From: Stackebrandtia nassauensis DSM 44728
Lineage (GTDB): Bacteria > Actinomycetota > Actinomycetes > Mycobacteriales > Micromonosporaceae
NCBI RefSeq assembly: GCF_000024545.1
Contig: NC_013947.1
Span: forward strand, 1,054,001 to 1,118,000
Direction of reading: 5' to 3'
DNA length: 64,000 nt
The translations under genes were made by a program, and so were the position numbers. Below, one piece after another: positions 1-64,000 of the stretch. Positions within the stretch are counted from its first letter, which is position 1. Every line of letters begins with the position of its first letter. The notes beneath the pieces are model-generated. The model was not told where the DNA came from, made no database searches, and saw only the letters and a list, made by a program, of their open reading frames with translations.

Positions 1-1036
1 CGGGGCCCGCCATGTCCTTGGACGGTTTGGTTTTGTCCATGTTGGTGGTGACGGCGCGGTAGGGGTCGACGGTTCCGAAGCCGACCTGTTCGTCGCGGAT
101 GTGGGGCGGGGATTGGGCGGTGGCGCGCATGCGGCCCGCGATCTCCTTGGGGCTGAGGTCGGGGTGGCGGGCTTTGACCAGGGCCGCTGTGCCCGAGACG
201 AAGGCGGCGGCGAAGCTGGTGCCGGTGGCGGACTCGCCGCCGGTGAAGCCTTTGCCTTCCGGGCCGGGGCCGATGATCTCCTCGCCGGGGGCGGCGAGAT
301 CGACGTATTTTCCGGTGTTGGAGGAGTCGGTCTTGATGCCCTCGGGGCCCATGGAGGAGACGGCGAGGACCGCGTCGACGTCGTAGGCGGCTGGGTATTG
401 GGGTTCGTTGGTTCCGTCCTTGCCGCCCATGTTGCCCGCGGCCGCGACCAGGACCGCGCCTTTCTTGGCCGCGTATTTGACGGCTTTTTCTAGGACGGAG
501 GCGTGGACGACCTGGACGGAGAGGTTGATGACGTCGGCTCCGGCGTCGGCGGCTTCCCGGATCGCGTCGGCGAGGTTGCCGGGGAGTTCGCGGCCGCCGC
601 CCTGTAGGTCGGGCAGGATGCGGATGGACATCAGTTCGGCGTCGGGGGCCATGCCCGCGAAGGGGCTTTTCTTGTCCTCGCGGCCCGCGATGATGCCCGC
701 GATGGAGGTGCCGTGGCCGACGAGGTCGCAGTCGGCACCGACCTTCGATTGGCCCTCTTCGGGTTCGACGTAGTCGGTGCCGAAGTCGACCTTGCCGTCG
801 AGGACCGGGTGGGCGTCGGAGACGCCGGAGTCGATGACGGCGACCTTGACGCCCTTGCCCCGGGTCAGTGGCCAGACGCGTTCGGCGTTCATGCGGGCCT
901 GGCCCCAGGGGGTGTGGTCGAGGTTGCCCTCCTGGGAGACCGGGTTGCAGTCGGCGGCCACGGCCGCGGTCGGCTGTGCCACGACGATGCCGCCGCCCAG
1001 TAGTGCGGCGACCAGAAGTGTTGACAACCGGGGCAT
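1..1036 (-). CDS. mycP: Type VII secretion mycosin-like subtilase (C-terminus outside window)
   Basis: Secreted S8 serine protease of the mycosin family, which sits at the cell envelope and processes or stabilises ESX/type VII secretion. Read on the reverse strand from ATG at 1036 and still open at base 1, so about 345 residues are present and the C-terminal part (normally a Pro-rich linker and membrane anchor) is missing. Residues 1-28 form a signal peptide ending AVA-AD. The triad is visible: Asp69 in VAVIDSGVSD, His108 in GHGTSIAG, Ser274 in GTSFAAAFVSG, with oxyanion Asn202 in AAAGN. An in-frame stop lies seven codons upstream of the ATG, which fixes the start. It is divergent from the gene at 1141. 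Core ESX genes (eccB-E, esx) would be expected to the left of the window. A second mycosin lies at 10769. Confidence 0.9.
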   Translation of the reverse strand, partial: MPRLSTLLVAALLGGGIVVAQPTAAVAADCNPVSQEGNLDHTPWGQARMNAERVWPLTRGKGVKVAVIDSGVSDAHPVLDGKVDFGTDYVEPEEGQSKVGADCDLVGHGTSIAGIIAGREDKKSPFAGMAPDAELMSIRILPDLQGGGRELPGNLADAIREAADAGADVINLSVQVVHASVLEKAVKYAAKKGAVLVAAAGNMGGKDGTNEPQYPAAYDVDAVLAVSSMGPEGIKTDSSNTGKYVDLAAPGEEIIGPGPEGKGFTGGESATGTSFAAAFVSGTAALVKARHPDLSPKEIAGRMRATAQSPPHIRDEQVGFGTVDPYRAVTTNMDKTKPSKDMAGP

Positions 1037-1140
1037 GCTGGACAGGTTAGCGGCTTATGGCAGCCTTCGCATGCCGAGCCGAGCCGGTTATGGCAACCGT
1101 ATATATGGGAATGTTTCCCCGTAAGCACTAAGGTAGTCGC

Positions 1141-2319
1141 ATGTCCGAGACCCCCTATCGGCGCGAGACCGCCGCTGACGAGGTGATCTCACCGTTTCCG
1201 TCGCTGGTGGAATCGCGACGCCTGCTGAGTCCGGAGCCCGAGATCGACGAGGCTCCGGCCCCGGCTCCGGCCGCTTCGGCCTCGGCGCCGGTGCCCGCCG
1301 ACACGCGGGATGCCGAGCCAAAACGGTCGCTAATACGGCGATGGTTGAAGTCCCGCAAGCAATCCGACCCGCAGCCGGAACCCGAACCGGCCCCGCCGCA
1401 GCCGTTGGTGCCGGTCAGGCGTCGGATCGCCGAGCTGATGGACAAGCCCGAGGAGGAGGCGGAGCAGTCCGTCGCCGACAAGGCGGTGAAGGCGGCCCCG
1501 AAGCGGCGCGAGCTCGAAGCGGCACCGTCGGCGCCGGAGGTCTCGGACGAGTTGGCCGCCGTCGACACGGTGCGGCTGGGTGGCGACGAGAAGCAGCCGG
1601 TCGAGGAAGCCGCGACGGTTGACGCCGTTCGGCCCGAGAACCATAAAAGAGCCACAATCGACTCCGGGAAACGCGAGGACGGCGAATCCGCTGCGGCCGA
1701 GTCCCAATCGCCGGGCGGCGCCGATCGTGAGCCCGCCGAGCCGGTCCGCTACGGCGCGGTCTTCGAATCGGCTCCCGATCAGCTGCGGGTGCCCCCGCAG
1801 GCCGGACCGCAGGTCGGGCGACTCGTGGGCGCGGGGGCCGGGCCGAAGCCGCCGACCCCGAAAGCCGAACCGGTGGCCGATGCCGAACCCGTGTCGAAGG
1901 CGCTGGTCAAGTTCACGCCCGACGTCAAACCGTCCGTCGGGGCGCGGGACGAGGCCGCCGCCGCTCCCAAGCCGCAGCAGGCCGTGACCGAGTCCAAGGC
2001 CAAGCCGGAGTGGAAGGAGACGGTCAAGAAGCTGGCCGCTGCTGTCTCCGAAGCCGACGCCGCCAAGGCCGGCTCCGCCGCGAAGGCCGAAGCCGGGGAC
2101 GCGGCGAAGCAGTCGATCGCGACGAAGACGGAAACCGCTGTGGCGGAAGAGGACCCCGTCGACGAACCCGGCGAGCCCGGCCTCGACGAGGACGAACCCG
2201 CCCCGGTGCTGCGGGTCCGGGGCCCGGGGGTCCCCAGCGGGCGCACGTACAAGCCGGGTACGGCCGTCGAAGCCGCCCCGGCCTTGCGAGTGCGGGGTCC
2301 GCAGCTGCCCCCGGACTGA
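1141..2319 (+). CDS. Long intrinsically disordered acidic/Pro-Ala-rich protein, unknown function
   Basis: A 392-residue protein with no recognisable globular domain, signal peptide or membrane segment. It is dominated by Ala, Pro, Glu, Asp and Lys, with a basic patch near residues 60-76 (KRSLIRRWLKSRKQ). The C-terminus carries a near-repeated motif, PVLRVRGPGVPSG at about 356-368 and PALRVRGPQLPPD at 380-392, which could be a short docking or recognition peptide. The ATG at 1141 has a weak AAGG about 8 nt upstream. Third-position GC is high throughout, as expected for real coding sequence here, and the antisense frames look like shadows. It is divergent from a mycosin, so a type VII secretion connection is possible, but nothing in the protein itself shows it. 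It could equally be a cytoplasmic scaffold. Confidence 0.7.
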   Translation: MSETPYRRETAADEVISPFPSLVESRRLLSPEPEIDEAPAPAPAASASAPVPADTRDAEPKRSLIRRWLKSRKQSDPQPEPEPAPPQPLVPVRRRIAELMDKPEEEAEQSVADKAVKAAPKRRELEAAPSAPEVSDELAAVDTVRLGGDEKQPVEEAATVDAVRPENHKRATIDSGKREDGESAAAESQSPGGADREPAEPVRYGAVFESAPDQLRVPPQAGPQVGRLVGAGAGPKPPTPKAEPVADAEPVSKALVKFTPDVKPSVGARDEAAAAPKPQQAVTESKAKPEWKETVKKLAAAVSEADAAKAGSAAKAEAGDAAKQSIATKTETAVAEEDPVDEPGEPGLDEDEPAPVLRVRGPGVPSGRTYKPGTAVEAAPALRVRGPQLPPD

Positions 2320-2324
2320 CCGTC

Positions 2325-3944
2325 CTAATCGGCGGGTCGAATGCCCAGCTTGTGCGTGAAGACGTCGCGTGGGTCCCACTTGGCCTTGGCCTTGCGCAGC
2401 CTCGGGTAGTTGTCCTTGTAATACAAGGTGTGCCAGGCGACGCCGGAGGTGTTGAGGTCCTCGTCGGCCAGGTCGGCGTCGGCGTAGTTGATGAAGCTGC
2501 CGTCGTTGTCGTCGTCGGGGGCCGGGACTCCGCCTCCGGTTGCGTAGATCTCGGAGTACAACCGACGGACCCGTTTCAGGTTCGCCTTGTCCTGATCGGG
2601 ATCGGACCAGCCCGTCATGTAGATCGCCTTGAGCACCGAGTCGCGCTGCGCCGTGGCCGTCGCGTTCGGCTTCACGTCGTTGACCTTGCCGCCGTAGGCG
2701 ACCAGCCAGATCGCCAGGCCCGAGTCCTTCGAGGTCTGGCCCTCGTTGAGGACGTCGTAGGTCAGCGCGATCTGTTCGTCGCTCCAGCCGCGGCGCAGGT
2801 ATCCGGCCTTGCACTTGACGCGGGATCGCCCGCCGGTCTCGTCCAGGTTCGCCGCCAGGGTGGCGTCCAGCCAGGGCTCGCGGCTCTCGTCGCGTTGGGG
2901 CGGCGCCGAAACGCCTTCGGTGATCGCGGCGGCGTACTCGTCGAGGAGGTTCTCGGCGTCGTCGCCGTGAATGGTGCCCACCAGCATGATCGGCGCGGCG
3001 CTGGGTTCGTTGAGCATCAGCACGGAGTGCAGGCCCGCGAAACGGGTGCCGGGTTCGCTGTTGGCGGTGTGCCATTCGCCGTGGTTGCGCACCAGCCGCG
3101 CGTAGGACTTCTCGTCGAGTGTGGACCAGTCCCAGACGAGGCCGAAGCCCAGCAACTCCTTGGGCGGCTTGGGGAGCAGCTTCGACGGGTCCTTGCTTTC
3201 GGCATTGGGGGAGCGGAGCCAGTAGCGCGTCACGATGCCGAAGTTGCCGCCGCCTCCGCCGGTGTGCGCCCACCACAGGTCCCGGTTCGGGTCGTCCTTC
3301 TCCCTTGTGGCCACCACGGCCTTGGCCTTGCCGGACTTGCCGACCACCACCACTTCCACGGCGTACAGGTGGTCGACGACCAGTCCGTCCCGGCGGGCCA
3401 GGGCGCCGTAGCCGCCGCCGAGGATGTGGCCGCCGACGCCGACCTCGACGCAGCTTCCGGCCGGGATCGTCACGCCCCAGCCCAGGTACAGCCGCCGGTA
3501 CACCTCCGACAGCCGCAGGCCCGGTTCGATGGCGAAGGCGCGTTTCTCGTCGTCGAAGTACAGGTTCGTCATGGTGGACAGGTCGATGACGGTCTCGATG
3601 TCGGCCGAGTCGACGAAGTCCTCGAAACAGTGTCCACCGCTGCGAACCGAGACGCGCTTTCCCGCCGCGACGGCTTCGGTGACGGCCTTGACCACCTGCT
3701 CGGTGGTGGTGACTATGTGGACGTTGTCGGGTTCGCCGGTGAACCGGGCGTTCATGCCTCGGGAGGTCAGGTGCGGGTAGCGGGGGTCGTCCTTGCCGAC
3801 GGTCACGGCCTTCGGGGGTTCGAAGCACTTGTCGGGCGGGTCGGCCAGGGCCAGCGATCCCAGGCCGGAGACCCCGATTCCGGCGGCGAAACCACCGGCG
3901 ACAGCGGTGCCGGTCAGCAACCGGCGCCGATTCAGCTGATTCAT
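2325..3944 (-). CDS. Tat-exported FAD-linked oxidase, berberine bridge enzyme (BBE)-like
   Basis: A 539-residue flavoprotein oxidase. Start at ATG 3944 preceded by GAAGGGATGG. The open frame extends upstream, but only this start gives a twin-arginine signal (NRRRLL followed by a hydrophobic stretch and an ALA-D cleavage site). The FAD-binding PP-loop includes VRSGGHCFED with His105, and a second motif SCVEVGVGGH holds Cys165. These match the His and Cys that tether FAD bicovalently in BBE-type oxidases (known for the family, and the 60-residue spacing fits). The C-terminal BBE domain is recognised by YYKDNYPRLRKAK and DPRDVFTHKLGI. Such enzymes oxidise sugars, alkaloids or polyketide intermediates. 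The substrate is unknown here and no biosynthetic cluster surrounds it. It converges on the gene ending at 2319. Confidence 0.88.
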   Translation of the reverse strand: MNQLNRRRLLTGTAVAGGFAAGIGVSGLGSLALADPPDKCFEPPKAVTVGKDDPRYPHLTSRGMNARFTGEPDNVHIVTTTEQVVKAVTEAVAAGKRVSVRSGGHCFEDFVDSADIETVIDLSTMTNLYFDDEKRAFAIEPGLRLSEVYRRLYLGWGVTIPAGSCVEVGVGGHILGGGYGALARRDGLVVDHLYAVEVVVVGKSGKAKAVVATREKDDPNRDLWWAHTGGGGGNFGIVTRYWLRSPNAESKDPSKLLPKPPKELLGFGLVWDWSTLDEKSYARLVRNHGEWHTANSEPGTRFAGLHSVLMLNEPSAAPIMLVGTIHGDDAENLLDEYAAAITEGVSAPPQRDESREPWLDATLAANLDETGGRSRVKCKAGYLRRGWSDEQIALTYDVLNEGQTSKDSGLAIWLVAYGGKVNDVKPNATATAQRDSVLKAIYMTGWSDPDQDKANLKRVRRLYSEIYATGGGVPAPDDDNDGSFINYADADLADEDLNTSGVAWHTLYYKDNYPRLRKAKAKWDPRDVFTHKLGIRPAD

Positions 3945-4171
3945 GTGTGTCCATCCCTTCGCGAATCTGAGCCTCCAGATTCGCCGCAACCCGGCCGTGG
4001 CACATCGCCCCGGGGAAGGAACCGGGCTGCCCCCTTCGCGGAAGCGCGCGTACACCCTTGGACGGATGCGGGACTCGGTACCGAGGATGAGCCGGACGCG
4101 GGGCCGCGCATGGGAAACCGCCCGTGGGCCGCGGGGAGTCGGCTCACGGGCGGTCGATCGCGGGGCTGGTC

Positions 4172-5761
4172 CTAGCCGACGTCGCGACGCCGGAATCCGA
4201 ACAGTCCCACGACGGTGGTGGCCACGACGATCGCGCCCAGCCACAGCAGCGGCTGCGCGGTGACGTCCTCGCGCGGCACCTGCGGCAGGTGCGAGAACGG
4301 CGACAGGTCCAGCGCCCAGTCGGGCAGTTGCAGTGCCTCGCCGACCTGGCCCAGCAGCAGACAGGCCGTCAGCGCCACCCAGGTCAGGCCCAGCAGTCGC
4401 GGCAGCAGGCCGAACAGCAGCGTCGCCAGGCCGGTGAGGGTCCACGCCGCGGGCAGCTGGACGGCGCAGGCCCGCAGGACGTCCGCGAAGGCCTTGCCAT
4501 AGTCGTCAATGGTCTGTCCATAGGTGATGGCCATGGCGATGCCGCCCAGGCCCAGAACCACCGCCGGTCCGGCGAAGGCGAAGGCCAGGTGGCTGGCCGT
4601 CCAACCCACTCGCGACACCGAGGTCGCCAGCAGCTGTTCGGTCTTGTGTCCGGTCTCCTCCACCCGCGCCTTGAGCGCGGCCTGGATGCTGTAACCGGCC
4701 ACCGCGATCCCCAGCATGCCGACCATGGCGGCGAAGAAGGCGTCGTTGAGGCCCGCTTCGCCGCCCAGTCGGGCGAAGATCTCCTTCAGGGCCGCGCTCT
4801 CGTTGACCATGTCGCCGATACCGCCGCTCATCGAGCCCAGCAGCGCGCCCATCGCGACGAAGCCGATGCTCCAGCCGATCAGGGCACCGCGTTGCAGCCG
4901 CCAGGCCAGCGCCAGCGGGGTGCGCAGTCCCCAGCGTGCCCGGGCGCGGCCGAGCCGGGTACGGAAGACGCCCGCCTCGACGTCGCGGTGGGCCGACAGC
5001 CAGAACGCCGCGGCCACCAGCGCCACCGACGCCGCGCCGAAGTACCACAGCACGTACCAGTTGTCATCGGCGAAGGGCTGCAACTGTTCCAGCCAACCGG
5101 CGGGCGACGACCAGGTCATCCACTCGCCGCCTGAGGTGACATCCCCGCCCATGCGCAGCATGTAGGCCGCACCCAGGACGATGAAGAAGATGCCGCGCGC
5201 GCCACCGGCGCCCTCCGTGAGCTGGGCGCACACACCCGCCAGGCACGCGAACACGATTCCGGCGACCGCGTACTGGGCGCCGAGCACCAGCGAGCCGGTG
5301 GTGTCCAGGTCCTGGCCGTTCGCTCCCCAGGCCACGAAGCCGCCGATCACCAGGCTGGCGACGATGGTGACGACGAGCGCGGCGGCCAGATTGGAGTGCC
5401 GCCCCACGACGGTGGAGCCGACGAGTTCGCGGCGGCCCGCCTCCTCGTCGGCACGGGTGTGCCGGATGACGGTCAGTCCGCAGATGACGCCGAGGATCAG
5501 CACCACCATGCTGCCGCGCCAGGCGACCAGCCCGCCGAGGGTGGGGGAGAAGACCTTGCCCATCATCGCGGTGAAGGCGGGCGAGGCGTTGATCATCGTC
5601 TCGGCGGTCTGCCGCGAGGACGCGCTCGGGTAGATCTCCCTGATGCCGGAGGCCAACCCGATCGGGAACACGATCATGAGCAGTACCCAGCTGGGCAACA
5701 GGAAGCGGTCCCGGCGCAGGATGAGCCGGATGAGTTTTCCGGTACCGGTCAGCGTGCTCAT
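4172..5761 (-). CDS. ABC exporter permease (ABC-2/polyketide-antibiotic exporter type)
   Basis: A 529-residue integral membrane protein with about twelve hydrophobic segments, translationally coupled to the ATPase at 5758-6660: its ATG at 5761 overlaps the ATPase TGA as ATGA. The longer open frame upstream only runs antisense-in-frame through the ATPase gene. Size and organisation fit permeases of the daunorubicin/polyketide antibiotic exporter class, where two fused halves form the complete membrane domain. The substrate could be a drug, lipid or peptide. The gene ends in FGFRRRDVG at 4172. With the ATPase it would pump substrate outward, and expression is probably controlled by the divergent regulator at 6758. 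Confidence 0.88.
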
Positions 5762-6660
5762 GCCTCCGCCTTGGTGATGTCGTCGGAGTAGTGCCGCATG
5801 AACAGTTCCTCCAGGGTCGGCGGGGTACAGGTGAGACTGTCCACACCGGTCTGGGTGAGCTTCGCGAGCACCGAGTTGAGTTTGGCCGTGTCGACCTGGC
5901 AGCGCACGTGGGTCCCGTCCACGACCAGGTCGTGGACGCCCTCCAGGCTGGACAGTCCGTTGGGGGAGCTGATGAGCTCGGCGTGGATCGACGTGCGGGT
6001 CAGGTGGCGCAGTTCGGACAGCGTCCCGGACTCGACGATCTTCCCGTTGCGGATGATGCTGACCCGGTCGCACAGCGCCTCGACCTCGGACAGGATGTGG
6101 CTGGACAGCAGCACGGTGCGTCCGTCGCGACGTTCGTCGGTGATGCAGTCGCGGAAGACCTGTTCCATCAACGGGTCCAGCCCGGAGGTCGGTTCGTCCA
6201 GCAACAGCAGCTCCACATCGGAGGCGAGTGCCGCGATCAGGGCCACCTTCTGCCGGTTGCCCTTGGAGTAGGTGCGGCCCTTCTTACGCGGGTCGAGGTC
6301 GAAGCGTTCGAGCAGGTCCTTGCGGCGCTTGGGATCCAGGCCGCCCCGCAGTCGTCCCAGCAGGTCGATGACCTCGCCGCCGGACAGGTTGGGCCACAGG
6401 TTCACGTCACCGGGCACGTAGGCCAGCCGCCGGTGCAGTTTGGTGGCCTGACGCCAGGGGTCGCCGCCCAGCAGGCTCGCCGTCCCGCCGTCGGCCCGCA
6501 GCAGGCCGAGCAGGACGCGGATGGCGGTGGACTTCCCGGCGCCGTTGGGACCCAGGAAACCGTGGACTTCGCCGGTGCGAACCGACAGATCGAGCCCGTC
6601 GAGTGCGTGTACCTGGCCGAAGTGCTTGACCAGGCTTTCAGTGTGTATGGCGTTTTCCAT
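5758..6660 (-). CDS. ABC exporter ATP-binding protein
   Basis: A 300-residue nucleotide-binding subunit of the exporter encoded with the permease at 4172-5761. Visible motifs: Walker [10 protein letters not shown] near residue 38, signature-like YSKGNRQKV near 134, Walker [14 protein letters not shown] near 157, and switch His in LLSSHILSE near 190. The C-terminal ~90 residues match the accessory region common in DrrA-type exporters. The gene starts at ATG 6660, 22 bp from the operator-like palindrome at 6681-6696, and is divergent from the regulator gene at 6758. Confidence 0.93.
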
Positions 6661-6680
6661 GATTCAGAGGCTACACTAGC

Positions 6681-6696
6681 TTCACAAGTTTGTGAA
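6681..6696. promoter_or_regulatory. Operator-like perfect palindrome TTCACAAGTTTGTGAA
   Basis: Seven-base arms TTCACAA / TTGTGAA around a GT centre, in the 97-bp gap between the divergent ABC exporter operon and the GbsR/MarR-like regulator. Perfect dyads of this size in a divergent regulator-transporter gap are typical binding sites of MarR-type dimers (family knowledge). The link to the protein at 6758 is inferred. A TTCACA-N17-TACCAA pair reading towards the regulator begins inside it, so binding could block both directions. Confidence 0.65.
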
Positions 6697-6757
6697 TACT
6701 CATTACCAAGTACACTTCGCGCCGTCCAGACGCGAACCGAGCAGTGGAGGTTGTCAG

Positions 6758-7267
6758 ATGGCGGGTGATCCGAAGCATGAACGGGACGAAGACGCGATCC
6801 GGGCGTTCGTGGAGAACTTCTCGCTGATGTTGTCCGAACGCGGCGTCCCCCGAATGGCCGCACGGGTATCGACGGTCATGATGGTCGCCGAGGAGGACTC
6901 GCTCACCGCCGCCGACCTCGCCGAGCGCCTGGGAGTCAGCCCGGCGGCCGTGTCCGGCGCCCTCAAATACCTACTTCACGTGGGTCTGTTCGTCCGGGAG
7001 TCCATCCCCAACTCCCGCCGCGACCGCTACCGCTTCGGCGACGACAACTGGTACTCGGCGGCGATCCTCAAGACCGACTTCATGAACCGGGCCGCCGACG
7101 AGGTGGACAAACTCGTCGAGGCCGTCGGCGGACCCGGCACCCACGCCGGGCAGCGCATGACCGAGATGAGCGACTTCTACCGCTTCGTCACCGACGAACT
7201 CATGAACATGTACGAACGTTGGCAGCAGCACAAGCGCGAACGCGAGGCCGCCGCGTCCGCCCACTGA
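6758..7267 (+). CDS. GbsR/MarR-family transcriptional regulator
   Basis: A 169-residue winged-helix regulator. The chosen start is ATG 6758, 7 nt after a TGGAGG ribosome binding site (6745-6750). The open frame begins earlier at 6692, but that lies in the operator region. The HTH occupies roughly residues 45-75 (LTAADLAERLGVSPAAVSGAL), followed by a wing with SRRDRYRFGDDNWY and a C-terminal helical dimerisation part containing DEVDKLVEAVGG. Divergent orientation to the ABC exporter operon and the palindrome at 6681-6696 suggest it represses that exporter and itself, with a drug-like ligand as inducer. That role is inferred. Confidence 0.87.
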   Translation: MAGDPKHERDEDAIRAFVENFSLMLSERGVPRMAARVSTVMMVAEEDSLTAADLAERLGVSPAAVSGALKYLLHVGLFVRESIPNSRRDRYRFGDDNWYSAAILKTDFMNRAADEVDKLVEAVGGPGTHAGQRMTEMSDFYRFVTDELMNMYERWQQHKREREAAASAH

Positions 7268-7420
7268 CCGGCTTCGGCACTGGCGCTCGCCGACTAATCT
7301 GGCCGAAAACCCGTGCCGGAAGGCTCGAGGCCACCTTCGCCACCCGCGGTGGTGGCGAGGAGTGCCCGCGCGTCTACCAGAACCCGCCCCGCGAGCAGGC
7401 CCGCCAGTTCAGCAGCCTCG

Positions 7421-8044
7421 TCAGCCGCGCACCGGCCGCAGGAGCACCTCGGAACCGATCGGCGTGAACCCCACCGCCAAGAACGCCCGCAACGACCGCG
7501 CGTTACCCGGCGAAACCGCCGCGAACACCGGTTCCCCATCCGGTACCAAGCCCAACGCGTCCCGCAACAACCCCCGTCCCACCCCGGTACCGAAACCGCC
7601 GTCCAACTCGATGCTCAACTCGCGGCGCCCCGCAAGCCCGCTGGCCAACGTCACCAGCCCTCGCTCGTCTCCGTAGACCCGCACGTCTTTCCGCCACTGG
7701 CGCGCGTGCCGCACCCGAGGATGATCGACGTCCCCCAACTCCGGCAACCCCGGTGCCGCACGGTTTCCCCGCCCCACCAAGGTCGCGTCCAAGACCCCGA
7801 TCTCCCCGTCGGGGCCCGCCAGCCACCGCAGGAAATCCGGTGCCATCGACTCCCCGAACCCGTCCGGTCCTTGGTCCGCCACCGCGTCCGGTGTCAACGC
7901 CGTCGCCACCACGGCGAAGCCGGTGAACGCCACCGAACACTCCAACCCACCCGACAGCGGGGGCACCACGACACACCGCCCATCCGCGCCCGGAAACTTG
8001 CCGTCGGCGGCGTCGAGGAAATACGAAAGCAGCGGATGATCCAT
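7421..8044 (-). CDS. GNAT-like N-acetyltransferase domain protein
   Basis: A 207-residue protein starting at ATG 8044. The C-terminal third has GNAT character: a segment near GTGVGRGLLRDAL resembles the acetyl-CoA pyrophosphate-binding loop and helix, and SPGNARSLRAFLAVGFTPIGSE matches the terminal GNAT motif. The N-terminal half (SYFLDAADGKFPGADGRC, GLECSVAFTGFAVVAT) is less typical and may be a degenerate first GNAT fold. The substrate is unknown. It follows the type VII-like gene at 8128-9972 on the same strand, but a strong hairpin (8079-8117) lies between them, so co-transcription is uncertain. Confidence 0.72.
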   Translation of the reverse strand: MDHPLLSYFLDAADGKFPGADGRCVVVPPLSGGLECSVAFTGFAVVATALTPDAVADQGPDGFGESMAPDFLRWLAGPDGEIGVLDATLVGRGNRAAPGLPELGDVDHPRVRHARQWRKDVRVYGDERGLVTLASGLAGRRELSIELDGGFGTGVGRGLLRDALGLVPDGEPVFAAVSPGNARSLRAFLAVGFTPIGSEVLLRPVRG

Positions 8045-8078
8045 CCCGCCACCCTACGAGCCGACTGCCCACCAACGA

Positions 8079-8117
8079 CGTGTGGCCGATGCGAGCTCCA
8101 CTCGCACCGGCCACACG
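8079..8117. terminator. Strong hairpin, probable terminator after the 614-residue gene
   Basis: Seventeen-base arms with a single mismatch (left 8079-8095, right 8101-8117) around a CTCCA loop. It sits between the stop of the gene at 8128 and the start of the GNAT gene at 8044. There is no clear T-run on either strand, as often seen in high-GC actinobacterial terminators. Confidence 0.6.
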
Positions 8118-8127
8118 ATTCCACGTT

Positions 8128-9972
8128 CTAGTTGTCGTTCTCCCACCCATAAGTGGAGAACCGAGTCCCGGCGTCTCGACGATCGACGGGCTGTGGCGCT
8201 GCGGTCCCGCGAATGACGCCCCGAGTCACCTTGCCCTCGGTCCCGCCGAACAGCTCCGAAGCGGGCTCCAGCTTCGGCTCCTGCTTCGAAGCGTAGAACT
8301 GCTTCCGCCACTTCTTGCGGGCCTGCAACTTCGCCTCCGCGATCTCGTCGGGAGTCATCGGCCGCTTCTGGGCGTTGCGCGAAATCGCCATCGAGCCGGC
8401 CGGGGTCTCCACCGGCCGCTCCACCGGCATCCGTTGCCACGTATGCCGAGTGTCCTTTTTACTGCGCGCCGTCGTATCGGTCAGCGAACCGGACTGCAAC
8501 TTGGGGCCACTGCGCCCCCGCTGTCCCTTGTTCTTCCGCTCCCCGATGACCTTCCCGGCCGAGGCGACCCGCGGCGGCATCCCGCCACTTCCCCGGCCAC
8601 CGGGAGCCGACGAACCCGCGGTCTCGCTGCGAGCCCCGATGACCCCCGGAACCGTGCGCCCGGCCCGGGTACCTCGGTACATGCTCTCCTCGAACCCCTT
8701 GTTCGGAGCCCCGCGGACAACCCCACCACGCCCACCATTGGGGACAGCCGAAGGCCGAACCGCATTCGCCGAGGTAACCCCACGCGGGCCTCCGGTCCCG
8801 CCCCCACTCGTCGGCACCCGCCCAGCCCCGGTAACCGGAGTGCGCCCGGCGGCGGCCTGCCGCTGGTTCGGCAGCAACGAGTTCTTCGGGGCCGTGTTGG
8901 CCCCCTTCGCCGGGGCCCCGGCAGGCCCGGTCGGCTTGGCGCCCACACCCGGCCCGGTGGTCGGCTTGACCATCCCCGGTCCCGTGGTCGGCTTGACCAT
9001 GCCCGGCGTCGGCTTGGCCCCACCCAGCGGCCCGGTAGTCGGTTTGGTGCCCGGCGGAATCACGGGCTTCCCGCCCACCGGCCCGGTCGGACCGCTCGTT
9101 CCGGGAACAACAGGCGGCGGCATCGTCACCGGCCCCCCACCCCCGAGGTTCGGCCCGGCACCCGGCACAGTCGGTCCTGGCCCCGGACCCGGAACCGAAG
9201 GCGCCGGGGTTCCCGGGTTCTGCAGTTCCGGCCCATCGCTCGGCCGGTCCCCGGGCACAACCGTCCCAGGCCGCTCCGTGCTCCCACCGTTCGGTCCGCC
9301 GGTCGCGCCGCCGTTGTTACCCGCGCCGTTGAAGGTCCCACCCTGCCCAGACGAGGGGTCGGGGTAGTAGGCGTGCTGGTAGTTCCCGTCCAACGGCGTT
9401 TCCGGACTCGGCCCCGTGTACACGGGGCCGCTGTACTTGGGCGGGGGATTCAGCGTGATCTGCTCCTGCGAGTACGTCGAGTTCGACTCGGAGAACGTCC
9501 GGCGGGCCTCGTACAGAGTGTCCTCAAGGGCCTGTGAATAGGCGTCCTTGCCGCCGTCGGCAGACATGGACTGCAACTCGTTGCGGTTTTCGTTGGCCAG
9601 CGCGCGATCCGCCACGATCTCTTCGATGAGCGGCCGGACCCGCTTGACTTCGGTGATGATCGAGTCGGTCGACTTGCGGTTGCTCTCGGCGACCTCGTGT
9701 TGGTCCTCAGTCGCCTTGACGACCTTCTCGAGCGCCTCCACGAACACATTGCCCGCCGCGGACTTGAAGTTGTCCCGCAGGTTCGGCAGCTCGGCCTCGA
9801 TGTCGGCCTTCATGTCCGCCATCATGTCGCGGTAGTCGGACCAACCGTCCCGGCGAGTCTCCATTTCGGAGACTTTCTCGAAGTCGGTGCGGGACGCCTG
9901 GTCGATCTCGTTGATGTCCAGGTCGAAGACACTGTAGGTGGCGCTGTGCCCGGGCGGCGTTTCCTCAATCAT
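8128..9972 (-). CDS. Putative type VII secretion substrate/partner: N-terminal helical domain plus long Pro/Gly-rich tail
   Basis: A 614-residue protein with ATG at 9972 and AAGGA upstream. Residues 1-180 are predicted from composition to be alpha-helical and charged (NEIDQASRTDFEKVSEME, DNFKSAAGNVFVEALEKVV), resembling WXG100/PPE-like helical bundles of ESX-associated proteins. Residues about 190-430 are a Pro/Gly/Thr-rich linker including a short tandem repeat with a 9-residue period (GMVKPTTGP copies, DNA near 8959-9000). The remainder is basic and Gly-rich with no enzymatic motif seen. It lies 50 bp downstream of a small YxxxD-bearing gene and near a mycosin, which is why a type VII role is proposed. 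It has no Sec or Tat signal, as expected for such substrates. Assignment to a named family was not possible. Confidence 0.65.
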   Translation of the reverse strand: MIEETPPGHSATYSVFDLDINEIDQASRTDFEKVSEMETRRDGWSDYRDMMADMKADIEAELPNLRDNFKSAAGNVFVEALEKVVKATEDQHEVAESNRKSTDSIITEVKRVRPLIEEIVADRALANENRNELQSMSADGGKDAYSQALEDTLYEARRTFSESNSTYSQEQITLNPPPKYSGPVYTGPSPETPLDGNYQHAYYPDPSSGQGGTFNGAGNNGGATGGPNGGSTERPGTVVPGDRPSDGPELQNPGTPAPSVPGPGPGPTVPGAGPNLGGGGPVTMPPPVVPGTSGPTGPVGGKPVIPPGTKPTTGPLGGAKPTPGMVKPTTGPGMVKPTTGPGVGAKPTGPAGAPAKGANTAPKNSLLPNQRQAAAGRTPVTGAGRVPTSGGGTGGPRGVTSANAVRPSAVPNGGRGGVVRGAPNKGFEESMYRGTRAGRTVPGVIGARSETAGSSAPGGRGSGGMPPRVASAGKVIGERKNKGQRGRSGPKLQSGSLTDTTARSKKDTRHTWQRMPVERPVETPAGSMAISRNAQKRPMTPDEIAEAKLQARKKWRKQFYASKQEPKLEPASELFGGTEGKVTRGVIRGTAAPQPVDRRDAGTRFSTYGWENDN

Positions 9973-10022
9973 GGATTCGTAGTCCTTTGTCTGTCTACAA
10001 GGATCGGCAAAGTCGAATGGGA

Positions 10023-10445
10023 TTACTGCTGAGGCAGCGGGCCTTGCTGAGTGGCTACGCGTTCTTCTCCCGGCGTGAAGTCGCCCTGCAGGTCCGTCGC
10101 GTTCTCGCCGTCCTGACCGGAGTACTCCTCGGCCGCGTAAGCCGCGGCGTTCGCCATCCCTGCCCAGGCGCGCATGAACTGCTTCAGCACCTTTTCGCCC
10201 ACCAGGGCATTGGTCACCTCGGTTTTGCCAACCTGAAGACCGTCGTACTCGACTCCGGAGGAGCCCATGCTGCCGCCGGAAGTCGAATAGGCGCGATCGT
10301 CACCCCCGCCACCCTCGCCACCTGCCAGTTTGGTGCTGATCGTTCTGGCGCGTTCCTCGTATTTCGTGGTCAGAAGGTGGTGCATGTACTCCGCGAAACC
10401 ACGCACATTCGTAGTGTCAAAACGGATGTCCTGGTTGTCGTTCAC
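10023..10445 (-). CDS. Small EspC/WXG100-like putative type VII secreted protein
   Basis: A 140-residue protein with GTG start at 10445 and GAGGAG close upstream. It has an N-terminal helix (FAEYMHHLLTTKYEERARTI), a flexible Gly-rich stretch and a C-terminal helix ending AAAYAAEEYSGQDGENATDL. The YSGQD segment fits the YxxxD/E secretion signal of ESX substrates, and the Y-x3-D-x2-NA pattern resembles EspC-family proteins. No Sec signal is present. It is the first gene of a likely operon with 8128-9972 and is divergent from the mycosin at 10769. A secreted or surface role is inferred from these motifs and the neighbours. Confidence 0.62.
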   Translation of the reverse strand: MNDNQDIRFDTTNVRGFAEYMHHLLTTKYEERARTISTKLAGGEGGGGDDRAYSTSGGSMGSSGVEYDGLQVGKTEVTNALVGEKVLKQFMRAWAGMANAAAYAAEEYSGQDGENATDLQGDFTPGEERVATQQGPLPQQ

Positions 10446-10768
10446 GGTTGTCTCTCCTCAGTCAAGCTTGCGCAGGGCACACGGTCGGCCTGCCGATGTC
10501 CGCACAGTACAAACCCCGTGCAAGAACACAGTGGAACATCAAGCAGAGCCTGGCTTCGGTGCAGGAGAAACCCGGGCCACCACCCAGTTTGCCCACGTGA
10601 TCGACGATCGTCAACGGACCGAAGCGGTATTGGCCCCAAGCGGCCAGGAGAAGCGTTCACGACAATCACCAGGGCTCAACTCTTGACTCGTGTCGGTAAC
10701 ATTGCGCACCGGCCGCATCAAGTCATTCGGCAATCGCCGCCGGTGAAGGCGAAGGGAACTCACCAGTC
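10446..10768. other. Intergenic region between divergent type VII-like genes
   Basis: About 320 bp separating the small secreted-protein gene (minus) from the mycosin gene (plus). It must hold both promoters. A TTGACT hexamer occurs at 10683-10688 but without a convincing -10 at normal spacing. A 75-codon minus-strand frame here (10442-10669) has no ribosome binding site and unusual composition and is not considered a gene. No repeat or RNA gene was seen. Confidence 0.5.
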
Positions 10769-11959
10769 ATGCGTCACCAGGTTCGGTTCGGTCTCGGGGC
10801 TGCCGCAGCGCTTCTTGTGGTCGCGGGGCTTCCCGTTCCCGCCCATGCGGATGAGGTCCGTGATGACCAGTGGATGTTGAACGCCTTGGGAATCGAACAG
10901 GCCCATAAGGAGACCAGAGGCGCTGGCGTGACGATTGGGATTGTGGACTCCGGTGTGGACGCCACACATCCTGACCTCAAAGGGAACGTTGAGGCGGGGC
11001 AGGCGTCTTGGGAGGGCGGCAAGGATGGCCTGAAGGACACCATGGGCCACGGGACCGCCATGGCCTCGATACTCGTCGGACATGGTCACGGCGACGGAGG
11101 TGAAGACGGTGTCCTGGGTATCGCACCCGAGGCCAAGGTGAAATCAGTATCGATCTATCCGAGCAGCGATCCTCGCGATGACCCACGCGGCTCACATGAC
11201 CGCATGGTCGAAGGTATCCGGTGGCTGGCCGACGAAGGCGTGGACGTCATCTCCGTTTCCCAGGGCGGGGCTGGATCCGACGCATTGGAAGAAGCCGTCA
11301 AATATGCCGTTGAGGAGAAAGGTATCCCTCTCGTCGCCTCGGCTGGCAATACGGCAGGGGGGCCAACGGGCGACGTCGTGGTGCAGGCTCCGGCTGTGTA
11401 CGACAATGTTTTCAGTGCCACCGGAACGACCAAGCAAGGCAAGTTCTGGGATGGCTCCGTAGAGGGGACTTCCCCTGACGACGTCACTGTCGCAGCACCT
11501 GCCGAGGATGTGGTGCACGCGTGGAACGACCGAGGTTATGACGACAATTCGGGAACCTCGGATTCCGCGGCGATCGTGGCGGGCACGATCGCGTTGATGA
11601 AGGCCCAGTGGCCCGACATGTCGCGCGAGACCATTGAATGGCGGCTGACCGAAACAGCTGACGAAAAAGGCAAGGACGGGCCGGACACGAAATATGGCTT
11701 CGGCATTGTCAATCCTGCCGAAGCGTTGACGGCACACGTTGACCCTCCCGATGGGGTTTCCGACGAGGAGATCAACCCGGAACCCAACCCGAAGGCGAGT
11801 GCCTCGCCCAGTCCCTCCAAGGATGACGGGGCGTTGACGGCCTCCGATTCCGGTGCGGGGCCGGTTGTCTGGATCGTTGTCGCCGTCGTCGCCATCCTGG
11901 CCGCCGCTGTCGTCAGCTTCATCCTCATCCGCCGCCGCAGACAACCGCCCGCTGCCTAG
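10769..11959 (+). CDS. Mycosin-like membrane-anchored subtilase (second copy)
   Basis: A 396-residue S8 protease: signal peptide residues 1-27 (ending AHA-DE), catalytic Asp60 (GIVDSGVD), His94 (GHGTAMAS) and Ser264 (GTSDSAAIVAG), with an SAGN oxyanion segment near 193. After the protease domain comes a Pro/Ser linker (EPNPKASASPSPSKDD) and a C-terminal transmembrane helix near 365-388, followed by RRRRQPPAA facing the cytoplasm, exactly the mycosin topology. It starts at ATG 10769, preceded by GAAGGCGAAGGGA. It is divergent from the two putative type VII substrates, so it is a natural partner for their processing or export. It differs clearly from the mycosin at the left edge, so it is not a recent duplicate. 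Confidence 0.9.
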   Translation: MRHQVRFGLGAAAALLVVAGLPVPAHADEVRDDQWMLNALGIEQAHKETRGAGVTIGIVDSGVDATHPDLKGNVEAGQASWEGGKDGLKDTMGHGTAMASILVGHGHGDGGEDGVLGIAPEAKVKSVSIYPSSDPRDDPRGSHDRMVEGIRWLADEGVDVISVSQGGAGSDALEEAVKYAVEEKGIPLVASAGNTAGGPTGDVVVQAPAVYDNVFSATGTTKQGKFWDGSVEGTSPDDVTVAAPAEDVVHAWNDRGYDDNSGTSDSAAIVAGTIALMKAQWPDMSRETIEWRLTETADEKGKDGPDTKYGFGIVNPAEALTAHVDPPDGVSDEEINPEPNPKASASPSPSKDDGALTASDSGAGPVVWIVVAVVAILAAAVVSFILIRRRRQPPAA

Positions 11960-12021
11960 CGCGATGGCCTCTGGGCTAATCGAGTCGCTGGGGGTGTGGG
12001 GGTTGTGTAAAGCTGGGGCCG

Positions 12022-12894
12022 ATGTCGAAGCGTAGTAGGAATGACGAACGCCCAGCCGCTCCGGAGGCTTTGCCCGTGGCGGTGCCGGACAACCACACTC
12101 ACCTGGACATTGTCGTGGGTGAGCGGGCGCCGGAGGTGGGGCCGGGGGATGCCGCGGTGATCGCTGAGTTGGACGCCGCCAGTGCTGTGGGGATTGATCG
12201 GGTTGTTCAGGTGGGCATTGACGTGGCCACTTCGCGGTGGGCTGTCGGGTTGGCCGAGTTGGACAGTCGGGTGTTGGCCGCGGTGGCGTTGCATCCGAAT
12301 GACGCGCCGCGGCAGGGGGATTTGGAGGGGGCTTTGGGGGAGATAGAGGCGTTGGTGAAGCATCCCCGGGTGGCCGCTTTGGGGGAGACCGGGATGGACT
12401 TCTTCCGGACCGGGGATGAGGGGCGGGCGGCGCAGGAGGCGTCCTTTCGGGCGCATATCGGGATGGCGAAGGCGCATGGGAAGGCTCTGATGATCCATGA
12501 CCGGGAGGCGCACGAGGATGTGCTGCGGGTGCTGGACGAGGAGGGGGCGCCCGAGACCGTGGTGATGCACTGTTTCTCGGGGGACGCCGAGCATGCGCGG
12601 GAGTGTGCGCGGCGCGGTTATTACATGAGTTTCGCGGGGAACGTGACGTTCAAGAACGCGCCGAAGTTGCGCGAGGCCGCGTTGGCTTGTCCCCGGGAGT
12701 TGATGTTGGTGGAGACGGATGCGCCGTTCATGACTCCGATGCCGTTTCGGGGTCGGTGGAACGGGCCGTATCTGGTGCCGGTGACGGTGCGGTTCTTGGC
12801 CGAGTTGGTGGGGGAGGACCTGGAGCGGTTCTGTACCGATGTTTCGGCCAATACCGAGCGGGTTTATGGCAGCTGGTCAGTAGAAGTGTCGTAG
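12022..12894 (+). CDS. TatD-family metal-dependent hydrolase
   Basis: A 290-residue amidohydrolase-fold protein. Metal-binding signatures are present in order: HTH in DNHTHLD near residue 26, Glu in GETGMDFFRT, His in MIHDRE, His in VMHCFSGD, and Asp in ETDAPFM. TatD enzymes act as 3'-5' DNases or processing hydrolases with two divalent metals. Length is slightly above the usual 260 because of an N-terminal extension. Its last 18 nt overlap the convergent gene at 12877-14346. Confidence 0.93.
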   Translation: MSKRSRNDERPAAPEALPVAVPDNHTHLDIVVGERAPEVGPGDAAVIAELDAASAVGIDRVVQVGIDVATSRWAVGLAELDSRVLAAVALHPNDAPRQGDLEGALGEIEALVKHPRVAALGETGMDFFRTGDEGRAAQEASFRAHIGMAKAHGKALMIHDREAHEDVLRVLDEEGAPETVVMHCFSGDAEHARECARRGYYMSFAGNVTFKNAPKLREAALACPRELMLVETDAPFMTPMPFRGRWNGPYLVPVTVRFLAELVGEDLERFCTDVSANTERVYGSWSVEVS

Positions 12895-14346
12895 GGACGG
12901 CCACAGGTCGGACCAGGGTCGGGTGGGGCCGGAGCAGGCGAGGATCGGGGTGCCTTGTTCCTCGTTGTCGACCTGGGCGCTGTCGACGCGGCCGACGCGG
13001 CGGCAGTCGGTGAAGAAGCGGGCCGGGAATTCGCCGACCGTCAGGACGGGACCGGTGGCGGAGTCGGGCGGTGGACCCCAGTCGGCGTAGCTCATGTGGC
13101 CCGAGAACGGCTGCGGGAGATCGTGGTCGGGGCCGTAGTGGGCGATCGCGGAGGCTTGGCCGTAGTTCTGGGTGAAGATGACCGCGTCTGTTGTGGAGGG
13201 CAGGTCGTTCCAGGCGGTGGCGACGGCGGCGGTGAGTTCGGGCCAGCCGACTTGTTCGCCCTGTTCCTTGTTGACGGCGTTGGGGATGTCGAGTTGGGTG
13301 GGTGGCAGGGTCGGCAGGGACATGACGGCGGTGGACGCGGCGGTGAGGGTAACCCCGGCGATGACCACGGCGGTGCGCCAGGTGGTGTGGCGGGCCCAGG
13401 TGACGACGGGGCCGCAGCCGGAGGCGGTGAGGACCAGGAGCAGCGGGAGGGTGTAGTAGCCCTTGCCGCCCAGGGCCAGGACCAGGGCACACAGGATCGG
13501 GTAGGTGAGGGCCAGCCAGCGGGTGGTGCGGTCGCGCCACAGGTGCCACCAGCCGGTCAGCCAGATGGGGACCAGCAGGGGTGAGACGTAGAGCAGTTGC
13601 TCGGGGATGAACATGATCCGGTTGTCGGTGCCGTCTTCGGCGCTGATGCCGCTGGCGACCGTGAGCTGGGGCCAGTCGTGGGTGGCCTGCCAGATGAGGT
13701 TGGGGGCGGCGATGGCGGCCGCTACGGCGACGCCGATCCAGGGCCATCGGCCTTTGAGGAGGGTTCGGGGGCCGGTGATGAGGATGGCGACCAGCATGAC
13801 GGCGGCGAGCAGGACGATGAGGTGCTTGTTGAGCAGGCCGACGCCCGCGAGGGCTCCGGTGGCCAGCCACCAGCGGGGGTTGGCGGTGCGGTGGAGGTGC
13901 AGGACCGTCAAGATCAGGGCCAGCCAGATGAGGATGTCGAACGTGGTGGTGGAGACCATGTGGCCCACGGCGGGGACGAAGCTGCCGACGGCGGCGCAGC
14001 AGGCGGCGAGGAGCTGGCCGCCGCGTCGGGCGCCCAGTTCGCGGGCTATCGCGGCGGTGAGGATGACGATGGCGGCGAAGGCGAGGGTCGCGACGACGCG
14101 CAGGCCCGTGGGGGTGTCGCCGAAGACGGTGGTGGAGGCGCGGGCCAGCAGCGGGGTGAGGGGCGGTTGGTCGACGTAGCCCCAGGCGGGATGGTCGCCG
14201 GCGGCCATGAAGTAGAGCTCGTCGCGGTGGAAGCCGTAACGGCCCGACAGTGCGAACAGGACGGCGCTCGCCGCCAGGGCGAGCGCGAGTATCGAGCGGG
14301 TGGCGAACGGCGGCGACGGCCGCCGTTCGCCGAGGGCGAGGTTCAT
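12877..14346 (-). CDS. Membrane glycosyltransferase, GT39/ArnT-like
   Basis: A 489-residue polytopic membrane protein (about eleven segments) of the dolichyl-phosphate-mannose/ArnT superfamily, which transfers sugars from polyprenyl-phosphate donors outside the membrane. The first periplasmic loop has the expected acidic motif (GFHRDELYFMAAGDHP followed by GYVDQPPLTPLL). It starts at ATG 14346. The soluble C-terminal part contains FTQNYGQASAIAHYGP. It is 50 bp downstream of the GT4 gene on the same strand, so both may serve one envelope glycan pathway. Acceptor and sugar are unknown. Confidence 0.87.
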   Translation of the reverse strand: MNLALGERRPSPPFATRSILALALAASAVLFALSGRYGFHRDELYFMAAGDHPAWGYVDQPPLTPLLARASTTVFGDTPTGLRVVATLAFAAIVILTAAIARELGARRGGQLLAACCAAVGSFVPAVGHMVSTTTFDILIWLALILTVLHLHRTANPRWWLATGALAGVGLLNKHLIVLLAAVMLVAILITGPRTLLKGRWPWIGVAVAAAIAAPNLIWQATHDWPQLTVASGISAEDGTDNRIMFIPEQLLYVSPLLVPIWLTGWWHLWRDRTTRWLALTYPILCALVLALGGKGYYTLPLLLVLTASGCGPVVTWARHTTWRTAVVIAGVTLTAASTAVMSLPTLPPTQLDIPNAVNKEQGEQVGWPELTAAVATAWNDLPSTTDAVIFTQNYGQASAIAHYGPDHDLPQPFSGHMSYADWGPPPDSATGPVLTVGEFPARFFTDCRRVGRVDSAQVDNEEQGTPILACSGPTRPWSDLWPSLRHFY

Positions 14347-14395
14347 GGATTGATACTCGCCGATGCGGTGGTGGGCGGCAACCGTCGCAAAACGG

Positions 14396-16405
14396 TCAGC
14401 CGTCCTCGGTGACCTTCAGCGTCAGTTCGTTGTGGGTGTTGTAGTACGGCTGGATGTGGTGCCGCCCGTTGTCGTCGGTGACGGTCTTGCGGGAGAAGGC
14501 CTGGGTCTTCTTGCGCTTGGCGATGTCGTCGAAGAACCGAGCCAGCCGGACCGGGGCGTGTTCGCCGTTGTCGTCGGCCAGCCACAGGTCCCACAGGTCC
14601 TTGCGATCGACGCGGATGTCGGTGAGCCGGTCCACGTCGAGCCGGGCGAAGAAGGCGCCGGACGCGTCGATGTCGGCGGCCCAGCGTTGGGCCGGGCCCT
14701 CGGTTTCGCGCAGTCGGCCCCGGATGTGGATGGGCGTGTCGCCCCACAGTGGGCCGAGTACGTCGCCGTGCAGCAGGAGGTGACCGTCGTGCCATCGCAC
14801 CGAGTTGAGTTCGGCGTAGGTTTCGCGACGCCAGACCCGAAGGGCCAGTTGGCCTCGGGAGGAATAGGGGACCACGACCGAACCCGGCAGGACCGAGGGC
14901 CGGTGCAGCAGGGCGCGCGAGTCGATGTGACCCGCCTCGACGAGGTCGCCGTCGCGGAACAGGCGCCACCGGCCCTCGGGCAGTCGGCTCAGGAACGGCG
15001 GGTCGAGCCGCAGCTCGGCGCCCAGCGGGACCTCGATGGGCGGGTGTTCGCTGGATTCGAGCGTGTAACGGCCGCTGAAACCCAGTTCGGCGGTCAGGGT
15101 CATGTCCTCGAAGGACTTGACCAGGCAGTCGACGGAGTGGTCGGCCAGTTCGTAGGTCGAGGACGCGGGTTTGTCGGGCAGGCCGTAGCCGCCGACCCCG
15201 GCGCCGACGGGGATGCGGGCCCCGTGCGGCGGGGTGCGGTCCTTCTGCGAGACCAGGCTGTCGAACAGCTGCTCGTAGCGGGCACCGATGTCGTCCGGGT
15301 GGTACTTGCGGGCCTTGCGGATCGCGTTGGAGGACATGCGTTTGCGCAGCCGTTCGTCCTCGATGAGACGGCACAGCGCCTCGGCGACGGCGTTCTCGTC
15401 CTTGACGGGCGTCAGCAGGCCGTCGACCTCGTGGTCGATGATCTCCGGCGGGCCGTAGTCGCAGGCCGTCGACACGACCGGCAGACCGCAGTTCATGGCC
15501 TCGACGAGGGTGAGGCCGAAGGACTCGTACTTGGAGGTGACCGCGGCGATGGAACCCTTGGCCCACTCGGTGTCCAGCGGGGTGGCGCGGCCCATGAGCG
15601 ACACCGAGTCGCCCAGGTCCAGATCGGTGACGACGTCGCGGATCTCGTTGATGCGCTTGCCGCTGCCGTAGATGCGCAGCCGCCAGTCCGGGTGCCGCTT
15701 GTGGACCTTGGAGAAGACGCGCAGCAACATGTCGAAACGCTTGGGGCGTTCGATGCGTCCGGCCGCGACGATGATCTTGGAGTCCACGTCGGACGGCGGG
15801 ATCGGGGTCGGCTGGATCGAGTTGGGGATGAACCAGACCTTGTCGGCCAGGTGCGGCATGTGGCGCCGGTAGTTGTCCGCGTCGGCCTGGCTGACGGTGA
15901 CCACGGCGTCCAGCTGGCCGAAGTCGCGCGCCATGGCATCACGCAGCGGCTGCTTGTGGTGGTCGTAGAACAGGTGCTCCTGCGCGACCGTGACCGCCTT
16001 GGGCGGCGAGAACCGCGCCAGGTAGATGTTGAGACCGGGACGGGTACCGACGATGACGTCCGCCTCGCAGTCACGCAGGAACTCCTGCACCCGCTTGTCG
16101 GTGAGCCGGTTGAAACGCTTGGCCCGGGTGTCGCCCGACGGGTAGAACCTCGAGCTCATCCGCATCCGAAACCGGTCCGGGATGCCCGCCACCTTCGAGG
16201 TGAGCGACCGCGGCGCGGTCTTGTCGATGAGGCTGCGCATCGTCACCCGCGGATCGGCCGTGAACTGTGGAGCGTCGCGGTACTTGAAGACGTTGACGAT
16301 GTCGACCTCGTGCCCCAGGTCGGTCAGTATCGACGCCGTGTTCAGTGTCGCGCGGATCGTGCCGCCGATCTGGTCAACCGAGTGCGTCAAGAAAGTGATC
16401 TTCAT
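14396..16405 (-). CDS. GT4 glycosyltransferase with large C-terminal beta-rich domain
   Basis: A 669-residue protein with ATG at 16405 and AAAGG upstream. Residues 1-385 form a GT-B fold: N-terminal MKITFLTHSVDQIGGT, and donor-binding region with AAGRIERPKRFDMLL, YGSGKRINEI and the EX7E-type segment KYESFGLTLVEAMNCGLPVVST. The remaining ~285 residues are not part of a normal GT4. They look beta-rich with two similar stretches (AELGFSGRYTLES..., HIRGRLRETEG...), perhaps carbohydrate-binding or accessory domains as found in wall-polymer glycosyltransferases. A cell-wall teichoic-acid-like or capsular glycan role is inferred with the adjacent membrane GT. Confidence 0.85.
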   Translation of the reverse strand: MKITFLTHSVDQIGGTIRATLNTASILTDLGHEVDIVNVFKYRDAPQFTADPRVTMRSLIDKTAPRSLTSKVAGIPDRFRMRMSSRFYPSGDTRAKRFNRLTDKRVQEFLRDCEADVIVGTRPGLNIYLARFSPPKAVTVAQEHLFYDHHKQPLRDAMARDFGQLDAVVTVSQADADNYRRHMPHLADKVWFIPNSIQPTPIPPSDVDSKIIVAAGRIERPKRFDMLLRVFSKVHKRHPDWRLRIYGSGKRINEIRDVVTDLDLGDSVSLMGRATPLDTEWAKGSIAAVTSKYESFGLTLVEAMNCGLPVVSTACDYGPPEIIDHEVDGLLTPVKDENAVAEALCRLIEDERLRKRMSSNAIRKARKYHPDDIGARYEQLFDSLVSQKDRTPPHGARIPVGAGVGGYGLPDKPASSTYELADHSVDCLVKSFEDMTLTAELGFSGRYTLESSEHPPIEVPLGAELRLDPPFLSRLPEGRWRLFRDGDLVEAGHIDSRALLHRPSVLPGSVVVPYSSRGQLALRVWRRETYAELNSVRWHDGHLLLHGDVLGPLWGDTPIHIRGRLRETEGPAQRWAADIDASGAFFARLDVDRLTDIRVDRKDLWDLWLADDNGEHAPVRLARFFDDIAKRKKTQAFSRKTVTDDNGRHHIQPYYNTHNELTLKVTEDG

Positions 16406-16733
16406 TGGTCGCCTTTGAGTTGTGGCCGTGACGCCACCCCGCTGCCCTGGCGGTCGGCGAGCGTCCGCGTATTGGTCTTGTCGCCGCGTCGCTGCCCTTA
16501 AGACGACGCGGACTGTTCCTCCGTGAGTACAGGTTAGGAAATGTCCTCACCTAAGAGACGCTCCCCGGACGAATTCCGGTTGCCCATCGCGTGAACAAAT
16601 GGTCTCCCTGGCGTAAAGCCGCCACAGAGAATACGGCAAACCGGACAATCACTCGGGTGGCCCCGGTACCTCGTCCGGGCGCGTCACATGATCACCAGGC
16701 GAGCCGCGTGCGGCCGTAGGCCATGATGTTGCG
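16406..16733. other. Divergent intergenic region between GT4 and rsmA
   Basis: About 330 bp containing one clear element, the stem-loop listed at 16531-16552. No additional coding sequence or RNA gene was seen. Both genes read away from this region, so promoters for both are expected here. Confidence 0.5.
16531..16552. repeat. Inverted repeat AGGTTAGGA-AATG-TCCTCACCT
   Basis: Nine-base arms with one mismatch around a 4-nt loop, lying about 125 bp upstream of the GT4 start and 180 bp upstream of rsmA. It could be a regulator site or an RNA hairpin. The sequence alone does not decide. Confidence 0.45.
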
Positions 16734-17579
16734 GTGACCGAATTGCTGGGAGCCGCCGACATCCGCCGCATCGCCGAGGCACTGACGGTGCGTCCGGCCA
16801 AGGCCCTGGGCCAGAACTTCGTCATCGACGGCAACACCGTCCGACGTATCGCCGAGGCCGCGAAACTCAGCCCCGACGACATCGTCATCGAGGTGGGGCC
16901 GGGACTGGGGTCGCTGACCCTGGCGCTGCTGCCCAAGGCCAAACGGGTGCACGCGGTGGAGATCGACGCCCGGCTGGCCTCGGCGCTGACGGCCACGGTG
17001 AACTCCCGGGCCGGGGACGACGCGGCGAAGCTGCGGGTCCACCACGCCGACGCCATGACCGTCGCCGAGGACGGTTTCGACGAGCCGCCCACGGCGCTGG
17101 TGGCGAACCTGCCGTACAACGTCGCGGTGCCGGTGGTGCTGCACCTGTTGGCGAGCCTGCCCAGTCTGCGGCAGGGGCTGGTGATGGTCCAGTCCGAAGT
17201 GGCCGAACGGTTGACGGCCAAACCCGGAACCAAGATCTACGGCATCCCGAGCCTCAAACTCGCCTGGTACGCCAGCGCTCGCCGGGCCGGGACGGTGCCG
17301 CGTGGCGTGTTCTGGCCGGTGCCCAACGTGGACTCCGGCCTGGTGGCGTTCGAACGTCGCGAACCCCCGCCGGGGGACAGGCGCGAGGTGTTCGCGGCGG
17401 TGGACGCGGCCTTCGCGCAGCGCCGCAAGACGCTGCGCATCGCCCTGTCGGACTGGGCCGGTGGGCCCGACCGCGCCGAGGCGATCCTGCGCGCCGCCGA
17501 CGTGGACCCGCGCACCCGCGGCGAGGCACTCGACATCACCACCTTCGCCCGCATCGCACGTGAGAGGACGGCGACGTGA
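16734..17579 (+). CDS. rsmA: 16S rRNA (adenine1518/1519-N6)-dimethyltransferase
   Basis: A 281-residue KsgA/RsmA enzyme that dimethylates two adjacent adenines near the 3' end of 16S rRNA using S-adenosylmethionine. Motifs: KALGQNFVID near residue 22, SAM motif I IEVGPGLGSLT, motif II VHAVEID, and catalytic NLPYN near 124. The C-terminal small domain includes FWPVPNVDSGLVAF. The start is GTG 16734. The stop overlaps the ispE start by 4 nt (GTGA). The rsmA-ispE order is conserved in many actinobacteria. Confidence 0.96.
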   Translation: MTELLGAADIRRIAEALTVRPAKALGQNFVIDGNTVRRIAEAAKLSPDDIVIEVGPGLGSLTLALLPKAKRVHAVEIDARLASALTATVNSRAGDDAAKLRVHHADAMTVAEDGFDEPPTALVANLPYNVAVPVVLHLLASLPSLRQGLVMVQSEVAERLTAKPGTKIYGIPSLKLAWYASARRAGTVPRGVFWPVPNVDSGLVAFERREPPPGDRREVFAAVDAAFAQRRKTLRIALSDWAGGPDRAEAILRAADVDPRTRGEALDITTFARIARERTAT

Positions 17580-18523
17580 CCGGAGCACTGGCCTTCGACG
17601 ACGGCAGCCAGGCCGTGCGGGTCCGGGTGCCCGCCAAGATCAACCTGCACCTGGGGGTCGGCGACCGGCGCGCGGACGGATACCACGACCTGACCACCGT
17701 CTACCAGGGCATCTCGCTGTACGACGAGGTCACCGTGATCGCCGGGCAGCAGCCCGGCGTGCGGGTGGAGGTCTTCGGCGACGACGCCGAGGCGGTTCCA
17801 CTGGGGACCGACAACCTGGCCGTGAAGGCGGTGCTCGCGCTCGGCGAGGAGTTCGGCGTCGCACCGGCGGTGACGGTGCGGATCGCCAAGCGCATCCCGA
17901 TCGCCGGGGGCCTGGCGGGCGGCAGTGCCGACGCCGCCGCCGCGCTGGTGGCGTGTTCGCGGCTGTGGGGGATGCCGTTCACCGACCGGCTGGTCAAGGT
18001 GGCCGCCGGGCTCGGCAGCGACGTCCCGTTCTGCCTGAGCGGGGGTACCGCGCTGGGCACCGGGCACGGCGAGCGCGTCGAGGAGGTCACCGCCAACGGC
18101 CGCTACCACTGGGTGGTGGCCACGGCGGACGGCCAGCTGTCGACGCCCGCCGTCTACGCGGAGGTGGACCGGCTGCGCGAGTCCGGCATCGGGTCCTACT
18201 CGTCGGCGGTCACCGAACTGCTGGAGGCGTTGCGCACCGGCCGGGCCGAGGAGCTGGCGCCCCAGCTGCGCAACGACATGACCGAGGCGGCGATGTCGCT
18301 GCGCCCGCAGCTGCGCGAGATCCTCACCGCCGGGGCCGACGACGGCGCTCTGGCGGCGCTGCTGTCGGGTTCCGGCCCCACGACGCTGTTCCTGGCCCGC
18401 GACGTCCACCACGCCACCGCGCTGGCGGGACGGCTGCGTATGCGACGGCTGGCCCGCGAGGTGCACTGTGTACACGCTCCGGCGTTCGTGAGCGTCGGCT
18501 TAAGCCCTGCTCAGCCCGGCTAA
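17576..18523 (+). CDS. ispE: 4-diphosphocytidyl-2-C-methyl-D-erythritol kinase
   Basis: A 315-residue GHMP kinase that phosphorylates CDP-methylerythritol in the MEP isoprenoid pathway. Motifs: substrate-binding VPAKINLHLGVGDRRADGYHDL near residue 18, the Gly-rich ATP loop PIAGGLAGGSADAAAAL near 107, LGSDVPFCLSGGTALG near 143, and LLSGSGPTTLF near 262. It is translationally coupled to rsmA by the GTGA overlap. Its 3' end overlaps the convergent DUF6194-like gene by 24 nt. Confidence 0.96.
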   Translation: MTGALAFDDGSQAVRVRVPAKINLHLGVGDRRADGYHDLTTVYQGISLYDEVTVIAGQQPGVRVEVFGDDAEAVPLGTDNLAVKAVLALGEEFGVAPAVTVRIAKRIPIAGGLAGGSADAAAALVACSRLWGMPFTDRLVKVAAGLGSDVPFCLSGGTALGTGHGERVEEVTANGRYHWVVATADGQLSTPAVYAEVDRLRESGIGSYSSAVTELLEALRTGRAEELAPQLRNDMTEAAMSLRPQLREILTAGADDGALAALLSGSGPTTLFLARDVHHATALAGRLRMRRLAREVHCVHAPAFVSVGLSPAQPG

Positions 18524-18988
18524 GCCTGAGCGGTCGCGGCGATGGTAGCGCTCACGAGCCAGCCGGTGCGCTTCCCGCAGCAGATCCTCGACGGTCGCTG
18601 TGGTCTCCGCGTCGGGGTTGACGACGCACAGCCAGCCCATCCGGCCGTAGACCGGGTGCGGCAGCACCGTGTCGGTCGCGGCGAAGTCGAGACCGTCGGT
18701 GTCGGTTTCCTTTGGGCTGCTGCCGATCCAGCTGATGTACGCGGGAGTTCCGGCGGCGATGTTGACGCGGAACGTGTCGGGCCGGTCCAGGTCGGACGCC
18801 TTGTCCTGTTGATAGTCCTTGGTGACGACGGTGGCGAACGGCTGCGTCCTGGGCACCACGCCGTCGGGCGCGTAGTAGAAGAACACGTCACCCCAGGCCA
18901 CCTCGGGACTGCCGTCGCCGGGACCGGGTTTCAGGGTCAGTACGCCACCGAGGTTCTCGACGTGGCCGATAATCTTGTCGATGTCCAT
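18500..18988 (-). CDS. DUF6194-like protein of unknown function
   Basis: A 162-residue cytoplasmic protein with ATG at 18988. Recognisable features are the N-terminal MDIDKIIGHVENLGGV helix, the strand-rich centre with AWGDVFFYYAPDGVVP and PFATVVTKDY, and PHPVYGRMGWLCVVNP near the C-terminus, the pattern of actinobacterial DUF6194 proteins. The last residues after AHRLARERYH vary in that family. It is divergent from the MerR-type regulator at 19051, which may therefore control it (inference). Confidence 0.72.
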   Translation of the reverse strand: MDIDKIIGHVENLGGVLTLKPGPGDGSPEVAWGDVFFYYAPDGVVPRTQPFATVVTKDYQQDKASDLDRPDTFRVNIAAGTPAYISWIGSSPKETDTDGLDFAATDTVLPHPVYGRMGWLCVVNPDAETTATVEDLLREAHRLARERYHRRDRSGLAGLSRA

Positions 18989-19050
18989 GGATCCAGCGTT
19001 TCATTCAAGTGCTTATGGAGACTTTTTCACCGATTACCAGCGGGGATGCC

Positions 19051-19758
19051 ATGAAAAGTCGCAAGTCGGGGTTGCGGACGGTCGACGTGGCGCGCGGCGC
19101 GGGCTACTCGGTGCAGCAGGTGCGGATCCTGGAACGCGACGGCGTGCTGCCGCCGGTGGAGCGCACCGCGAGCGGCTACCGGATCTACGCCGAGGCCCAC
19201 GTCCAAGCGGCGATCGCCTACCGCGAGCTCGCGGCCGGGCTCGGCCCGGTCGACGCGAAACAGCTGATGCGAACCGCGCTGAACCGGCCGACGGCCGAAC
19301 TGCTGGCCAGCCTGGACGCCGAGCACGCGGATCTGCACGCCGAGCGTCGGCGGCTGCGACTCGCCAGGAAGGCCGCCGAGTCGATCACCGCCGAACCGCT
19401 CGACGACGTGCGGCCCTCGGACGTGATGAGCATCGGTGAACTCGCCGAGGCCCTCGGCGTGCGGGCCTCGACGTTGCGGCATTGGGAATACGAGGGGCTG
19501 GTCGCCCCGGATCGCACCGTCGGTCGGCGGGTCCGCAGCTATTCGCCCGCCGCGGTGCGCGACGCGAGGATCGCGCACCAGCTGCGGCTGGCCGGGTACC
19601 GCATCGACGCGTTGCGGACCCTGATTCCGCAGCTGAGCACCACCCGCGACCACGACGAGGTCCTCAAGGGACTGAGTGCTCGCGATTCCCGGCTCGACGA
19701 ACGTTCCCGGGCGCTGCTGCACGGCACCGCCGCGCTCGTCGCCATGAACCTCGTGTGA
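19051..19758 (+). CDS. MerR-type regulator with two tandem HTH domains
   Basis: A 235-residue protein. ATG 19051 is preferred because GGGGA lies 4-9 nt upstream. The frame opens earlier at 19009 without a good ribosome binding site. Unusually, it has two MerR-like DNA-binding domains: the first at residues about 8-75 (VDVARGAGYSVQQVRILERDG... ERTASGYRIYAE) and the second at about 125-195 (IGELAEALGVRASTLRHWEY... GRRVRSYSPAAVRDARIA), joined by a charged helical linker. The short C-terminal tail has no obvious metal or drug-binding domain. A monomer could therefore bind a pseudo-palindrome by itself. The target may be the divergent gene at 18988. Confidence 0.85.
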   Translation: MKSRKSGLRTVDVARGAGYSVQQVRILERDGVLPPVERTASGYRIYAEAHVQAAIAYRELAAGLGPVDAKQLMRTALNRPTAELLASLDAEHADLHAERRRLRLARKAAESITAEPLDDVRPSDVMSIGELAEALGVRASTLRHWEYEGLVAPDRTVGRRVRSYSPAAVRDARIAHQLRLAGYRIDALRTLIPQLSTTRDHDEVLKGLSARDSRLDERSRALLHGTAALVAMNLV

Positions 19759-19780
19759 GGCTGGCACGCCAGGGCCCGGC

Positions 19781-20197
19781 TCAGGTCGACGTCGCCACGA
19801 GCTCGACCTCGAACCCGTCCTGATCCTCCAGGTACGCGGCGAAGTGCTGTTCGCCGCCCGCGTACGGATGCCGGTCGGCGAACAGCAACGTCCAGCCGTG
19901 TCGCGCCGCTTCGGCGACCAGCCGCTCGACCTCGGCCTCACCGTCGACGTGAAAAGCCAGATGGTTGAGCCCCGGCGCGCGACGGTCGTGGGTGTCGCCG
20001 GTCAGGGCCGTCGACTGCTCCATGACCAGGTACGTGGGCCCGAGCCGCCAACTGCGTCCGCTCGGCCAGCTGTGGAACCGCTGGTAGCCCAACGACTCCA
20101 GCAGCCAGCCCAGCGAGGCGGCCGATCGTTCCAGGTCGGGTACCCACAGTTCGACATGGTGCAGCACGCCGGTGATGGATGTGTCCACAGTCGCCAC
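19781..20197 (-). CDS. VOC-superfamily (glyoxalase/bleomycin-resistance-like) protein
   Basis: A 138-residue protein with GTG start at 20197. Two beta-alpha-beta-beta-beta modules are visible: GVLHHVELWVPDLERSAASLGWLLESLGY at the N-terminus and GLNHLAFHVDGEAEVERLV in the middle. Likely metal ligands are His in LHHVEL, His in LNHLAF and Glu in DGFEVELVA. It could be a lyase, dioxygenase or small antibiotic-binding protein. The ligand is unknown. It sits just downstream of glmS on the same strand, with 21 bp between them. Confidence 0.85.
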   Translation of the reverse strand: MATVDTSITGVLHHVELWVPDLERSAASLGWLLESLGYQRFHSWPSGRSWRLGPTYLVMEQSTALTGDTHDRRAPGLNHLAFHVDGEAEVERLVAEAARHGWTLLFADRHPYAGGEQHFAAYLEDQDGFEVELVATST

Positions 20198-20218
20198 GCT
20201 ACCGGGTCGCCGTGGTCC

Positions 20219-22069
<1,851 letters not shown>

Positions 22070-22200
22070 GGCCGCCAGCCTACCCGAGCTTCGATCAAGG
22101 GCGGTGAGCGAAAGGCGGGTTTTCGCGCAACGTCTCTGTTCATAATGTTGAACGCCTGGTCGCATACCGGATACCTCAGCCGCAAGTACAGTTGCGGGTG

Positions 22201-22569
22201 ATGATTGTGGCAGTCGGTATCGATGTGGTTCTCGTGGAACGTTTCGCCAAGGCAGTGCAACGGACGCCGTTGCTGGCCAGCCGCCTGTTCACGGAATCCG
22301 AACAGTTGACCGCGGCCGGCAACCCGCGCTCGTACGAGTCGCTGGCGGCCCGGTTCGCCGCCAAGGAGGCGGTCGCCAAGGCGCTGGGCGCGCCCGGTGG
22401 CCTGCACTGGCACGACTGCGAGATCGTGGCCGACCCCGACGGCAGGCCCTGGCTGACCGTCAGCGGTTCGGTGGCCGAGGCCGCCACCGAACGCGGCGTG
22501 GAGCGCTGGCACCTGTCGCTGTCGCACGACGGCGGCATCGCCTCGGCGATAGTCGTGGCGGAGAACTGA
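22201..22569 (+). CDS. acpS: Holo-[acyl-carrier-protein] synthase
   Basis: A 122-residue 4'-phosphopantetheinyl transferase that activates acyl carrier protein. Start ATG 22201 gives the family-typical [15 protein letters not shown] with the Mg2+-binding Asp9. In-frame TTG and GTG codons lie just upstream. The second signature [14 protein letters not shown] holds the conserved Glu. It ends [18 protein letters not shown], matching AcpS C-termini. It starts 131 bp from the divergent glmS and is followed by a 32-codon frame and the NAD(P)HX repair gene, a common acpS-nnr neighbourhood. Confidence 0.95.
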
Positions 22570-22578
22570 CATGCGCGG
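22560..22578 (+). repeat. 19-bp direct repeat, copy 1 (acpS stop junction)
   Basis: GGAGAACTGACATGCGCGG at the end of acpS (its TGA is inside) is repeated exactly 100 bp downstream at 22660-22678. Each copy contains a stop codon, one base and an ATG. Confidence 0.85.
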
Positions 22579-22669
22579 CGACGACACGACGACCCCGAGC
22601 TGGCGGGCCGATGCGGCGACGACGGCTGGGACCGTTGGCTTCCGGGCGGCCGAAACGGGGGAGAACTGA
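22571..22669 (+). CDS. Possible 32-residue mini-ORF between acpS and nnr
   Basis: ATG 22571 is one base after the acpS stop, and the TGA at 22667-22669 is one base before the nnr ATG at 22671. Start and stop both lie in the 19-bp direct repeats, with a GGAGA ribosome binding site in each. The peptide begins MRGDDTTTPSW and ends AAETGEN, recalling the AcpS ending VVAEN. It may be a translated coupling peptide or just a by-product of a duplicated junction. No family was recognised. Confidence 0.35.
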   Translation: MRGDDTTTPSWRADAATTAGTVGFRAAETGEN

Positions 22670-22678
22670 CATGCGCGG
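22660..22678 (+). repeat. 19-bp direct repeat, copy 2 (nnr start junction)
   Basis: Exact second copy of the repeat at 22560-22578. It supplies the ribosome binding site and ATG of the NAD(P)HX repair gene. Confidence 0.85.
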
Positions 22679-24101
22679 AGTGTGGAAGGTCGACCAGGTC
22701 CGAACGGCCGAGGCCGAGCTGATGAAGCGACTGCCCGAGGGCGCGCTGATGAAGCGCGCGGCGGCGGGCCTGGCGGCGCGGTGCGCGCGGCTGCTGCACG
22801 GCATCGGCCTGTACGGCTCGGCCGTGACGGTGCTGGCCGGCAGCGGCGACAACGGCGGCGACGCCCTGTACGCGGGCGCGCTGTTGGCCCGGCGCGGCGC
22901 GGCGGTCACCGCCGTGGAGATCTTCCCGGGCCGCACCCACGCCGCCGCGCTGGCGGAGTTCCGTGCGGCTGGCGGCCGGGTCACCGACACCACTCCCGAG
23001 CACCACGATCTCGTCATCGACGGGATCCTGGGCATCGGCGGCCGTCCCGGGCTGCCCGACAACGCCGCGATCATGCTGTCGCGGATGGGCCGGGTGCTGA
23101 CCGTCGCCGTCGACGTCCCCAGTGGCGTCGACGTGGACACCGGCGCCGCGGTCGCGCAGGCGGTGCGCGCCGACGTCACCGTCACCTTCGGCTGCCTCAA
23201 ACCCGCGCTCGCGGTGGGTGCGGCGGCGGCGCTGGCCGGGATCGTCGACTGTGTCGACATCGGACTGGGTCCGTTCCTGCCCGAGCCCTACGCCAAGGTC
23301 CCCGAACTGTCCGACGTGCGGTCGTGGTGGCCGCACGCCCGCCCCCACGACGACAAGTACACCCGCGGCGTGCTGGGAGTGTGCGCCGGTTCGTTCCGCT
23401 ACCCCGGCGCCGGGGAACTGGCCACCGCCGGGGCACTGGCGGGCCCGGCCGGTTACATCCGTTACGCGGGAACGGCTTCCCGCCACATCCGCTACAGCTA
23501 CCCCGAAGTGGTCACCAAGGACCGGGTCGCCGACGCCGGACGGGTGCAGGCCTGGACGGTGGGGCCCGGCATGGGCACCGACTCGCAGGCCGCCTCCCAG
23601 CTGGCCTCGGCCATGGCCGCCCCGGTTCCCATGTGCATCGACGCCGACGCGCTCACCCTGATCTCCGACGAACCCGAGGCACTGTACGAGCGGCAGTCGC
23701 CCAGCGTCATCACCCCGCACGACCGCGAGTTCTCCCGCCTGAGTGGACGGACCCCGGGCGACGACCGGGCCGCCGACGCCCTCGACCTGGCGCAGCGGCT
23801 GGACTGCATCGTGCTGCTGAAGGGCTACCGCACCATCATCGCCAACTCCAACGGCGACCTGTACTTCAACCCGACTGGCGACCCGAGCCTGGCCACCGCC
23901 GGTTCCGGGGACGTGCTGGCGGGACTGCTCGGCGCGATGCTGGCCGCCGGGGTGCCGCCGGAGCGCGCGGCGATGTCGGCGGCGTTCCTGCACGGCCTGG
24001 CCGGACGCGAGGCCGCCAACCACGGCCCCGTCACCGCCTCGGGCATAGCCAAGGCCCTGCCGACAGCGATCAGCAGGGCCCTGGGTACAGCCGTCACATA
24101 G
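22671..24101 (+). CDS. nnr: Bifunctional NAD(P)H-hydrate epimerase / ADP-dependent dehydratase
   Basis: A 476-residue metabolite-repair enzyme that epimerises and dehydrates damaged NAD(P)HX back to NAD(P)H. The N-terminal YjeF_N epimerase domain spans about 1-205 (VLAGSGDNGGDALYAG, DGILGIGGRPG, VAVDVPSGVD). The C-terminal ribokinase-like dehydratase spans about 230-470 (VGPGMGTDSQ, ITPHDREFSRLSG, and AGSGDVLAGLLGAMLA near 415). The start is ATG 22671 after GGGGGAGA. An in-frame ATG at 22611 would overlap the mini-ORF and adds an unlikely basic leader. Confidence 0.94.
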   Translation: MRGVWKVDQVRTAEAELMKRLPEGALMKRAAAGLAARCARLLHGIGLYGSAVTVLAGSGDNGGDALYAGALLARRGAAVTAVEIFPGRTHAAALAEFRAAGGRVTDTTPEHHDLVIDGILGIGGRPGLPDNAAIMLSRMGRVLTVAVDVPSGVDVDTGAAVAQAVRADVTVTFGCLKPALAVGAAAALAGIVDCVDIGLGPFLPEPYAKVPELSDVRSWWPHARPHDDKYTRGVLGVCAGSFRYPGAGELATAGALAGPAGYIRYAGTASRHIRYSYPEVVTKDRVADAGRVQAWTVGPGMGTDSQAASQLASAMAAPVPMCIDADALTLISDEPEALYERQSPSVITPHDREFSRLSGRTPGDDRAADALDLAQRLDCIVLLKGYRTIIANSNGDLYFNPTGDPSLATAGSGDVLAGLLGAMLAAGVPPERAAMSAAFLHGLAGREAANHGPVTASGIAKALPTAISRALGTAVT

Positions 24102-24110
24102 GCGTCGGCG

Positions 24111-25211
24111 TCAGTCGGCGACCTCGTTCCAGCCCGGAACGGTCTCGGGCTTGCGCGGGCCGGGACCGACGTAGGTGGCGGCCGGGCGCACCAGACGGCC
24201 CAGCTTCTTCTGCTCCATGACGTGGGCGCTCCAGCCCGCGACCCGGGCGCAGGTGAACATCGACGTGAACATGTCGGCGGGCACCTGCGCGAAGTCCAGC
24301 ACCACCGCGGACCAGAACTCCACATTGGTGGCCAGCACCCGGTCGGGCTTGCGTTCCTTCAGTTCCGCCAGCGCCGCCTTCTCCAGCGCCTCGGCGACCT
24401 CGTAACGCTCCGAACCCAGTTCCTTGGCGGTGCGGCGCAGCACCCGCGCCCGCGGATCCTCGGCCCGGTAGACCCGGTGCCCGAAGCCCATCAGCCGCTC
24501 GCCGCGGTCCAGCACGCCCTTGACGTAGGTCTTGGCGTCGCCGGTGCGCTCGACCTCCTCGAGCATGTGCAGGACCCGGGAGGGCGCGCCGCCGTGCAGC
24601 GGGCCGGACAGGGCGCCGATGCCGGAGGAGATGCAGGCGGCCACGTCGGCGCCGGTGGAGGCGACGACGCGGGCGGTGAAGGTGGAGGCGTTCATGCCGT
24701 GCTCGGCGGCGGAGATGAAGTACGCGTCGACGGCCTTGACATGCCGGGGGTCAGGCTCGCCGCGCCAGCGGCGCATGAAGCGTTCCACGATGGTGTCGGA
24801 TTTGTCGATCTCCTTCTGCGGCACCGCGGGCCGACCCACCCCGCGCGCCGACTGCGCCACATAGGACAGCGCGGTCACCGATACCCGCGCCAGGTCCTCG
24901 CGGGCCTGCTCGTCGCTGATGTCCAGCAGCTGGCCCAGGCCCCAGTAGGGGGCCAGCATGGCCACGGCCGACTGGACGTCGACGCGGATGTCCCCGGTGT
25001 GCACCGGAACCGGGAACGGCTCGGCCGGGGGCAGGCCCGGCCCGAAGGCGCCGTCCACGAGAAGGCCCCACACGTGGCCGTAGGAGGCGTGGCCGATGAG
25101 ATCCTCGATGTCGACACCGCGATATCGCAGCGAGCCGCCCTGCTTGTCGGGTTCGGCGATCTCCGTCTCGAAGGCGACTACGCCTTCGAGACCTGGCTTG
25201 AATTCAGCCAT
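24111..25211 (-). CDS. Citrate synthase (citrate synthase 2 type)
   Basis: A 366-residue short citrate synthase condensing acetyl-CoA and oxaloacetate. ATG 25211 follows GAGGAGAAC at good spacing. The frame extends upstream through the intergenic region with no further start signal. Visible: N-terminal GGSLRYRGVDIEDLI, catalytic His in GPLHGGAPSRV near 227 and in GFGHRVYRAEDPRA near 263, and the C-terminal catalytic Asp region VVLDFAQVPADMF. The usual actinobacterial arrangement has this gene divergent from pdxH (known for Streptomyces). Here a TnpB element lies between them. Confidence 0.95.
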   Translation of the reverse strand: MAEFKPGLEGVVAFETEIAEPDKQGGSLRYRGVDIEDLIGHASYGHVWGLLVDGAFGPGLPPAEPFPVPVHTGDIRVDVQSAVAMLAPYWGLGQLLDISDEQAREDLARVSVTALSYVAQSARGVGRPAVPQKEIDKSDTIVERFMRRWRGEPDPRHVKAVDAYFISAAEHGMNASTFTARVVASTGADVAACISSGIGALSGPLHGGAPSRVLHMLEEVERTGDAKTYVKGVLDRGERLMGFGHRVYRAEDPRARVLRRTAKELGSERYEVAEALEKAALAELKERKPDRVLATNVEFWSAVVLDFAQVPADMFTSMFTCARVAGWSAHVMEQKKLGRLVRPAATYVGPGPRKPETVPGWNEVAD

Positions 25212-25565
25212 GGTGGTGTTCTCCTCAAAAGGTTGGCGGATAGTCTCGCCGTCGCAAAACACCCGGGGTGCGGCCCCGGCGGGCGGAGGCGTCGCGGCGG
25301 CGATCTTGCGTAAGGACCCCATTTTGCACCGAACGCACGAGCACTCCTGCACGCAGGGTTCGTGATTCGCGGCAACACCGCGCAACATCGCGCACGGTTA
25401 TCGGCGGGTTTGATGGGATACGCCCGGAATTTTCCGCCATATTCGCCTGCTCCCCCAAGGACCGTGTGCCAAACTTAACGGTTTGGCCACACCGTCCGGC
25501 CGTGATTCCCGCGTAACCGCCAGCTGTCTTCCGTGTCGTCCCACAATTTGACTGTCCCCTTCGCC
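25212..25565. other. Intergenic region upstream of citrate synthase, flanking the TnpB element
   Basis: About 350 bp holding the citrate synthase promoter and, next to the TnpB 3' end, the position where a TnpB guide sequence would lie (roughly 25520-25565). A 7-bp perfect inverted repeat at 25468-25487 is listed separately. Plus-strand open frames in this stretch have no convincing start and are not called. Confidence 0.5.
25468..25487. promoter_or_regulatory. Inverted repeat GCCAAAC-TTAACG-GTTTGGC
   Basis: Perfect 7-base arms with a 6-base centre, about 260 bp upstream of the citrate synthase start. Possible repressor site for the ancestral citrate synthase/pdxH region. No cognate regulator is encoded nearby. 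Confidence 0.4.
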
Positions 25566-26786
25566 CTAAGGATGAGGGGTCACACCCCTCACGGGGTGAG
25601 TTTCCTGATTCGCCGCCGATCGCGGAAGGGCGGGCCCTTGCCGTCTGATATCAGCTCCACAGGCATCGCTACGGCTTTCGGCCGCAGCTACGGCAAGACC
25701 TGCCGCAAGGATGTTCTTGGCCGCATTGTGATCCCGATCGTGGCGGGCGCGGCAGGAGGGGCACGTCCATGCCCGGGTACCCAGGTTCAGTTTTGCTAGC
25801 AAATGCCCACAGGCGTTGCATGTCTTGGAAGAGGGGTAGTGGCGATCGATTACCACCAGACGGCGTCCGGCACGTTGACATTTGTACTCCAGCTGCCGCC
25901 GGAATTCGCTCCAACCTGCATCGGAGATAGCACGCGCCAAGCGCCGGTTGCGCACCATGTTTCGTACGCCGAGATCTTCGACGACGACAATGTCGGCTTT
26001 GCGGACCAGGTTTGCCGATGTGCGATGTAGGAAGTCTTGACGAGCGTTGCGAACCTTGCGGTGGGTACGAGCGACTTTCGCCTTCGCCTTACGCCGATTC
26101 ATACTGCCGCGTTGGCAACGAGCCATTCTGCGCTGATAGCGGGCAAGGTTGCGAGATTTGCGTTCCAAGTGACATGGGTTGCGAATTCGCTCGCCGTCGC
26201 TGGTTACGGCAAAGTTCTTTATCCCCACATCGATGCCAACAGCGTGCTTCGTCTCCTCCAAGGGAGCTGGCGCATCGATGTCGACTGCGAACGCGACGTA
26301 CCAGCGGCCGTCCGGTTCCCGCGAGATGATTACCGTCGTCGGCTTGAGCGCGACCAAGTCGATATTGTCCCAGCTCCAGACGAATCGCAGCGGCGCGGAT
26401 GCCTTCGCCAGCCACAGCTGACCATCCCGCATGCGAAACGCTGCCCGGGTGTAGTGGGCCGATTGGCGCCAGTTTCGGTTCTTGAATCTCGGATACTTGG
26501 CTCCTCCGGCAAAGAAGTTCGCGAAGGCGGCGTGCTGGTGACGGAGTGTCTGCTGCAACGGCACCGACGACACTTCGGAAAGGAATGCTAGCTCGCGCGT
26601 CTTCTTCCATGCTGTCAGCGTGGCGTCCGTTTCCCGGTACGAAGTGCGTCTTCCCTCAGAGTGATATCTGTGATGACGTTCAGCGAGGGTCTTGTTCCAT
26701 ACCAGACGCACACATCCGAATGTACGGCTCAACATGGCCGCCTGTTCGGAATCGGGATAGGCCCGGCACTTGTACGCCGTTCGCAT
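25566..26786 (-). CDS. tnpB: TnpB RNA-guided nuclease (IS1341/IS605 family)
   Basis: A 406-residue TnpB. ATG 26786 is chosen, giving the typical N-terminus MRTAYKCRAYPDSEQ. A TTG six codons upstream lies in the loop of the left-end hairpin. The RuvC-like triad is intact: Asp186 in GIDVGIKNFAV, Glu270 in VVVEDLGVRNM, Asp350/352 in RHDRDHNAAKNIL. The zinc ribbon has Cys323, Cys326, Cys342 and Cys345 (KTCNACGH, WTCPSCRA). TnpB uses an omega RNA made from its own 3' end plus flanking guide to cut the donor-site target (family knowledge). The stop codon lies inside the right-end hairpin (25574-25590), as expected for an overlapping omega RNA. All key residues are present, so activity is plausible. 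Confidence 0.93.
   Translation of the reverse strand: MRTAYKCRAYPDSEQAAMLSRTFGCVRLVWNKTLAERHHRYHSEGRRTSYRETDATLTAWKKTRELAFLSEVSSVPLQQTLRHQHAAFANFFAGGAKYPRFKNRNWRQSAHYTRAAFRMRDGQLWLAKASAPLRFVWSWDNIDLVALKPTTVIISREPDGRWYVAFAVDIDAPAPLEETKHAVGIDVGIKNFAVTSDGERIRNPCHLERKSRNLARYQRRMARCQRGSMNRRKAKAKVARTHRKVRNARQDFLHRTSANLVRKADIVVVEDLGVRNMVRNRRLARAISDAGWSEFRRQLEYKCQRAGRRLVVIDRHYPSSKTCNACGHLLAKLNLGTRAWTCPSCRARHDRDHNAAKNILAAGLAVAAAESRSDACGADIRRQGPALPRSAANQETHPVRGVTPHP
25574..25598. repeat. Right-end hairpin(s) of the TnpB element / omega RNA 3' region
   Basis: GAGGGGT-CAC-ACCCCTC (25574-25590) is a perfect 7-bp stem. An alternative, mutually exclusive stem CACCCC-TCAC-GGGGTG lies at 25583-25598. The tnpB TGA is inside. 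This is where the omega RNA scaffold would end and the guide begin. Confidence 0.6.
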
Positions 26787-26794
26787 GCCGCAGA

Positions 26795-26823
26795 CCTTAC
26801 ACAATGTTAGGGTGCGTGTAAGG
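26795..26823. repeat. Left-end hairpin of the TnpB element, sequestering the tnpB ribosome binding site
   Basis: CCTTACAC and GTGTAAGG form perfect 8-base arms separated by 13 nt. On the tnpB strand the AAGG of the distal arm is the likely ribosome binding site, nine bases before ATG 26786, so folding would hide it. Confidence 0.65.
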
Positions 26824-26828
26824 AATTC

Positions 26829-26873
26829 GGATATGTCGCGAGCCTTTCCTTCTGGTCAATGAGGCACATATCC
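26829..26873. repeat. Inverted repeat GGATATGT-N29-ACATATCC before pdxH
   Basis: Perfect 8-base arms 29 nt apart, ending 3 nt before the GGAGG ribosome binding site of pdxH. It could be a 5' untranslated hairpin, an operator, or part of the element's left end. Confidence 0.45.
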
Positions 26874-26885
26874 ACGGAGGTTTAG

Positions 26886-27530
26886 GTGAAGCGAACCGTG
26901 AATGCCGAGGATCTTTCGCGCCTGCGCCGCGAGTACGACGAACCCGACGAACTGGACCTCGAAACCGACCCGTTCGGGTGGTTTCGGCGCTGGTTCGACG
27001 AGGCCGCCACAGTCGAGCCCGAACCCAACGCCATGGTGCTGGCGACAGTGGACGACCAGGGGTTTCCGAGGCAGCGCACCGTCCTGCTCAAGAGCTTCGA
27101 CACCTCCGGTTTCACGTTCTTCACGAACTACACATCGGACAAGGGCGTCCAGCTCACCGCCAACCCCAAGGTGAACCTGCTGTTCGGCTGGTACCGGCTG
27201 CACCGGCAGGTCATCGTGTCGGGGACCGCCAAGCGGGTACCTCCCGAGGAGTCGGCGCGGTACTTCGCGACCCGCCCCCGGGGCGCGCAACTGGCGGCCT
27301 GGGCCTCGCCGCAGTCGCGGCCCATCCCCGGCCGTACCGACCTGGAGTCGGCGTTCGCCCAGGCCGAGGCCCGCTTTCCCGACGAGGTTCCCGTCCCGCC
27401 GCACTGGGGCGGTTTCCTGGTGGAGCCGCGGTTGATCGAGTTCTGGCAGGGCCGACGCAACCGGATGCACGACCGGGTGCGTTATCACCGAGAGTCGTCG
27501 GCTTGGGTGCCCGTACGGCTGGCGCCGTGA
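26886..27530 (+). CDS. pdxH: Pyridoxamine 5'-phosphate oxidase
   Basis: A 214-residue FMN enzyme that oxidises pyridoxine/pyridoxamine 5'-phosphate to pyridoxal 5'-phosphate. GTG 26886 follows GGAGG at 5-nt spacing. Motifs: MVLATVDDQGFPRQRTVLLK near residue 50, FFTNYTSDKGVQL, the FMN-binding WYRLHRQVIVSG, and the C-terminal substrate-binding signature EFWQGRRNRMHDRVRY. The short leader (about 60 bp from the TnpB hairpin) means its promoter is either within the element end or very compact. Confidence 0.96.
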   Translation: MKRTVNAEDLSRLRREYDEPDELDLETDPFGWFRRWFDEAATVEPEPNAMVLATVDDQGFPRQRTVLLKSFDTSGFTFFTNYTSDKGVQLTANPKVNLLFGWYRLHRQVIVSGTAKRVPPEESARYFATRPRGAQLAAWASPQSRPIPGRTDLESAFAQAEARFPDEVPVPPHWGGFLVEPRLIEFWQGRRNRMHDRVRYHRESSAWVPVRLAP

Positions 27531-27613
27531 GCCAATAAGCTTTCCCTGTTGTTGCCCGCCCCCGGCAGGGTTGGGGCTGCCCCACACACTCCCTTCGTAA
27601 ACGGAGCTTCAAA

Positions 27614-28513
27614 ATGGCGTTGTCTGGTGAACAGTGGACTATTGGTTATTCGGGCCGGGAAGCCGTCATCGCTTCGGTGGGCGGTGGCCTGCGGAGTTTC
27701 AGCGTCGACGGAAGGTCCTATGTCGACGCGTACGAGGACGACGAGCTGGCCCCCGGCTGGGCCGGGCACGTCCTGGCGCCGTGGCCGGGCCGCCTGGCCG
27801 ACGGCGAGTACAGCTTCGACGACGAACGGCACAAACTACCGTGGAACGAGCCGGCCAACCGGGTGGCGCTGCACGGCCTGGTGGGCTGGCTGCGCTGGCG
27901 GGCCGTGGACGTCAGCGACTCCTCGGTGACCGTGGAATGCGACCTGTCGCCGCAGCCGGGTTACCCGTTCCAGCTGGTGCTGCGCACCCGCTGGTCGGTG
28001 GGGCCCTACGGCTTGCGGGCGGTACACACCGCCAGCAACGTCGGCACCCGTTCCTGCCCGCTGGGGCTGGGCGTGCACCCGTACCTGATGCTGCCGAACT
28101 CGCCGCTGGACAAGTGGCGGCTGCGGGTCCCGGCCAAGAAGCAGCTGCTCACCGACGAGCGCAAGCTCCCCAGCGGTGAGACGCAGGCGGCCTTCACCGA
28201 GGCCACCGCGATCGGCGACACCGTCCTGGACACCACCTTCGGTGACCTGGAGCGCGACTCCGACGGCATCGCCCGACTCGAACTGTCGAATGAGGACGAT
28301 TCCGAGTCGGTGGTGGTGTGGGTCGACGACTCGTTCGGCTGGCTGCACCTGTACACCGGGGACCAGCTCGACGGTGAGCGCCGTCGCCGGTCGCTGGCGG
28401 TGGAGCCGATGAGCTGCCCGCCCGACGCCCTGCGCAGCGGCACCGGCCTGGTGACGTTGTCGCCGTTCGACGCCTGGTCGGGCACCTGGGGCATCACGCC
28501 ACGCCACGGTTAA
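27614..28513 (+). CDS. Aldose 1-epimerase family protein
   Basis: A 299-residue galactose-mutarotase-fold enzyme that interconverts sugar anomers. Family marks: APWPGRLADGEYSF near residue 55, VALHGLVGWLRW with the first catalytic His near 89, GVHPYLMLPNS with the second His near 155, and the C-terminal AVEPMSCPPDAL. There is no signal peptide, so it acts in the cytoplasm. The start is ATG 27614. It stands alone, 83 bp after pdxH. The specific sugar is unknown. Confidence 0.9.
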   Translation: MALSGEQWTIGYSGREAVIASVGGGLRSFSVDGRSYVDAYEDDELAPGWAGHVLAPWPGRLADGEYSFDDERHKLPWNEPANRVALHGLVGWLRWRAVDVSDSSVTVECDLSPQPGYPFQLVLRTRWSVGPYGLRAVHTASNVGTRSCPLGLGVHPYLMLPNSPLDKWRLRVPAKKQLLTDERKLPSGETQAAFTEATAIGDTVLDTTFGDLERDSDGIARLELSNEDDSESVVVWVDDSFGWLHLYTGDQLDGERRRRSLAVEPMSCPPDALRSGTGLVTLSPFDAWSGTWGITPRHG

Positions 28514-28549
28514 CGGGAATTGAGGCATACTGGTAGGCCCCTGACGCCG

Positions 28550-28586
28550 CGCGGCGGTCTAACTCGAAACCCGGGTTTCCGCCGCG
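28550..28586. repeat. Nested inverted repeat upstream of the gene at 28679
   Basis: Outer arms CGCGGCGG (28550-28557) and CCGCCGCG (28579-28586) enclose a perfect 12-base palindrome AAACCCGGGTTT (28567-28578). It may terminate the upstream gene or structure the leader of the next one. Confidence 0.45.
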
Positions 28587-28678
28587 TTGACCATGAAACA
28601 GGTCACACTCGACCTCCGGGCAGGGTCGGCAAGGCGTCTTAATCGACAAGAGAAGAAGCCAATGACCTGGGGGCATTG

Positions 28679-29041
28679 ATGATCTTTAAAGAGGTGCGGG
28701 ACGGCCGCCCCTATCCCGACCACGGGCTGAGCCTGCGGGAGTGGGCACAGGTGCCACCTCGTTCGGTGCGGCTGGACCAGCTCGTCACCACCAAACGCGA
28801 ACTCGCCCTCGACAAGCTGCTCGCCGAGGACTCCACCTTCTACGGGGACCTGTTCCCGCACGTGGTGGCCTGGCAGGGCAACCTCTACCTGGAGGACGGC
28901 CTGCACCGGGCACTGCGCGCCGCGCTGCAACAGCGCGGCGCGATCCACGTGCGGGTGTACGAGTTCTCTACTGCTGCGGTGGCTGCTGCTGTTGCCAGGT
29001 CGTCGGCTGCTCCCCAGTCTGCTGCTGGATCGCCTGAGTAG
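28679..29041 (+). CDS. Small conserved-looking ParB-like fold protein, unknown function
   Basis: A 120-residue protein with ATG 28679. Residues 1-97 read as a compact domain (VRDGRPYPDHGLSLREWAQV, LDQLVTTKRELALDKLL, and NLYLEDGLHRALRAAL near 77-92), with DGLHRALRAAL resembling the ParB/sulfiredoxin phosphate-loop motif. After VYEF the chain becomes low-complexity (AAVAAAVARSSAAPQSAAGSPE) because it runs antisense into the Gln-rich tail of the convergent gene for 74 nt. The ancestral stop was probably near VRVYEF. No function is proposed beyond a possible nucleotide-binding role. Confidence 0.7.
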   Translation: MIFKEVRDGRPYPDHGLSLREWAQVPPRSVRLDQLVTTKRELALDKLLAEDSTFYGDLFPHVVAWQGNLYLEDGLHRALRAALQQRGAIHVRVYEFSTAAVAAAVARSSAAPQSAAGSPE

Positions 29042-29651
29042 CCTGGTACTGCTGCTGCGCCGCGGCCTGCTGGGCGGCAGCCTGCTGCTGAGCGGCCTGC
29101 TGCGCCTGCGCCGCCTGCATGGCGGCCAGCTGCTGCGGGTTGGCGGCGACCGGCTCGGCCATCGTGAAGGTCGAGGCGGTGAACAGACCCAGCGCGGCGA
29201 CGAACAACAGGCGGCCGATGACCACGGCGCCGTCGGCGTTGGACAGTTCCCCGTCACCGATGAGCGCGCCCACCGTCGAACCCAGCGCCACGATCGCCAG
29301 GCCGAGCGTGATCAGCCGGTAGGCGTTGCGGTACTTGGGACCGGTGGTGATGGCGATGGCGGTGGCCACCATGAGCGCCACTGAGGCCCCCAGGACACTG
29401 CTGTTGACGTCCAGGATGCTGTCGGACTTGGATCCGGCGATGAGCAGTCCGATGAACAGCACGACCGCGCCGCCCGCCGCCAGACCGAAGGTCACGATGT
29501 TCATCGGCAGCTTGTCGAACACGTTGGGGGCGGGCTGGGCGTATGCCTGCTGGGCGTAGGCCTGTTGCTGCTGTTGGGCGGCGTAGGCCGCGGCCTGCTG
29601 TTGCTGCGCGGCGCTGTAGCCGGGCTGTTGTGGGGACTCAGTCATGTCCAT
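28968..29651 (-). CDS. Gln-rich tetra-span membrane protein, unknown function
   Basis: A 227-residue protein with Gln/Ala/Tyr-rich cytoplasmic tails: residues 5-42 (repeated AYAQQ-type units) and about 160-227 (AAQQQAAAQQAAAQQQ). Between them are four hydrophobic segments (near 50-70, 82-102, 110-130, 140-160). Start ATG 29651 with AGGG upstream. A second ATG at 29645 is possible. It resembles actinobacterial membrane proteins with Q-rich tails of no known activity. It lies downstream of the membrane protein gene at 29698 on the same strand, with a hairpin covering its ribosome binding site in the 46-bp gap. Confidence 0.8.
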   Translation of the reverse strand: MDMTESPQQPGYSAAQQQQAAAYAAQQQQQAYAQQAYAQPAPNVFDKLPMNIVTFGLAAGGAVVLFIGLLIAGSKSDSILDVNSSVLGASVALMVATAIAITTGPKYRNAYRLITLGLAIVALGSTVGALIGDGELSNADGAVVIGRLLFVAALGLFTASTFTMAEPVAANPQQLAAMQAAQAQQAAQQQAAAQQAAAQQQYQATQAIQQQTGEQPTTWQQQQPPQQ

Positions 29652-29656
29652 ATGAT

Positions 29657-29690
29657 GCCCTGCCGTCGCTGGCGATGGTGCGGGCAGGGC
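29657..29690. promoter_or_regulatory. Hairpin in the 29698/29651 intergenic gap hiding a ribosome binding site
   Basis: Arms GCCCTGCC (29657-29664) and GGCAGGGC (29683-29690) are perfect complements with an 18-nt loop. On the minus strand the AGGG before ATG 29651 is in the stem. It could weaken translation of the downstream gene or act as a terminator for the upstream one. Confidence 0.5.
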
Positions 29691-29697
29691 TGTCTAT

Positions 29698-30660
29698 CTA
29701 TACGTCCTTTTTCGGAGGTTTGTATATGGACAGTGACGGTGGATCGTCGTGCACCTCCACGGCCCGGTCGGCGTCGGTGGGGGCCGCGGCGGGCGCGGGC
29801 GCGGCGGCGGTCGGCGGCGCCTGGAAGCGCTGCGGCGGCACCTGGTTGACCTGCGGGTAGGCGGGCGGGTGTTGTGGGGCGACGTGCGGCGGCGTGACGA
29901 ATCCGGGCCGGTTCGCGGGACGGATCACCATGACCGCCGCGACCAGCAGCGCGGCACCGGCGATGAACAGCCACAGTCCGACACCGAAGTCGACGTTCAC
30001 GTCCTCCAGGGCCTTCTTGGAGAAGCCGAAGCCCTCATCGATGTCGTCGAACGAGCCGAGCCGGTCGATCGAGTCCTGCAGGTCGGTCTTCCACAGGTAG
30101 GCGCGGCCGAACTCGGAGGCGATGACGAGGATTCCCAGCCCGGCCGAGGCCAGGCGGCCGAAGGTCAGCCACCGGCGGGACGCGGCCAGCGCGATCGCGG
30201 CGGCGACCGTGAACGGCAACGCGGCGATCGCGGGTTGTTCGCCGACGCTGAGCGACACCCGTCGGGTGAGCTCGCCGCCGTACAGCGAGAACTCGCTCAT
30301 CGGGTCGGACCCGGCCTTGCCGCCCCAGGTGTACTCACCCAGCGGCAGGAAGAACGCCAGGCCGAGCAGCAGCAACCCGACCCCGGCGAGGATGACCGGC
30401 AACGGACTGGACAGCTGACCCGACAGCGCCCGCAACATCGGTGGTCCGGACGGCGCGGGCGCGGCCGGTAGCTGCCGCGCGGTGGGCGGATACAGGTCCG
30501 GCGGCGGGGTGGTGGCCAGCGGCGACGGGATCGGCCGCTCCTGCTGCGGCGCCGACATCGGCGACAGCTGCGGTGAGGGCCCGGGCGGCGCCGAGGGGAC
30601 TCGCGGATAGGTCTGCGGCAGCGGCTGCTGACCGTTGCCTGACGGGGGCTGGTAGGTCAC
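29698..30660 (-). CDS. Pro-rich membrane protein, unknown function
   Basis: A 320-residue protein with GTG start at 30660. The first 75 residues are Pro/Gln/Ser-rich and cytoplasmic-like (SGNGQQPLPQTYPRVPSAPP). Four likely transmembrane helices follow near 86-108, 145-165, 170-188 and 232-252, with an extracytoplasmic acidic loop (GSFDDIDEGFGFSKKALEDVNVD) between the last two. The C-terminal ~65 residues are again Pro/Ala-rich. The similar architecture to the gene at 28968 suggests the pair works together in the envelope. No enzymatic motif is seen. Confidence 0.75.
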   Translation of the reverse strand: MTYQPPSGNGQQPLPQTYPRVPSAPPGPSPQLSPMSAPQQERPIPSPLATTPPPDLYPPTARQLPAAPAPSGPPMLRALSGQLSSPLPVILAGVGLLLLGLAFFLPLGEYTWGGKAGSDPMSEFSLYGGELTRRVSLSVGEQPAIAALPFTVAAAIALAASRRWLTFGRLASAGLGILVIASEFGRAYLWKTDLQDSIDRLGSFDDIDEGFGFSKKALEDVNVDFGVGLWLFIAGAALLVAAVMVIRPANRPGFVTPPHVAPQHPPAYPQVNQVPPQRFQAPPTAAAPAPAAAPTDADRAVEVHDDPPSLSIYKPPKKDV

Positions 30661-30786
30661 GGTTTCAGTCTGCCGTATCGGCGCCAGCCATCGAAGTCCG
30701 TGAGCCGTCGCGAACGGTCAATCCGTCATGCCGCGTCCGGGTTCCCGGCTCCGGAGCCAGGAACCGGTTCCGTCCAGTGTGCACCG

Positions 30787-31086
30787 CTAGCCGACGGTCA
30801 GGGCGGCCAGGGCCGCCAGCGTCAGCACACCCACGCTGGCCAGCGCGGGCCACGGTGGCCGCATCGCGCCGGGCCGGGCCCGCGCCAGCGTCCGGATCCG
30901 CAGTTGCGCCCCGGCCACCAGGCCCACCCAGGCCAGTGCGATGACGGCGGCCAGCAGGACCGCGCGCGGCGTCGGGCCCGGCGACAGGGCCTGTCTGACG
31001 CACAGGATCGTCACGACGGTGGCGGTCAGGATGGTGCGCCGCCAGGCCAGCCGGGTGCGTTCGGGTTGCGCGCCGCGATCCCTCAC
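30787..31086 (-). CDS. DUF202-type small membrane protein
   Basis: A 99-residue protein with three hydrophobic segments and the DUF202 opening RTRLAWRRTILTATVV. GTG 31086 overlaps the stop of the upstream DUF202/YidH-like gene by 4 nt (GTGA), so both are translated together. Function is unknown for the family. Confidence 0.85.
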   Translation of the reverse strand: MRDRGAQPERTRLAWRRTILTATVVTILCVRQALSPGPTPRAVLLAAVIALAWVGLVAGAQLRIRTLARARPGAMRPPWPALASVGVLTLAALAALTVG

Positions 31087-31481
31087 GGCGCGAACCGTCC
31101 GGTCAACACGGCCAGGATCAGACCCAGCGCGCCCAGCGTCACCAGCAGCACCAACACCGCCGGGAACCGGGACGCGGGCAGGTCCTGCTTGCGGCGCATG
31201 GCACGTTCACAGGCCGCCCAGTGCGCGACGGCCCGCAGCGCGCAGACCGCGCCCAACACCAGCAGCACCACCGCGATGGCCTTCCGGGCGCCGATGTCCA
31301 GGAACTGGGCCACGGCGATACCGCCGCCGATGAGCGCCAACGCGGTGCGCAGCCACGCCAGGAAGGTGCGCTCGTTGGCAAGGGAGAAGCGGTAATCGGG
31401 AGTGGTGCCGGTCTCGCGCAGGCTGCGCGGGTTCAATGTGGCCTTCAAAATTCCCGGGCTCGGCTTCTCGTGATCAGTCAC
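31083..31481 (-). CDS. YidH/DUF202-family membrane protein
   Basis: A 132-residue membrane protein with three hydrophobic segments and the family signature RFSLANERTFLAWLRTALALIGGG near residue 30. Start ATG 31481. It is coupled to the second DUF202 gene at 30787-31086. Such pairs are common in actinobacteria and may form a heteromeric membrane complex, but the role is unknown. Confidence 0.88.
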   Translation of the reverse strand: MTDHEKPSPGILKATLNPRSLRETGTTPDYRFSLANERTFLAWLRTALALIGGGIAVAQFLDIGARKAIAVVLLVLGAVCALRAVAHWAACERAMRRKQDLPASRFPAVLVLLVTLGALGLILAVLTGRFAP

Positions 31482-31678
31482 GCCGACCAGTATCGCGCCT
31501 TCACAATGATCGGGCCGGTGGATGCGGGCTGACCAGCGGCGGTAATCTCACCTCAGCCCCGAAATCAGGCGCCCCCACGCTGGCACACTTTGGGGATTTC
31601 ACCTTTCCGACGCACTGCGTATTGTCGTCGGCAGGACAGGGAAACAAGTAAAAAATCACTAATGGGAGAAGCACAGAC

Positions 31679-32272
31679 ATGAACGACTACGACGACCCGA
31701 CCGCCACCGAAGAAGAAGACACCACCACGGAAGAGGACACCTCGACCGAGGACGACGCGGCCGCCGACGACAGCGGCCTGGTGGACATCAACGGTGACGG
31801 CGTCTACGACGAGGGCATGGAGACCGACGACGGCACCGCCTACGACACCAACAACGACGGTGTCGCCGACGCGCTGGTGACCGATGACGGCTCGCTGCTG
31901 ATGGACTCCGACGGCAATGGCATCTACGACACCCAGATGACTGATGCCGACGGTAACGGCGTCTACGACACCGCCGAGATGGACCTGAACGAGGACGGCG
32001 TGGTTGACCAGGTCGCCACCGACGCGGACGGTGACGGCGACAACGCGATCGACACGGTCCAGACCGACACCGACGGTGACGGCACCATGGACACCACCGT
32101 TCAGGACACGAACCTGGACGGCGTGGCTGACACCACGACCATCGACGCTGACGCTGACGGCACCCCGGAGTCGACCTTCACCGACTCCAACGCCGACGGT
32201 GTGGCCGACGACGTGACCTACGAAGACAAGGAAGTCGACGCGGGTCCGGGTCTGGGCGGACAGTCCAGCTAA
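31679..32272 (+). CDS. Acidic DxDxDG-repeat (calcium-binding-like) protein
   Basis: A 197-residue, extremely acidic protein. After an N-terminal Asp/Glu/Thr stretch (1-35) come about ten repeats of the type D-x-[DN]-x-D-G-x-x-D (DINGDGVYDEG, DTNNDGVADAL, DSDGNGIYDTQ, DTDGDGTMDTT and others), the loop pattern of thrombospondin type 3, dockerin and EF-hand-like Ca2+ sites. Repeat spacing is 11-16 residues. No signal peptide, lipobox or membrane anchor is present, which is unusual for such repeats. ATG 31679 follows GGGAGAA. A strong terminator follows, so it is a single-gene unit. A shorter relative lies at 55002. Ca2+ binding is inferred. Confidence 0.85.
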   Translation: MNDYDDPTATEEEDTTTEEDTSTEDDAAADDSGLVDINGDGVYDEGMETDDGTAYDTNNDGVADALVTDDGSLLMDSDGNGIYDTQMTDADGNGVYDTAEMDLNEDGVVDQVATDADGDGDNAIDTVQTDTDGDGTMDTTVQDTNLDGVADTTTIDADADGTPESTFTDSNADGVADDVTYEDKEVDAGPGLGGQSS

Positions 32273-32290
32273 TCGCGACATTGACGCGAC

Positions 32291-32325
32291 AACTCCCGCG
32301 ACGGGCAACCGTCGCGGGAGTTTTT
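32291..32325 (+). terminator. Intrinsic terminator after the DxDxDG protein gene
   Basis: Perfect 14-bp stem (32291-32304 with 32309-32322), GCAA loop, followed by T residues, 18 bp after the stop. Confidence 0.9.
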
Positions 32326-32430
32326 CGTGTCATCCGACAGCATATTCCTCAATGGAGCGTTCGTCGAGTATGTGTAGGCTGTCGTCATGTGCGTGAGGCT
32401 TGGACGGGGGATGCTGCCCGGCGTCCGAAT

Positions 32431-32447
32431 TTCTACTGAAAGTAGAA
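32431..32447. promoter_or_regulatory. Palindrome TTCTACT-GAA-AGTAGAA before cydD
   Basis: Perfect 7-base arms, 7 bp upstream of the cydD GTG, where a ribosome binding site would normally be. The core recalls the TACTA/TAGTA half-sites of BlaI-type repressors, which is only a resemblance. It may be an operator or a small hairpin controlling translation. Confidence 0.5.
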
Positions 32448-32454
32448 TATCGCT

Positions 32455-34500
32455 GTGCCCCCGATAGATCCGAAACTGCTGCGGCGGGTGCCGACCCTGC
32501 GCCGGGGCCTGACGGCCACCGGGATCTTCGCCGTGGCCAGCGCCGCGGCCATCGTGGCCCAGGCGGTCGCGCTGTCCTTCGTGCTGGTGTCGGGCGTGGC
32601 TGGCGAACTCGACACCACCGCGCTCGCGTTCACCGCCGCCGCCTTCGCGGCCCGGGCCCTGTTGGCCTGGGGTCAACAGGTCACCTCCGCCCGCGCCGCC
32701 GCCGCGGTCAAGGAACAGCTGCGGTCCGACGTGCTCGGCGCCACCGGACGCCGTCGACCACTGTGGAACAACCGTGCGGGCGAGGCCGTCACCCTCATCA
32801 CGCGCGGCGTCGACGGCCTCGACGCCTACATCACCGGCTACCTGCCGCAACTGTGCCTGGCGGCGACCGTCCCGGTGACCATCCTGATCGTGCTGGCCTT
32901 CAACGACTGGGCCTCGCTCATCGTCATCGCGATAACGCTGCCGCTCATCCCCATCTTCGGGGTGCTGATCGGCTGGCACACCAAGTCCAAGACCGAGAAA
33001 CAGTGGCGAACCCTGTCGCGACTGGGCGGGCATTTCCTCGACACCGTCTCGGGACTGTCGACGCTGCGGATCTTCGGCCGCGCGGGTTCGGCGGCCAAAT
33101 CCGTCGCTGACACCGCCGACCGCTACCGCCGCGCCACGATGGAGACCCTGCGGGTGGCGTTCCTGTCGGCGCTGGTGCTGGAACTGGTGGCGACGGTCTC
33201 GGTGGCGCTGGTGGCGGTACCGATCGGCCTGCGCCTGCTCGAGGGCGGGATGGACTTGCGCACGGCGTTCCTGGTGTTGTTGCTGGCTCCGGAGGTGTAC
33301 CTGCCGCTGCGCGCGGTGGGCACCCAGTTCCACGCCGCTGCCGAGGGAATGGAAGCGACCAAGGAAGCCCTGTCGCTGGTGGACGAGGCGGCGGCGGAGG
33401 ATTCGCCCGCCGCCGAGGGCGTCGCTACGGAGACTTCTTCCGACCTCAAGGCCGCCACGGCAAAGGATTCTCCCGTCCCCGAAGGCGTCGCTGCGGAAGG
33501 CCGTTCCTCCCAAGCCGCGAAGTATCCACAGGCTGCGGTTTGTCCACAGGAAATGTCAGTAACGCTCGACAGCTCAAGCGTGGGGCCGACTACCGTCAAA
33601 AGTGGGGAGGAGGATGGTGGACCCCTTGGCCTGGGCTGGCTTGAACTGGCGGGGTTGACCGTTTGCTACCCCGGCCGGGATGTTCCCGCACTCGACGGCG
33701 TCAGCGCGCGGGCAATCGCGGGGGAGACTGTCGCCTTGGTCGGGCCCAGCGGCGCGGGCAAGACGACGCTGCTGAACGTGCTGCTTGGCTTCGTGGTGCC
33801 CAGCACCGGAGGGGTGCGGTGGGCCGGAACGAAGCCCTTGAGTGCGAACGAAACGGCAGCCAGCAGCGGCGAGACGGCCCGCTGGGGAACGGCTGATACT
33901 AATGCCGAACGTGGCGGCGGTGAGATTGCCCGGGGTGCGGTCGCCAACCGCGGCGGCGTGGGCGAAGACCGGGTTGACGGCGACGCGGCGGGCGGCGTTG
34001 AGCTGGCGACGGCTGACATTGACGCTTGGCGACGGCGCATCGCGTGGGTGCCCCAGCGGCCGCACCTGTTCGCCGCCAGCCTCGCCGACAACATCCGGCT
34101 CGGCCAGCCGGACGCGAGTCTCGCGGAGGTGGTCGCCGCCGCTGAGGCCGCCCACGCCACCGAGTTCATCGACGAACTGCCGGACGGATACGACACGATG
34201 TTGGGGCAGGACGGTTTCGGGTTGTCGGCCGGGCAGGCTCGGCGGGTCGCTCTGGCGCGCGCGTTCCTGAGGATCCGGCGGCTCGACTGCCCGCTGGTGC
34301 TGCTCGACGAGCCCACCGCCAGCCTCGACTCGATCAGTGAAGCGCTCGTGGCTGAGGCCACCACCGCGTTGTTGCGCGGCCGGACCGCTCTTGTGGTCGC
34401 GCATCGTCCGGCTCTTGTGGATGGCGCGGATCGGGTGTGGCGCATCGAATCCGGGCGGCTCGTCAGTGACGGGCAGCGGGTGCGGGAGGTGACCTCGTGA
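32455..34500 (+). CDS. cydD: Thiol-reductant ABC exporter subunit CydD, with two low-complexity insertions
   Basis: A 681-residue half of the CydDC heterodimer that exports cysteine/glutathione-type thiols needed for cytochrome bd assembly. The N-terminal six-helix membrane domain spans about 20-305. The ATPase carries Walker A GPSGAGKTT near 432, signature LSAGQARRVALARAF near 590, and Walker B PLVLLDEPTASLD. It is about 100 residues longer than usual because of two insertions: a Ser/Ala/Glu-rich linker at about 316-390 between membrane and ATPase domains, and a Gly/Ala-rich ~55-residue insertion at about 460-516 between Walker A and the Q-loop (WVPQRPH). GTG 32455 start. It overlaps cydC by 4 nt. 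No cydAB is adjacent. Confidence 0.92.
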   Translation: MPPIDPKLLRRVPTLRRGLTATGIFAVASAAAIVAQAVALSFVLVSGVAGELDTTALAFTAAAFAARALLAWGQQVTSARAAAAVKEQLRSDVLGATGRRRPLWNNRAGEAVTLITRGVDGLDAYITGYLPQLCLAATVPVTILIVLAFNDWASLIVIAITLPLIPIFGVLIGWHTKSKTEKQWRTLSRLGGHFLDTVSGLSTLRIFGRAGSAAKSVADTADRYRRATMETLRVAFLSALVLELVATVSVALVAVPIGLRLLEGGMDLRTAFLVLLLAPEVYLPLRAVGTQFHAAAEGMEATKEALSLVDEAAAEDSPAAEGVATETSSDLKAATAKDSPVPEGVAAEGRSSQAAKYPQAAVCPQEMSVTLDSSSVGPTTVKSGEEDGGPLGLGWLELAGLTVCYPGRDVPALDGVSARAIAGETVALVGPSGAGKTTLLNVLLGFVVPSTGGVRWAGTKPLSANETAASSGETARWGTADTNAERGGGEIARGAVANRGGVGEDRVDGDAAGGVELATADIDAWRRRIAWVPQRPHLFAASLADNIRLGQPDASLAEVVAAAEAAHATEFIDELPDGYDTMLGQDGFGLSAGQARRVALARAFLRIRRLDCPLVLLDEPTASLDSISEALVAEATTALLRGRTALVVAHRPALVDGADRVWRIESGRLVSDGQRVREVTS

Positions 34501-36236
34501 GTGTGTTGCGGGTTCTGGGACTGGTCCGGGGACAGTTGCCCCGGTTGGGGTTGGCCGCGCTCATCGCCGCCGCCGCTGAGCTGAGCGGCATCGCGCTCAT
34601 CGCGACCGCGACGTGGTTGCTGGCCACCGCCGCTGAGCAGCCGCCGCTGACGGCGTTGACCGTCGCGATCGTGTCGGTACGGACGTTCGCCATCGGACGG
34701 GGTGTCCTGCGCTACCTGGATCGGCTGCTGGGGCACGACGCTGTGCTGCGGGCGTTGGCGCGGTTGCGTGGCACGGTGTTCCGGGCGCTGACGCCGCTGG
34801 CTCCCATGGGGGCCCGGCTTTTCCGGGGCGGGGACCTGCTGACCCGGTTCGTGTCCGACGTGGACGCCGTGCAGGATCTGCTGCTGCGGGTGCTCGTTCC
34901 CATGTGGACGGCTCTGGTCGTCGTGGTGGCCGCGATCGGGTTCACCGCCGTGTTCTCACCGGCCGCGGCGTTGCTGCTGGCCGCTTGCATGCTCGTGTCG
35001 GGCGTGTTGTTGCCGTTGGCCGCGGCGCTGTTGGCCCAGCGCACCGCGCGCCGCACCGTCACCCGCCGGGCCGCGCTGGCCGCGTCGACAATGGACCTCA
35101 TTCACGGTTCGGCCGACCTGGCCGCCTACGGCGCCACCGACGCCGCGGTGAGGCGCGGTGCGGCCGACACCGCCGCGCTGGCCGGAGCCGAGCGCACCGG
35201 TTCGGGTGTGGTCGCGGCCGTGACCGCCGCTCACGCGCTGGTCGCCGGGACCGGCGTCATCGGGGTGCTGCTGCTGGCCGACGGACTCGGCGTCATGACC
35301 GCCGTGCTGACCCTGACCGCGTTGGTCAGCTTCGAGGCGTTGGCGCCGCTGCCGCAGGCCGCCCGGCGCCTGGCCGAGACCCGTTCGGCCACCGACCGGA
35401 TCGTGGCCATCATGGACGCCGAACCGCCGGTGCCGGACCCGAAGCACCCCGAACCGCTGCCCGACGGCGACGCGCGACTGGTCCTGACCGACGCCGTCCC
35501 GGCGCTCCCACGGCGAGCGTCGGCGTCGGACGCGACCGATCCCACGCCGCAAGCCGTCGGCGGCCACGCCTCGCGCGGCGTCAGCCTCGACCTGCCGCCG
35601 GGCAAACGCGTCGCGATCGTCGGCGCCAGCGGCGCCGGCAAGACCATGCTGCTGTCCATGCTGGTGCGCTTCACCGGCATCGCCCGCGGCGAGGTCACCC
35701 TCGGCGGTGTCAGTCTGGAATCGCTGCGCGGCGAGGACGTGCGCACCCGCATCGGCGGCATGTTCTCCGACGCGCACCTGTTCAACACCGACGTCCGCGA
35801 CAACCTGTGCGTCGCCGACCCCGACGCCTCCGACGACACGCTGCGCGCCGCCCTGACCCGCGCCGGGCTGCCCGATCTGGACCTGGGGATCGCGGTCGGC
35901 GAGGACGGCCGCGCACTGTCGGGCGGGCAGCGGCAGCGGCTGCTGCTGGCCCGGGCGCTGCTGGGCGGTCACGCGGTGCTGCTGCTGGACGAACCCACCG
36001 AGCACCTCGATCCCGACACCGCCGCGGCCGTCATGGCCGACCTGGTCTCGGCGACCGACGGCCGTTCGCTGGTGTGCGTCACCCACCACCTGGCTCACCT
36101 GGACGTGTTCGACGAGATCCTGGTGGTCGAGTCCGGGTCGGTCGTGGAGCGCGGCGGTTACGCCGCACTGATCGAACGTGACGGACCGTTCCGCCAGCTC
36201 GCGGGAACTTTCGCGACCACGGCGGCGACTACCTGA
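34497..36236 (+). CDS. cydC: Thiol-reductant ABC exporter subunit CydC
   Basis: A 579-residue partner of CydD. GTG 34497 overlaps the cydD stop (GTGA). Membrane domain about 15-290 with six helices. ATPase motifs: Walker A GASGAGKTM near 375, signature LSGGQRQRLLLARALL near 475, Walker B AVLLLDEPTEHLD near 495, switch His in VTHHLAHL. Walker A has MLL in place of the usual TLL after the Thr-equivalent position, so it is slightly degenerate, which fits the asymmetric ATP sites of CydDC. A CopC-like gene follows after 2 bp. Confidence 0.93.
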   Translation: MSVLRVLGLVRGQLPRLGLAALIAAAAELSGIALIATATWLLATAAEQPPLTALTVAIVSVRTFAIGRGVLRYLDRLLGHDAVLRALARLRGTVFRALTPLAPMGARLFRGGDLLTRFVSDVDAVQDLLLRVLVPMWTALVVVVAAIGFTAVFSPAAALLLAACMLVSGVLLPLAAALLAQRTARRTVTRRAALAASTMDLIHGSADLAAYGATDAAVRRGAADTAALAGAERTGSGVVAAVTAAHALVAGTGVIGVLLLADGLGVMTAVLTLTALVSFEALAPLPQAARRLAETRSATDRIVAIMDAEPPVPDPKHPEPLPDGDARLVLTDAVPALPRRASASDATDPTPQAVGGHASRGVSLDLPPGKRVAIVGASGAGKTMLLSMLVRFTGIARGEVTLGGVSLESLRGEDVRTRIGGMFSDAHLFNTDVRDNLCVADPDASDDTLRAALTRAGLPDLDLGIAVGEDGRALSGGQRQRLLLARALLGGHAVLLLDEPTEHLDPDTAAAVMADLVSATDGRSLVCVTHHLAHLDVFDEILVVESGSVVERGGYAALIERDGPFRQLAGTFATTAATT

Positions 36237-36238
36237 CC

Positions 36239-36793
36239 GTGAGAATCCTGCGAATCCTGTCGGGCGCGCTGCTGGGCGCCGCCCTGCTGATCCCCGTGAC
36301 CGCCACTCCCGCCTCCGCCCACGTGGCGCTGGTCTCGTCCGACCCCAAGGACGGGGCGAAGCTCGACGAGGCCCCCGAGACGGTGGAACTGACCTTCTCC
36401 GAGGTGCTCGACGCGCCGTCGACGAAGGTGGCCGTGATCAAACCGGACGGCGAGAACCTCGACGTGGCCAAGCCGAGCATCGAGGACAAGACCATCACGC
36501 AGGCGCTGAAGCTGCCGGTGAAGGGCGAGTACACGGTGTCGTACCGGATCGTGTCCGAGGACGGACACCCGGTGGAGGACAGCATCAGCTTCTCGGTCGC
36601 CTCGGTGCCGAAGGAGAACCAGGAGCCCAGTTCGGCCGCCGAGTCCGCCGACGAGGAGACCAAGGACACCGACGAGGCCGCCACGACCGACTCGGGGCTC
36701 GGCTGGGGGCCGGTGGCGCTGGTCGCGGCCGGGGTCGTCGTCGTGGTCGTCGTGGTGGTGCTGCTGGTGCGCCGACGCTCCCGTGACTCGTGA
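36239..36793 (+). CDS. CopC-domain protein, membrane-anchored
   Basis: A 184-residue exported protein with GTG 36239, two bases after cydC, so probably co-transcribed with it. Signal peptide 1-27 (ending SAHVALVSSDP, where the His after cleavage is the typical Cu(II) ligand at the mature N-terminus of CopC). The CopC beta-sandwich spans about 28-120 (DEAPETVELTFSEVLD, YTVSYRIVSEDGHPVEDSISF with the second conserved His). Then come an acidic linker and a C-terminal transmembrane helix with RRRSRDS. It likely binds copper outside the membrane. Linkage with cydDC may reflect copper handling during oxidase maturation (inference). Confidence 0.9.
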   Translation: MRILRILSGALLGAALLIPVTATPASAHVALVSSDPKDGAKLDEAPETVELTFSEVLDAPSTKVAVIKPDGENLDVAKPSIEDKTITQALKLPVKGEYTVSYRIVSEDGHPVEDSISFSVASVPKENQEPSSAAESADEETKDTDEAATTDSGLGWGPVALVAAGVVVVVVVVVLLVRRRSRDS

Positions 36794-36896
36794 ATTAATG
36801 CCACGACCCGGCACAGCGCTGGGAGATGGCACCTTGATCCCTTAGAGTTCGAGAGGCACGAATCAATCCCTCGAAGCCTCGAACGAAGGTGTGACG

Positions 36897-37646
36897 TTGA
36901 CATACCCACCGCAAGGTGGCTATCCGGACGACCCCATCAACAACGGGCCGGACCCTCAGAGTCCATTCGGGTACCCGGATCAGCCCGCCTCTCCGCCGAG
37001 TTCGGCGGCGCCTTACACGCCGCCGCCACCCAACAGTGGCTGGCCGGACTCGCCGCCGACCCAGTACGGGCCGATGTCGCAGCCCGGTCCCGCCCAGTAC
37101 GGGCCGCCGCCGGGAGGCATGGGCGCCGCGCCCCAGCAGGGGGGTTTCGCGCCGCAGCCGCCCCCGTCGTCGGGTAACGCGACGATCGGCTGGGTCATCG
37201 GCGGTATCGCGGCGGTGCTGGTCATCGTCGCGGGCATCGCGGGTGTGATCTTCTTCGCGAACGCCGGCAATTCGGAGGACTCCGGAACCGACGGCGGTTC
37301 CTCCAGTGCGTCCGACTCCTCGGCGGGGCCGAGCCAGACGCCCACCGACGTCGTCAACGACTACTACGACGCCGTGCGTGCCCACGATGTGGACGGCGCG
37401 TACAAGACTTTGTGCTCGTCCATGCAGGGATCCGAGTCGGATTTCTTCGGTTCCTACGACGAGGACGAGTTCTGGAAGACCGTCGACGCCTCCACCTACA
37501 CCGTGGGGGAGGAGACGATCAAGGACGATTCCAACGCGAATGTCAAGGTCAAGCAGGAGGTCCAGGGCGAGACCTACGATTTCTCCGCCGATCTACAGAT
37601 CGAAAGCGGCGAATGGAAGATCTGTTACTGGAACACGCCGACCTAG
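36897..37646 (+). CDS. Single-pass membrane protein with extracytoplasmic NTF2-like (DUF4878-type) domain
   Basis: A protein of about 249 residues. TTG 36897 is preferred because GAAGG lies 7 nt upstream. GTG 36891 is almost touching that site and would add only two residues. Residues 1-95 are Pro/Gly/Gln-rich and cytoplasmic (YPPQGGYPDDP, QYGPPPGGMG). One transmembrane helix spans about 99-122. An acidic Ser-rich linker and a ~105-residue domain follow with PTDVVNDYYDAVRAHDVDGAY, the helix-start pattern of NTF2-like lipoprotein domains, ending GEWKICYWNTPT. Function unknown. Similar proteins are common in actinobacteria. Confidence 0.75.
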   Translation: MTYPPQGGYPDDPINNGPDPQSPFGYPDQPASPPSSAAPYTPPPPNSGWPDSPPTQYGPMSQPGPAQYGPPPGGMGAAPQQGGFAPQPPPSSGNATIGWVIGGIAAVLVIVAGIAGVIFFANAGNSEDSGTDGGSSSASDSSAGPSQTPTDVVNDYYDAVRAHDVDGAYKTLCSSMQGSESDFFGSYDEDEFWKTVDASTYTVGEETIKDDSNANVKVKQEVQGETYDFSADLQIESGEWKICYWNTPT

Positions 37647-37677
37647 GACGCGCGACGTAATCGGTCCATTACGGACA

Positions 37678-37707
37678 TTGGCGGTGGCGGGCTTGACCTG
37701 CTACCGT
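37678..37707 (+). promoter_or_regulatory. Possible promoter giving a leaderless transcript at the leader ORF
   Basis: TTGGCG (37678-37683), an 18-bp spacer and TACCGT (37702-37707) would place transcription start within 1-2 bases of the leader peptide ATG at 37715, so the mRNA could be leaderless. Hexamers are only moderately close to consensus. Confidence 0.35.
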
Positions 37708-37714
37708 CTTTTCC

Positions 37715-37789
37715 ATGCGCTCGCCCTTCCTCACCAAGCGACGCGCGATCGACTTCTGCTTGATCGCCGCCAGCCTGTGTCGCCGCTGA
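37715..37789 (+). CDS. Cys-containing leader peptide (24 aa) upstream of the sulfurtransferase operon
   Basis: A 24-codon frame, ATG 37715 to TGA 37789, starting MRSPFLTKRRAIDF and ending CLIAASLCRR. It has the hallmarks of the short actinobacterial leader peptides found before sulfur-assimilation and sulfurtransferase genes (basic residues, ID/VD, C-x6-C-R at the end). No normal ribosome binding site precedes it, matching a leaderless message. Immediately after its stop is a perfect 12-base palindrome CTGCGGCCGCAG (37791-37802). Translation at the two Cys codons could control the downstream genes by attenuation (inferred from known Cys-responsive leaders). Confidence 0.65.
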   Translation: MRSPFLTKRRAIDFCLIAASLCRR

Positions 37790-37972
37790 CCTGCGGCCGC
37801 AGCGTGCGCTGAGGTTAGGTACAAGCAGAAGCCATCTTCCGCTCAGTCCGCCTTCATCGGCATGCGTCATATCTTCTGTCGCGGTTTCCATCGTGAGTTC
37901 TCACACCACGGTGTACGCGTTCTCGGCCGTGTTTCCCGTCCGTAGATTTCCCATCCAACAGGAGCATTTCTC

Positions 37973-38824
37973 ATGAGCCGTGCCGAAACCCTGGTCTCCG
38001 CCGACTGGGCCGAGCAGAATCTCAACACCGACAAGACCGTCTTCGTCGAGGTCGACGAGGACACCACCGCCTACGACAACTCGCACATTCCCGGTGCCGT
38101 CAAACTGGACTGGAAGACCGACCTGCAGGACCAGGTCCGACGCGACTTCGTCGACCGGCAGCAGTTCTCGGATCTGCTGTCGCAACGCGGCATCGCCAAC
38201 GACGACACCGTGATCCTCTACGGCGGCAACAACAACTGGTTCGCCGCCTACGCGTACTGGTACTTCAAGCTGTACGGCCACGACTCGGTCAAGCTTTTGG
38301 ACGGCGGCCGCAAGAAGTGGGAGCTGGACGCCCGTCCACTCAGCTCGGACCCGGTCAACCGTCCGGCCACCAGCTACGTGGCCGCCGAACAGGACCGCTC
38401 GATCCGGGCACTGCGCGACGACGTGCTGGGCGCCCTGGGCTCCTCCAACCTGGTCGACGTGCGTTCTCCCGACGAGTACGCGGGCCGACTGCTGGCCCCG
38501 GCGCACCTGCCGCAGGAGCAGTCGCAGCGCGCCGGACACATCCCGACGGCGCTGAGCGTGCCGTGGAGCAAGGCGGCCAATGAGGACGGAACGTTCAAGT
38601 CCGATAAGGAGCTTTCCGAACTGTATTCCGAGGCAGGAGTGGACTCCTCCAAACCGACCATAGCCTATTGCCGGATCGGCGAACGTTCCTCGCACACCTG
38701 GTTCGTGTTGCGGGAATTGTTGGGGCACAACGATGTTCGTAACTACGATGGTTCGTGGACAGAATACGGCTCGCTTGTGGGCGTGCCGATCGCTTTGGGC
38801 GACGAGCCCGGAAAGGCGCTGTAA
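37973..38824 (+). CDS. sseA: Thiosulfate/3-mercaptopyruvate sulfurtransferase (rhodanese)
   Basis: A 283-residue tandem-rhodanese enzyme that transfers sulfane sulfur to cyanide or thiol acceptors. The inactive N-terminal rhodanese domain spans about 6-125 (DNSHIPGAVKLDW). The catalytic C-terminal domain about 150-275 has Cys233 in YCRIGERSSH, which matches the actinobacterial CRIGERS active loop. ATG 37973 start. The following DUF1416 gene begins after 3 bp. The 326-bp upstream region carries the leader peptide, suggesting control by Cys supply. Confidence 0.95.
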   Translation: MSRAETLVSADWAEQNLNTDKTVFVEVDEDTTAYDNSHIPGAVKLDWKTDLQDQVRRDFVDRQQFSDLLSQRGIANDDTVILYGGNNNWFAAYAYWYFKLYGHDSVKLLDGGRKKWELDARPLSSDPVNRPATSYVAAEQDRSIRALRDDVLGALGSSNLVDVRSPDEYAGRLLAPAHLPQEQSQRAGHIPTALSVPWSKAANEDGTFKSDKELSELYSEAGVDSSKPTIAYCRIGERSSHTWFVLRELLGHNDVRNYDGSWTEYGSLVGVPIALGDEPGKAL

Positions 38825-38827
38825 GTC

Positions 38828-39166
38828 ATGGGGACCAACACGTCTAACACTCTGACCGCCGCTGGTTGCGGCGCACCCGACCAGTCCGCGGCACTGCCGG
38901 CCGCGATCAACCTCGAAACCGAGACCGTCATCACCGGAAGCGTCAAGTCCGCCACCGGTGACGCCGTCGAGGGCGCCTACGTGCGACTCCTGGACGGCGA
39001 CGGCGAGTTCACCGCCGAGGTCGTCACCGGCGACGGTGGCGCGTTCCGGTTCTTCGCCGCCGACGGCGAGTGGACGCTGCGCGCCCTCTCCCGCGAAGGG
39101 GACGGCGAGACGGCGGTACAGGCGAGCCGGGGCCTCAACGAGGTCACCGTTTCGGTCAAGCGCTGA
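38828..39166 (+). CDS. DUF1416 protein, partner of the sulfurtransferase
   Basis: A 112-residue protein with an N-terminal LTAAGCGAPDQSAALPAAINLETETVITG and a beta-rich carboxypeptidase-regulatory-like fold (AVEGAYVRLLDGDGEFTAEVVTGDGGAFRFFA). The family is almost always found directly after the sulfurtransferase in actinobacteria, as here with 3 bp spacing. The single Cys at residue 14 could be persulfidated (inference). A strong hairpin ends the unit. Confidence 0.93.
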   Translation: MGTNTSNTLTAAGCGAPDQSAALPAAINLETETVITGSVKSATGDAVEGAYVRLLDGDGEFTAEVVTGDGGAFRFFAADGEWTLRALSREGDGETAVQASRGLNEVTVSVKR

Positions 39167-39188
39167 CCGTCGCGATCGGACGCTTGCC

Positions 39189-39218
39189 GCCCCGGTTCCA
39201 GGCGACTGGAACCGGGGC
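39189..39218. terminator. Hairpin terminator after DUF1416 gene
   Basis: Perfect 13-bp stem (39189-39201 with 39206-39218) and GCGA tetraloop, 22 bp after the stop. No T-run follows. Confidence 0.7.
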
Positions 39219-39233
39219 AGCACTATTGATGCC

Positions 39234-40091
39234 GTGCCTTCCACCAGTTCACCGTCGCGGTCGCCCGTTGCCGTGCTCAAGCGGCACAAGGTCGCCGCTG
39301 GCGTGGCCGCGTGGGCGCTGCTGATCGCGGTGTTCGCGCTGTTCACCCCGTCGGTGACGGTGCGGGAGCAGACCCGGCCCGCCGACGCGCTGCCCCGGCT
39401 GGACGCCGCCGTCGGCGACGCGGCCGGACTGCTGACCGGCAAACCCTACGGCTACTCGCTGACGGCACTGACCTTTGAGGGCGCCTGCGACATCACCCCG
39501 GTGCGCTCGGGAGTGGAGTACTCCCGCACCGTCACCGTCTACACCGGCAAGAAGAACGCCCGCGCCGCCGCCGAAGAGCTGTACAAGGGACTGAAAAAGC
39601 GGTACGACCTGGAGCCGACCTCGTTCAGCAAACGCCCGTCCTACAGCGGCACCAGCGCCGACTACGTGGACTTCGAGCTGCGGCAGGACCCGGAGCTCGT
39701 GGTGTGGCGGGCCACGACCGGCTGCCGCCCCGCCGCCGACGCGGTGGGGGAGCTGGCGCCCGCCTTCGCCCCCGGCGCCCAGTCGGCGATGCTGCTGAAG
39801 CGACTCGACGTCGACGACCCGGACTGGAGCTCGGCCACGGCGGCCTGCGGCGACCTGGGCGGTCCCGGCGGCACCGCCAGCACCGCCACGGCCACCGGCG
39901 AACTGGCCAAGGACACCAAGGCGGACCTGGCCAAGCTGGCCGACGACCTGCCCGAGGACACCGAGGTCACGGTGGCCTCGAAGAAACTGCTGTCCTACCG
40001 GCTGGAGGGCGTCACCCACGCCGTCAGCCTCGACGGCCGCGCCGTCACGGTCACGGCCACCGAAGGCTGCGACGGCAAATCCGGCGACTGA
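39234..40091 (+). CDS. Membrane-anchored or secreted protein, unknown function
   Basis: A 285-residue protein with GTG 39234 (a later GTG at 39273 is possible). The frame is open far upstream inside DUF1416, but a terminator hairpin separates them. One hydrophobic segment near residues 17-37 (VAAGVAAWALLIAVFALF) anchors a ~240-residue extracytoplasmic part with four Cys (EGACDI, TTGCRP, TAACGD, EGCDGK) that could form two disulfides. The middle has TVTVYTGKKNARAAAEELYKGL. No family was recognised. It converges on the osmolyte ATPase gene 12 bp away. Confidence 0.75.
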   Translation: MPSTSSPSRSPVAVLKRHKVAAGVAAWALLIAVFALFTPSVTVREQTRPADALPRLDAAVGDAAGLLTGKPYGYSLTALTFEGACDITPVRSGVEYSRTVTVYTGKKNARAAAEELYKGLKKRYDLEPTSFSKRPSYSGTSADYVDFELRQDPELVVWRATTGCRPAADAVGELAPAFAPGAQSAMLLKRLDVDDPDWSSATAACGDLGGPGGTASTATATGELAKDTKADLAKLADDLPEDTEVTVASKKLLSYRLEGVTHAVSLDGRAVTVTATEGCDGKSGD

Positions 40092-40103
40092 CGCGCCCGC
40101 GGG

Positions 40104-41072
40104 CTAGCCGTCGTCGGAGTGCAGGGCCCGGTAGATGTCGTCGGCGCTCAACCCGCCCAGCGAATGGCCGGACTCGGTGACCGACACGAAACCGGTCTCG
40201 CCGTCCAAAAGCCGCGACAACGCCTCGCGCAGGTTCGCCGCCGACGTCACCGTCGGGTGCTCACCGGGTGGCAGTTCCCGCAGCTGTGCCTGGGCCAGGC
40301 CGGTCACCGACAGGCTCTTCACGCCCCGGTCGGCCCCGACGAACTCCGACACGAACGAGGTCTTGGGGCGGCGCAGGATCTCGGCGGGGGTGCCGTACTG
40401 CTCCAGCTTCGCCTCATTGGACAACACGGCGATCTTGTCGCCCAACCGGATCGCCTCGTCGACGTCGTGGGTGACGAACACGATGGTCTTGCCCACGTCG
40501 GCCTGCAACCGCAGGAACTCCTCCTGCAGCCGCCCCCGGGCGATCGGGTCGACGGCCGAGAACGGTTCGTCCATCAGCAGCACCACGGGGTCGGCGGCCA
40601 GTGCCCTGGCCACCCCGACGCGCTGCCGCTGCCCGCCCGACAACTGGTGCGGGTAGCGCTTGCCGTGGATGCCGACGTCGAGGCCGACCAGGTCCAGCAG
40701 CTCCTCCACCCGCTCGGTGGCCTTGTCGCGGTCCCAGCCCAGCAGCCTGGGCACGGTGGCCACATTGGCGGCGACGGTCTGGTGCGGGAAAAGTCCTATG
40801 TGCTGAATGCAGTAGCCGATGCGGCGCCTCAGCTCCACCGGGTCGGAGGACGTGACGTCCTCACCGTCCACGTAGATGGACCCCGAGGTGGGCTCGATGA
40901 GCCGGTTGATCATGCGAAGTACTGTGGATTTGCCGCATCCGGACGGTCCGACGAGTGCGACGAGTTCGCCCGCGGCGATGTCGAGACTCAGGTCGGCGAC
41001 CGCGGTTCCACCCCCGTCGTAGATTTTCTCGACACCGTCCAGCCTTATCGGCGCGGCGGTCGCGGAAGACAT
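40104..41072 (-). CDS. Glycine betaine/osmoprotectant ABC importer ATPase (OpuC/ProV type)
   Basis: A 322-residue ATPase with Walker A GPSGCGKST near residue 37, Q-loop, signature LSGGQRQRVGVARAL near 138, Walker B VVLLMDEPFSAVDP, and His in VTHDVDEA. The C-terminal ~75 residues resemble a single CBS-like regulatory domain (ETGFVSVTESGHSLGGL). ATG 41072 is chosen. Eight further in-frame codons upstream lack a start signal. Divergent from the two permease genes at 41139, with 66 bp between them holding both promoters. Confidence 0.93.
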   Translation of the reverse strand: MSSATAAPIRLDGVEKIYDGGGTAVADLSLDIAAGELVALVGPSGCGKSTVLRMINRLIEPTSGSIYVDGEDVTSSDPVELRRRIGYCIQHIGLFPHQTVAANVATVPRLLGWDRDKATERVEELLDLVGLDVGIHGKRYPHQLSGGQRQRVGVARALAADPVVLLMDEPFSAVDPIARGRLQEEFLRLQADVGKTIVFVTHDVDEAIRLGDKIAVLSNEAKLEQYGTPAEILRRPKTSFVSEFVGADRGVKSLSVTGLAQAQLRELPPGEHPTVTSAANLREALSRLLDGETGFVSVTESGHSLGGLSADDIYRALHSDDG

Positions 41073-41138
41073 AGGCCAGACCCTACAGGGAGCCACCGAC
41101 GTTGACCAGTCACGCGCGTTTCCCGGTACGGTGGGCGC

Positions 41139-41822
41139 GTGTCTTTGTCGATCGGCCTCGACGACCCACGCAACCCGTGGTTCTCCTGGTCATATATTGA
41201 GGACAATGCCGCGACGCTGGGCAGTGCCCTCCTGGAACATCTGGAACTGACCGTGGTGTCGGTCGTGGTGGCCGCCGTGATCTCGATCCCGTTGGGCATC
41301 CTGTCGGCCCGCTCCCGGCTGGCCGCCACGGTGATCCTGTCGGGTTCGGGTGTGCTGTACACGATCCCGTCGCTGGCGGTGTTCGCGCTGTTGGCCCCGT
41401 TTTTGGGGCAGTCGCTGATCACCGTCGAGGTGGGGCTGGTCATGTACGCGATGCTGATCATCGTGCGCGCCACGCTGACCGGGCTGCGGCAGGTGCCGCC
41501 CGACGTCATCGACGCCGCGGGCGGCATGGGTTACAGCCGGGTGCACCTGCTGACGCGGGTGGAGCTGCCGCTGGCGGTGCCCAGCATCATGACCGGGCTG
41601 CGCATCGCCACCGTGTCGACCGTGGCGATGGTGACCATCGGCGCGGTCGTGGGTCACGGTGGCCTCGGCGGCCTCATCCTCACCGGCTTCCGCAACAACC
41701 TCTACAAGCCGCAGATCCTCACCGCCACCATCCTGTGCATCGCGCTGGCGCTGGCCTTCGAGGTGCTGCTGTCCCTGGTGACCCGGCTGATGACGCCCTG
41801 GACGAGGGGACGGACGAGTTGA
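41139..41822 (+). CDS. Osmoprotectant ABC importer permease 1
   Basis: A 227-residue permease of the OpuCB/ProW class with about six helices and the EAA-type loop VIDAAGGMGYSRVHLLTRVELPLAVPSIM near 130-157. GTG 41139 start. Its stop overlaps the start of the next permease (TTGA). Forms the channel with permease 2 for betaine-like solutes. Confidence 0.93.
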   Translation: MSLSIGLDDPRNPWFSWSYIEDNAATLGSALLEHLELTVVSVVVAAVISIPLGILSARSRLAATVILSGSGVLYTIPSLAVFALLAPFLGQSLITVEVGLVMYAMLIIVRATLTGLRQVPPDVIDAAGGMGYSRVHLLTRVELPLAVPSIMTGLRIATVSTVAMVTIGAVVGHGGLGGLILTGFRNNLYKPQILTATILCIALALAFEVLLSLVTRLMTPWTRGRTS

Positions 41823-42529
41823 ACATCTTCTCCGAGGCGCTGACCTGGCTCAACGACCCGCTCAACTGGACCAACCCCGACGGGGTGTTCGCGCTGTTGG
41901 GCCAGCACCTGGCGCTGTCGGGCGCGGCGCTGTTGCTCGCGCTCGTCGTGGCCTGGCCGCTGGGGGTGTGGCTGGGGGCCACCGGACGCGGCGGCACCAT
42001 CACCGTCGTCGTGTCCAATGTGACGCGCGCGGTGCCCACTATGGCGCTGTTGAGTCTGCTTCCCTTGACGGCCCTGGGTTTCGGTCCACAGTCGGTGGTC
42101 CCGGCGCTGGCGTTGTTCGGGGTGCCGCCGCTGCTGGCCACCGCCTACACCGGCATGCGCGAGGTCGACCCCGACGCCCGCGACGCCGCCCACGGCATGG
42201 GCTTCTCACGATCCGGGATGCTGTTCAAGGTCGAGCTGCCGCTGGCGGTGCCGCAGCTGGCCAGTGGTTTTCGCACCGCGGCGGTGCAGATCGTGGCCAC
42301 CACGACGCTGGCGGCACTGTTCAACGGCGGCGGGCTCGGAGAGATCATCAGCCGGGGTTTCGGCTTGGGGCTGGCCAAGGGCGGCGGCGAGATCCTCGCC
42401 GGTGGCATCCTGGTGGCGGGCCTGGCGCTGATCGTCGAGGGCGTGCTGGCGGTGGGCGAGAAATACGTCACGCCGATCGCGCTTCGCGACCTCTCGCGCA
42501 CCAAGGCGAGGGTGTCAATGTCCGTCTGA
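41819..42529 (+). CDS. Osmoprotectant ABC importer permease 2
   Basis: A 236-residue permease paralogous to the preceding gene, coupled through TTG 41819 overlapping the previous TGA. The EAA-type loop ARDAAHGMGFSRSGMLFKVELPLAVPQL is near 120-148. The frame is open upstream, but only the coupled TTG gives the normal amphipathic N-terminus (NIFSEALTWLNDPLNW). The binding protein follows after 18 bp. Confidence 0.92.
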   Translation: MNIFSEALTWLNDPLNWTNPDGVFALLGQHLALSGAALLLALVVAWPLGVWLGATGRGGTITVVVSNVTRAVPTMALLSLLPLTALGFGPQSVVPALALFGVPPLLATAYTGMREVDPDARDAAHGMGFSRSGMLFKVELPLAVPQLASGFRTAAVQIVATTTLAALFNGGGLGEIISRGFGLGLAKGGGEILAGGILVAGLALIVEGVLAVGEKYVTPIALRDLSRTKARVSMSV

Positions 42530-42547
42530 ACCCGTAAGGTCAAGTCC

Positions 42548-43567
42548 ATGTCCCCCCACAAGATCACCAGAATCGTCGCTCTTCCCGCCGCGGTGGCCGT
42601 GCTGGCGCTCGGCCTGGCGGCCTGTGGTTCCCCGGGTTCCTCGGGCACCAAGGACGCCGACAAGGTGTCCGGCAAGGGCTGTGAACCCGTCGCCGGTGAC
42701 AGCCTGGTCGCCCTCGAAGACGACAAGAAACTGCAGGCCTCGGAGAACATCCTGGCCGCCTTCAACGACAAGGCCGCCGACGAGCAGGCCATCGCCGCCG
42801 TCAACGCGGTCTCGGCGAAGCTGACCACCGACGACCTCATCGAGCTGAACAAGTCCGTCGACGTCGACCGCAAGTCCGCGGCCAAGACCGCCAAGGCCTT
42901 CGCCGAGAAGAACAAGCTCACCAAGGGCCTCGACAAGGGCTCGGGCTCGCTGGTGGTCGGTCACGCCAACTACACCGAGTCCGAGATCGTCGCCAACCTG
43001 TACGCGATCGCGCTGGAGGGCGCCGGGTACACCACCGAGCTGAAGGACGTCGGCAACCGCGAGACCTACCTGCCCGCGCTGGAGGACAACGACTTCCAGG
43101 TCATCCCGGAGTACGCCGCCTCGCTGACCGAGACGCTCAACCCGGACCCCGACGCCGACTCGGCCAAGAACCCGATCGCCGACAACGACATCGACAAGAC
43201 CCTGGACACGCTGAAGCCCTTCGCCAAGGACGCCGGACTGGCGCTGAGCGAACCCGCCGAGGCGGCCTCGCAGAACGCCTACGTCGTGACCAAGGCCTTC
43301 GCCAAGGAGCACGGCGTCAAGACGCTGTCGGACTTCGCCGACAAGTGCAGCGGCAAGGCCTCGTCGCTGGCCGGTCCGCCCGAGTGCCCCAAGCGCCTCT
43401 ACTGCGAGGTGGGTCTCAAGGAGACCTACGGAATCCAGTTCGGAACCTTCAACTCACTGGACCTCGGCACCGGCACCAAGCAGTCGGTCGCCAGTGGAGA
43501 CTCCACCGTCGGTACTGTGACCACAACGGACAGTGCACTCGCGGATGGTGTGACCGTCAAGGGCTAG
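42548..43567 (+). CDS. Osmoprotectant-binding lipoprotein, apparently circularly permuted ProX/OpuCC family
   Basis: A 339-residue lipoprotein with signal and lipobox LAAC (Cys26), followed by a Gly/Ser linker. Normal members run from a first strand of the type VVGS-x-NFTE to a C-terminal LEDDK...LTTEDL..LN...VD segment. Here the order is swapped. Residues about 52-124 (VALEDDKKLQ, VSAKLTTDDLIELNKSVDVD) correspond to the usual C-terminus, then a short KGLDKGSG linker, then residues 135-335 begin with the usual N-terminus (SLVVGHANYTESEIVANLYA) and end at TVTTTDSALADGVTVKG, which normally precedes LEDDK. Both breaks lie at matching places, so the fold can be complete. It completes the transporter with 40104-42529. 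Confidence 0.9.
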   Translation: MSPHKITRIVALPAAVAVLALGLAACGSPGSSGTKDADKVSGKGCEPVAGDSLVALEDDKKLQASENILAAFNDKAADEQAIAAVNAVSAKLTTDDLIELNKSVDVDRKSAAKTAKAFAEKNKLTKGLDKGSGSLVVGHANYTESEIVANLYAIALEGAGYTTELKDVGNRETYLPALEDNDFQVIPEYAASLTETLNPDPDADSAKNPIADNDIDKTLDTLKPFAKDAGLALSEPAEAASQNAYVVTKAFAKEHGVKTLSDFADKCSGKASSLAGPPECPKRLYCEVGLKETYGIQFGTFNSLDLGTGTKQSVASGDSTVGTVTTTDSALADGVTVKG

Positions 43568-43617
43568 TGACCTGCCGAAAAAACCTGTTCCTTAATGATA
43601 TTTAAGTCTCTGGATCT

Positions 43618-43646
43618 TTGACTTGAGGCGTCGGACACCATAGTGT
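43618..43646 (+). promoter_or_regulatory. Sigma-70-like promoter of the subtilase gene
   Basis: TTGACT (43618-43623), 17-bp spacer, TAGTGT (43641-43646), in an unusually AT-rich stretch. Predicted start near 43653, leaving a ~107-nt leader before ATG 43760. Confidence 0.65.
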
Positions 43647-43759
43647 GTATATAAGCCATTTGGTTCGACGACCAGTGGCCTACCCCTCTGGTCGGACCGG
43701 CCGGGCTCATGCCCCTGTGTGCCCGTGCGGTCCGCAAGTAGCAAGGAACGGAGCAACGG

Positions 43760-44941
43760 ATGAAGCTCAACAAGACGACGGGAGCCGCTCTCGCCATCGG
43801 CGTAGCGGCTGCCGCGGCAGCCTTGGTGGTCGGTGTATCCCCGGCACACGCCGACGCCAAGATCATCGGAGCCGACAGCAAGAACGCGGTCTCCGGTCAG
43901 TACATCGTCGCCTATGAAGACGGCGTCAAGATGTCCGACGGCAAGAGCATGGCGTCCGACGTCGGAGCCAAGGTCCGCAAGACCTTCGACTCCATCAACG
44001 CCGTTTCGGTCTCGGCTTCGGAAGAAGAGGCCAAGGAGCTCGCGGGTGACTCGGACGTGAAGTACGTCCAGGCCAACCTGAAGCACACGGTCTCGGGCAC
44101 CCAGGACAACCCCCCGTCCTGGGGACAGGACCGGGTCGACCAGGAAGCCGCCGAGGGCGACAGCAAGTACAACTACCCGGACTCGGCCGGTGAGGGCGTC
44201 ACGTCCTACACCATCGACACCGGTGTGGCCTACGACCACCCGGACTTCGAGGGTCGCACCGCCGAGGGCTTCGACGCCGTCGACGGCGACACCGACCCGG
44301 CTGACGGCCACGGTCACGGCACCCACGTGACCGGCACCATCGCGGGCACCGAGTTCGGTCTGGCCAAGAAGGCCACCATCGTCGGCGTCCGCGTCCTCGA
44401 CGACCAGGGCTCGGGCACCACCGAGCAGGTCGCCGGCGGCATCGACTGGGTGACCGAGAACCACGCCGAGAACTCCGTGGCCAACATGAGCCTCGGTGGT
44501 CCGGAGGACCAGGTCCTCGACGACGCCACCACCAAGTCCATTGAGTCTGGTGTCACCTACGCGGTGGCGGCGGGCAACGAATCCTCCGATGCCTGCGGCG
44601 TGTCCCCGGCTCGCGTGCCGGAGGCCATCACCGCTGGAGCCACGGACAACACCGACGCTCAGGCCGACTTCTCCAACTTCGGCAAGTGCGTTGACGTCTA
44701 CGCCCCCGGCGTGGACATCGTGTCCGCTGCTCCCGGCGGTGGTGAGGCGACCATGTCCGGCACCTCGATGGCGTCCCCGCACGTCGCGGGCGCCGCGGCG
44801 CTGTACGTGGGTGCCAACCCGGGTGCGGCTCCCGCCGATGTCGCCAAGGCGCTGACCGAGAACGCGCTGAAGGACGTCGTGCAGAACCCGGGCGAGGGTT
44901 CGCCGAACCTGCTGCTGAACACGCAGTTCCTGCAAGGATAA
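43760..44941 (+). CDS. Secreted subtilisin-like protease (proteinase K/aqualysin type)
   Basis: A 393-residue preproprotease: signal peptide 1-31 (VSPAHA-DAK), inhibitor I9 prodomain about 45-112 (SGQYIVAYEDGVKM, VKYVQANLKHTV), then the mature domain from about 117 with catalytic Asp in SYTIDTGVAYDHP, His in GHGHGTHVTGT, Asn in VAAGNESSDACG and Ser in SGTSMASPHVAGAAAL. Four Cys-poor features and the WGQDRVD start of the mature enzyme match extracellular proteinase K relatives. ATG 43760 follows AGGAACGGAG. Own promoter and tandem terminators make it monocistronic. Likely an extracellular nutrient-scavenging enzyme. Confidence 0.94.
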   Translation: MKLNKTTGAALAIGVAAAAAALVVGVSPAHADAKIIGADSKNAVSGQYIVAYEDGVKMSDGKSMASDVGAKVRKTFDSINAVSVSASEEEAKELAGDSDVKYVQANLKHTVSGTQDNPPSWGQDRVDQEAAEGDSKYNYPDSAGEGVTSYTIDTGVAYDHPDFEGRTAEGFDAVDGDTDPADGHGHGTHVTGTIAGTEFGLAKKATIVGVRVLDDQGSGTTEQVAGGIDWVTENHAENSVANMSLGGPEDQVLDDATTKSIESGVTYAVAAGNESSDACGVSPARVPEAITAGATDNTDAQADFSNFGKCVDVYAPGVDIVSAAPGGGEATMSGTSMASPHVAGAAALYVGANPGAAPADVAKALTENALKDVVQNPGEGSPNLLLNTQFLQG

Positions 44942-44980
44942 GAAAGTAGAGCCTGCAGGGATAGGACGACACGGGCTCAA

Positions 44981-44999
44981 CGGTTGATTTTTCCAACCG
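44981..44999. terminator. Hairpin, first of two after the subtilase gene
   Basis: CGGTTG-ATTTTTC-CAACCG, a 6-bp stem 39 bp after the stop, immediately followed by a larger terminator. Confidence 0.5.
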
Positions 45000-45003
45000 C
45001 CCG

Positions 45004-45036
45004 CCGCCCCGGCTCCGTTTTACGGAGCCGGGGCGG
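45004..45036. terminator. Strong terminator between convergent genes
   Basis: Perfect 14-bp GC-rich stem (45004-45017 with 45023-45036) and TTTTA loop, between the subtilase (plus) and the VOC gene (minus). It can serve both directions. Confidence 0.8.
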
Positions 45037-45066
45037 TCCGTCGTTAGGCGGGCAGTCGTCCGTTTT

Positions 45067-45438
45067 TCACTCGGGACGGTTGCGGCACAGGCAGAACGGG
45101 TGCCCGGCCGGGTCGATGTAGACCTGCCAGCCGTAACCCGACTCGCCGATGTTGTTCTTCTGCAACGTGGCGCCCAGCTTGATCGCCCGACGCTGCTCGG
45201 GCTCGAACTCGTCCACTTCGAAGTCGATGTGGAACTGCTGCGGGTGCTCCTGACTGGGCCACTTGGGACGCTGGTAGTTCTCGACCCTCTGGAACGCGAG
45301 CGTGAACCCATCACAGTGGATGTTCGCCCACGCGTCGGTGCTGTCGTCGGCGAGTTCCAGGCCCAGAAGCTCCGCGTAGAAACCGCCCAGTTTCATGGGG
45401 TCGGGGCAGTCGATGATGAAATCGGTGAACCTCAGCAT
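45067..45438 (-). CDS. VOC/glyoxalase-like domain protein
   Basis: A 123-residue protein from ATG 45438 (MLRFTDFIIDCPDPMKLGGFYAELLGLEL, the typical start). A GTG at 45471 overlapping the LacI stop (GTGA) would add 11 residues and couple it to LacI translation. The two halves of the VOC fold are seen, the second with QFHIDFEVDEFEPEQRRAI and HPFCLCRN. The role is unknown. It is downstream of the LacI gene on the same strand. Confidence 0.85.
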   Translation of the reverse strand: MLRFTDFIIDCPDPMKLGGFYAELLGLELADDSTDAWANIHCDGFTLAFQRVENYQRPKWPSQEHPQQFHIDFEVDEFEPEQRRAIKLGATLQKNNIGESGYGWQVYIDPAGHPFCLCRNRPE

Positions 45439-45467
45439 CCGGTCATCGTAAGTCGGCCCCGCCGCAC

Positions 45468-46475
45468 TCACGCCCGGGCGGTGCTGGCCCGGGGGATCAG
45501 CTCGGGTTCGATCGTGACGGTCTGCTCCTCCTCGCCGTCCAGCGCCAGCCGCAGCGCCTGCGCGCCCATGCCCGACAGCGGCAGCCGCACCGTGGTCAGC
45601 GCCGGGTACAGGTCGGCGGCCACCGGGACGTCGTCGAAGCCCGCCACCGAGACGTCCTCGGGGATGGACAGCCCGGACTCCCGCAGCGCCGCGTAGAAGC
45701 CCGAGGCCATCACGTCACTGGTGACGAAGACGGCGCTGGCCCGGTTCGACATGGCCGCGAACCGCATCCCGGCGTCGTGGCCGCCGTCGCGGCTGAACGG
45801 GGCGTCGATGATCTCCACCCCGGCCTCGACCGGCAGGCCGTCGACGAAACCCTCGCGGCGTTCGGCGACCACCCGCAGACTGGCCGGTCCGGTGACCAGC
45901 GCGAACCGCCGGTGTCCCAGCCCGGCCAGGTGGGTGGCCAGTTCCTTCGCGCCCTCGCGGTTGAGCGGGTGCACGCACGAGCCCGGCAGCGACGGCTGTC
46001 CGACGTTGACCACGGCGGTTCCGATGGCGCGCAAGTCCTCCAGGGCCCGCGACAGCCGCTGCTCGGCGTCGGTCTCGGTGGTGCGGGAGCCGACCATGAT
46101 GGCCGCTCGGGGCCGCAGGCTTCCCAGCGAGGCCAGCTGGTCGCGTTCGTTGTCGGGGTCGATGCCGGTCTCGGCGATGACGACGCACACGTCGCGTTCG
46201 GCGGCCTCGGCAAGGACGCCCTGCGCGATCTGCCCGAAATACGGGTCGGTGATGTCGTGCAGCAGCAACGCGACCACGCGGGAAGTGCTGCGCGCCAAGC
46301 CCTGTGCCTGCGCGTTGGGGGCGTAGCGCAGTTCGTCGGCGATGGCGCGCACCTTGGCGGCCAGACCGGCGGAGACCTTGTGCGGCGAGCCGTTGAGCAC
46401 GCGTGAGGCCGTCGCCACGGAGACTCCGGCACGTTTGGCGACGTCGGCAAGAGTGGTGGGGCGGGTGTGATCCAC
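45468..46475 (-). CDS. LacI-family repressor of the adjacent sugar locus
   Basis: A 335-residue regulator. N-terminal LacI HTH at about 7-30 (TLADVAKRAGVSVATASRVLNG) and hinge helix LARSTSRV, then a periplasmic-binding-protein-like sensor (ALLLHDITDPYFGQIAQG, MVGSRTTETD, FVTSDVMASGFYAAL, SVAGFDDVPVAADLYPALTTV). Divergent from the isomerase gene at 46496 with only 20 bp between starts, so it probably regulates the sugar isomerase/ABC operon in response to its imported sugar (inference). Confidence 0.94.
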   Translation of the reverse strand: MDHTRPTTLADVAKRAGVSVATASRVLNGSPHKVSAGLAAKVRAIADELRYAPNAQAQGLARSTSRVVALLLHDITDPYFGQIAQGVLAEAAERDVCVVIAETGIDPDNERDQLASLGSLRPRAAIMVGSRTTETDAEQRLSRALEDLRAIGTAVVNVGQPSLPGSCVHPLNREGAKELATHLAGLGHRRFALVTGPASLRVVAERREGFVDGLPVEAGVEIIDAPFSRDGGHDAGMRFAAMSNRASAVFVTSDVMASGFYAALRESGLSIPEDVSVAGFDDVPVAADLYPALTTVRLPLSGMGAQALRLALDGEEEQTVTIEPELIPRASTARA

Positions 46476-46495
46476 GGCGCCAATACTATGGCCTG

Positions 46496-47248
46496 ATGCG
46501 TTCGTTTGGTTTCTCCACTCTCGGTTGCCCGGGCCTGGACGTCGACACCGTGCTGGCGATGGCGCGTCGACACGGCGCCGACCTGGTACAGCTGCGCTGC
46601 GCCCCCGACGAACCGGTCAACACCGGACTGTCGGGTGCGGGCCGCGCGGACGTGGTGGCCGCCTTCGCCACGGCCGGAGTGGGATTCGGGGCGCTGGCGA
46701 CCTACGTCAAACTGTCCGATCCGGACATGCTGCGGCCCCTGGACGAGCACATCGCGCTGGCCGTCGACCTCGGCGCGCCCGCCCTGCGGCTGTTCCCCGG
46801 CGACGTGGCCGTCGAGACCGGCACCGAACGGCTGCACCGGGCCGAGGAACTGGCCGCGGGAACCGGCGTGGTGCTGACCGTGGAGACCCACGACGAGTAC
46901 CTGCGCGGCGCCCAGATCGCCCAACTGCTGGCCGAGACCGAGGCCGTCAAGGCCGTGTGGGACGTCCTGCACACCTGGCGCGCCGGAGAGACCGTCGCCA
47001 ATTCCCTTGCCGCCCTGGGGCCCTACCTCGCCGAACTCCAGATCAAGGACGTGCCCTCCGCCGAGGACCGCCGTCCGCTGGCGCCCGGCACCGGGGTGCT
47101 GCCGCTGCGCGAGGCGCTGGAGGCCGTGGCCGCCGCGGGCATCGAGGTGCCGGTGATCTTCGAACACGAGGCCAAGTGGCGCGCCGACGCCGACCCCTTC
47201 GAGGAGTCGCTGGCCGCGGCGGTGCGACTCGCCAAGGCTTCTGGCTGA
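46496..47248 (+). CDS. Sugar phosphate isomerase/epimerase-like TIM barrel (AP endonuclease 2 superfamily)
   Basis: A 250-residue xylose-isomerase-like TIM-barrel protein. ATG 46496 gives the usual short N-terminus (MRSFGFSTLGCPGLDVDTVL). Metal/active residues are likely Glu in VLTVETHDEYLRG, Asp/His in AVWDVLHTWRAGE, the Lys-Asp of LQIKDVPSAED, and Glu in VIFEHEAKWRAD. It leads the operon with the ABC importer and would act on the imported sugar or its derivative. Longer upstream frames overlap LacI and are ignored. Confidence 0.87.
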   Translation: MRSFGFSTLGCPGLDVDTVLAMARRHGADLVQLRCAPDEPVNTGLSGAGRADVVAAFATAGVGFGALATYVKLSDPDMLRPLDEHIALAVDLGAPALRLFPGDVAVETGTERLHRAEELAAGTGVVLTVETHDEYLRGAQIAQLLAETEAVKAVWDVLHTWRAGETVANSLAALGPYLAELQIKDVPSAEDRRPLAPGTGVLPLREALEAVAAAGIEVPVIFEHEAKWRADADPFEESLAAAVRLAKASG

Positions 47249-47258
47249 AATACCCGAC

Positions 47259-47277
47259 AACGCCGTTACTTGGCGTT
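47259..47277. promoter_or_regulatory. Inverted repeat AACGCC-GTTACTT-GGCGTT before the binding protein gene
   Basis: Perfect 6-base arms 13 bp upstream of the GTG at 47290. It may be a LacI-type site or an RNA hairpin that sets differential expression of the binding protein, a common feature of sugar ABC operons. Confidence 0.45.
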
Positions 47278-47289
47278 ACTGTCCACGAT

Positions 47290-48540
47290 GTGTTGAATCC
47301 GACGCGTCGATTGTGGTGTGCCGCGCTGGCCTGCGTCACCGCGGCCGGGCTGCTGGGGGGCTGCGGCAGCGAGGCCAGCGCGCGGGTCGTCAACCTCTAC
47401 AATGCCCCGCAACAGAACCTGTCCAAGATCGTCGAACGCTGCAACCGGCTCGCCGACGGTGACTACAAGATCGTCCTCAACACCCTGCCGCGCGACGCCG
47501 ACGGGCAGCGCGAGCAGATGGTGCGGCGGCTGGCCGCCGAGGACACCGGCATGGACGTGCTGGGCATCGACATCACCTGGACCGCCGAGATGGCCAGCGC
47601 CAAGTGGATCCTGCCGTGGAAGGGCGAGCACGCGGCCCAGGCCAAGGCCGGGGTCGCCAAGGCGCCGTTGAAGACCGCCATGTTCGAGGACCGGATGTAC
47701 GCCGCGCCGTCCAACACGAACGTGCAGCTGCTGTGGTACCGCTCCGACCTGATGCCCGAACCGGCGCAGACCTGGGAGCAGCTGATCGGCGTCGCCAAGA
47801 AGCTGAAGCAGGAGGACAAGGCGCACTACCTGGAGGTCACCGGCGCCCAGTACGAGGGCCTGGTGGTGTGGTTCAACTCGATGGTGGCCGCCGCGGGCGG
47901 CAGCATCCTCAACGCCGACGGCGACAAGGTGGAACTGGGCGAACCGGCCGTGAAGGCGCTCAAGACGATGCGGACCTTCGCCCGGTCGGACGCCGCCGAC
48001 CCGTCGCTGTCCAACACCCAGGAGGACACCGCCCGGCTGGCGGTGGAGAGCGGCTCGGGATTCGCGGAACTGAACTGGCCGTTCGTGTACGCGGCCATGC
48101 AGGCCAGCGGCAAGGACTTCGCGAAGGACTTCAGGTGGGCGCCGTATCCGGGCATCGACGGGCCCGGCAACGCGCCGCTGGGCGGCTCCAACTTCGCCAT
48201 CAGCAAGTACTCCACCAACCGCTCCGAGGCCTTCGACGCGGCGCTGTGCCTGCGCGACAAGGAATCCCAGCGCATGTCGGCGGTACTGGACGGACTGCCG
48301 CCCACGATCGAGTCGGTGTACGACGCCAAGGGCATGGCCAAGGCTTACCCGATGCGGGGCGAGATCCTCAAGGCGCTGGAAACCGCGGTGCCGCGTCCGG
48401 TCACCCCGGTGTACCAGAACGTGTCCACGGTGACGTCGAAGTACCTGTCGCCGCCGTCCTCGATCCAACCGGTGGAGACCGAACGCAAACTGCGCGAACA
48501 GCTCGTCAAGGCCCTCAACTCCGAAGGAGTGCTGCCGTGA
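47290..48540 (+). CDS. Sugar ABC importer, substrate-binding lipoprotein
   Basis: A 416-residue cluster-B (maltose/trehalose-like) binding protein: signal with lipobox LLGGC (Cys at about 22), then RVVNLYNAPQQNLSKIVERCN, LPRDADGQREQMVRRLAAEDTGMDVLGID, YAAPSNTNVQLLWYRSDLM and GGSNFAISKYSTNR. Start GTG 47290 (TTG 47293 possible), 41 bp after the isomerase stop. The long upstream frame through the isomerase is a shadow. The sugar is unknown. The pattern is close to trehalose/maltooligosaccharide LpqY-like proteins. Confidence 0.9.
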   Translation: MLNPTRRLWCAALACVTAAGLLGGCGSEASARVVNLYNAPQQNLSKIVERCNRLADGDYKIVLNTLPRDADGQREQMVRRLAAEDTGMDVLGIDITWTAEMASAKWILPWKGEHAAQAKAGVAKAPLKTAMFEDRMYAAPSNTNVQLLWYRSDLMPEPAQTWEQLIGVAKKLKQEDKAHYLEVTGAQYEGLVVWFNSMVAAAGGSILNADGDKVELGEPAVKALKTMRTFARSDAADPSLSNTQEDTARLAVESGSGFAELNWPFVYAAMQASGKDFAKDFRWAPYPGIDGPGNAPLGGSNFAISKYSTNRSEAFDAALCLRDKESQRMSAVLDGLPPTIESVYDAKGMAKAYPMRGEILKALETAVPRPVTPVYQNVSTVTSKYLSPPSSIQPVETERKLREQLVKALNSEGVLP

Positions 48541-49415
48541 CCACGGACGTCAAGGCCGCGGAGCGGCGGCTGGGCCTGTGGCTGTGCGCCCCGGCGGCGG
48601 CCTTCATGCTGCTGGTGGCGGGCTGGCCGATCCTGTACTCGGTCATCCTGTCGTTCAAGCGCTACGACCTGCGGTTCCCCGACGATCAGGCGTGGGTCGG
48701 GTTCTCCAACTACGCCACCGTCCTGACCAACGAGTTCTGGTGGACCTCGTTCGGGGTCACGATGATCATCACCGTGGTGTCGGTGGCCTTCGAACTGGTG
48801 CTGGGCATGGCCCTGGCCCAGGTCATGTACCGCACCCTGGTCGCCAAGGGGCTGCTGCGCACCGTCGTGTTGATCCCCTATGGAATCGTCACGGTCGTGG
48901 CGGCCTTCGGCTGGTTCTACGCCTGGACGCCCGGCACCGGCTGGCTGGCGGCGATGCTGCCCGACGGCGAGGCGCCGCTGACCGAGTTCTGGCCCGCGAT
49001 CGGCATCATCATCCTGGCCGAGGTGTGGAAGACGACCCCGTTCATGGCGCTGCTGCTGCTGGCGGGACTGGCGATCGTCCCGGAGGAACTGCACCGGGCC
49101 GCGGCCATGGACGGCGCCGGACGCTGGCAGCGGTTCGTCAGGATCACGCTGCCGCTGATGCGCCCGGCCATCGCGGTGGCGCTGCTGTTTCGGATCCTGG
49201 ACGCGTTTCGCATCTACGACAACATCTACGTCCTCACCAAGGGTTCGCAGAGCACCGGTTCGGTGTCGATCCTGACCTACCGCAACCTGGTCAGCGGGCT
49301 CAACCTCGGCATCGGCTCCACCATGTCGGTGCTGATCTTCATCACGGTCGCGATCATCGCGTTCTTCTTCGTCACAGTGCTCAAGACCGGTACGCCGGGC
49401 CAGGGGGGACGCTAG
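48537..49415 (+). CDS. Sugar ABC importer permease 1 (MalF-like)
   Basis: A 292-residue permease, GTG 48537 overlapping the binding-protein stop (GTGA). Six helices. The EAA loop HRAAAMDGAGRWQRFVRITLPLMRPAI is near 180-206, after PEELHRAA. Works with 49416-50237. Confidence 0.94.
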   Translation: MTTDVKAAERRLGLWLCAPAAAFMLLVAGWPILYSVILSFKRYDLRFPDDQAWVGFSNYATVLTNEFWWTSFGVTMIITVVSVAFELVLGMALAQVMYRTLVAKGLLRTVVLIPYGIVTVVAAFGWFYAWTPGTGWLAAMLPDGEAPLTEFWPAIGIIILAEVWKTTPFMALLLLAGLAIVPEELHRAAAMDGAGRWQRFVRITLPLMRPAIAVALLFRILDAFRIYDNIYVLTKGSQSTGSVSILTYRNLVSGLNLGIGSTMSVLIFITVAIIAFFFVTVLKTGTPGQGGR

Positions 49416-50237
49416 ATGTTCGCCAAGAAAGCGCAGTGGACGGTGCTGGACCTCGTCGTCATCGCGTTCGCGTTGATCCCGGTGGCCTGGCTGACCAGTC
49501 TGTCGCTGAAGGACCCCTCGACGATCGCCGACGGCGGTTTCCTCCCCAGTAAGTGGACCTTCGACAACTACGTCAACGTCTTCACCGACGGCGGGTTCCT
49601 GCAACCGCTGGTCAACTCGATCGGGATCGCGTTGATCTCGACGTTCGTCGCGATCCTTCTGGGCACCTTCGCCGCCTACGCCATCGCCCGGCTGGAGTTC
49701 CCGGGCCGCAACATCATGCTGGGCGCCGCGCTCTTGGTCGCGATGTTCCCGCAGGTGTCGCTGGTGACGCCGCTGTTCAACATCGAACGCAACCTGGGCC
49801 TGTTCAACACCTGGCCGGGGCTGATCCTGCCGTACGTGACCTTCGCGCTGCCGCTGACGATCTACACGATGTCGACGTTCTTCCGGGAGATCCCCTGGGA
49901 ACTGGAGAAGGCCGCCAAAATGGACGGTGCCTCGGGTTTCCAGGCGTTCCGCAAGGTGATCGTGCCGCTGGCGACACCGGGCGTCGTCACCGCCGCGGTG
50001 CTGGCTTTCATCCAGAGCTGGAACGACTTCCTGTTCGCGATCTCGCTGACCTCCACCGAACGCGCCCGGACCGCCCCGGCCGCGATCTCGTTCTTCACCG
50101 GTGCCTCCCAGTTCGAGGACCCCACCGGTTCGGTCTCCGCGGCAGCGGTGATCGTCACGATTCCCATCGTGATCTTCGTTCTGATTTTCCAACGACGCAT
50201 CGTCAGCGGCCTGACCGCCGGCGCGGTGAAAGGGTAG
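49416..50237 (+). CDS. Sugar ABC importer permease 2 (MalG-like)
   Basis: A 273-residue permease whose ATG directly follows the preceding TAG. Six helices. EAA loop [27 protein letters not shown] near 163-189. The partner of the MalF-like protein. The ATPase starts 5 bp downstream. Confidence 0.94.
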
Positions 50238-50242
50238 AACTC

Positions 50243-51406
50243 GTGGCCGAGATCGTCCTCGACAAGATCGCCAAGCGCTATCGCGGGGGCACCGACGTGA
50301 TCCGCGAACTGAGCCTCACCATCGCCGACGAGGAGTTCCTGATCCTGGTGGGGCCGTCGGGTTGCGGCAAGTCGACGGTGCTGAACATGATCGCGGGCCT
50401 GGAGGACATCACGAGCGGCGAGCTGCGCATCGGCGGCGAGCGCATGAACGAACGCGCACCCCAGGACCGCAACATCGCGATGGTGTTCCAGTCTTACGCC
50501 CTGTACCCCCACATGTCGGTGCGGGAGAACATCGCGTTCCCGCTGGCGATCGCGAAGCTGCCGAAGAACCAGATCGCCGAGAAGGTCGACAAGGCCGCCG
50601 AGATGCTGGAACTGGGCGGTTTCCTGGACCGTCGCCCCGGCGAGCTGTCCGGCGGGCAGCGGCAGCGCGTCGCGATGGGACGGGCCATCGTCCGCTCACC
50701 GCAGGCGTTCCTCATGGACGAACCGCTGTCCAACCTGGACGCGAAACTGCGCGCGCAGATGCGCACCTCCATCTCCCGGTTGCAGAAGTCGCTGGCCACC
50801 ACGACCGTGTACGTCACCCACGACCAGACCGAGGCCATGACGCTCGGGGACCGGATCGTGGTGCTGCGCGACGGCATCGCCCAGCAGATCGGGTCCCCCG
50901 CCGACCTGTACGAACGTCCGTCGAACCTGTTCGTGGCCGGGTTCATCGGTTCCCCGACCATGAACTTCCTGCCCGGCAGCATCAGCGACGGCAAGGTCGC
51001 CACCGCGATCGGACAACTGCCGTTGACCGACGCGGCCCGCTCCGACCTCAGCGACAACAACGCCGGTCGCGACGTCATCGTCGGGCTGCGGCCCGAGGCG
51101 TTCGAGGACGACTCCTACACCGGCGGTGAGGGCCGGTTCCACTTCGACGACACGGTGGACATCGTGGAGTCGCTGGGTTCGTCCAAACTGGTGTACTTCA
51201 ACCTGGAGCGGCCCGCCGACTCGCCGGAACTGGTCGAGATCGCGAAACTGATGGGCGCCAAGGACCGTTTCGGTTCGGCCCAGGTCGTGTGCCAGATCGA
51301 CGCCCGCTCCACCGCCCGGGAGGGCCAGAACCTGCGGGTCAGTTTCGATCCGCGCGACACGTTGCTGTTCGATCCCCACAATGGACGGCGCATCGGGCAC
51401 GGCTGA
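50243..51406 (+). CDS. Sugar ABC importer ATPase (MsmK/UgpC-like)
   Basis: A 387-residue ATPase with Walker A GPSGCGKST near 37, signature LSGGQRQRVAMGRAI near 135, Walker B FLMDEPLSNLDA, and VYVTHDQTEAM. The C-terminal ~140 residues form the TOBE regulatory domain (GFIGSPTMNFLPG, VIVGLRPEAF). GTG 50243 start. Having its own ATPase makes this importer self-contained, unlike many actinobacterial sugar importers that share MsiK (family knowledge). It ends at a bidirectional terminator. Confidence 0.95.
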   Translation: MAEIVLDKIAKRYRGGTDVIRELSLTIADEEFLILVGPSGCGKSTVLNMIAGLEDITSGELRIGGERMNERAPQDRNIAMVFQSYALYPHMSVRENIAFPLAIAKLPKNQIAEKVDKAAEMLELGGFLDRRPGELSGGQRQRVAMGRAIVRSPQAFLMDEPLSNLDAKLRAQMRTSISRLQKSLATTTVYVTHDQTEAMTLGDRIVVLRDGIAQQIGSPADLYERPSNLFVAGFIGSPTMNFLPGSISDGKVATAIGQLPLTDAARSDLSDNNAGRDVIVGLRPEAFEDDSYTGGEGRFHFDDTVDIVESLGSSKLVYFNLERPADSPELVEIAKLMGAKDRFGSAQVVCQIDARSTAREGQNLRVSFDPRDTLLFDPHNGRRIGHG

Positions 51407-51423
51407 GGTGCCGATGACATGGG

Positions 51424-51456
51424 AAAGCCGGGGCCGCGTCGCGCGGCCCCGGCTTT
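51424..51456. terminator. Bidirectional terminator between convergent genes
   Basis: Perfect 14-bp stem (51424-51437 with 51443-51456), A-rich on one side and T-rich on the other, 18 bp after the ATPase stop and 16 bp before the minus-strand gene end. Confidence 0.85.
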
Positions 51457-51471
51457 CGTTGGGGAGGGATG

Positions 51472-52443
51472 TCAGTCGATGGGGTCGTCGGGCATTGCCA
51501 GCGCCATTCCCTGCAGGTCCTCGAAACTCAGGTTGTCGCTGACGTTGCCGCCCCGGTCGGTGTTCGACATGGCCCGCACCGCGACGGCCGAGCCGTCGGC
51601 GCGGTACACGATCGCGGAGCGTTCGAAGGTGTGGACGGTGCCGTCGACGTCGTCGGGGGTACTGCCCGCGACGTACTGGATGTCCTCACCGTCGGGGCCG
51701 GTGACCGTTTCGATGTCGTGGGTGACGTCCTCACCGAGGAAGGCCGGATCCATGGCGTCCTCGGTGCCCTTGGTGAAGGACCCCTTCGGGTAGACCTGGA
51801 TGTCGAAGTTGTCGACCTTGTCCTTCTCGTCATCACCGTCGCGGAACCGCAGGGTGCCGCCGCAGCAGCTGCTCCAGCCGTTCGAGCCGCCCTTGTCCGG
51901 GGCGAAGTCCTCGAAGAGGGTCAGGACGGTCCGCTCCCGTACCGGCTTCCCGGAGGCGGCCTGCGGCATGTCCCACTCCTCGCCCTCGTACAGGGCGAAG
52001 TCGGCGGCGAGCAGGAACGAGTAGTCGGCGAAGTCCTTCGTGACGGATTCCTCCTCGGCGTTCTCGCCGCTCACCGTGAGGGAGACCTCCGGGTGCTCTT
52101 TCGCGACGTACTTCCAGAACGCCTCGGTGTACGCCTTCGACGCGTCGGTGGCCTTCTCGGATTCGGGTCCCCACCAGAAGTAGTTCTCGTCCGGGTCGAT
52201 CACCGGATCGTCGGCGGTGATCGTGGAGTCGTCCGAATTCCGGTCCTCGGGTGCCAGCGTCATCACCGACAGCACCAACGCCACGACGGCCACGATGGAC
52301 GCGACCGCCGCGCCGCCGCCCACCAGCCGCCGCTTCATCCGCGCGTTCCTGTTGCCGCGCATGACCGCCTCGACGTCCAGCTTCACCGGCGCCGTACCCG
52401 GTGGCAGCTCGGTGTCGATGATCTCCTTGATCTCGTTGCTCAC
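51472..52443 (-). CDS. Membrane-anchored putative anti-sigma-like protein
   Basis: A 323-residue single-pass protein. Cytoplasmic part 1-36, helix about 40-62 (GGGAAVASIVAVVALVLSVM), then a ~260-residue acidic extracytoplasmic region (DENYFWWGPESEKATDASKAY, WSSCCGGTLRF). GTG 52443 overlaps the stop of the sigma gene (GTGA), so both are made together, the usual arrangement for a sigma factor and its membrane regulator. No zinc-binding anti-sigma HxxxCxxC motif is present, so anti-sigma activity is inferred only from context. Confidence 0.78.
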   Translation of the reverse strand: MSNEIKEIIDTELPPGTAPVKLDVEAVMRGNRNARMKRRLVGGGAAVASIVAVVALVLSVMTLAPEDRNSDDSTITADDPVIDPDENYFWWGPESEKATDASKAYTEAFWKYVAKEHPEVSLTVSGENAEEESVTKDFADYSFLLAADFALYEGEEWDMPQAASGKPVRERTVLTLFEDFAPDKGGSNGWSSCCGGTLRFRDGDDEKDKVDNFDIQVYPKGSFTKGTEDAMDPAFLGEDVTHDIETVTGPDGEDIQYVAGSTPDDVDGTVHTFERSAIVYRADGSAVAVRAMSNTDRGGNVSDNLSFEDLQGMALAMPDDPID

Positions 52444-52964
52444 GGTTGTGCTCCTTCGACCTGCGTCGGAATGGGTTTACCGAGCAGGCCGCGCAGCGTC
52501 TGCAGTCCACGCGCGGTCTGACTCTTGACGGTTCCGGTGGAGCAGTTCATGATCTCCGCGGTCTGCTCCACCGACAGGTCCTCCCAGAACCGGAGGACGA
52601 CAACCAGACGCTGCCGCTTGGGCAGTCGCGCCAATGACTCCAACATGGCCAGTTTCGAGGCCGAGGACTCGGCGTGGTCGGGTTGGACCACGTCGGGCAG
52701 CTCGTCCCTGGAGTGTTCGCGTTTGAACCAGAACCGGCGCCGCTCCTCGTACAGCGTGTTCACGATGATGCGGCGAACATAGGCGTGCGGGGAGGAGGAG
52801 CGGATCCGGTTCCAGTGCAGGTACAACTTCGTCAGCGACTTCTGCACCGCGTCCTCGGCGCGCTGCCAGTCATGGCAGATGAGGTACGCGAAGCGGCAGA
52901 GTCGGTCGAGGTTGGACGTCACGAAGTCCCGGTACTCGATCTCGGCTTGGGAAGCCATGGGCAC
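52440..52964 (-). CDS. SigE-family ECF RNA polymerase sigma factor
   Basis: A 174-residue ECF sigma factor. Region 2 at about 8-75 (DFVTSNLDRLCRFAYLICHDWQRAEDAVQKSLTKLY is the region 2 core) and region 4 at about 108-160 (LARLPKRQRLVVVLRFWEDLSVEQTAEIMNCSTGTVKSQTARGL). GTG 52964, or ATG 52958 two codons later. The upstream minus-strand sequence has GCAACCC (complement of about 53012-53018), which resembles the AAC-type -35 of ECF promoters, so autoregulation is possible. Confidence 0.93.
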   Translation of the reverse strand: MPMASQAEIEYRDFVTSNLDRLCRFAYLICHDWQRAEDAVQKSLTKLYLHWNRIRSSSPHAYVRRIIVNTLYEERRRFWFKREHSRDELPDVVQPDHAESSASKLAMLESLARLPKRQRLVVVLRFWEDLSVEQTAEIMNCSTGTVKSQTARGLQTLRGLLGKPIPTQVEGAQP

Positions 52965-53031
52965 TCTTTTCTCCAGCTGTCACCATCAACAATGTGCTGG
53001 GACCCCGTTCGGGTTGCATCGGGGAACCGAA

Positions 53032-54252
53032 ATGCTTCAAACTCCTTGGATGTCGACCCACACGCCCGCGCGCTTGAGCCGCGCCCGCATGGCGGTCACG
53101 GCCGCGTTCATCGTGCACGGACTCGTCTTCTCGTCCTGGCTGCCCCACATCCCCGCCATCAAGGACGACCTGCGGTTGTCGGAGGGCACGCTCGGCCTGG
53201 TGCTGCTGGCGCCGCCGTTGGGCGCGATCGTCGCGATGTCGCTGACCGGCGCCGCCTGTGCCCGCTGGGGCTCCGCCGCGGTCACCAGGGTCACCCTGGT
53301 GGTCTACGCGCTGGGCATCACCGCGATCGGCGTCGGGGCCGGGACCACGTGGGGTCTGTCGCTGGCGCTGCTGTGGGCCGGGGCGCTGGTGGGGTCCTTC
53401 GACGTGGCCATGAACGCCCAGGGCGCCACGGTCGAGAAGGCGATGGGCAAGTCCATCATGGGGTCCTTCCACGCCGCCTGGAGTCTGGCGGCGGCCGCCG
53501 GGGCCGGGATCGGCGGCTGGGTGGCCGCCGTGGACGAAGACCTGTTCACGACGCAGCTGTTCGCGGTGGGCATGATCGCGCTGCTGGCGGCGCTGCCGTT
53601 CTTCACCTCCTTCATCCCCGACGCGCCACCCGAAGCCCACGCGAAGGGTCGCAAGTGGAGGTTCGAGCGCGGCCTGGTGCTGCTGTCCATGGTGGCCTTC
53701 GCGGGGCTGCTGGCCGAGGGCGCGGTCGCCGACTGGAGCGCGGTGTTCCTGTCCCAGGAACGCGGCGCCTCACCGATGGTCGCGGGCTGGGCCTACGCGG
53801 TGTTCTCGGTGGCGATGCTGATCGGACGGCTGGCCGGGGACAGGCTTGTCGGCCGGTTCGGACGGTCCCGCAGCGTCGCCGTGGCGGCCCTGACCGGTGG
53901 CGGCGGGATGGCGGTGGGCCTGGTGGTCTCGCAGCTGGCCGGGGACAGTGGGCTCGGCCAGGCCTCGTTCATCGCGGGGCTTTTCATTCTGGGCCTGGGC
54001 ATCGCGGTGATCGTGCCGGTGGCGTTCTCCTCGGCCGGGGACGGGCCGGGCATCGCGACGGTGTCGACCGGCGGCTACACCGGCTGGCTGCTGGGACCGG
54101 CCGTCATCGGCGGCCTGGGGGAGCTGATGGGGCTGTCGGCGGCGATCTGGGTCGTGGCGGTGCTGGCCGTGTTCGCGGGACTGGTCGCGCCCCTGGGCAT
54201 CGGGGCGCTGCGCGGCGCGTCCGACAAGGAGAAGGCAGCCGCGGCGCCGTGA
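53032..54252 (+). CDS. MFS transporter
   Basis: A 406-residue carrier with twelve hydrophobic segments. ATG 53032 has GGGGAA at good spacing. ATG 53050 is an alternative without a ribosome binding site. The longer frame from 52879 overlaps the sigma gene. Features: SWLPHIPAIKDDLRLSEGTLG near helix 1-2, GSFDVAMNAQGATVEKAMGKSIMGSFHAAWS in helix 4-5, matching the FucP/YbjJ-like MFS type. The substrate is unknown. Confidence 0.87.
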   Translation: MLQTPWMSTHTPARLSRARMAVTAAFIVHGLVFSSWLPHIPAIKDDLRLSEGTLGLVLLAPPLGAIVAMSLTGAACARWGSAAVTRVTLVVYALGITAIGVGAGTTWGLSLALLWAGALVGSFDVAMNAQGATVEKAMGKSIMGSFHAAWSLAAAAGAGIGGWVAAVDEDLFTTQLFAVGMIALLAALPFFTSFIPDAPPEAHAKGRKWRFERGLVLLSMVAFAGLLAEGAVADWSAVFLSQERGASPMVAGWAYAVFSVAMLIGRLAGDRLVGRFGRSRSVAVAALTGGGGMAVGLVVSQLAGDSGLGQASFIAGLFILGLGIAVIVPVAFSSAGDGPGIATVSTGGYTGWLLGPAVIGGLGELMGLSAAIWVVAVLAVFAGLVAPLGIGALRGASDKEKAAAAP

Positions 54253-54297
54253 CGGCGCGGGGCCGCCGCCGGACGCGGCGTGCCCCGGCTCGCTCGA

Positions 54298-54861
54298 CTA
54301 CTCGTCGCCGCCCCAGTTGTTCTGCATCGCCAGGTACTGCTCGTGCCAGCCGTCGGCCATGGCCTGCAGTTCGTACATGGTCTTGCCGTCGATGAACTCC
54401 CGGATGATGTCCGCGTGACCCGCGTGCCGGGCGATCTCCTCGATCAGGTGCGCCAGCACCCAGCGCACCGACCAGTTCTCGACGTCCTTGGGGAACCAGG
54501 GCGCGTCGGGAACCGGCACCGGGTGGTCCATGTCGAGGTCGGCCAGCGCCCGCTCGGTCTCCTCGCCCGCCTTGGCCAGGTCGGCCAGCAGCCCCTCCAG
54601 GGTCTCGTCGGCCAGCATGGTGAAGCCGTTGACGTAGTCGACCTGGTACTCGGTCTGGGTCACCGTCGCCACCCAGCTGCGTTCCATCTGGGCGATGTGT
54701 TTGATCAGCCCGCCGATGCTCAGGGTTCCGGCGGTGGGCTGCATGCGGGCCTGCTCGTCGGTGAGCCCGTGGGCCACGTAGCGGAAGGTGTCGCGCTGCT
54801 GGGCGACGTACTTGATCAGGTTGTCACGCTCGTCGACGGTGGGAGGAACGCTGCTGGTCAT
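54298..54861 (-). CDS. DinB-family (DUF664-like) protein
   Basis: A 187-residue four-helix-bundle protein. ATG 54861 is chosen. Metal-binding His candidates are in GGLIKHIAQMERSW near 54 and VLAHLIEEIARHAGHADIIRE near 140-154, the three-His pattern of DinB/mycothiol-dependent enzymes. Actinobacterial members use mycothiol or bacillithiol as cofactor (family knowledge). The exact reaction is unknown. Confidence 0.88.
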   Translation of the reverse strand: MTSSVPPTVDERDNLIKYVAQQRDTFRYVAHGLTDEQARMQPTAGTLSIGGLIKHIAQMERSWVATVTQTEYQVDYVNGFTMLADETLEGLLADLAKAGEETERALADLDMDHPVPVPDAPWFPKDVENWSVRWVLAHLIEEIARHAGHADIIREFIDGKTMYELQAMADGWHEQYLAMQNNWGGDE

Positions 54862-55001
54862 CGTCTTGGTCCTTTTCGTTATGGCTTGTCTTCCCTGACA
54901 ACAGAAGCTTCGCAGGCATTGCGGACAAGTACCGCCCTCAATGGGAATCATTCTCGGCCGGTTAGGGTCCTTCTTGACAGGAAATTGACGAGGAGCGATT
55001 C

Positions 55002-55328
55002 ATGACGGACAACGAGACCGACAAGGACAAGACCTACGACCTCAACGGGGACGGGGTTCCCGACGAGGCCACCAAGATCGGCGACACCACCTACCTGGAC
55101 TGGGACCGGGACGGGAAATGGGACGCCATGGTGACCCCCGAGGGCGACATCTACGCCGACCTGGACGGCAGCTACCGCTTCCGCACCAAGGCGCTGGACA
55201 CCGACGGGGACGGCAAGATCGACACCCTGGAAACCGACCTGGACGGTGACGGCGTCGCCGACGTCATCGAGAAGGACATCGACGGGGACGGCAAGTTCGA
55301 CGAGATCTCAGGCACGGACGGCAAGTAG
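55002..55328 (+). CDS. Small acidic DxDxDG-repeat protein (relative of 31679)
   Basis: A 108-residue, highly charged protein with five D-x-[DN]-x-D-G-x-x-D units (DLNGDGVPDEA, DWDRDGKWDAM, DTDGDGKIDTL, DLDGDGVADVI, DIDGDGKFDEI). It shares repeat style with the 197-residue protein at 31679, and likewise has no signal peptide. ATG 55002 follows GAGGAG. It precedes the GH35 gene by 34 bp. A calcium-buffering or scaffold role is a guess. Confidence 0.83.
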   Translation: MTDNETDKDKTYDLNGDGVPDEATKIGDTTYLDWDRDGKWDAMVTPEGDIYADLDGSYRFRTKALDTDGDGKIDTLETDLDGDGVADVIEKDIDGDGKFDEISGTDGK

Positions 55329-55362
55329 CCGAACAAAGCAACACGCACTAGAGTGTCGGCTT

Positions 55363-57105
55363 ATGTTGGGAACTGATGACTTTCTGCGGGCCGACCGCAT
55401 CGTCGTGTCCGGAGCCGTCCACTACGCCCGGGTGCTGCCCCAGCAGTGGCCGCACCGGCTGCGGATGCTGCGGGCGCTGGGCGCCACCTGCGTGGAGACC
55501 TACGTGCCGTGGAACCTGCACGAGCGGCGGCGCGGCGAGTTCGACTTCTCCGGGATCGCCGACCTGGAGCGGTTCCTGACCGACGCGGCCGAGGCGGGGC
55601 TGGCGGCGATCGTGCGTCCGGGGCCTTATATCTGTGCCGAGTGGGAGAACGGCGGCCTGCCGGTGTGGTTGCGCGCCAACGACCGGCACGCCCCGTTGCG
55701 GTGCAGCGAGCCGCGGTTCCTCACCGCCGTCGACGAGTGGTATTCGGTCCTGGTCCCCAAGATCGCCGCCCACCAGGTCGACCGGGGCGGCAATGTCATC
55801 GCGGTCCAGATCGAGAACGAGTACGGCTCCTACGGCAGCGACCCGGTGTACCTGCGGCACCTGGCCGACACGCTGACGAAGCACGGCATCACCGTCCCGC
55901 TGTTCACGTCGGACGGACCGGCGAAGTGGTACCTGGTCGGGGGCACCATCGAGGGGGCGCTGGCCACCGCCAACTTCGGTTCCCGGCCCGCCGAGGCGTT
56001 CGCCGAACTGGAGCAGCACCGGCCCGGCGAGGCCAAGTGGTGCATGGAGTACTGGAACGGCTGGTTCGACCACTGGGGCGAGCGGCACCACGTCCGCGAC
56101 GCGGCCGACGCCGCGGCCACCCTCGACGCGATGCTGGCCTCGGGCGCCTCGGTGAACCTGTACATGGCCCACGGCGGCACCAACTTCGGCACCTGGGCCG
56201 GGGCCAACCAGGAGGACGGTTTCCAGCCGACCATCACCTCCTACGACTACGACGCGCCCATCAGCGAGAGCGGCGCGGCCACGCCGAAGTACCACGCGAT
56301 GCGCGAGGTGATCGCGAAGTACCTGCCGGTTCCCGACGACATCCCCGCCCCGGCACCGATCCTGGCCCCGGCGACGGTGGAGCTGACCGAACGGCTGCCG
56401 CTGCTGTCCACCATCGACTACGAGAACGGCGTCACCACGCCGATCCCGTCCACCTTCGAGGAACTGGGGCTCGACAACGGCCTGGTCCTGTACCGGCACC
56501 ACCTCAACGGACCCCGCGACACCCAGCCGCTGACCGCTGAGGGACTGGCCGACCGGGCGCAGGTCTTCGTGGACGGACACGAGGCGGCCACCTGGTGGCG
56601 CAACGACGACAACTCCCTCGACCTGGCCACCGGCCCCGACGGCGTCCAGCTGGACCTGCTGGTGGAGTCGATGGGACGGGTCAACTTCGGCCGCCACGTC
56701 GGCGAACCCAAGGGCCTCACCGAAGGCGTCAACCACAACCGGCAGTTCCTGCACGGCTGGACGGCCTACCCGATCGGCCTGGACGACATCGCGAACCTGC
56801 CGTGGGGCCGCGAAGCCGAGGCCGAGGGCCCCGCCTTCTACCGGGGGCGGCTGACGGTGCCCGAGCCGGCTGACGGCTTCGTGGCCCTGCCCGGCTGGAC
56901 CAAGGGCTACGTGTGGGTCAACGGCTTCTGCCTCGGGCGCTACTGGAACATCGGTCCACAGGAGACGCTGTATCTGCCGTGGCCGCTGCTCAACGCGGGC
57001 GACAACGAGATCGTCGTCCTGGAACTGCATCCCGGCGACGCGAACACGATCGAGGTCCGGGACCGGCCCACGCTCGGCGAGCCGGGCGGCTGGCGCCCCG
57101 AATAA
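55363..57105 (+). CDS. GH35 beta-galactosidase
   Basis: A 580-residue cytoplasmic-type glycoside hydrolase family 35 enzyme. ATG 55363 is chosen; the open frame extends upstream into the preceding gene. N-terminal barrel with VVSGAVHYARVLPQQWPHRL, AIVRPGPYICAEWENGGLP, acid/base Glu153 in QIENEYGSYG and nucleophile Glu229 in MEYWNGWFDHWG, then MAHGGTNFG. The C-terminal beta domains include VNGFCLGRYWNIGPQETLYLP, the GH35 jelly-roll signature. No signal peptide, so it would cleave imported galactosides, possibly those carried by the sugar importer ~5 kb upstream (inference). Confidence 0.94.
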   Translation: MLGTDDFLRADRIVVSGAVHYARVLPQQWPHRLRMLRALGATCVETYVPWNLHERRRGEFDFSGIADLERFLTDAAEAGLAAIVRPGPYICAEWENGGLPVWLRANDRHAPLRCSEPRFLTAVDEWYSVLVPKIAAHQVDRGGNVIAVQIENEYGSYGSDPVYLRHLADTLTKHGITVPLFTSDGPAKWYLVGGTIEGALATANFGSRPAEAFAELEQHRPGEAKWCMEYWNGWFDHWGERHHVRDAADAAATLDAMLASGASVNLYMAHGGTNFGTWAGANQEDGFQPTITSYDYDAPISESGAATPKYHAMREVIAKYLPVPDDIPAPAPILAPATVELTERLPLLSTIDYENGVTTPIPSTFEELGLDNGLVLYRHHLNGPRDTQPLTAEGLADRAQVFVDGHEAATWWRNDDNSLDLATGPDGVQLDLLVESMGRVNFGRHVGEPKGLTEGVNHNRQFLHGWTAYPIGLDDIANLPWGREAEAEGPAFYRGRLTVPEPADGFVALPGWTKGYVWVNGFCLGRYWNIGPQETLYLPWPLLNAGDNEIVVLELHPGDANTIEVRDRPTLGEPGGWRPE

Positions 57106-57184
57106 GCGAACGCGGCCGGATCGCGCGGCGCAGCCGTCGCGATCCAGCCGCAGCGGGCCGAGGCGCCGCGAGCTTCCCGACAAA

Positions 57185-57233
57185 GACCGCGGCCCGGTGC
57201 GGGCGCCCGAAGGCGCCGCGCCGGGCCGCGGTC
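57185..57233. terminator. Large hairpin between convergent GH35 and oligopeptidase genes
   Basis: Arms of 22-23 bases (57185-57207 and 57212-57233) with CGAA loop, almost fully complementary with small bulges. It lies between two stop codons. Confidence 0.75.
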
Positions 57234-57241
57234 GGGTGCTG

Positions 57242-59314
57242 CTACGCCTTGGCCAGCCCCATCTGGTCCAGCATCCAGGCCAGGCTGAACGCCTCTTCCT
57301 TCCAGGCGTCGTAGCGGCCGCTGCGGCCGCCGTGGCCCGCCTCCATCTCGGTCTTGAGCAGGAACGGCCCGCCCTTGGCCTCGTGGCGCAGCCGGGCGAT
57401 CCACTTGGCGGGCTCGTGGAAGCCGACCCGGGTGTCGTTGAGGCTCGTGACCGCCAGGATCGGCGGGTACTCGGTGTTCGCGATGTTCTCGTAGGGCGAG
57501 TACGACTTCATGTACTCGTAGACGTCCGCGTTGTGCAGCGGGTCGCCCCACTCGTCCCACTCGATGACCGTCAGCGGCATCGTCGGGTCGAGGATCGTGT
57601 TGAGGGCGTCGACGAACGGGACCTCGGCGCACACCCCCGCGAACCGGTGCGGCGCCAGGTTCAGCATCGCGCCCATGAGCAGGCCGCCCGCCGAACCGCC
57701 CCGGGCCACCAGCCGGTCGGGAGCCGACCACTTGGCCTCGACCAGGTGTTCGGCGCAGTCCACGAAGTCGGTGAACGAGTTCTTCTTGGACAGCATCTTG
57801 CCGTTGTCGTACCAGGCGCGGCCCATCTCGCCGCCGCCGCGCACGTGCGCCAGCGCGAACACCACGCCCCGGTCGACCAGCGACAGCCGGGCGATCGAGA
57901 AGTACGGGTCGATCGAGTGCTCGTAGCTGCCGTAGCCGTACAGCAGGCACGGGGCGTTGCCGTCGCGTTCGACACCCTTGCGGTGGACGATCGAGATCGG
58001 GACCCGGGTGCCGTCGGCGGCCGTGGCCCAGTCGCGGTGCTGGACGTAGTCGTCGGGGGAGTAGTCGCCCAACACGTCCTTGCGCTTGCGCAGGTGCAGC
58101 TCGCCGGTGGCGGTGTCGTAGTCGTACACCGATTCCGGGGTCACCATGGACTGATAGGACAGTCGCAGCATCGACGTGTCGTACTCCGGGTTGGAGTCCG
58201 GGTGGACACTGTAGATCGGTTCGTCGAAGGCGACGTCGCGGGCCTCGCCGTCGGTGGGCAGGATCCGCAGCCCCGACAGGCCGTCGCGGCGCAGCCCCAC
58301 CACGAGGTGGTCGGCGAAGGCCGACACCGACTCCAGCCGGGTGTCGGCGCGGTGCTCCAGCAGCACGTTGAACTGGGAGGTGTCGGCGACCGGGGTCCAG
58401 CCGAGGGTGAAGTTCTCGGCGCCGTGGTTGTGCAGCACCACGAACCGGTCGCCCTGGTGGTCGGCGCTGACCTCGACGCCCTGCCGCCGCCCCGGGCCCA
58501 TGACCTGGAACTCGCCGGTCGGGTCGTCGGCGCGCAGGAACCGGATCTCCGAGGTCACCTTGGAGTGCGACTCGCAGAACAGGTACTCCTGCGAGCGCGA
58601 CAGTTCGATGCCGGTGCCGAAGCGCTCGTCGGTCTCCTCGTAGACCAGGACGCCGTCCTCGCCGGAACCCAGCTGGTGCCGCCACACCTTGTGGGGGCGC
58701 CACGCGTCGTCGACGGTCGTGTAGAAGAAGTAGTCTCCCGACGCGGCCCAGGCACCGCCGTAGAACACGCCCTCGACCACATCGGACAGATCCTCGCCGG
58801 TGGTGAGGTCCTTGAACCGCAACGTGAACCGCTCGTTGCCCGCGTAGTCGGTCGCGTAGGCCAGCAGATTGCCGTCGCAGGAGATGTCGAAGACGCCGAT
58901 GGAGAAGAAGTCGTGCCCCTCGGCCAGCGCGTTGCCGTCCAGGAGCACCTGTTCGCCCGGCAGCGCCGAGGAGTCCTGCGGCAGTTCCGGCGGGGTGTCA
59001 CCGTTGGCGGCGACCCGGCAGTGGATGCGGTACTGCTTGCCCTCCTCGGTGCGGGAGTAGTACCACCAGCCGTCCTTGCGGGTCGGCACCGACAGGTCGG
59101 TCTCCTTGGTGCGGTCCTTGATCTCGGTGAACAGTCGTTCCCGCAGTCCCGCCAGGTGTTCGGTCCGTTCCTGGGTGTAGGCGTTCTCCGCCTCCAGGTA
59201 CGCGACGGTCTCGGGGTCCTGCGGGTCCTTCAGCCACGCGTACGGGTCGTTGACGGTGTCGCCGTGGTGCTCGCGTGTGGAATCGATCCGCTTGGCTGTC
59301 GGTGGTGTCTGCAT
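57242..59314 (-). CDS. ptrB: Oligopeptidase B (S9A prolyl oligopeptidase family)
   Basis: A 690-residue serine peptidase cutting short peptides after basic residues. The N-terminal beta-propeller spans about 70-410 and the hydrolase domain the rest. Triad: Ser in ARGGSAGGLLMGAM near 530, Asp in SLNDTRVGFHEPAKW near 615, His in EMEAGHGGRSGRYDAW near 655. ATG 59314, nine bp after the SpoIIE-type phosphatase stop, with a small palindrome GCATTC-GT-GAATGC (59311-59324) spanning the junction. Probably co-transcribed with the phosphatase. Confidence 0.95.
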   Translation of the reverse strand: MQTPPTAKRIDSTREHHGDTVNDPYAWLKDPQDPETVAYLEAENAYTQERTEHLAGLRERLFTEIKDRTKETDLSVPTRKDGWWYYSRTEEGKQYRIHCRVAANGDTPPELPQDSSALPGEQVLLDGNALAEGHDFFSIGVFDISCDGNLLAYATDYAGNERFTLRFKDLTTGEDLSDVVEGVFYGGAWAASGDYFFYTTVDDAWRPHKVWRHQLGSGEDGVLVYEETDERFGTGIELSRSQEYLFCESHSKVTSEIRFLRADDPTGEFQVMGPGRRQGVEVSADHQGDRFVVLHNHGAENFTLGWTPVADTSQFNVLLEHRADTRLESVSAFADHLVVGLRRDGLSGLRILPTDGEARDVAFDEPIYSVHPDSNPEYDTSMLRLSYQSMVTPESVYDYDTATGELHLRKRKDVLGDYSPDDYVQHRDWATAADGTRVPISIVHRKGVERDGNAPCLLYGYGSYEHSIDPYFSIARLSLVDRGVVFALAHVRGGGEMGRAWYDNGKMLSKKNSFTDFVDCAEHLVEAKWSAPDRLVARGGSAGGLLMGAMLNLAPHRFAGVCAEVPFVDALNTILDPTMPLTVIEWDEWGDPLHNADVYEYMKSYSPYENIANTEYPPILAVTSLNDTRVGFHEPAKWIARLRHEAKGGPFLLKTEMEAGHGGRSGRYDAWKEEAFSLAWMLDQMGLAKA

Positions 59315-59323
59315 TCGTGAATG

Positions 59324-61387
59324 CTAACCGCCGGACAGCGGCGCCTCGTTTGCCAGTACCAGGACGGCCATGTCGTCGCGGGGGTCCTCATCGGAGTAGT
59401 TGATGACGGCGCTGCGCAGCTTGGCGGCGATGACATTGGCCGGGTATCCGGCCAGCGGACGCAGGGACCGGCAGATGTTGGCGTGGCCGAACAGCTTGGA
59501 GCCGTCGCGGCGTTCGGTGACGCCGTCGGTGTAGAACACCAGGGCGTCGCCGGGCAGCAGCGTGCACTTGACCGGATTGACCGCGAGCTTGGGCAGCAGC
59601 CCGACGGCGGTGCCCAGCGCGCCGACGTACTCGCACTTGCCCTCGCGGTGCAACAGCAGCGGGCGTTCGTGTCCGGACAGGACCAGCTCGATGTCGAGGT
59701 TGGCGTCGTCTCGGGTCACCGTCGCGGTGGCCAGGGTCGCGTATCGGCCCTCTGTGGACTGTTCCAGCAGCGTCTGGTTGAGCAGTTCCAGGGTGCGCGG
59801 CAGCGGCCGGTGGTCGCGGGTCATGACCCGCAGGACGTCGCGCACCAGCCCGGTGACGGCTCCGGCCCGGGCGCCCTTGCCGCACACGTCGCCGATGGAC
59901 ACGAAGTAGCCGCCGCCCTCCAGTTCCAGGACGTCGTAGAAGTCGCCGTCGACCTCGGTGCCGGTGGCGGCCGGGATGTACTCGGCGGCGAAGGCCAGGC
60001 CCTTGGCCTTCGGCAGCGCCGAGGGCAGCAGCGACTGCTGGAAGTCGCGGGCGATCTCGGCGCGTTCGGAGTGGATGCGGGCGTTGTCGATGGCCAGGGC
60101 GGCGCGGCGGGCCGCGTCCTCCAGGATCGTGATGTCGTCGCGGGAGTGGGTGCGACCGACGGGACGGCCCACCGCCAGCACGCCCAGGACGGTGCCGCGC
60201 GCGACCAGCGGGATGACGACGCCCTCGGCGGGCGGCGGCAGCGGCACCGCGCCCGCGTGCACGTCGACGCCGCGGATCCGGGCCGCCAGTTCGGGCTCGG
60301 CCAGGCGTTGCCGCAGCCTCGGCAGCGAGGACTCCGAGGCGTGGACGGCGGCGGCCAGTTCGGTGTTGCCCCACTCGTCGACGGTGTGGACGGCGCACCA
60401 CTCGCCCAGCCGGGGGACCATGATCTGCGGTACCAGCGCCAGGGTGAGGTTGACGTCCAGCGACTGCGCCAGCAGTTCCCCGGCCTCGGCCAGGAAGGTC
60501 AGCCAGCCGCGACGGCGGCGGTCGGAGCCGGTGACCCGGTCGGTCTCGATGGCCAGCGCCATCCGGTCGGCCGACAGCGCCGCCAGTGAAGTCCAGTATG
60601 GAGGCGGGTCGGAGTCGGGGAACAGCTCGACCCGTCCGGAATAGGGCCGGTGCACCGGAAGCGCGACCGAGACCATGGTGTCGCCGGAGGTGATGTTGCC
60701 GTGTTTGGCGACCACGGCCGGGCCGGAGCCGTCGGCGGTGTCGAGGTAGACCACGCCGCCGGGCGCCCCGATCACCTCGCACAGCCGCAGCAGCATCTCC
60801 GAGATCAGCTGCGGCAGGGTCAGCTTGGTCCGCAGTTCGTCTCCGATGTGGATCAGCCACGAGACCCGCTCGGCGGTGCGGGCGATGGCCGCGACGTCGT
60901 CCTCGGGCACCTCGGTGACCACGGCGGGCGCGTCGCCGCGTTTCTCGCCGGTCAGGGCCCGGGCCGCGGTGGAGGGCACCTCCAGCCGGAACCAGACGCC
61001 CTTGCCGTCGGGATCGTGGCTGATGCCCCACGAGGAGGCGAACTGGTCGACCAGCAGCAGGCCGCGACCGTGCTCGGCGCCCTCGTCGGGCGGAACCGGC
61101 GTGGCGGGACCTATCGGACCGGACCGGAAGTCGGTTACGGTTACGGTGACCCCGCGGTCATCCGCCGCGACGTTGACGTCGAGATCGGTCCCGGCATGAA
61201 TGACACCGTTGGTGGCCAACTCGGTGGTGAGTAGCAGGGCCTCGTCCATGAGGTCGGTGAGGCCGACTTCGGCGAGCACCTCGCGCACCACCGCGCGAGC
61301 CGCCGCTGGCGACCGGTGGCTGGCAGGAAGGCGAAGTTGCCTGTGTGCGCGTACAGACACCACAGGAGTCTCTCTCACCGCCACCAC
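59324..61387 (-). CDS. PP2C (SpoIIE-type) phosphatase with N-terminal HATPase and GAF domains
   Basis: A 687-residue regulator. Residues about 20-140 form an RsbW-like histidine kinase ATPase (LLLTTELATNGVIHAG, EHGRGLLLVDQFASSWG). One or two GAF sensory domains follow at about 165-410. The C-terminal PP2C/SpoIIE domain about 455-680 has metal-binding Asp in EVDGDFYDVLE, SIGDVCGKGARAG and DDMAVLVLA. Such fusions can both phosphorylate an anti-sigma antagonist and dephosphorylate it, acting in partner-switching stress control (family knowledge). Several GTG codons (61387, 61384, 61378) could start it. Divergent from the HAMP kinase at 61508, hinting at a shared pathway. Confidence 0.92.
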   Translation of the reverse strand: MVAVRETPVVSVRAHRQLRLPASHRSPAAARAVVREVLAEVGLTDLMDEALLLTTELATNGVIHAGTDLDVNVAADDRGVTVTVTDFRSGPIGPATPVPPDEGAEHGRGLLLVDQFASSWGISHDPDGKGVWFRLEVPSTAARALTGEKRGDAPAVVTEVPEDDVAAIARTAERVSWLIHIGDELRTKLTLPQLISEMLLRLCEVIGAPGGVVYLDTADGSGPAVVAKHGNITSGDTMVSVALPVHRPYSGRVELFPDSDPPPYWTSLAALSADRMALAIETDRVTGSDRRRRGWLTFLAEAGELLAQSLDVNLTLALVPQIMVPRLGEWCAVHTVDEWGNTELAAAVHASESSLPRLRQRLAEPELAARIRGVDVHAGAVPLPPPAEGVVIPLVARGTVLGVLAVGRPVGRTHSRDDITILEDAARRAALAIDNARIHSERAEIARDFQQSLLPSALPKAKGLAFAAEYIPAATGTEVDGDFYDVLELEGGGYFVSIGDVCGKGARAGAVTGLVRDVLRVMTRDHRPLPRTLELLNQTLLEQSTEGRYATLATATVTRDDANLDIELVLSGHERPLLLHREGKCEYVGALGTAVGLLPKLAVNPVKCTLLPGDALVFYTDGVTERRDGSKLFGHANICRSLRPLAGYPANVIAAKLRSAVINYSDEDPRDDMAVLVLANEAPLSGG

Positions 61388-61507
61388 GCCCTTGCGCGGG
61401 GTACCACCGAAACCCGTCGAGCTCTAGGGTCTGCGTATGGACCCCTGGGCGCCCGGCACTCCACCGGCCGAGCGCGACGCGAGCCCGAGAACGAAGTGAG
61501 GTAGTCG

Positions 61508-64000
61508 ATGACATCCACCCGAGCCGTCTCCGATCACGATTTCCTGGAGATCCTGGCCGAAGCCCTGGGTCGCATGGAGATCGGTGATTTCACGGTGAGG
61601 CTGCCACGGGGTGACGGTCTGGCCGGGGAGGTCGCCGACCGCTTCAACGCGGTCGCCGAGCGTTCCGACCGCCGTACCCGGGAGTTGCAGCTGATCAGCC
61701 GGGTGGTCGGCCGCGAGGGCCGCCTCACCGAACGACTGGACGCCGAACGCCTGGACGGGTCTTGGCGCGAGGGTGCCGAGGCGGTCAACCGGCTCGTCGA
61801 CGACGTGGTGCGCCCGACCTCGGAGATCGCGCGGGTGCTCAACGCGGTGGCCGCCGGCGACCTGAAGCAGCGCGCCCAGCTGGAGATCGAGGGACGGCCG
61901 CTGCGCGGCGAGTTCCGCTCCATCGCCGAGACCGTCAACACGATGGTCGAGCTGTTGGCGGCGTTCGCCGACGAGGTCACCCGCGTCGCCCGCGAGGTCG
62001 GCACCGACGGCAAACTCGGCGGCCAGGCGCAGGTGGAGGGGGTCTCGGGCCGGTGGCGGCAGCTGACCGACTCGGTCAACACGATGGCCTCCAACCTGAC
62101 CAACCAGGTGCGTTCGATCGCGTCGGTCACCACCGCCATCGCCGCCGGTGACCTGAGCCAGACGGTGGACGTGGACGCCAAGGGCGAGGTCGCCGAACTC
62201 GCCGAGACCGTCAATTCGCTGACCAACACGCTCCAGGTCTTCGCCGGTGAGGTGACCCGGGTGGCCCGCGAGGTGGGCACCGACGGGAAGCTGGGCGGCC
62301 AGGCCGACGTGCCCGGTGTCGCGGGCACCTGGAAGGACCTGACCGACAACGTCAACGGCATGGCCTTCAACCTGACCGAACAGGTGCGAGGAATTTCCAC
62401 GGTGGCCACGGCGGTGGCCTCGGGTGACCTGACCCAGAAGATCACCGTGACGGCGCAGGGCGAGATCCTGGAGCTGAAGAACACCGTCAACACGATGGTC
62501 GACCAGCTGTCGTCCTTCGCCGACGAGGTGACGCGAGTCGCCCGCGAGGTCGGCACCGAGGGCCGGCTCGGCGGTCAGGCGCAGGTGTACGGGGTCGCCG
62601 GAACCTGGCGGCAGCTCACCGAGAACGTCAACCAGCTGGCCCGCAACCTCACCGACCAGGTGCGCGGCATCGCGACCGTCACCAAGGCCGTGCAGGCCGG
62701 TGACCTGTCGCAGAAGATCACGGTCGACGCGCAGGGCGAGGTCGCGGCGTTGAAGGACACCATCAACACGATGGTCGACCAGCTGTCGCGGTTCGCCGAC
62801 GAGGTCAACCGGGTCGCGCGTGAGGTCGGGACCCAGGGCCGCCTGGGCGGCCAGGCCAACGTGCGCGGTGTGTCCGGGGTCTGGAAGGACCTCACCGACA
62901 ACGTGAACCTCATGGCCTTCAACCTGACCGAGCAGGTCCGCAACATCTCCACCGTCGCCACGGCGGTGCAGGCGGGCGACCTGTCGCAGAAGATCACCGT
63001 GGACGCGTCGGGCGAGATGCTGGAGCTCAAGCAGGTCCTCAACACCATGGTGGAGCAGCTGTCCCGCTTCGCCGACGAGGTGACGCGGGTGGCCCGCGAA
63101 GTCGGTACCGACGGCAAGCTCGCCGGTCAGGCCAACGTCCGGGACATCTCGGGCGTGTGGAAGGAACTGACCGACAACGTCAACCAGATGGCCTCGAACC
63201 TGACCGAGCAGGTCCGCAACATCGCCACGGTCGCCACCGCCGTGCAGGCCGGTGACCTGTCGCAGAAGATCACCGTCGACGCGCAGGGCGAGATGCTGCA
63301 ACTGAAGACCACCGTGAACACGATGGTCGACCAGCTGTCCTCGTTCGCGGACGAGGTCACGCGTGTGGCCCGTGAAGTGGGCACCGAGGGCCGCCTGGGT
63401 GGCCAGGCCCGGGTGCGCGGTGTCTCCGGCATCTGGAAGGAACTGACCGACAACGTCAACCAGATGGCGTCCAACCTGACCGAGCAGGTCCGCAACATCG
63501 CCACCGTCACCAAGGCCGTCGCCGACGGCGACCTCACCCAGAAGATCACGGTCGACGCCGAGGGCGAGATCCTGGACGTGAAGACGACCGTCAACACCAT
63601 GGTCGACCAGCTGTCGTCCTTCGCCGACGAGGTCACCCGAGTCGCCCGCGAGGTGGGCTCGGAGGGCAAGCTCGGCGGCCAGGCACAGGTCGACGACGTG
63701 TCGGGAACCTGGCGGGCGCTGACCAACAACGTGAACTCGCTGGCCGCGACCCTGACCAACCAGCTGCGGTCCATCGCCTCGGTCGCCGAGTCGGTGGCCC
63801 GGGGCGACCTGACCCAGTCGGTGGACGTCGAGGCCGCCGGTGAGGTCGCCGAACTGCGTGAGTCCATCAACGAGATGATCGTGGCGCTGCGCGAGACCAC
63901 CGCCAAGAACGCCGACCAGGACTGGCTGAACTCCAACCTGGCCCGGGTCTCGGGTCTGTTGCAGGGGCAGCGCGACCTCACCGAGGTCTGCCGGATGATC
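61508..64000 (+). CDS. HAMP-array sensor histidine kinase, N-terminal part (C-terminus outside window)
   Basis: Open from ATG 61508 to the right edge (831 codons). No signal or membrane segment, so it is cytoplasmic. At least seven HAMP-type units repeat every 276 bp (92 residues), each with a [12 protein letters not shown]-like helix (near 61972, 62248, 62524, 62800, 63076, 63352 and 63628). Only the linkers vary. The last residues in the window ([15 protein letters not shown]) begin a GAF domain. This is the layout of the soluble poly-HAMP hybrid kinases related to fungal group III (Nik1) kinases, where HAMP arrays sense osmotic or other stress. A kinase and receiver domain should follow outside the window. 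Confidence 0.92.

Follow-up and report, generated by a model that had tools for sequence, protein, structure and literature searches.

The gene at 42548..43567 of the window (the whole stretch of 64,000 nucleotides that was analysed, from Stackebrandtia nassauensis DSM 44728) encodes a substrate-binding protein (SBP) whose segments appear in an unexpected order. A sequence-only reading had proposed that the segment which ends canonical ProX-type chains (C) comes first here, ahead of the segments with which those chains begin (N1 and N2). Is this protein a natural circular permutant, and is the rearranged form a conserved and functional one? The gene and its neighbours contain the following features.

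40104..41096, minus strand: ABC ATPase subunit, divergent from the permeases
41139..41822, plus strand: permease subunit (BPD_transp_1)
41735..42529, plus strand: second permease subunit (BPD_transp_1), open reading frame as listed; its true start is probably further downstream
42548..43567, plus strand: circularly permuted OpuAC/ProX-type substrate-binding lipoprotein, 339 amino acids, order C-N1-N2
42548..42625, plus strand: signal peptide and lipobox LAAC with lipid Cys26, read from the sequence
42680..42682, plus strand: Cys45, in the new N-terminal tail; invariant in the window type (invariant columns of the 47-row alignment)
42701..42922, plus strand: segment C (residues 52-125), the closing segment of canonical chains
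42923..42946, plus strand: linker KGLDKGSG, where the former C and N termini are joined (best cut in the rotation scan)
42947..43339, plus strand: segment N1 (residues 134-264), the opening segment of canonical chains
43346..43348, plus strand: Cys267, in lobe II; invariant in the window type
43355..43540, plus strand: segment N2 (residues 270-331), the rest of lobe II

The open reading frame, the lipobox with Cys26, the C-type segment, the linker and the N-type segments were all found where they had first been placed. Two details required correction: the moved segment does not lie right after the lipobox, since a 25-residue tail carrying Cys45 intervenes between the lipid Cys and segment C, and the chain does not stop at TTDSALADG, which is followed by VTVKG. 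A short end after N2 completes the 339-residue chain, and inspection of the sequence revealed no second C segment after residue 335. Segment C begins at hinge strand 2 (LVALEDDK), N1 would by homology run from lobe I (its first part) through hinge strand 1 into the start of lobe II, and N2 carries the motif ECPKRLYC (Cys280 and Cys286), a Cys pair common to canonical relatives.

With a signal peptide and lipobox in the product, and two permease genes and an ATPase gene nearby, the locus has the features of an ABC importer with an SBP lipoprotein. Its description as an otherwise normal betaine-type operon stood in part: the permease and SBP genes are co-directional, but the ATPase gene is divergent on the minus strand, and a betaine substrate found no support. 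By eye, a subtilisin-like secreted serine protease is encoded directly downstream of the SBP gene (43760-44941, plus strand), and a thiosulfate sulfurtransferase-like open reading frame followed by a small one lies at 37973-39166 (plus strand).

Searches against solved structures with phmmer matched the window protein to EgtUC in swapped order, query residues 135-331 aligning with chain positions 9-196 and residues 55-125 with positions 203-275; Archaeoglobus ProX was likewise matched in two swapped stretches. Against Pfam OpuAC (PF04069) the protein scored 109.1 bits (gathering score 21.2), again in two stretches and with the C segment first rather than in the colinear full-length order of the family, while the OsmF equivalog model of NCBIfam (NF049931) gave 35.3 bits in two stretches, below its 400-bit threshold. 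The trimmed protein was also rotated, every second rotation being scored against canonical proteins. The score peaked at the KGLDKGSG linker: against canonical L054 the best cut was TKGLDKGS/GSLVVGHA (568, compared with 415 unrotated), and against canonical L050 it was KLTKGLDK/GSGSLVVG (549, compared with 437 unrotated). The canonical pair L054 and L050 scores 566 whether rotated or not, and the maximum in a shuffle control was 62 (20 shuffles, every twentieth rotation). Once un-rotated, the window protein is 48% identical to L054.

The same order is conserved in other genomes. Of 150 family genomes, 113 (rows counted) contain a full-length colinear match, and in one more a contig end truncates it; the homologues there are 45-66% identical. 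In the class, 17 of 394 genomes have the order (rows counted), a Cellulomonas massiliensis contig being a named carrier. Within its own genome (a single contig of 6,841,557 bases) the search at E <= 1 returned one further match only, at E 0.53 over residues 9-83 (75 residues). A pseudogene or an assembly artefact (a rearranged gene fragment), for which nothing but the odd segment order speaks, is refuted by this conservation, with colinear homologues in many family genomes and others in the class, a mostly preserved gene neighbourhood and a single-contig genome, and its probability is negligible.

Segment profiles assigned 127 distinct proteins to four arrangements: 64 canonical (N1-N2-C), 47 of the window type (C-N1-N2; the window's own family supplies 32), 14 N2-C-N1 and two N2b-C-N1-N2a. 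In this count identical segment sets were entered once, L002, L093 and L134 are absent from the row set, a weak extra N1 stretch in L098 was dropped, and the 14 N2-C-N1 proteins take in L139, which is fused to other domains, and L100 and L150, which are without the start of N2. A lipobox was recognised in all 47 window-type proteins, 56 of the 64 canonical ones, 7/14 N2-C-N1 and 2/2 N2b-C-N1-N2a proteins; the gene order permease-permease-SBP was present in the fetched flanks of 42, 58, 9 and 2 of them, respectively. The gap between C and N1 is 8-11 residues in the 47 window-type proteins.

We also searched viral contigs and plasmids. Query P0001 and profile A3 gave no match among the viral contigs, and the 47-row profile A2 gave one partial protein, L093, which, like the window type, stops after N2 and carries the lobe-II Cys. 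This IMG/VR contig begins inside the apparent window-type SBP gene (L093:1-423), and may be either bacterial DNA in the viral set or virus-carried. On plasmids, 282 records matched, none covering more than 80% of the query; among the best 40 of the 282, two (H1 and H2) have canonical order, H3 encodes an incomplete rotated protein and the remaining 37 match in the N1/N2 region only. A Mycobacterium ulcerans BS123 plasmid carries a partial rotated SBP (N2b-C-N1; L150:4917-5675) annotated as a glycine betaine binding protein, with no permease among the seven listed features of an incomplete gene table.

Could the front segment instead be an unrelated or independently acquired look-alike domain, added to a truncated SBP as an N-terminal extension, or could the gene be a mosaic of two paralogues? 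Segment C of the window sequence alone is matched weakly (i-E 0.031 with ProX, 1.2 with EgtUC), as an unrelated domain might be, and the window's best canonical matches vary along the chain (f21/f22 for N1, f40 for N2, and f40 then f33/f21/f22 for C), as in a mosaic. With the profile of 47 relatives, however, segment C becomes significant against ProX structure 1SW2 (residues 201-273 of 275, i-E 8.3e-6) next to the remainder (residues 3-195, i-E 1.4e-16), and un-rotation lifts the alignment score to that of a canonical pair. The two swapped stretches cover nearly the whole of solved ProX, which supports permutation; the look-alike and mosaic readings are very improbable. A natural circular permutation from N1-N2-C to C-N1-N2 is strongly supported by these sequence alignments and by its conservation in many genomes, and the window protein is very probably a conserved, functional permutant.

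Structure prediction contributed little. AlphaFold2 models from 2 and 4 alignment rows were poor (pLDDT 41.0 and 46.6, the latter with pTM 0.42); fair confidence was confined to the region of the C-N1 unit, about residues 71-170 (mean pLDDT 59-86 in ten-residue blocks). Foldseek gave no match at E <= 0.001; its best matches were B. subtilis OpuAC structures, with E values from 1.8e-3 to 2.9e-2 and query-based TM-scores of 0.23-0.25.

The window type is not the only rotation in the phylum. In the phylum search with the 47-row profile some matches had model positions 267-331 upstream of 45-264, and with segment profiles both N2-C-N1 and N2b-C-N1-N2a were confirmed as additional arrangements. Among 396 genomes, N2-C-N1 occurs in at least 12, N2b-C-N1-N2a in at least two and the window type in at least two. 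Pfam is consistent with this: the best OpuAC stretch places residues 46-180 of L083 on profile positions 113-256, and residues 165-318 of L076 on positions 2-145. Among the rotated rows compared, un-rotation gives 36-71% identity with the nearest canonical relative: N2-C-N1 protein L075 is 71% identical to canonical L081, and window-type L036 is 58% identical to L054. Two loci, L134:1144-3045 (plus strand) and L139:571-2409 (minus strand), combine a rotated SBP domain with a peptidoglycan-binding domain and a polysaccharide deacetylase (PF01471, PF01522), and are possibly cell-wall enzymes with a ligand-binding part; segment profiles detect only C-N1 in L134, and the N2 match in L139 is weak.

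Did these rotations arise once or repeatedly? Trees were built from 73 and 53 of the 127 distinct proteins, thinned by identity, the 53-row tree excluding the long or partial L139, L150, L151, L147 and L148. On this tree the arrangement requires at least six changes, and the starred branches alone force one for the window type, two for N2-C-N1 and one for N2b-C-N1-N2a. With all 23 rotated rows forced into a single clade, the tree was rejected in the AU test (p 8.4e-68); also rejected as one clade were the window type with N2-C-N1 (p 4.4e-113), the window type with N2b-C-N1-N2a (p 1.1e-6) and N2-C-N1 with N2b-C-N1-N2a (p 1.9e-9). A window-type clade including L049 was not rejected (p 0.417). 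For N2-C-N1, a clade with L096 was rejected (p 7.6e-6) and one without it was not (p 0.278), a group defined after inspection of the tree. Because one clade is rejected for all rotations and for any two types, at least three permutations are likely; three origins are well supported, and four are possible. A separate origin of L096 is possible, but is countered by an AS motif before the LGGPPEC-type strand, which L096 has in common with all eight of the remaining N2-C-N1 proteins whose front is complete.

Alternatively, all rotated forms might stem from one fusion of the native ends, followed by breakpoint shifts or by returns to canonical order. The C-linker-N1 join is indeed common to all rotated proteins, with gaps of 8-15 residues, and the AS motif occurs even in L096, which the tree sets apart. 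Against a single fusion, the nearest canonical relatives differ between rotation types and the AU tests reject each joint clade; repeated reversion would be compatible with those tests, but as a route to this pattern it is less likely. We consider a single fusion improbable, and separate permutations remain the preferred reading. No fused tandem intermediate was seen among the loci examined. Locus L176 (G756) has two adjacent canonical SBP genes on one strand, a tandem pair of the kind able to yield a permutant.

The rotations differ in where they break the fold. The available text of the EgtU report gives domain D1 of EgtUC as residues 233-331 plus 445-506 and D2 as 341-432, linked by two hinge strands of about 10 residues each (PMC9732360). 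We numbered EgtUC as chain position + 229, which places residues E375, R379 and Y443, named in that text (PMC9732360), on E, R and Y. In the alignment the chain of the window protein is opened near residues 425-432, where D2 ends, whereas the other two rotations break inside D2, at about 362-370 and 394-399 in the same rough numbering, with both strands kept. By alignment, then, only the window type appears to cut a strand of the two-stranded hinge; by homology, hinge strand 2 (LEDDK...) would form the new front of lobe I, with D2 attached via strand 1 alone. With the new ends at the boundary between lobe II and hinge strand 2, the two domains would keep a single connection out of two. The breaks had been called structurally sensible, which by homology they may be, but the loss of a connection had been overlooked.

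Two cysteines accompany the cut hinge. Cys45 and Cys267 are both invariant in the 47 window-type rows, a tally that leans on kin, as loci of this type had been retrieved through their good match to the window protein or to its relatives' profile; both are nevertheless present in L049, which is 36% identical, and in the Cellulomonas protein. At the site between N1 and N2, scored for window-type and canonical proteins, a Cys occurs in 47/47 of the former and 0/64 of the latter. A tail Cys occurs in all 47 window-type proteins, in 4/64 canonical, 0/14 N2-C-N1 and 0/2 N2b-C-N1-N2a proteins, the tail being unread where no lipobox was recognised (3/64 canonical and 3/14 N2-C-N1). In 12 of the 13 canonical proteins listed, the ECPxRPFC pair holds the sole Cys residues besides the lipid Cys. 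Since this pair accounts for the other cysteines, Cys45 and Cys267 are left for each other and, by elimination and from their co-occurrence, a Cys45-Cys267 disulfide probably re-ties the cut hinge. The two residues might serve otherwise, in an interchain disulfide, a redox switch or metal binding, and no structure places them close together. Such a role is rather unlikely: within the set no arrangement other than the hinge-cutting rotation has both, and the canonical proteins listed, with that one exception, offer no other non-lipid Cys than the ECPxRPFC pair.

In the reading that we favour, the gene product would be a working, naturally permuted, lipid-anchored SBP of a PF04069 (cluster F) ABC importer. 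A canonical N1-N2-C ancestor was probably duplicated in tandem and then trimmed, so that the former ends became joined by a short Gly-rich linker and new ends arose where lobe II borders on the second hinge strand. In the resulting protein, C and most of N1 would form lobe I as one continuous stretch, and lobe II (the end of N1, and N2) would be the C-terminal part, the lobes being connected by one hinge strand, not two, and a disulfide from Cys45 in the tail to Cys267 in lobe II probably restoring the second tether. The lobes would close on the ligand as in canonical relatives, for delivery to the permeases. The same family would have been permuted at least twice more, elsewhere inside lobe II.

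Which ligand is bound was approached through the aromatic cage of ProX, which we take to be Tyr63/111/190/214. At the four cage columns the window protein has Y, N, T and E, only Tyr189 being kept, and largely lacks the aromatic cage of a cluster F-III quaternary-amine (betaine, choline or ergothioneine) binder. Most relatives have Y in the first column, N in the second and D/E in the fourth, while the third column holds F in 46 of the 64 canonical proteins and in 36 of the 47 window-type ones; as canonical relatives have much the same pattern, permutation alone left the make-up of the pocket unchanged. The available text on EgtU lists its cage as F293, Y341, Y419 and Y443, and has R379 of EgtUC binding the ligand carboxylate (PMC9732360); the counterpart of R379 is kept as R283. 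There is a precedent in M. tuberculosis ProX. This protein, described as devoid of the conserved aromatics, bound polyphenols with dissociation constants of 20-70 uM and did not interact with betaine, choline or carnitine (PMC5894108). With one of four ProX cage positions kept and this precedent, betaine binding is not borne out, and the original label "osmolyte" is unsupported since the cage is largely missing.

Taken together, we tentatively propose that in Actinomycetota this family has undergone at least three permutations, and perhaps four or more, with differing break points and mostly within intact importer operons, and that the window lineage lost one of two hinge strands and evolved a tether-restoring disulfide, with possibly redox-sensitive closing. 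To judge from the alignments, the fold has apparently been rearranged circularly several times in nature, and the rotated protein probably still works. With three rotations in one phylum and un-rotated identities of 36-71%, the cost of moving the ends is directly testable, as are the requirement for two hinge strands and the evolution of compensating features. Permuted proteins appear as two matched stretches in family searches and are easily overlooked.

The window protein is homologous over nearly the full chain to canonical cluster F-III SBPs (Archaeoglobus ProX 1SW2, EgtUC, OpuBC/OpuCC and OsmF); it differs from them in its order, C-N1-N2 instead of N1-N2-C, and in mostly lacking the aromatic cage of the quaternary-amine binders. 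Canonical relatives in the phylum have the same permease-permease-SBP gene order as the window type. Profile A6 of the N2-C-N1 type matched 27 distinct solved sequences in two stretches each, engineered sensors included; none of these was rotated, as judged by the place of the best stretch. B. subtilis OpuAC (2B4L) is a likewise permuted glycine-betaine-binding protein, whose full order is presumably N2-C-N1; by that order its break lies inside lobe II, like that of the N2-C-N1 type, whereas the window break lies at the hinge. The C-N1 join profile A4 matched 2B4L in one colinear stretch (5-119 on chain positions 83-201) with a weak E of 0.029, and profile A6 did not match it. The available text of an earlier report describes circular permutation among glycine-betaine binders (2B4L, 1R9L and 1SW1 are shown), the permuted proteins compared sharing less than 24% identity (PMC2395249). 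In literature on permutation, binding proteins and betaine, the best-ranked titles and abstract openings do not describe the window's rotation. Permuted binding proteins are already known, in B. subtilis OpuAC and in TpMglB-2 (Tp0684) of Treponema pallidum, and the window's rotation appears to be a new form. TpMglB-2 is, in the available part of its description, a permuted ABC-importer lipoprotein ("Type Ic / Cluster Bc") that retains ligand binding and conformational change (PMC4990184). It is a type I/cluster B sugar binder whose permutation, as given there, adds a fourth hinge cross-over; the window type, unlike TpMglB-2, would by alignment lose a hinge connection rather than gain one.
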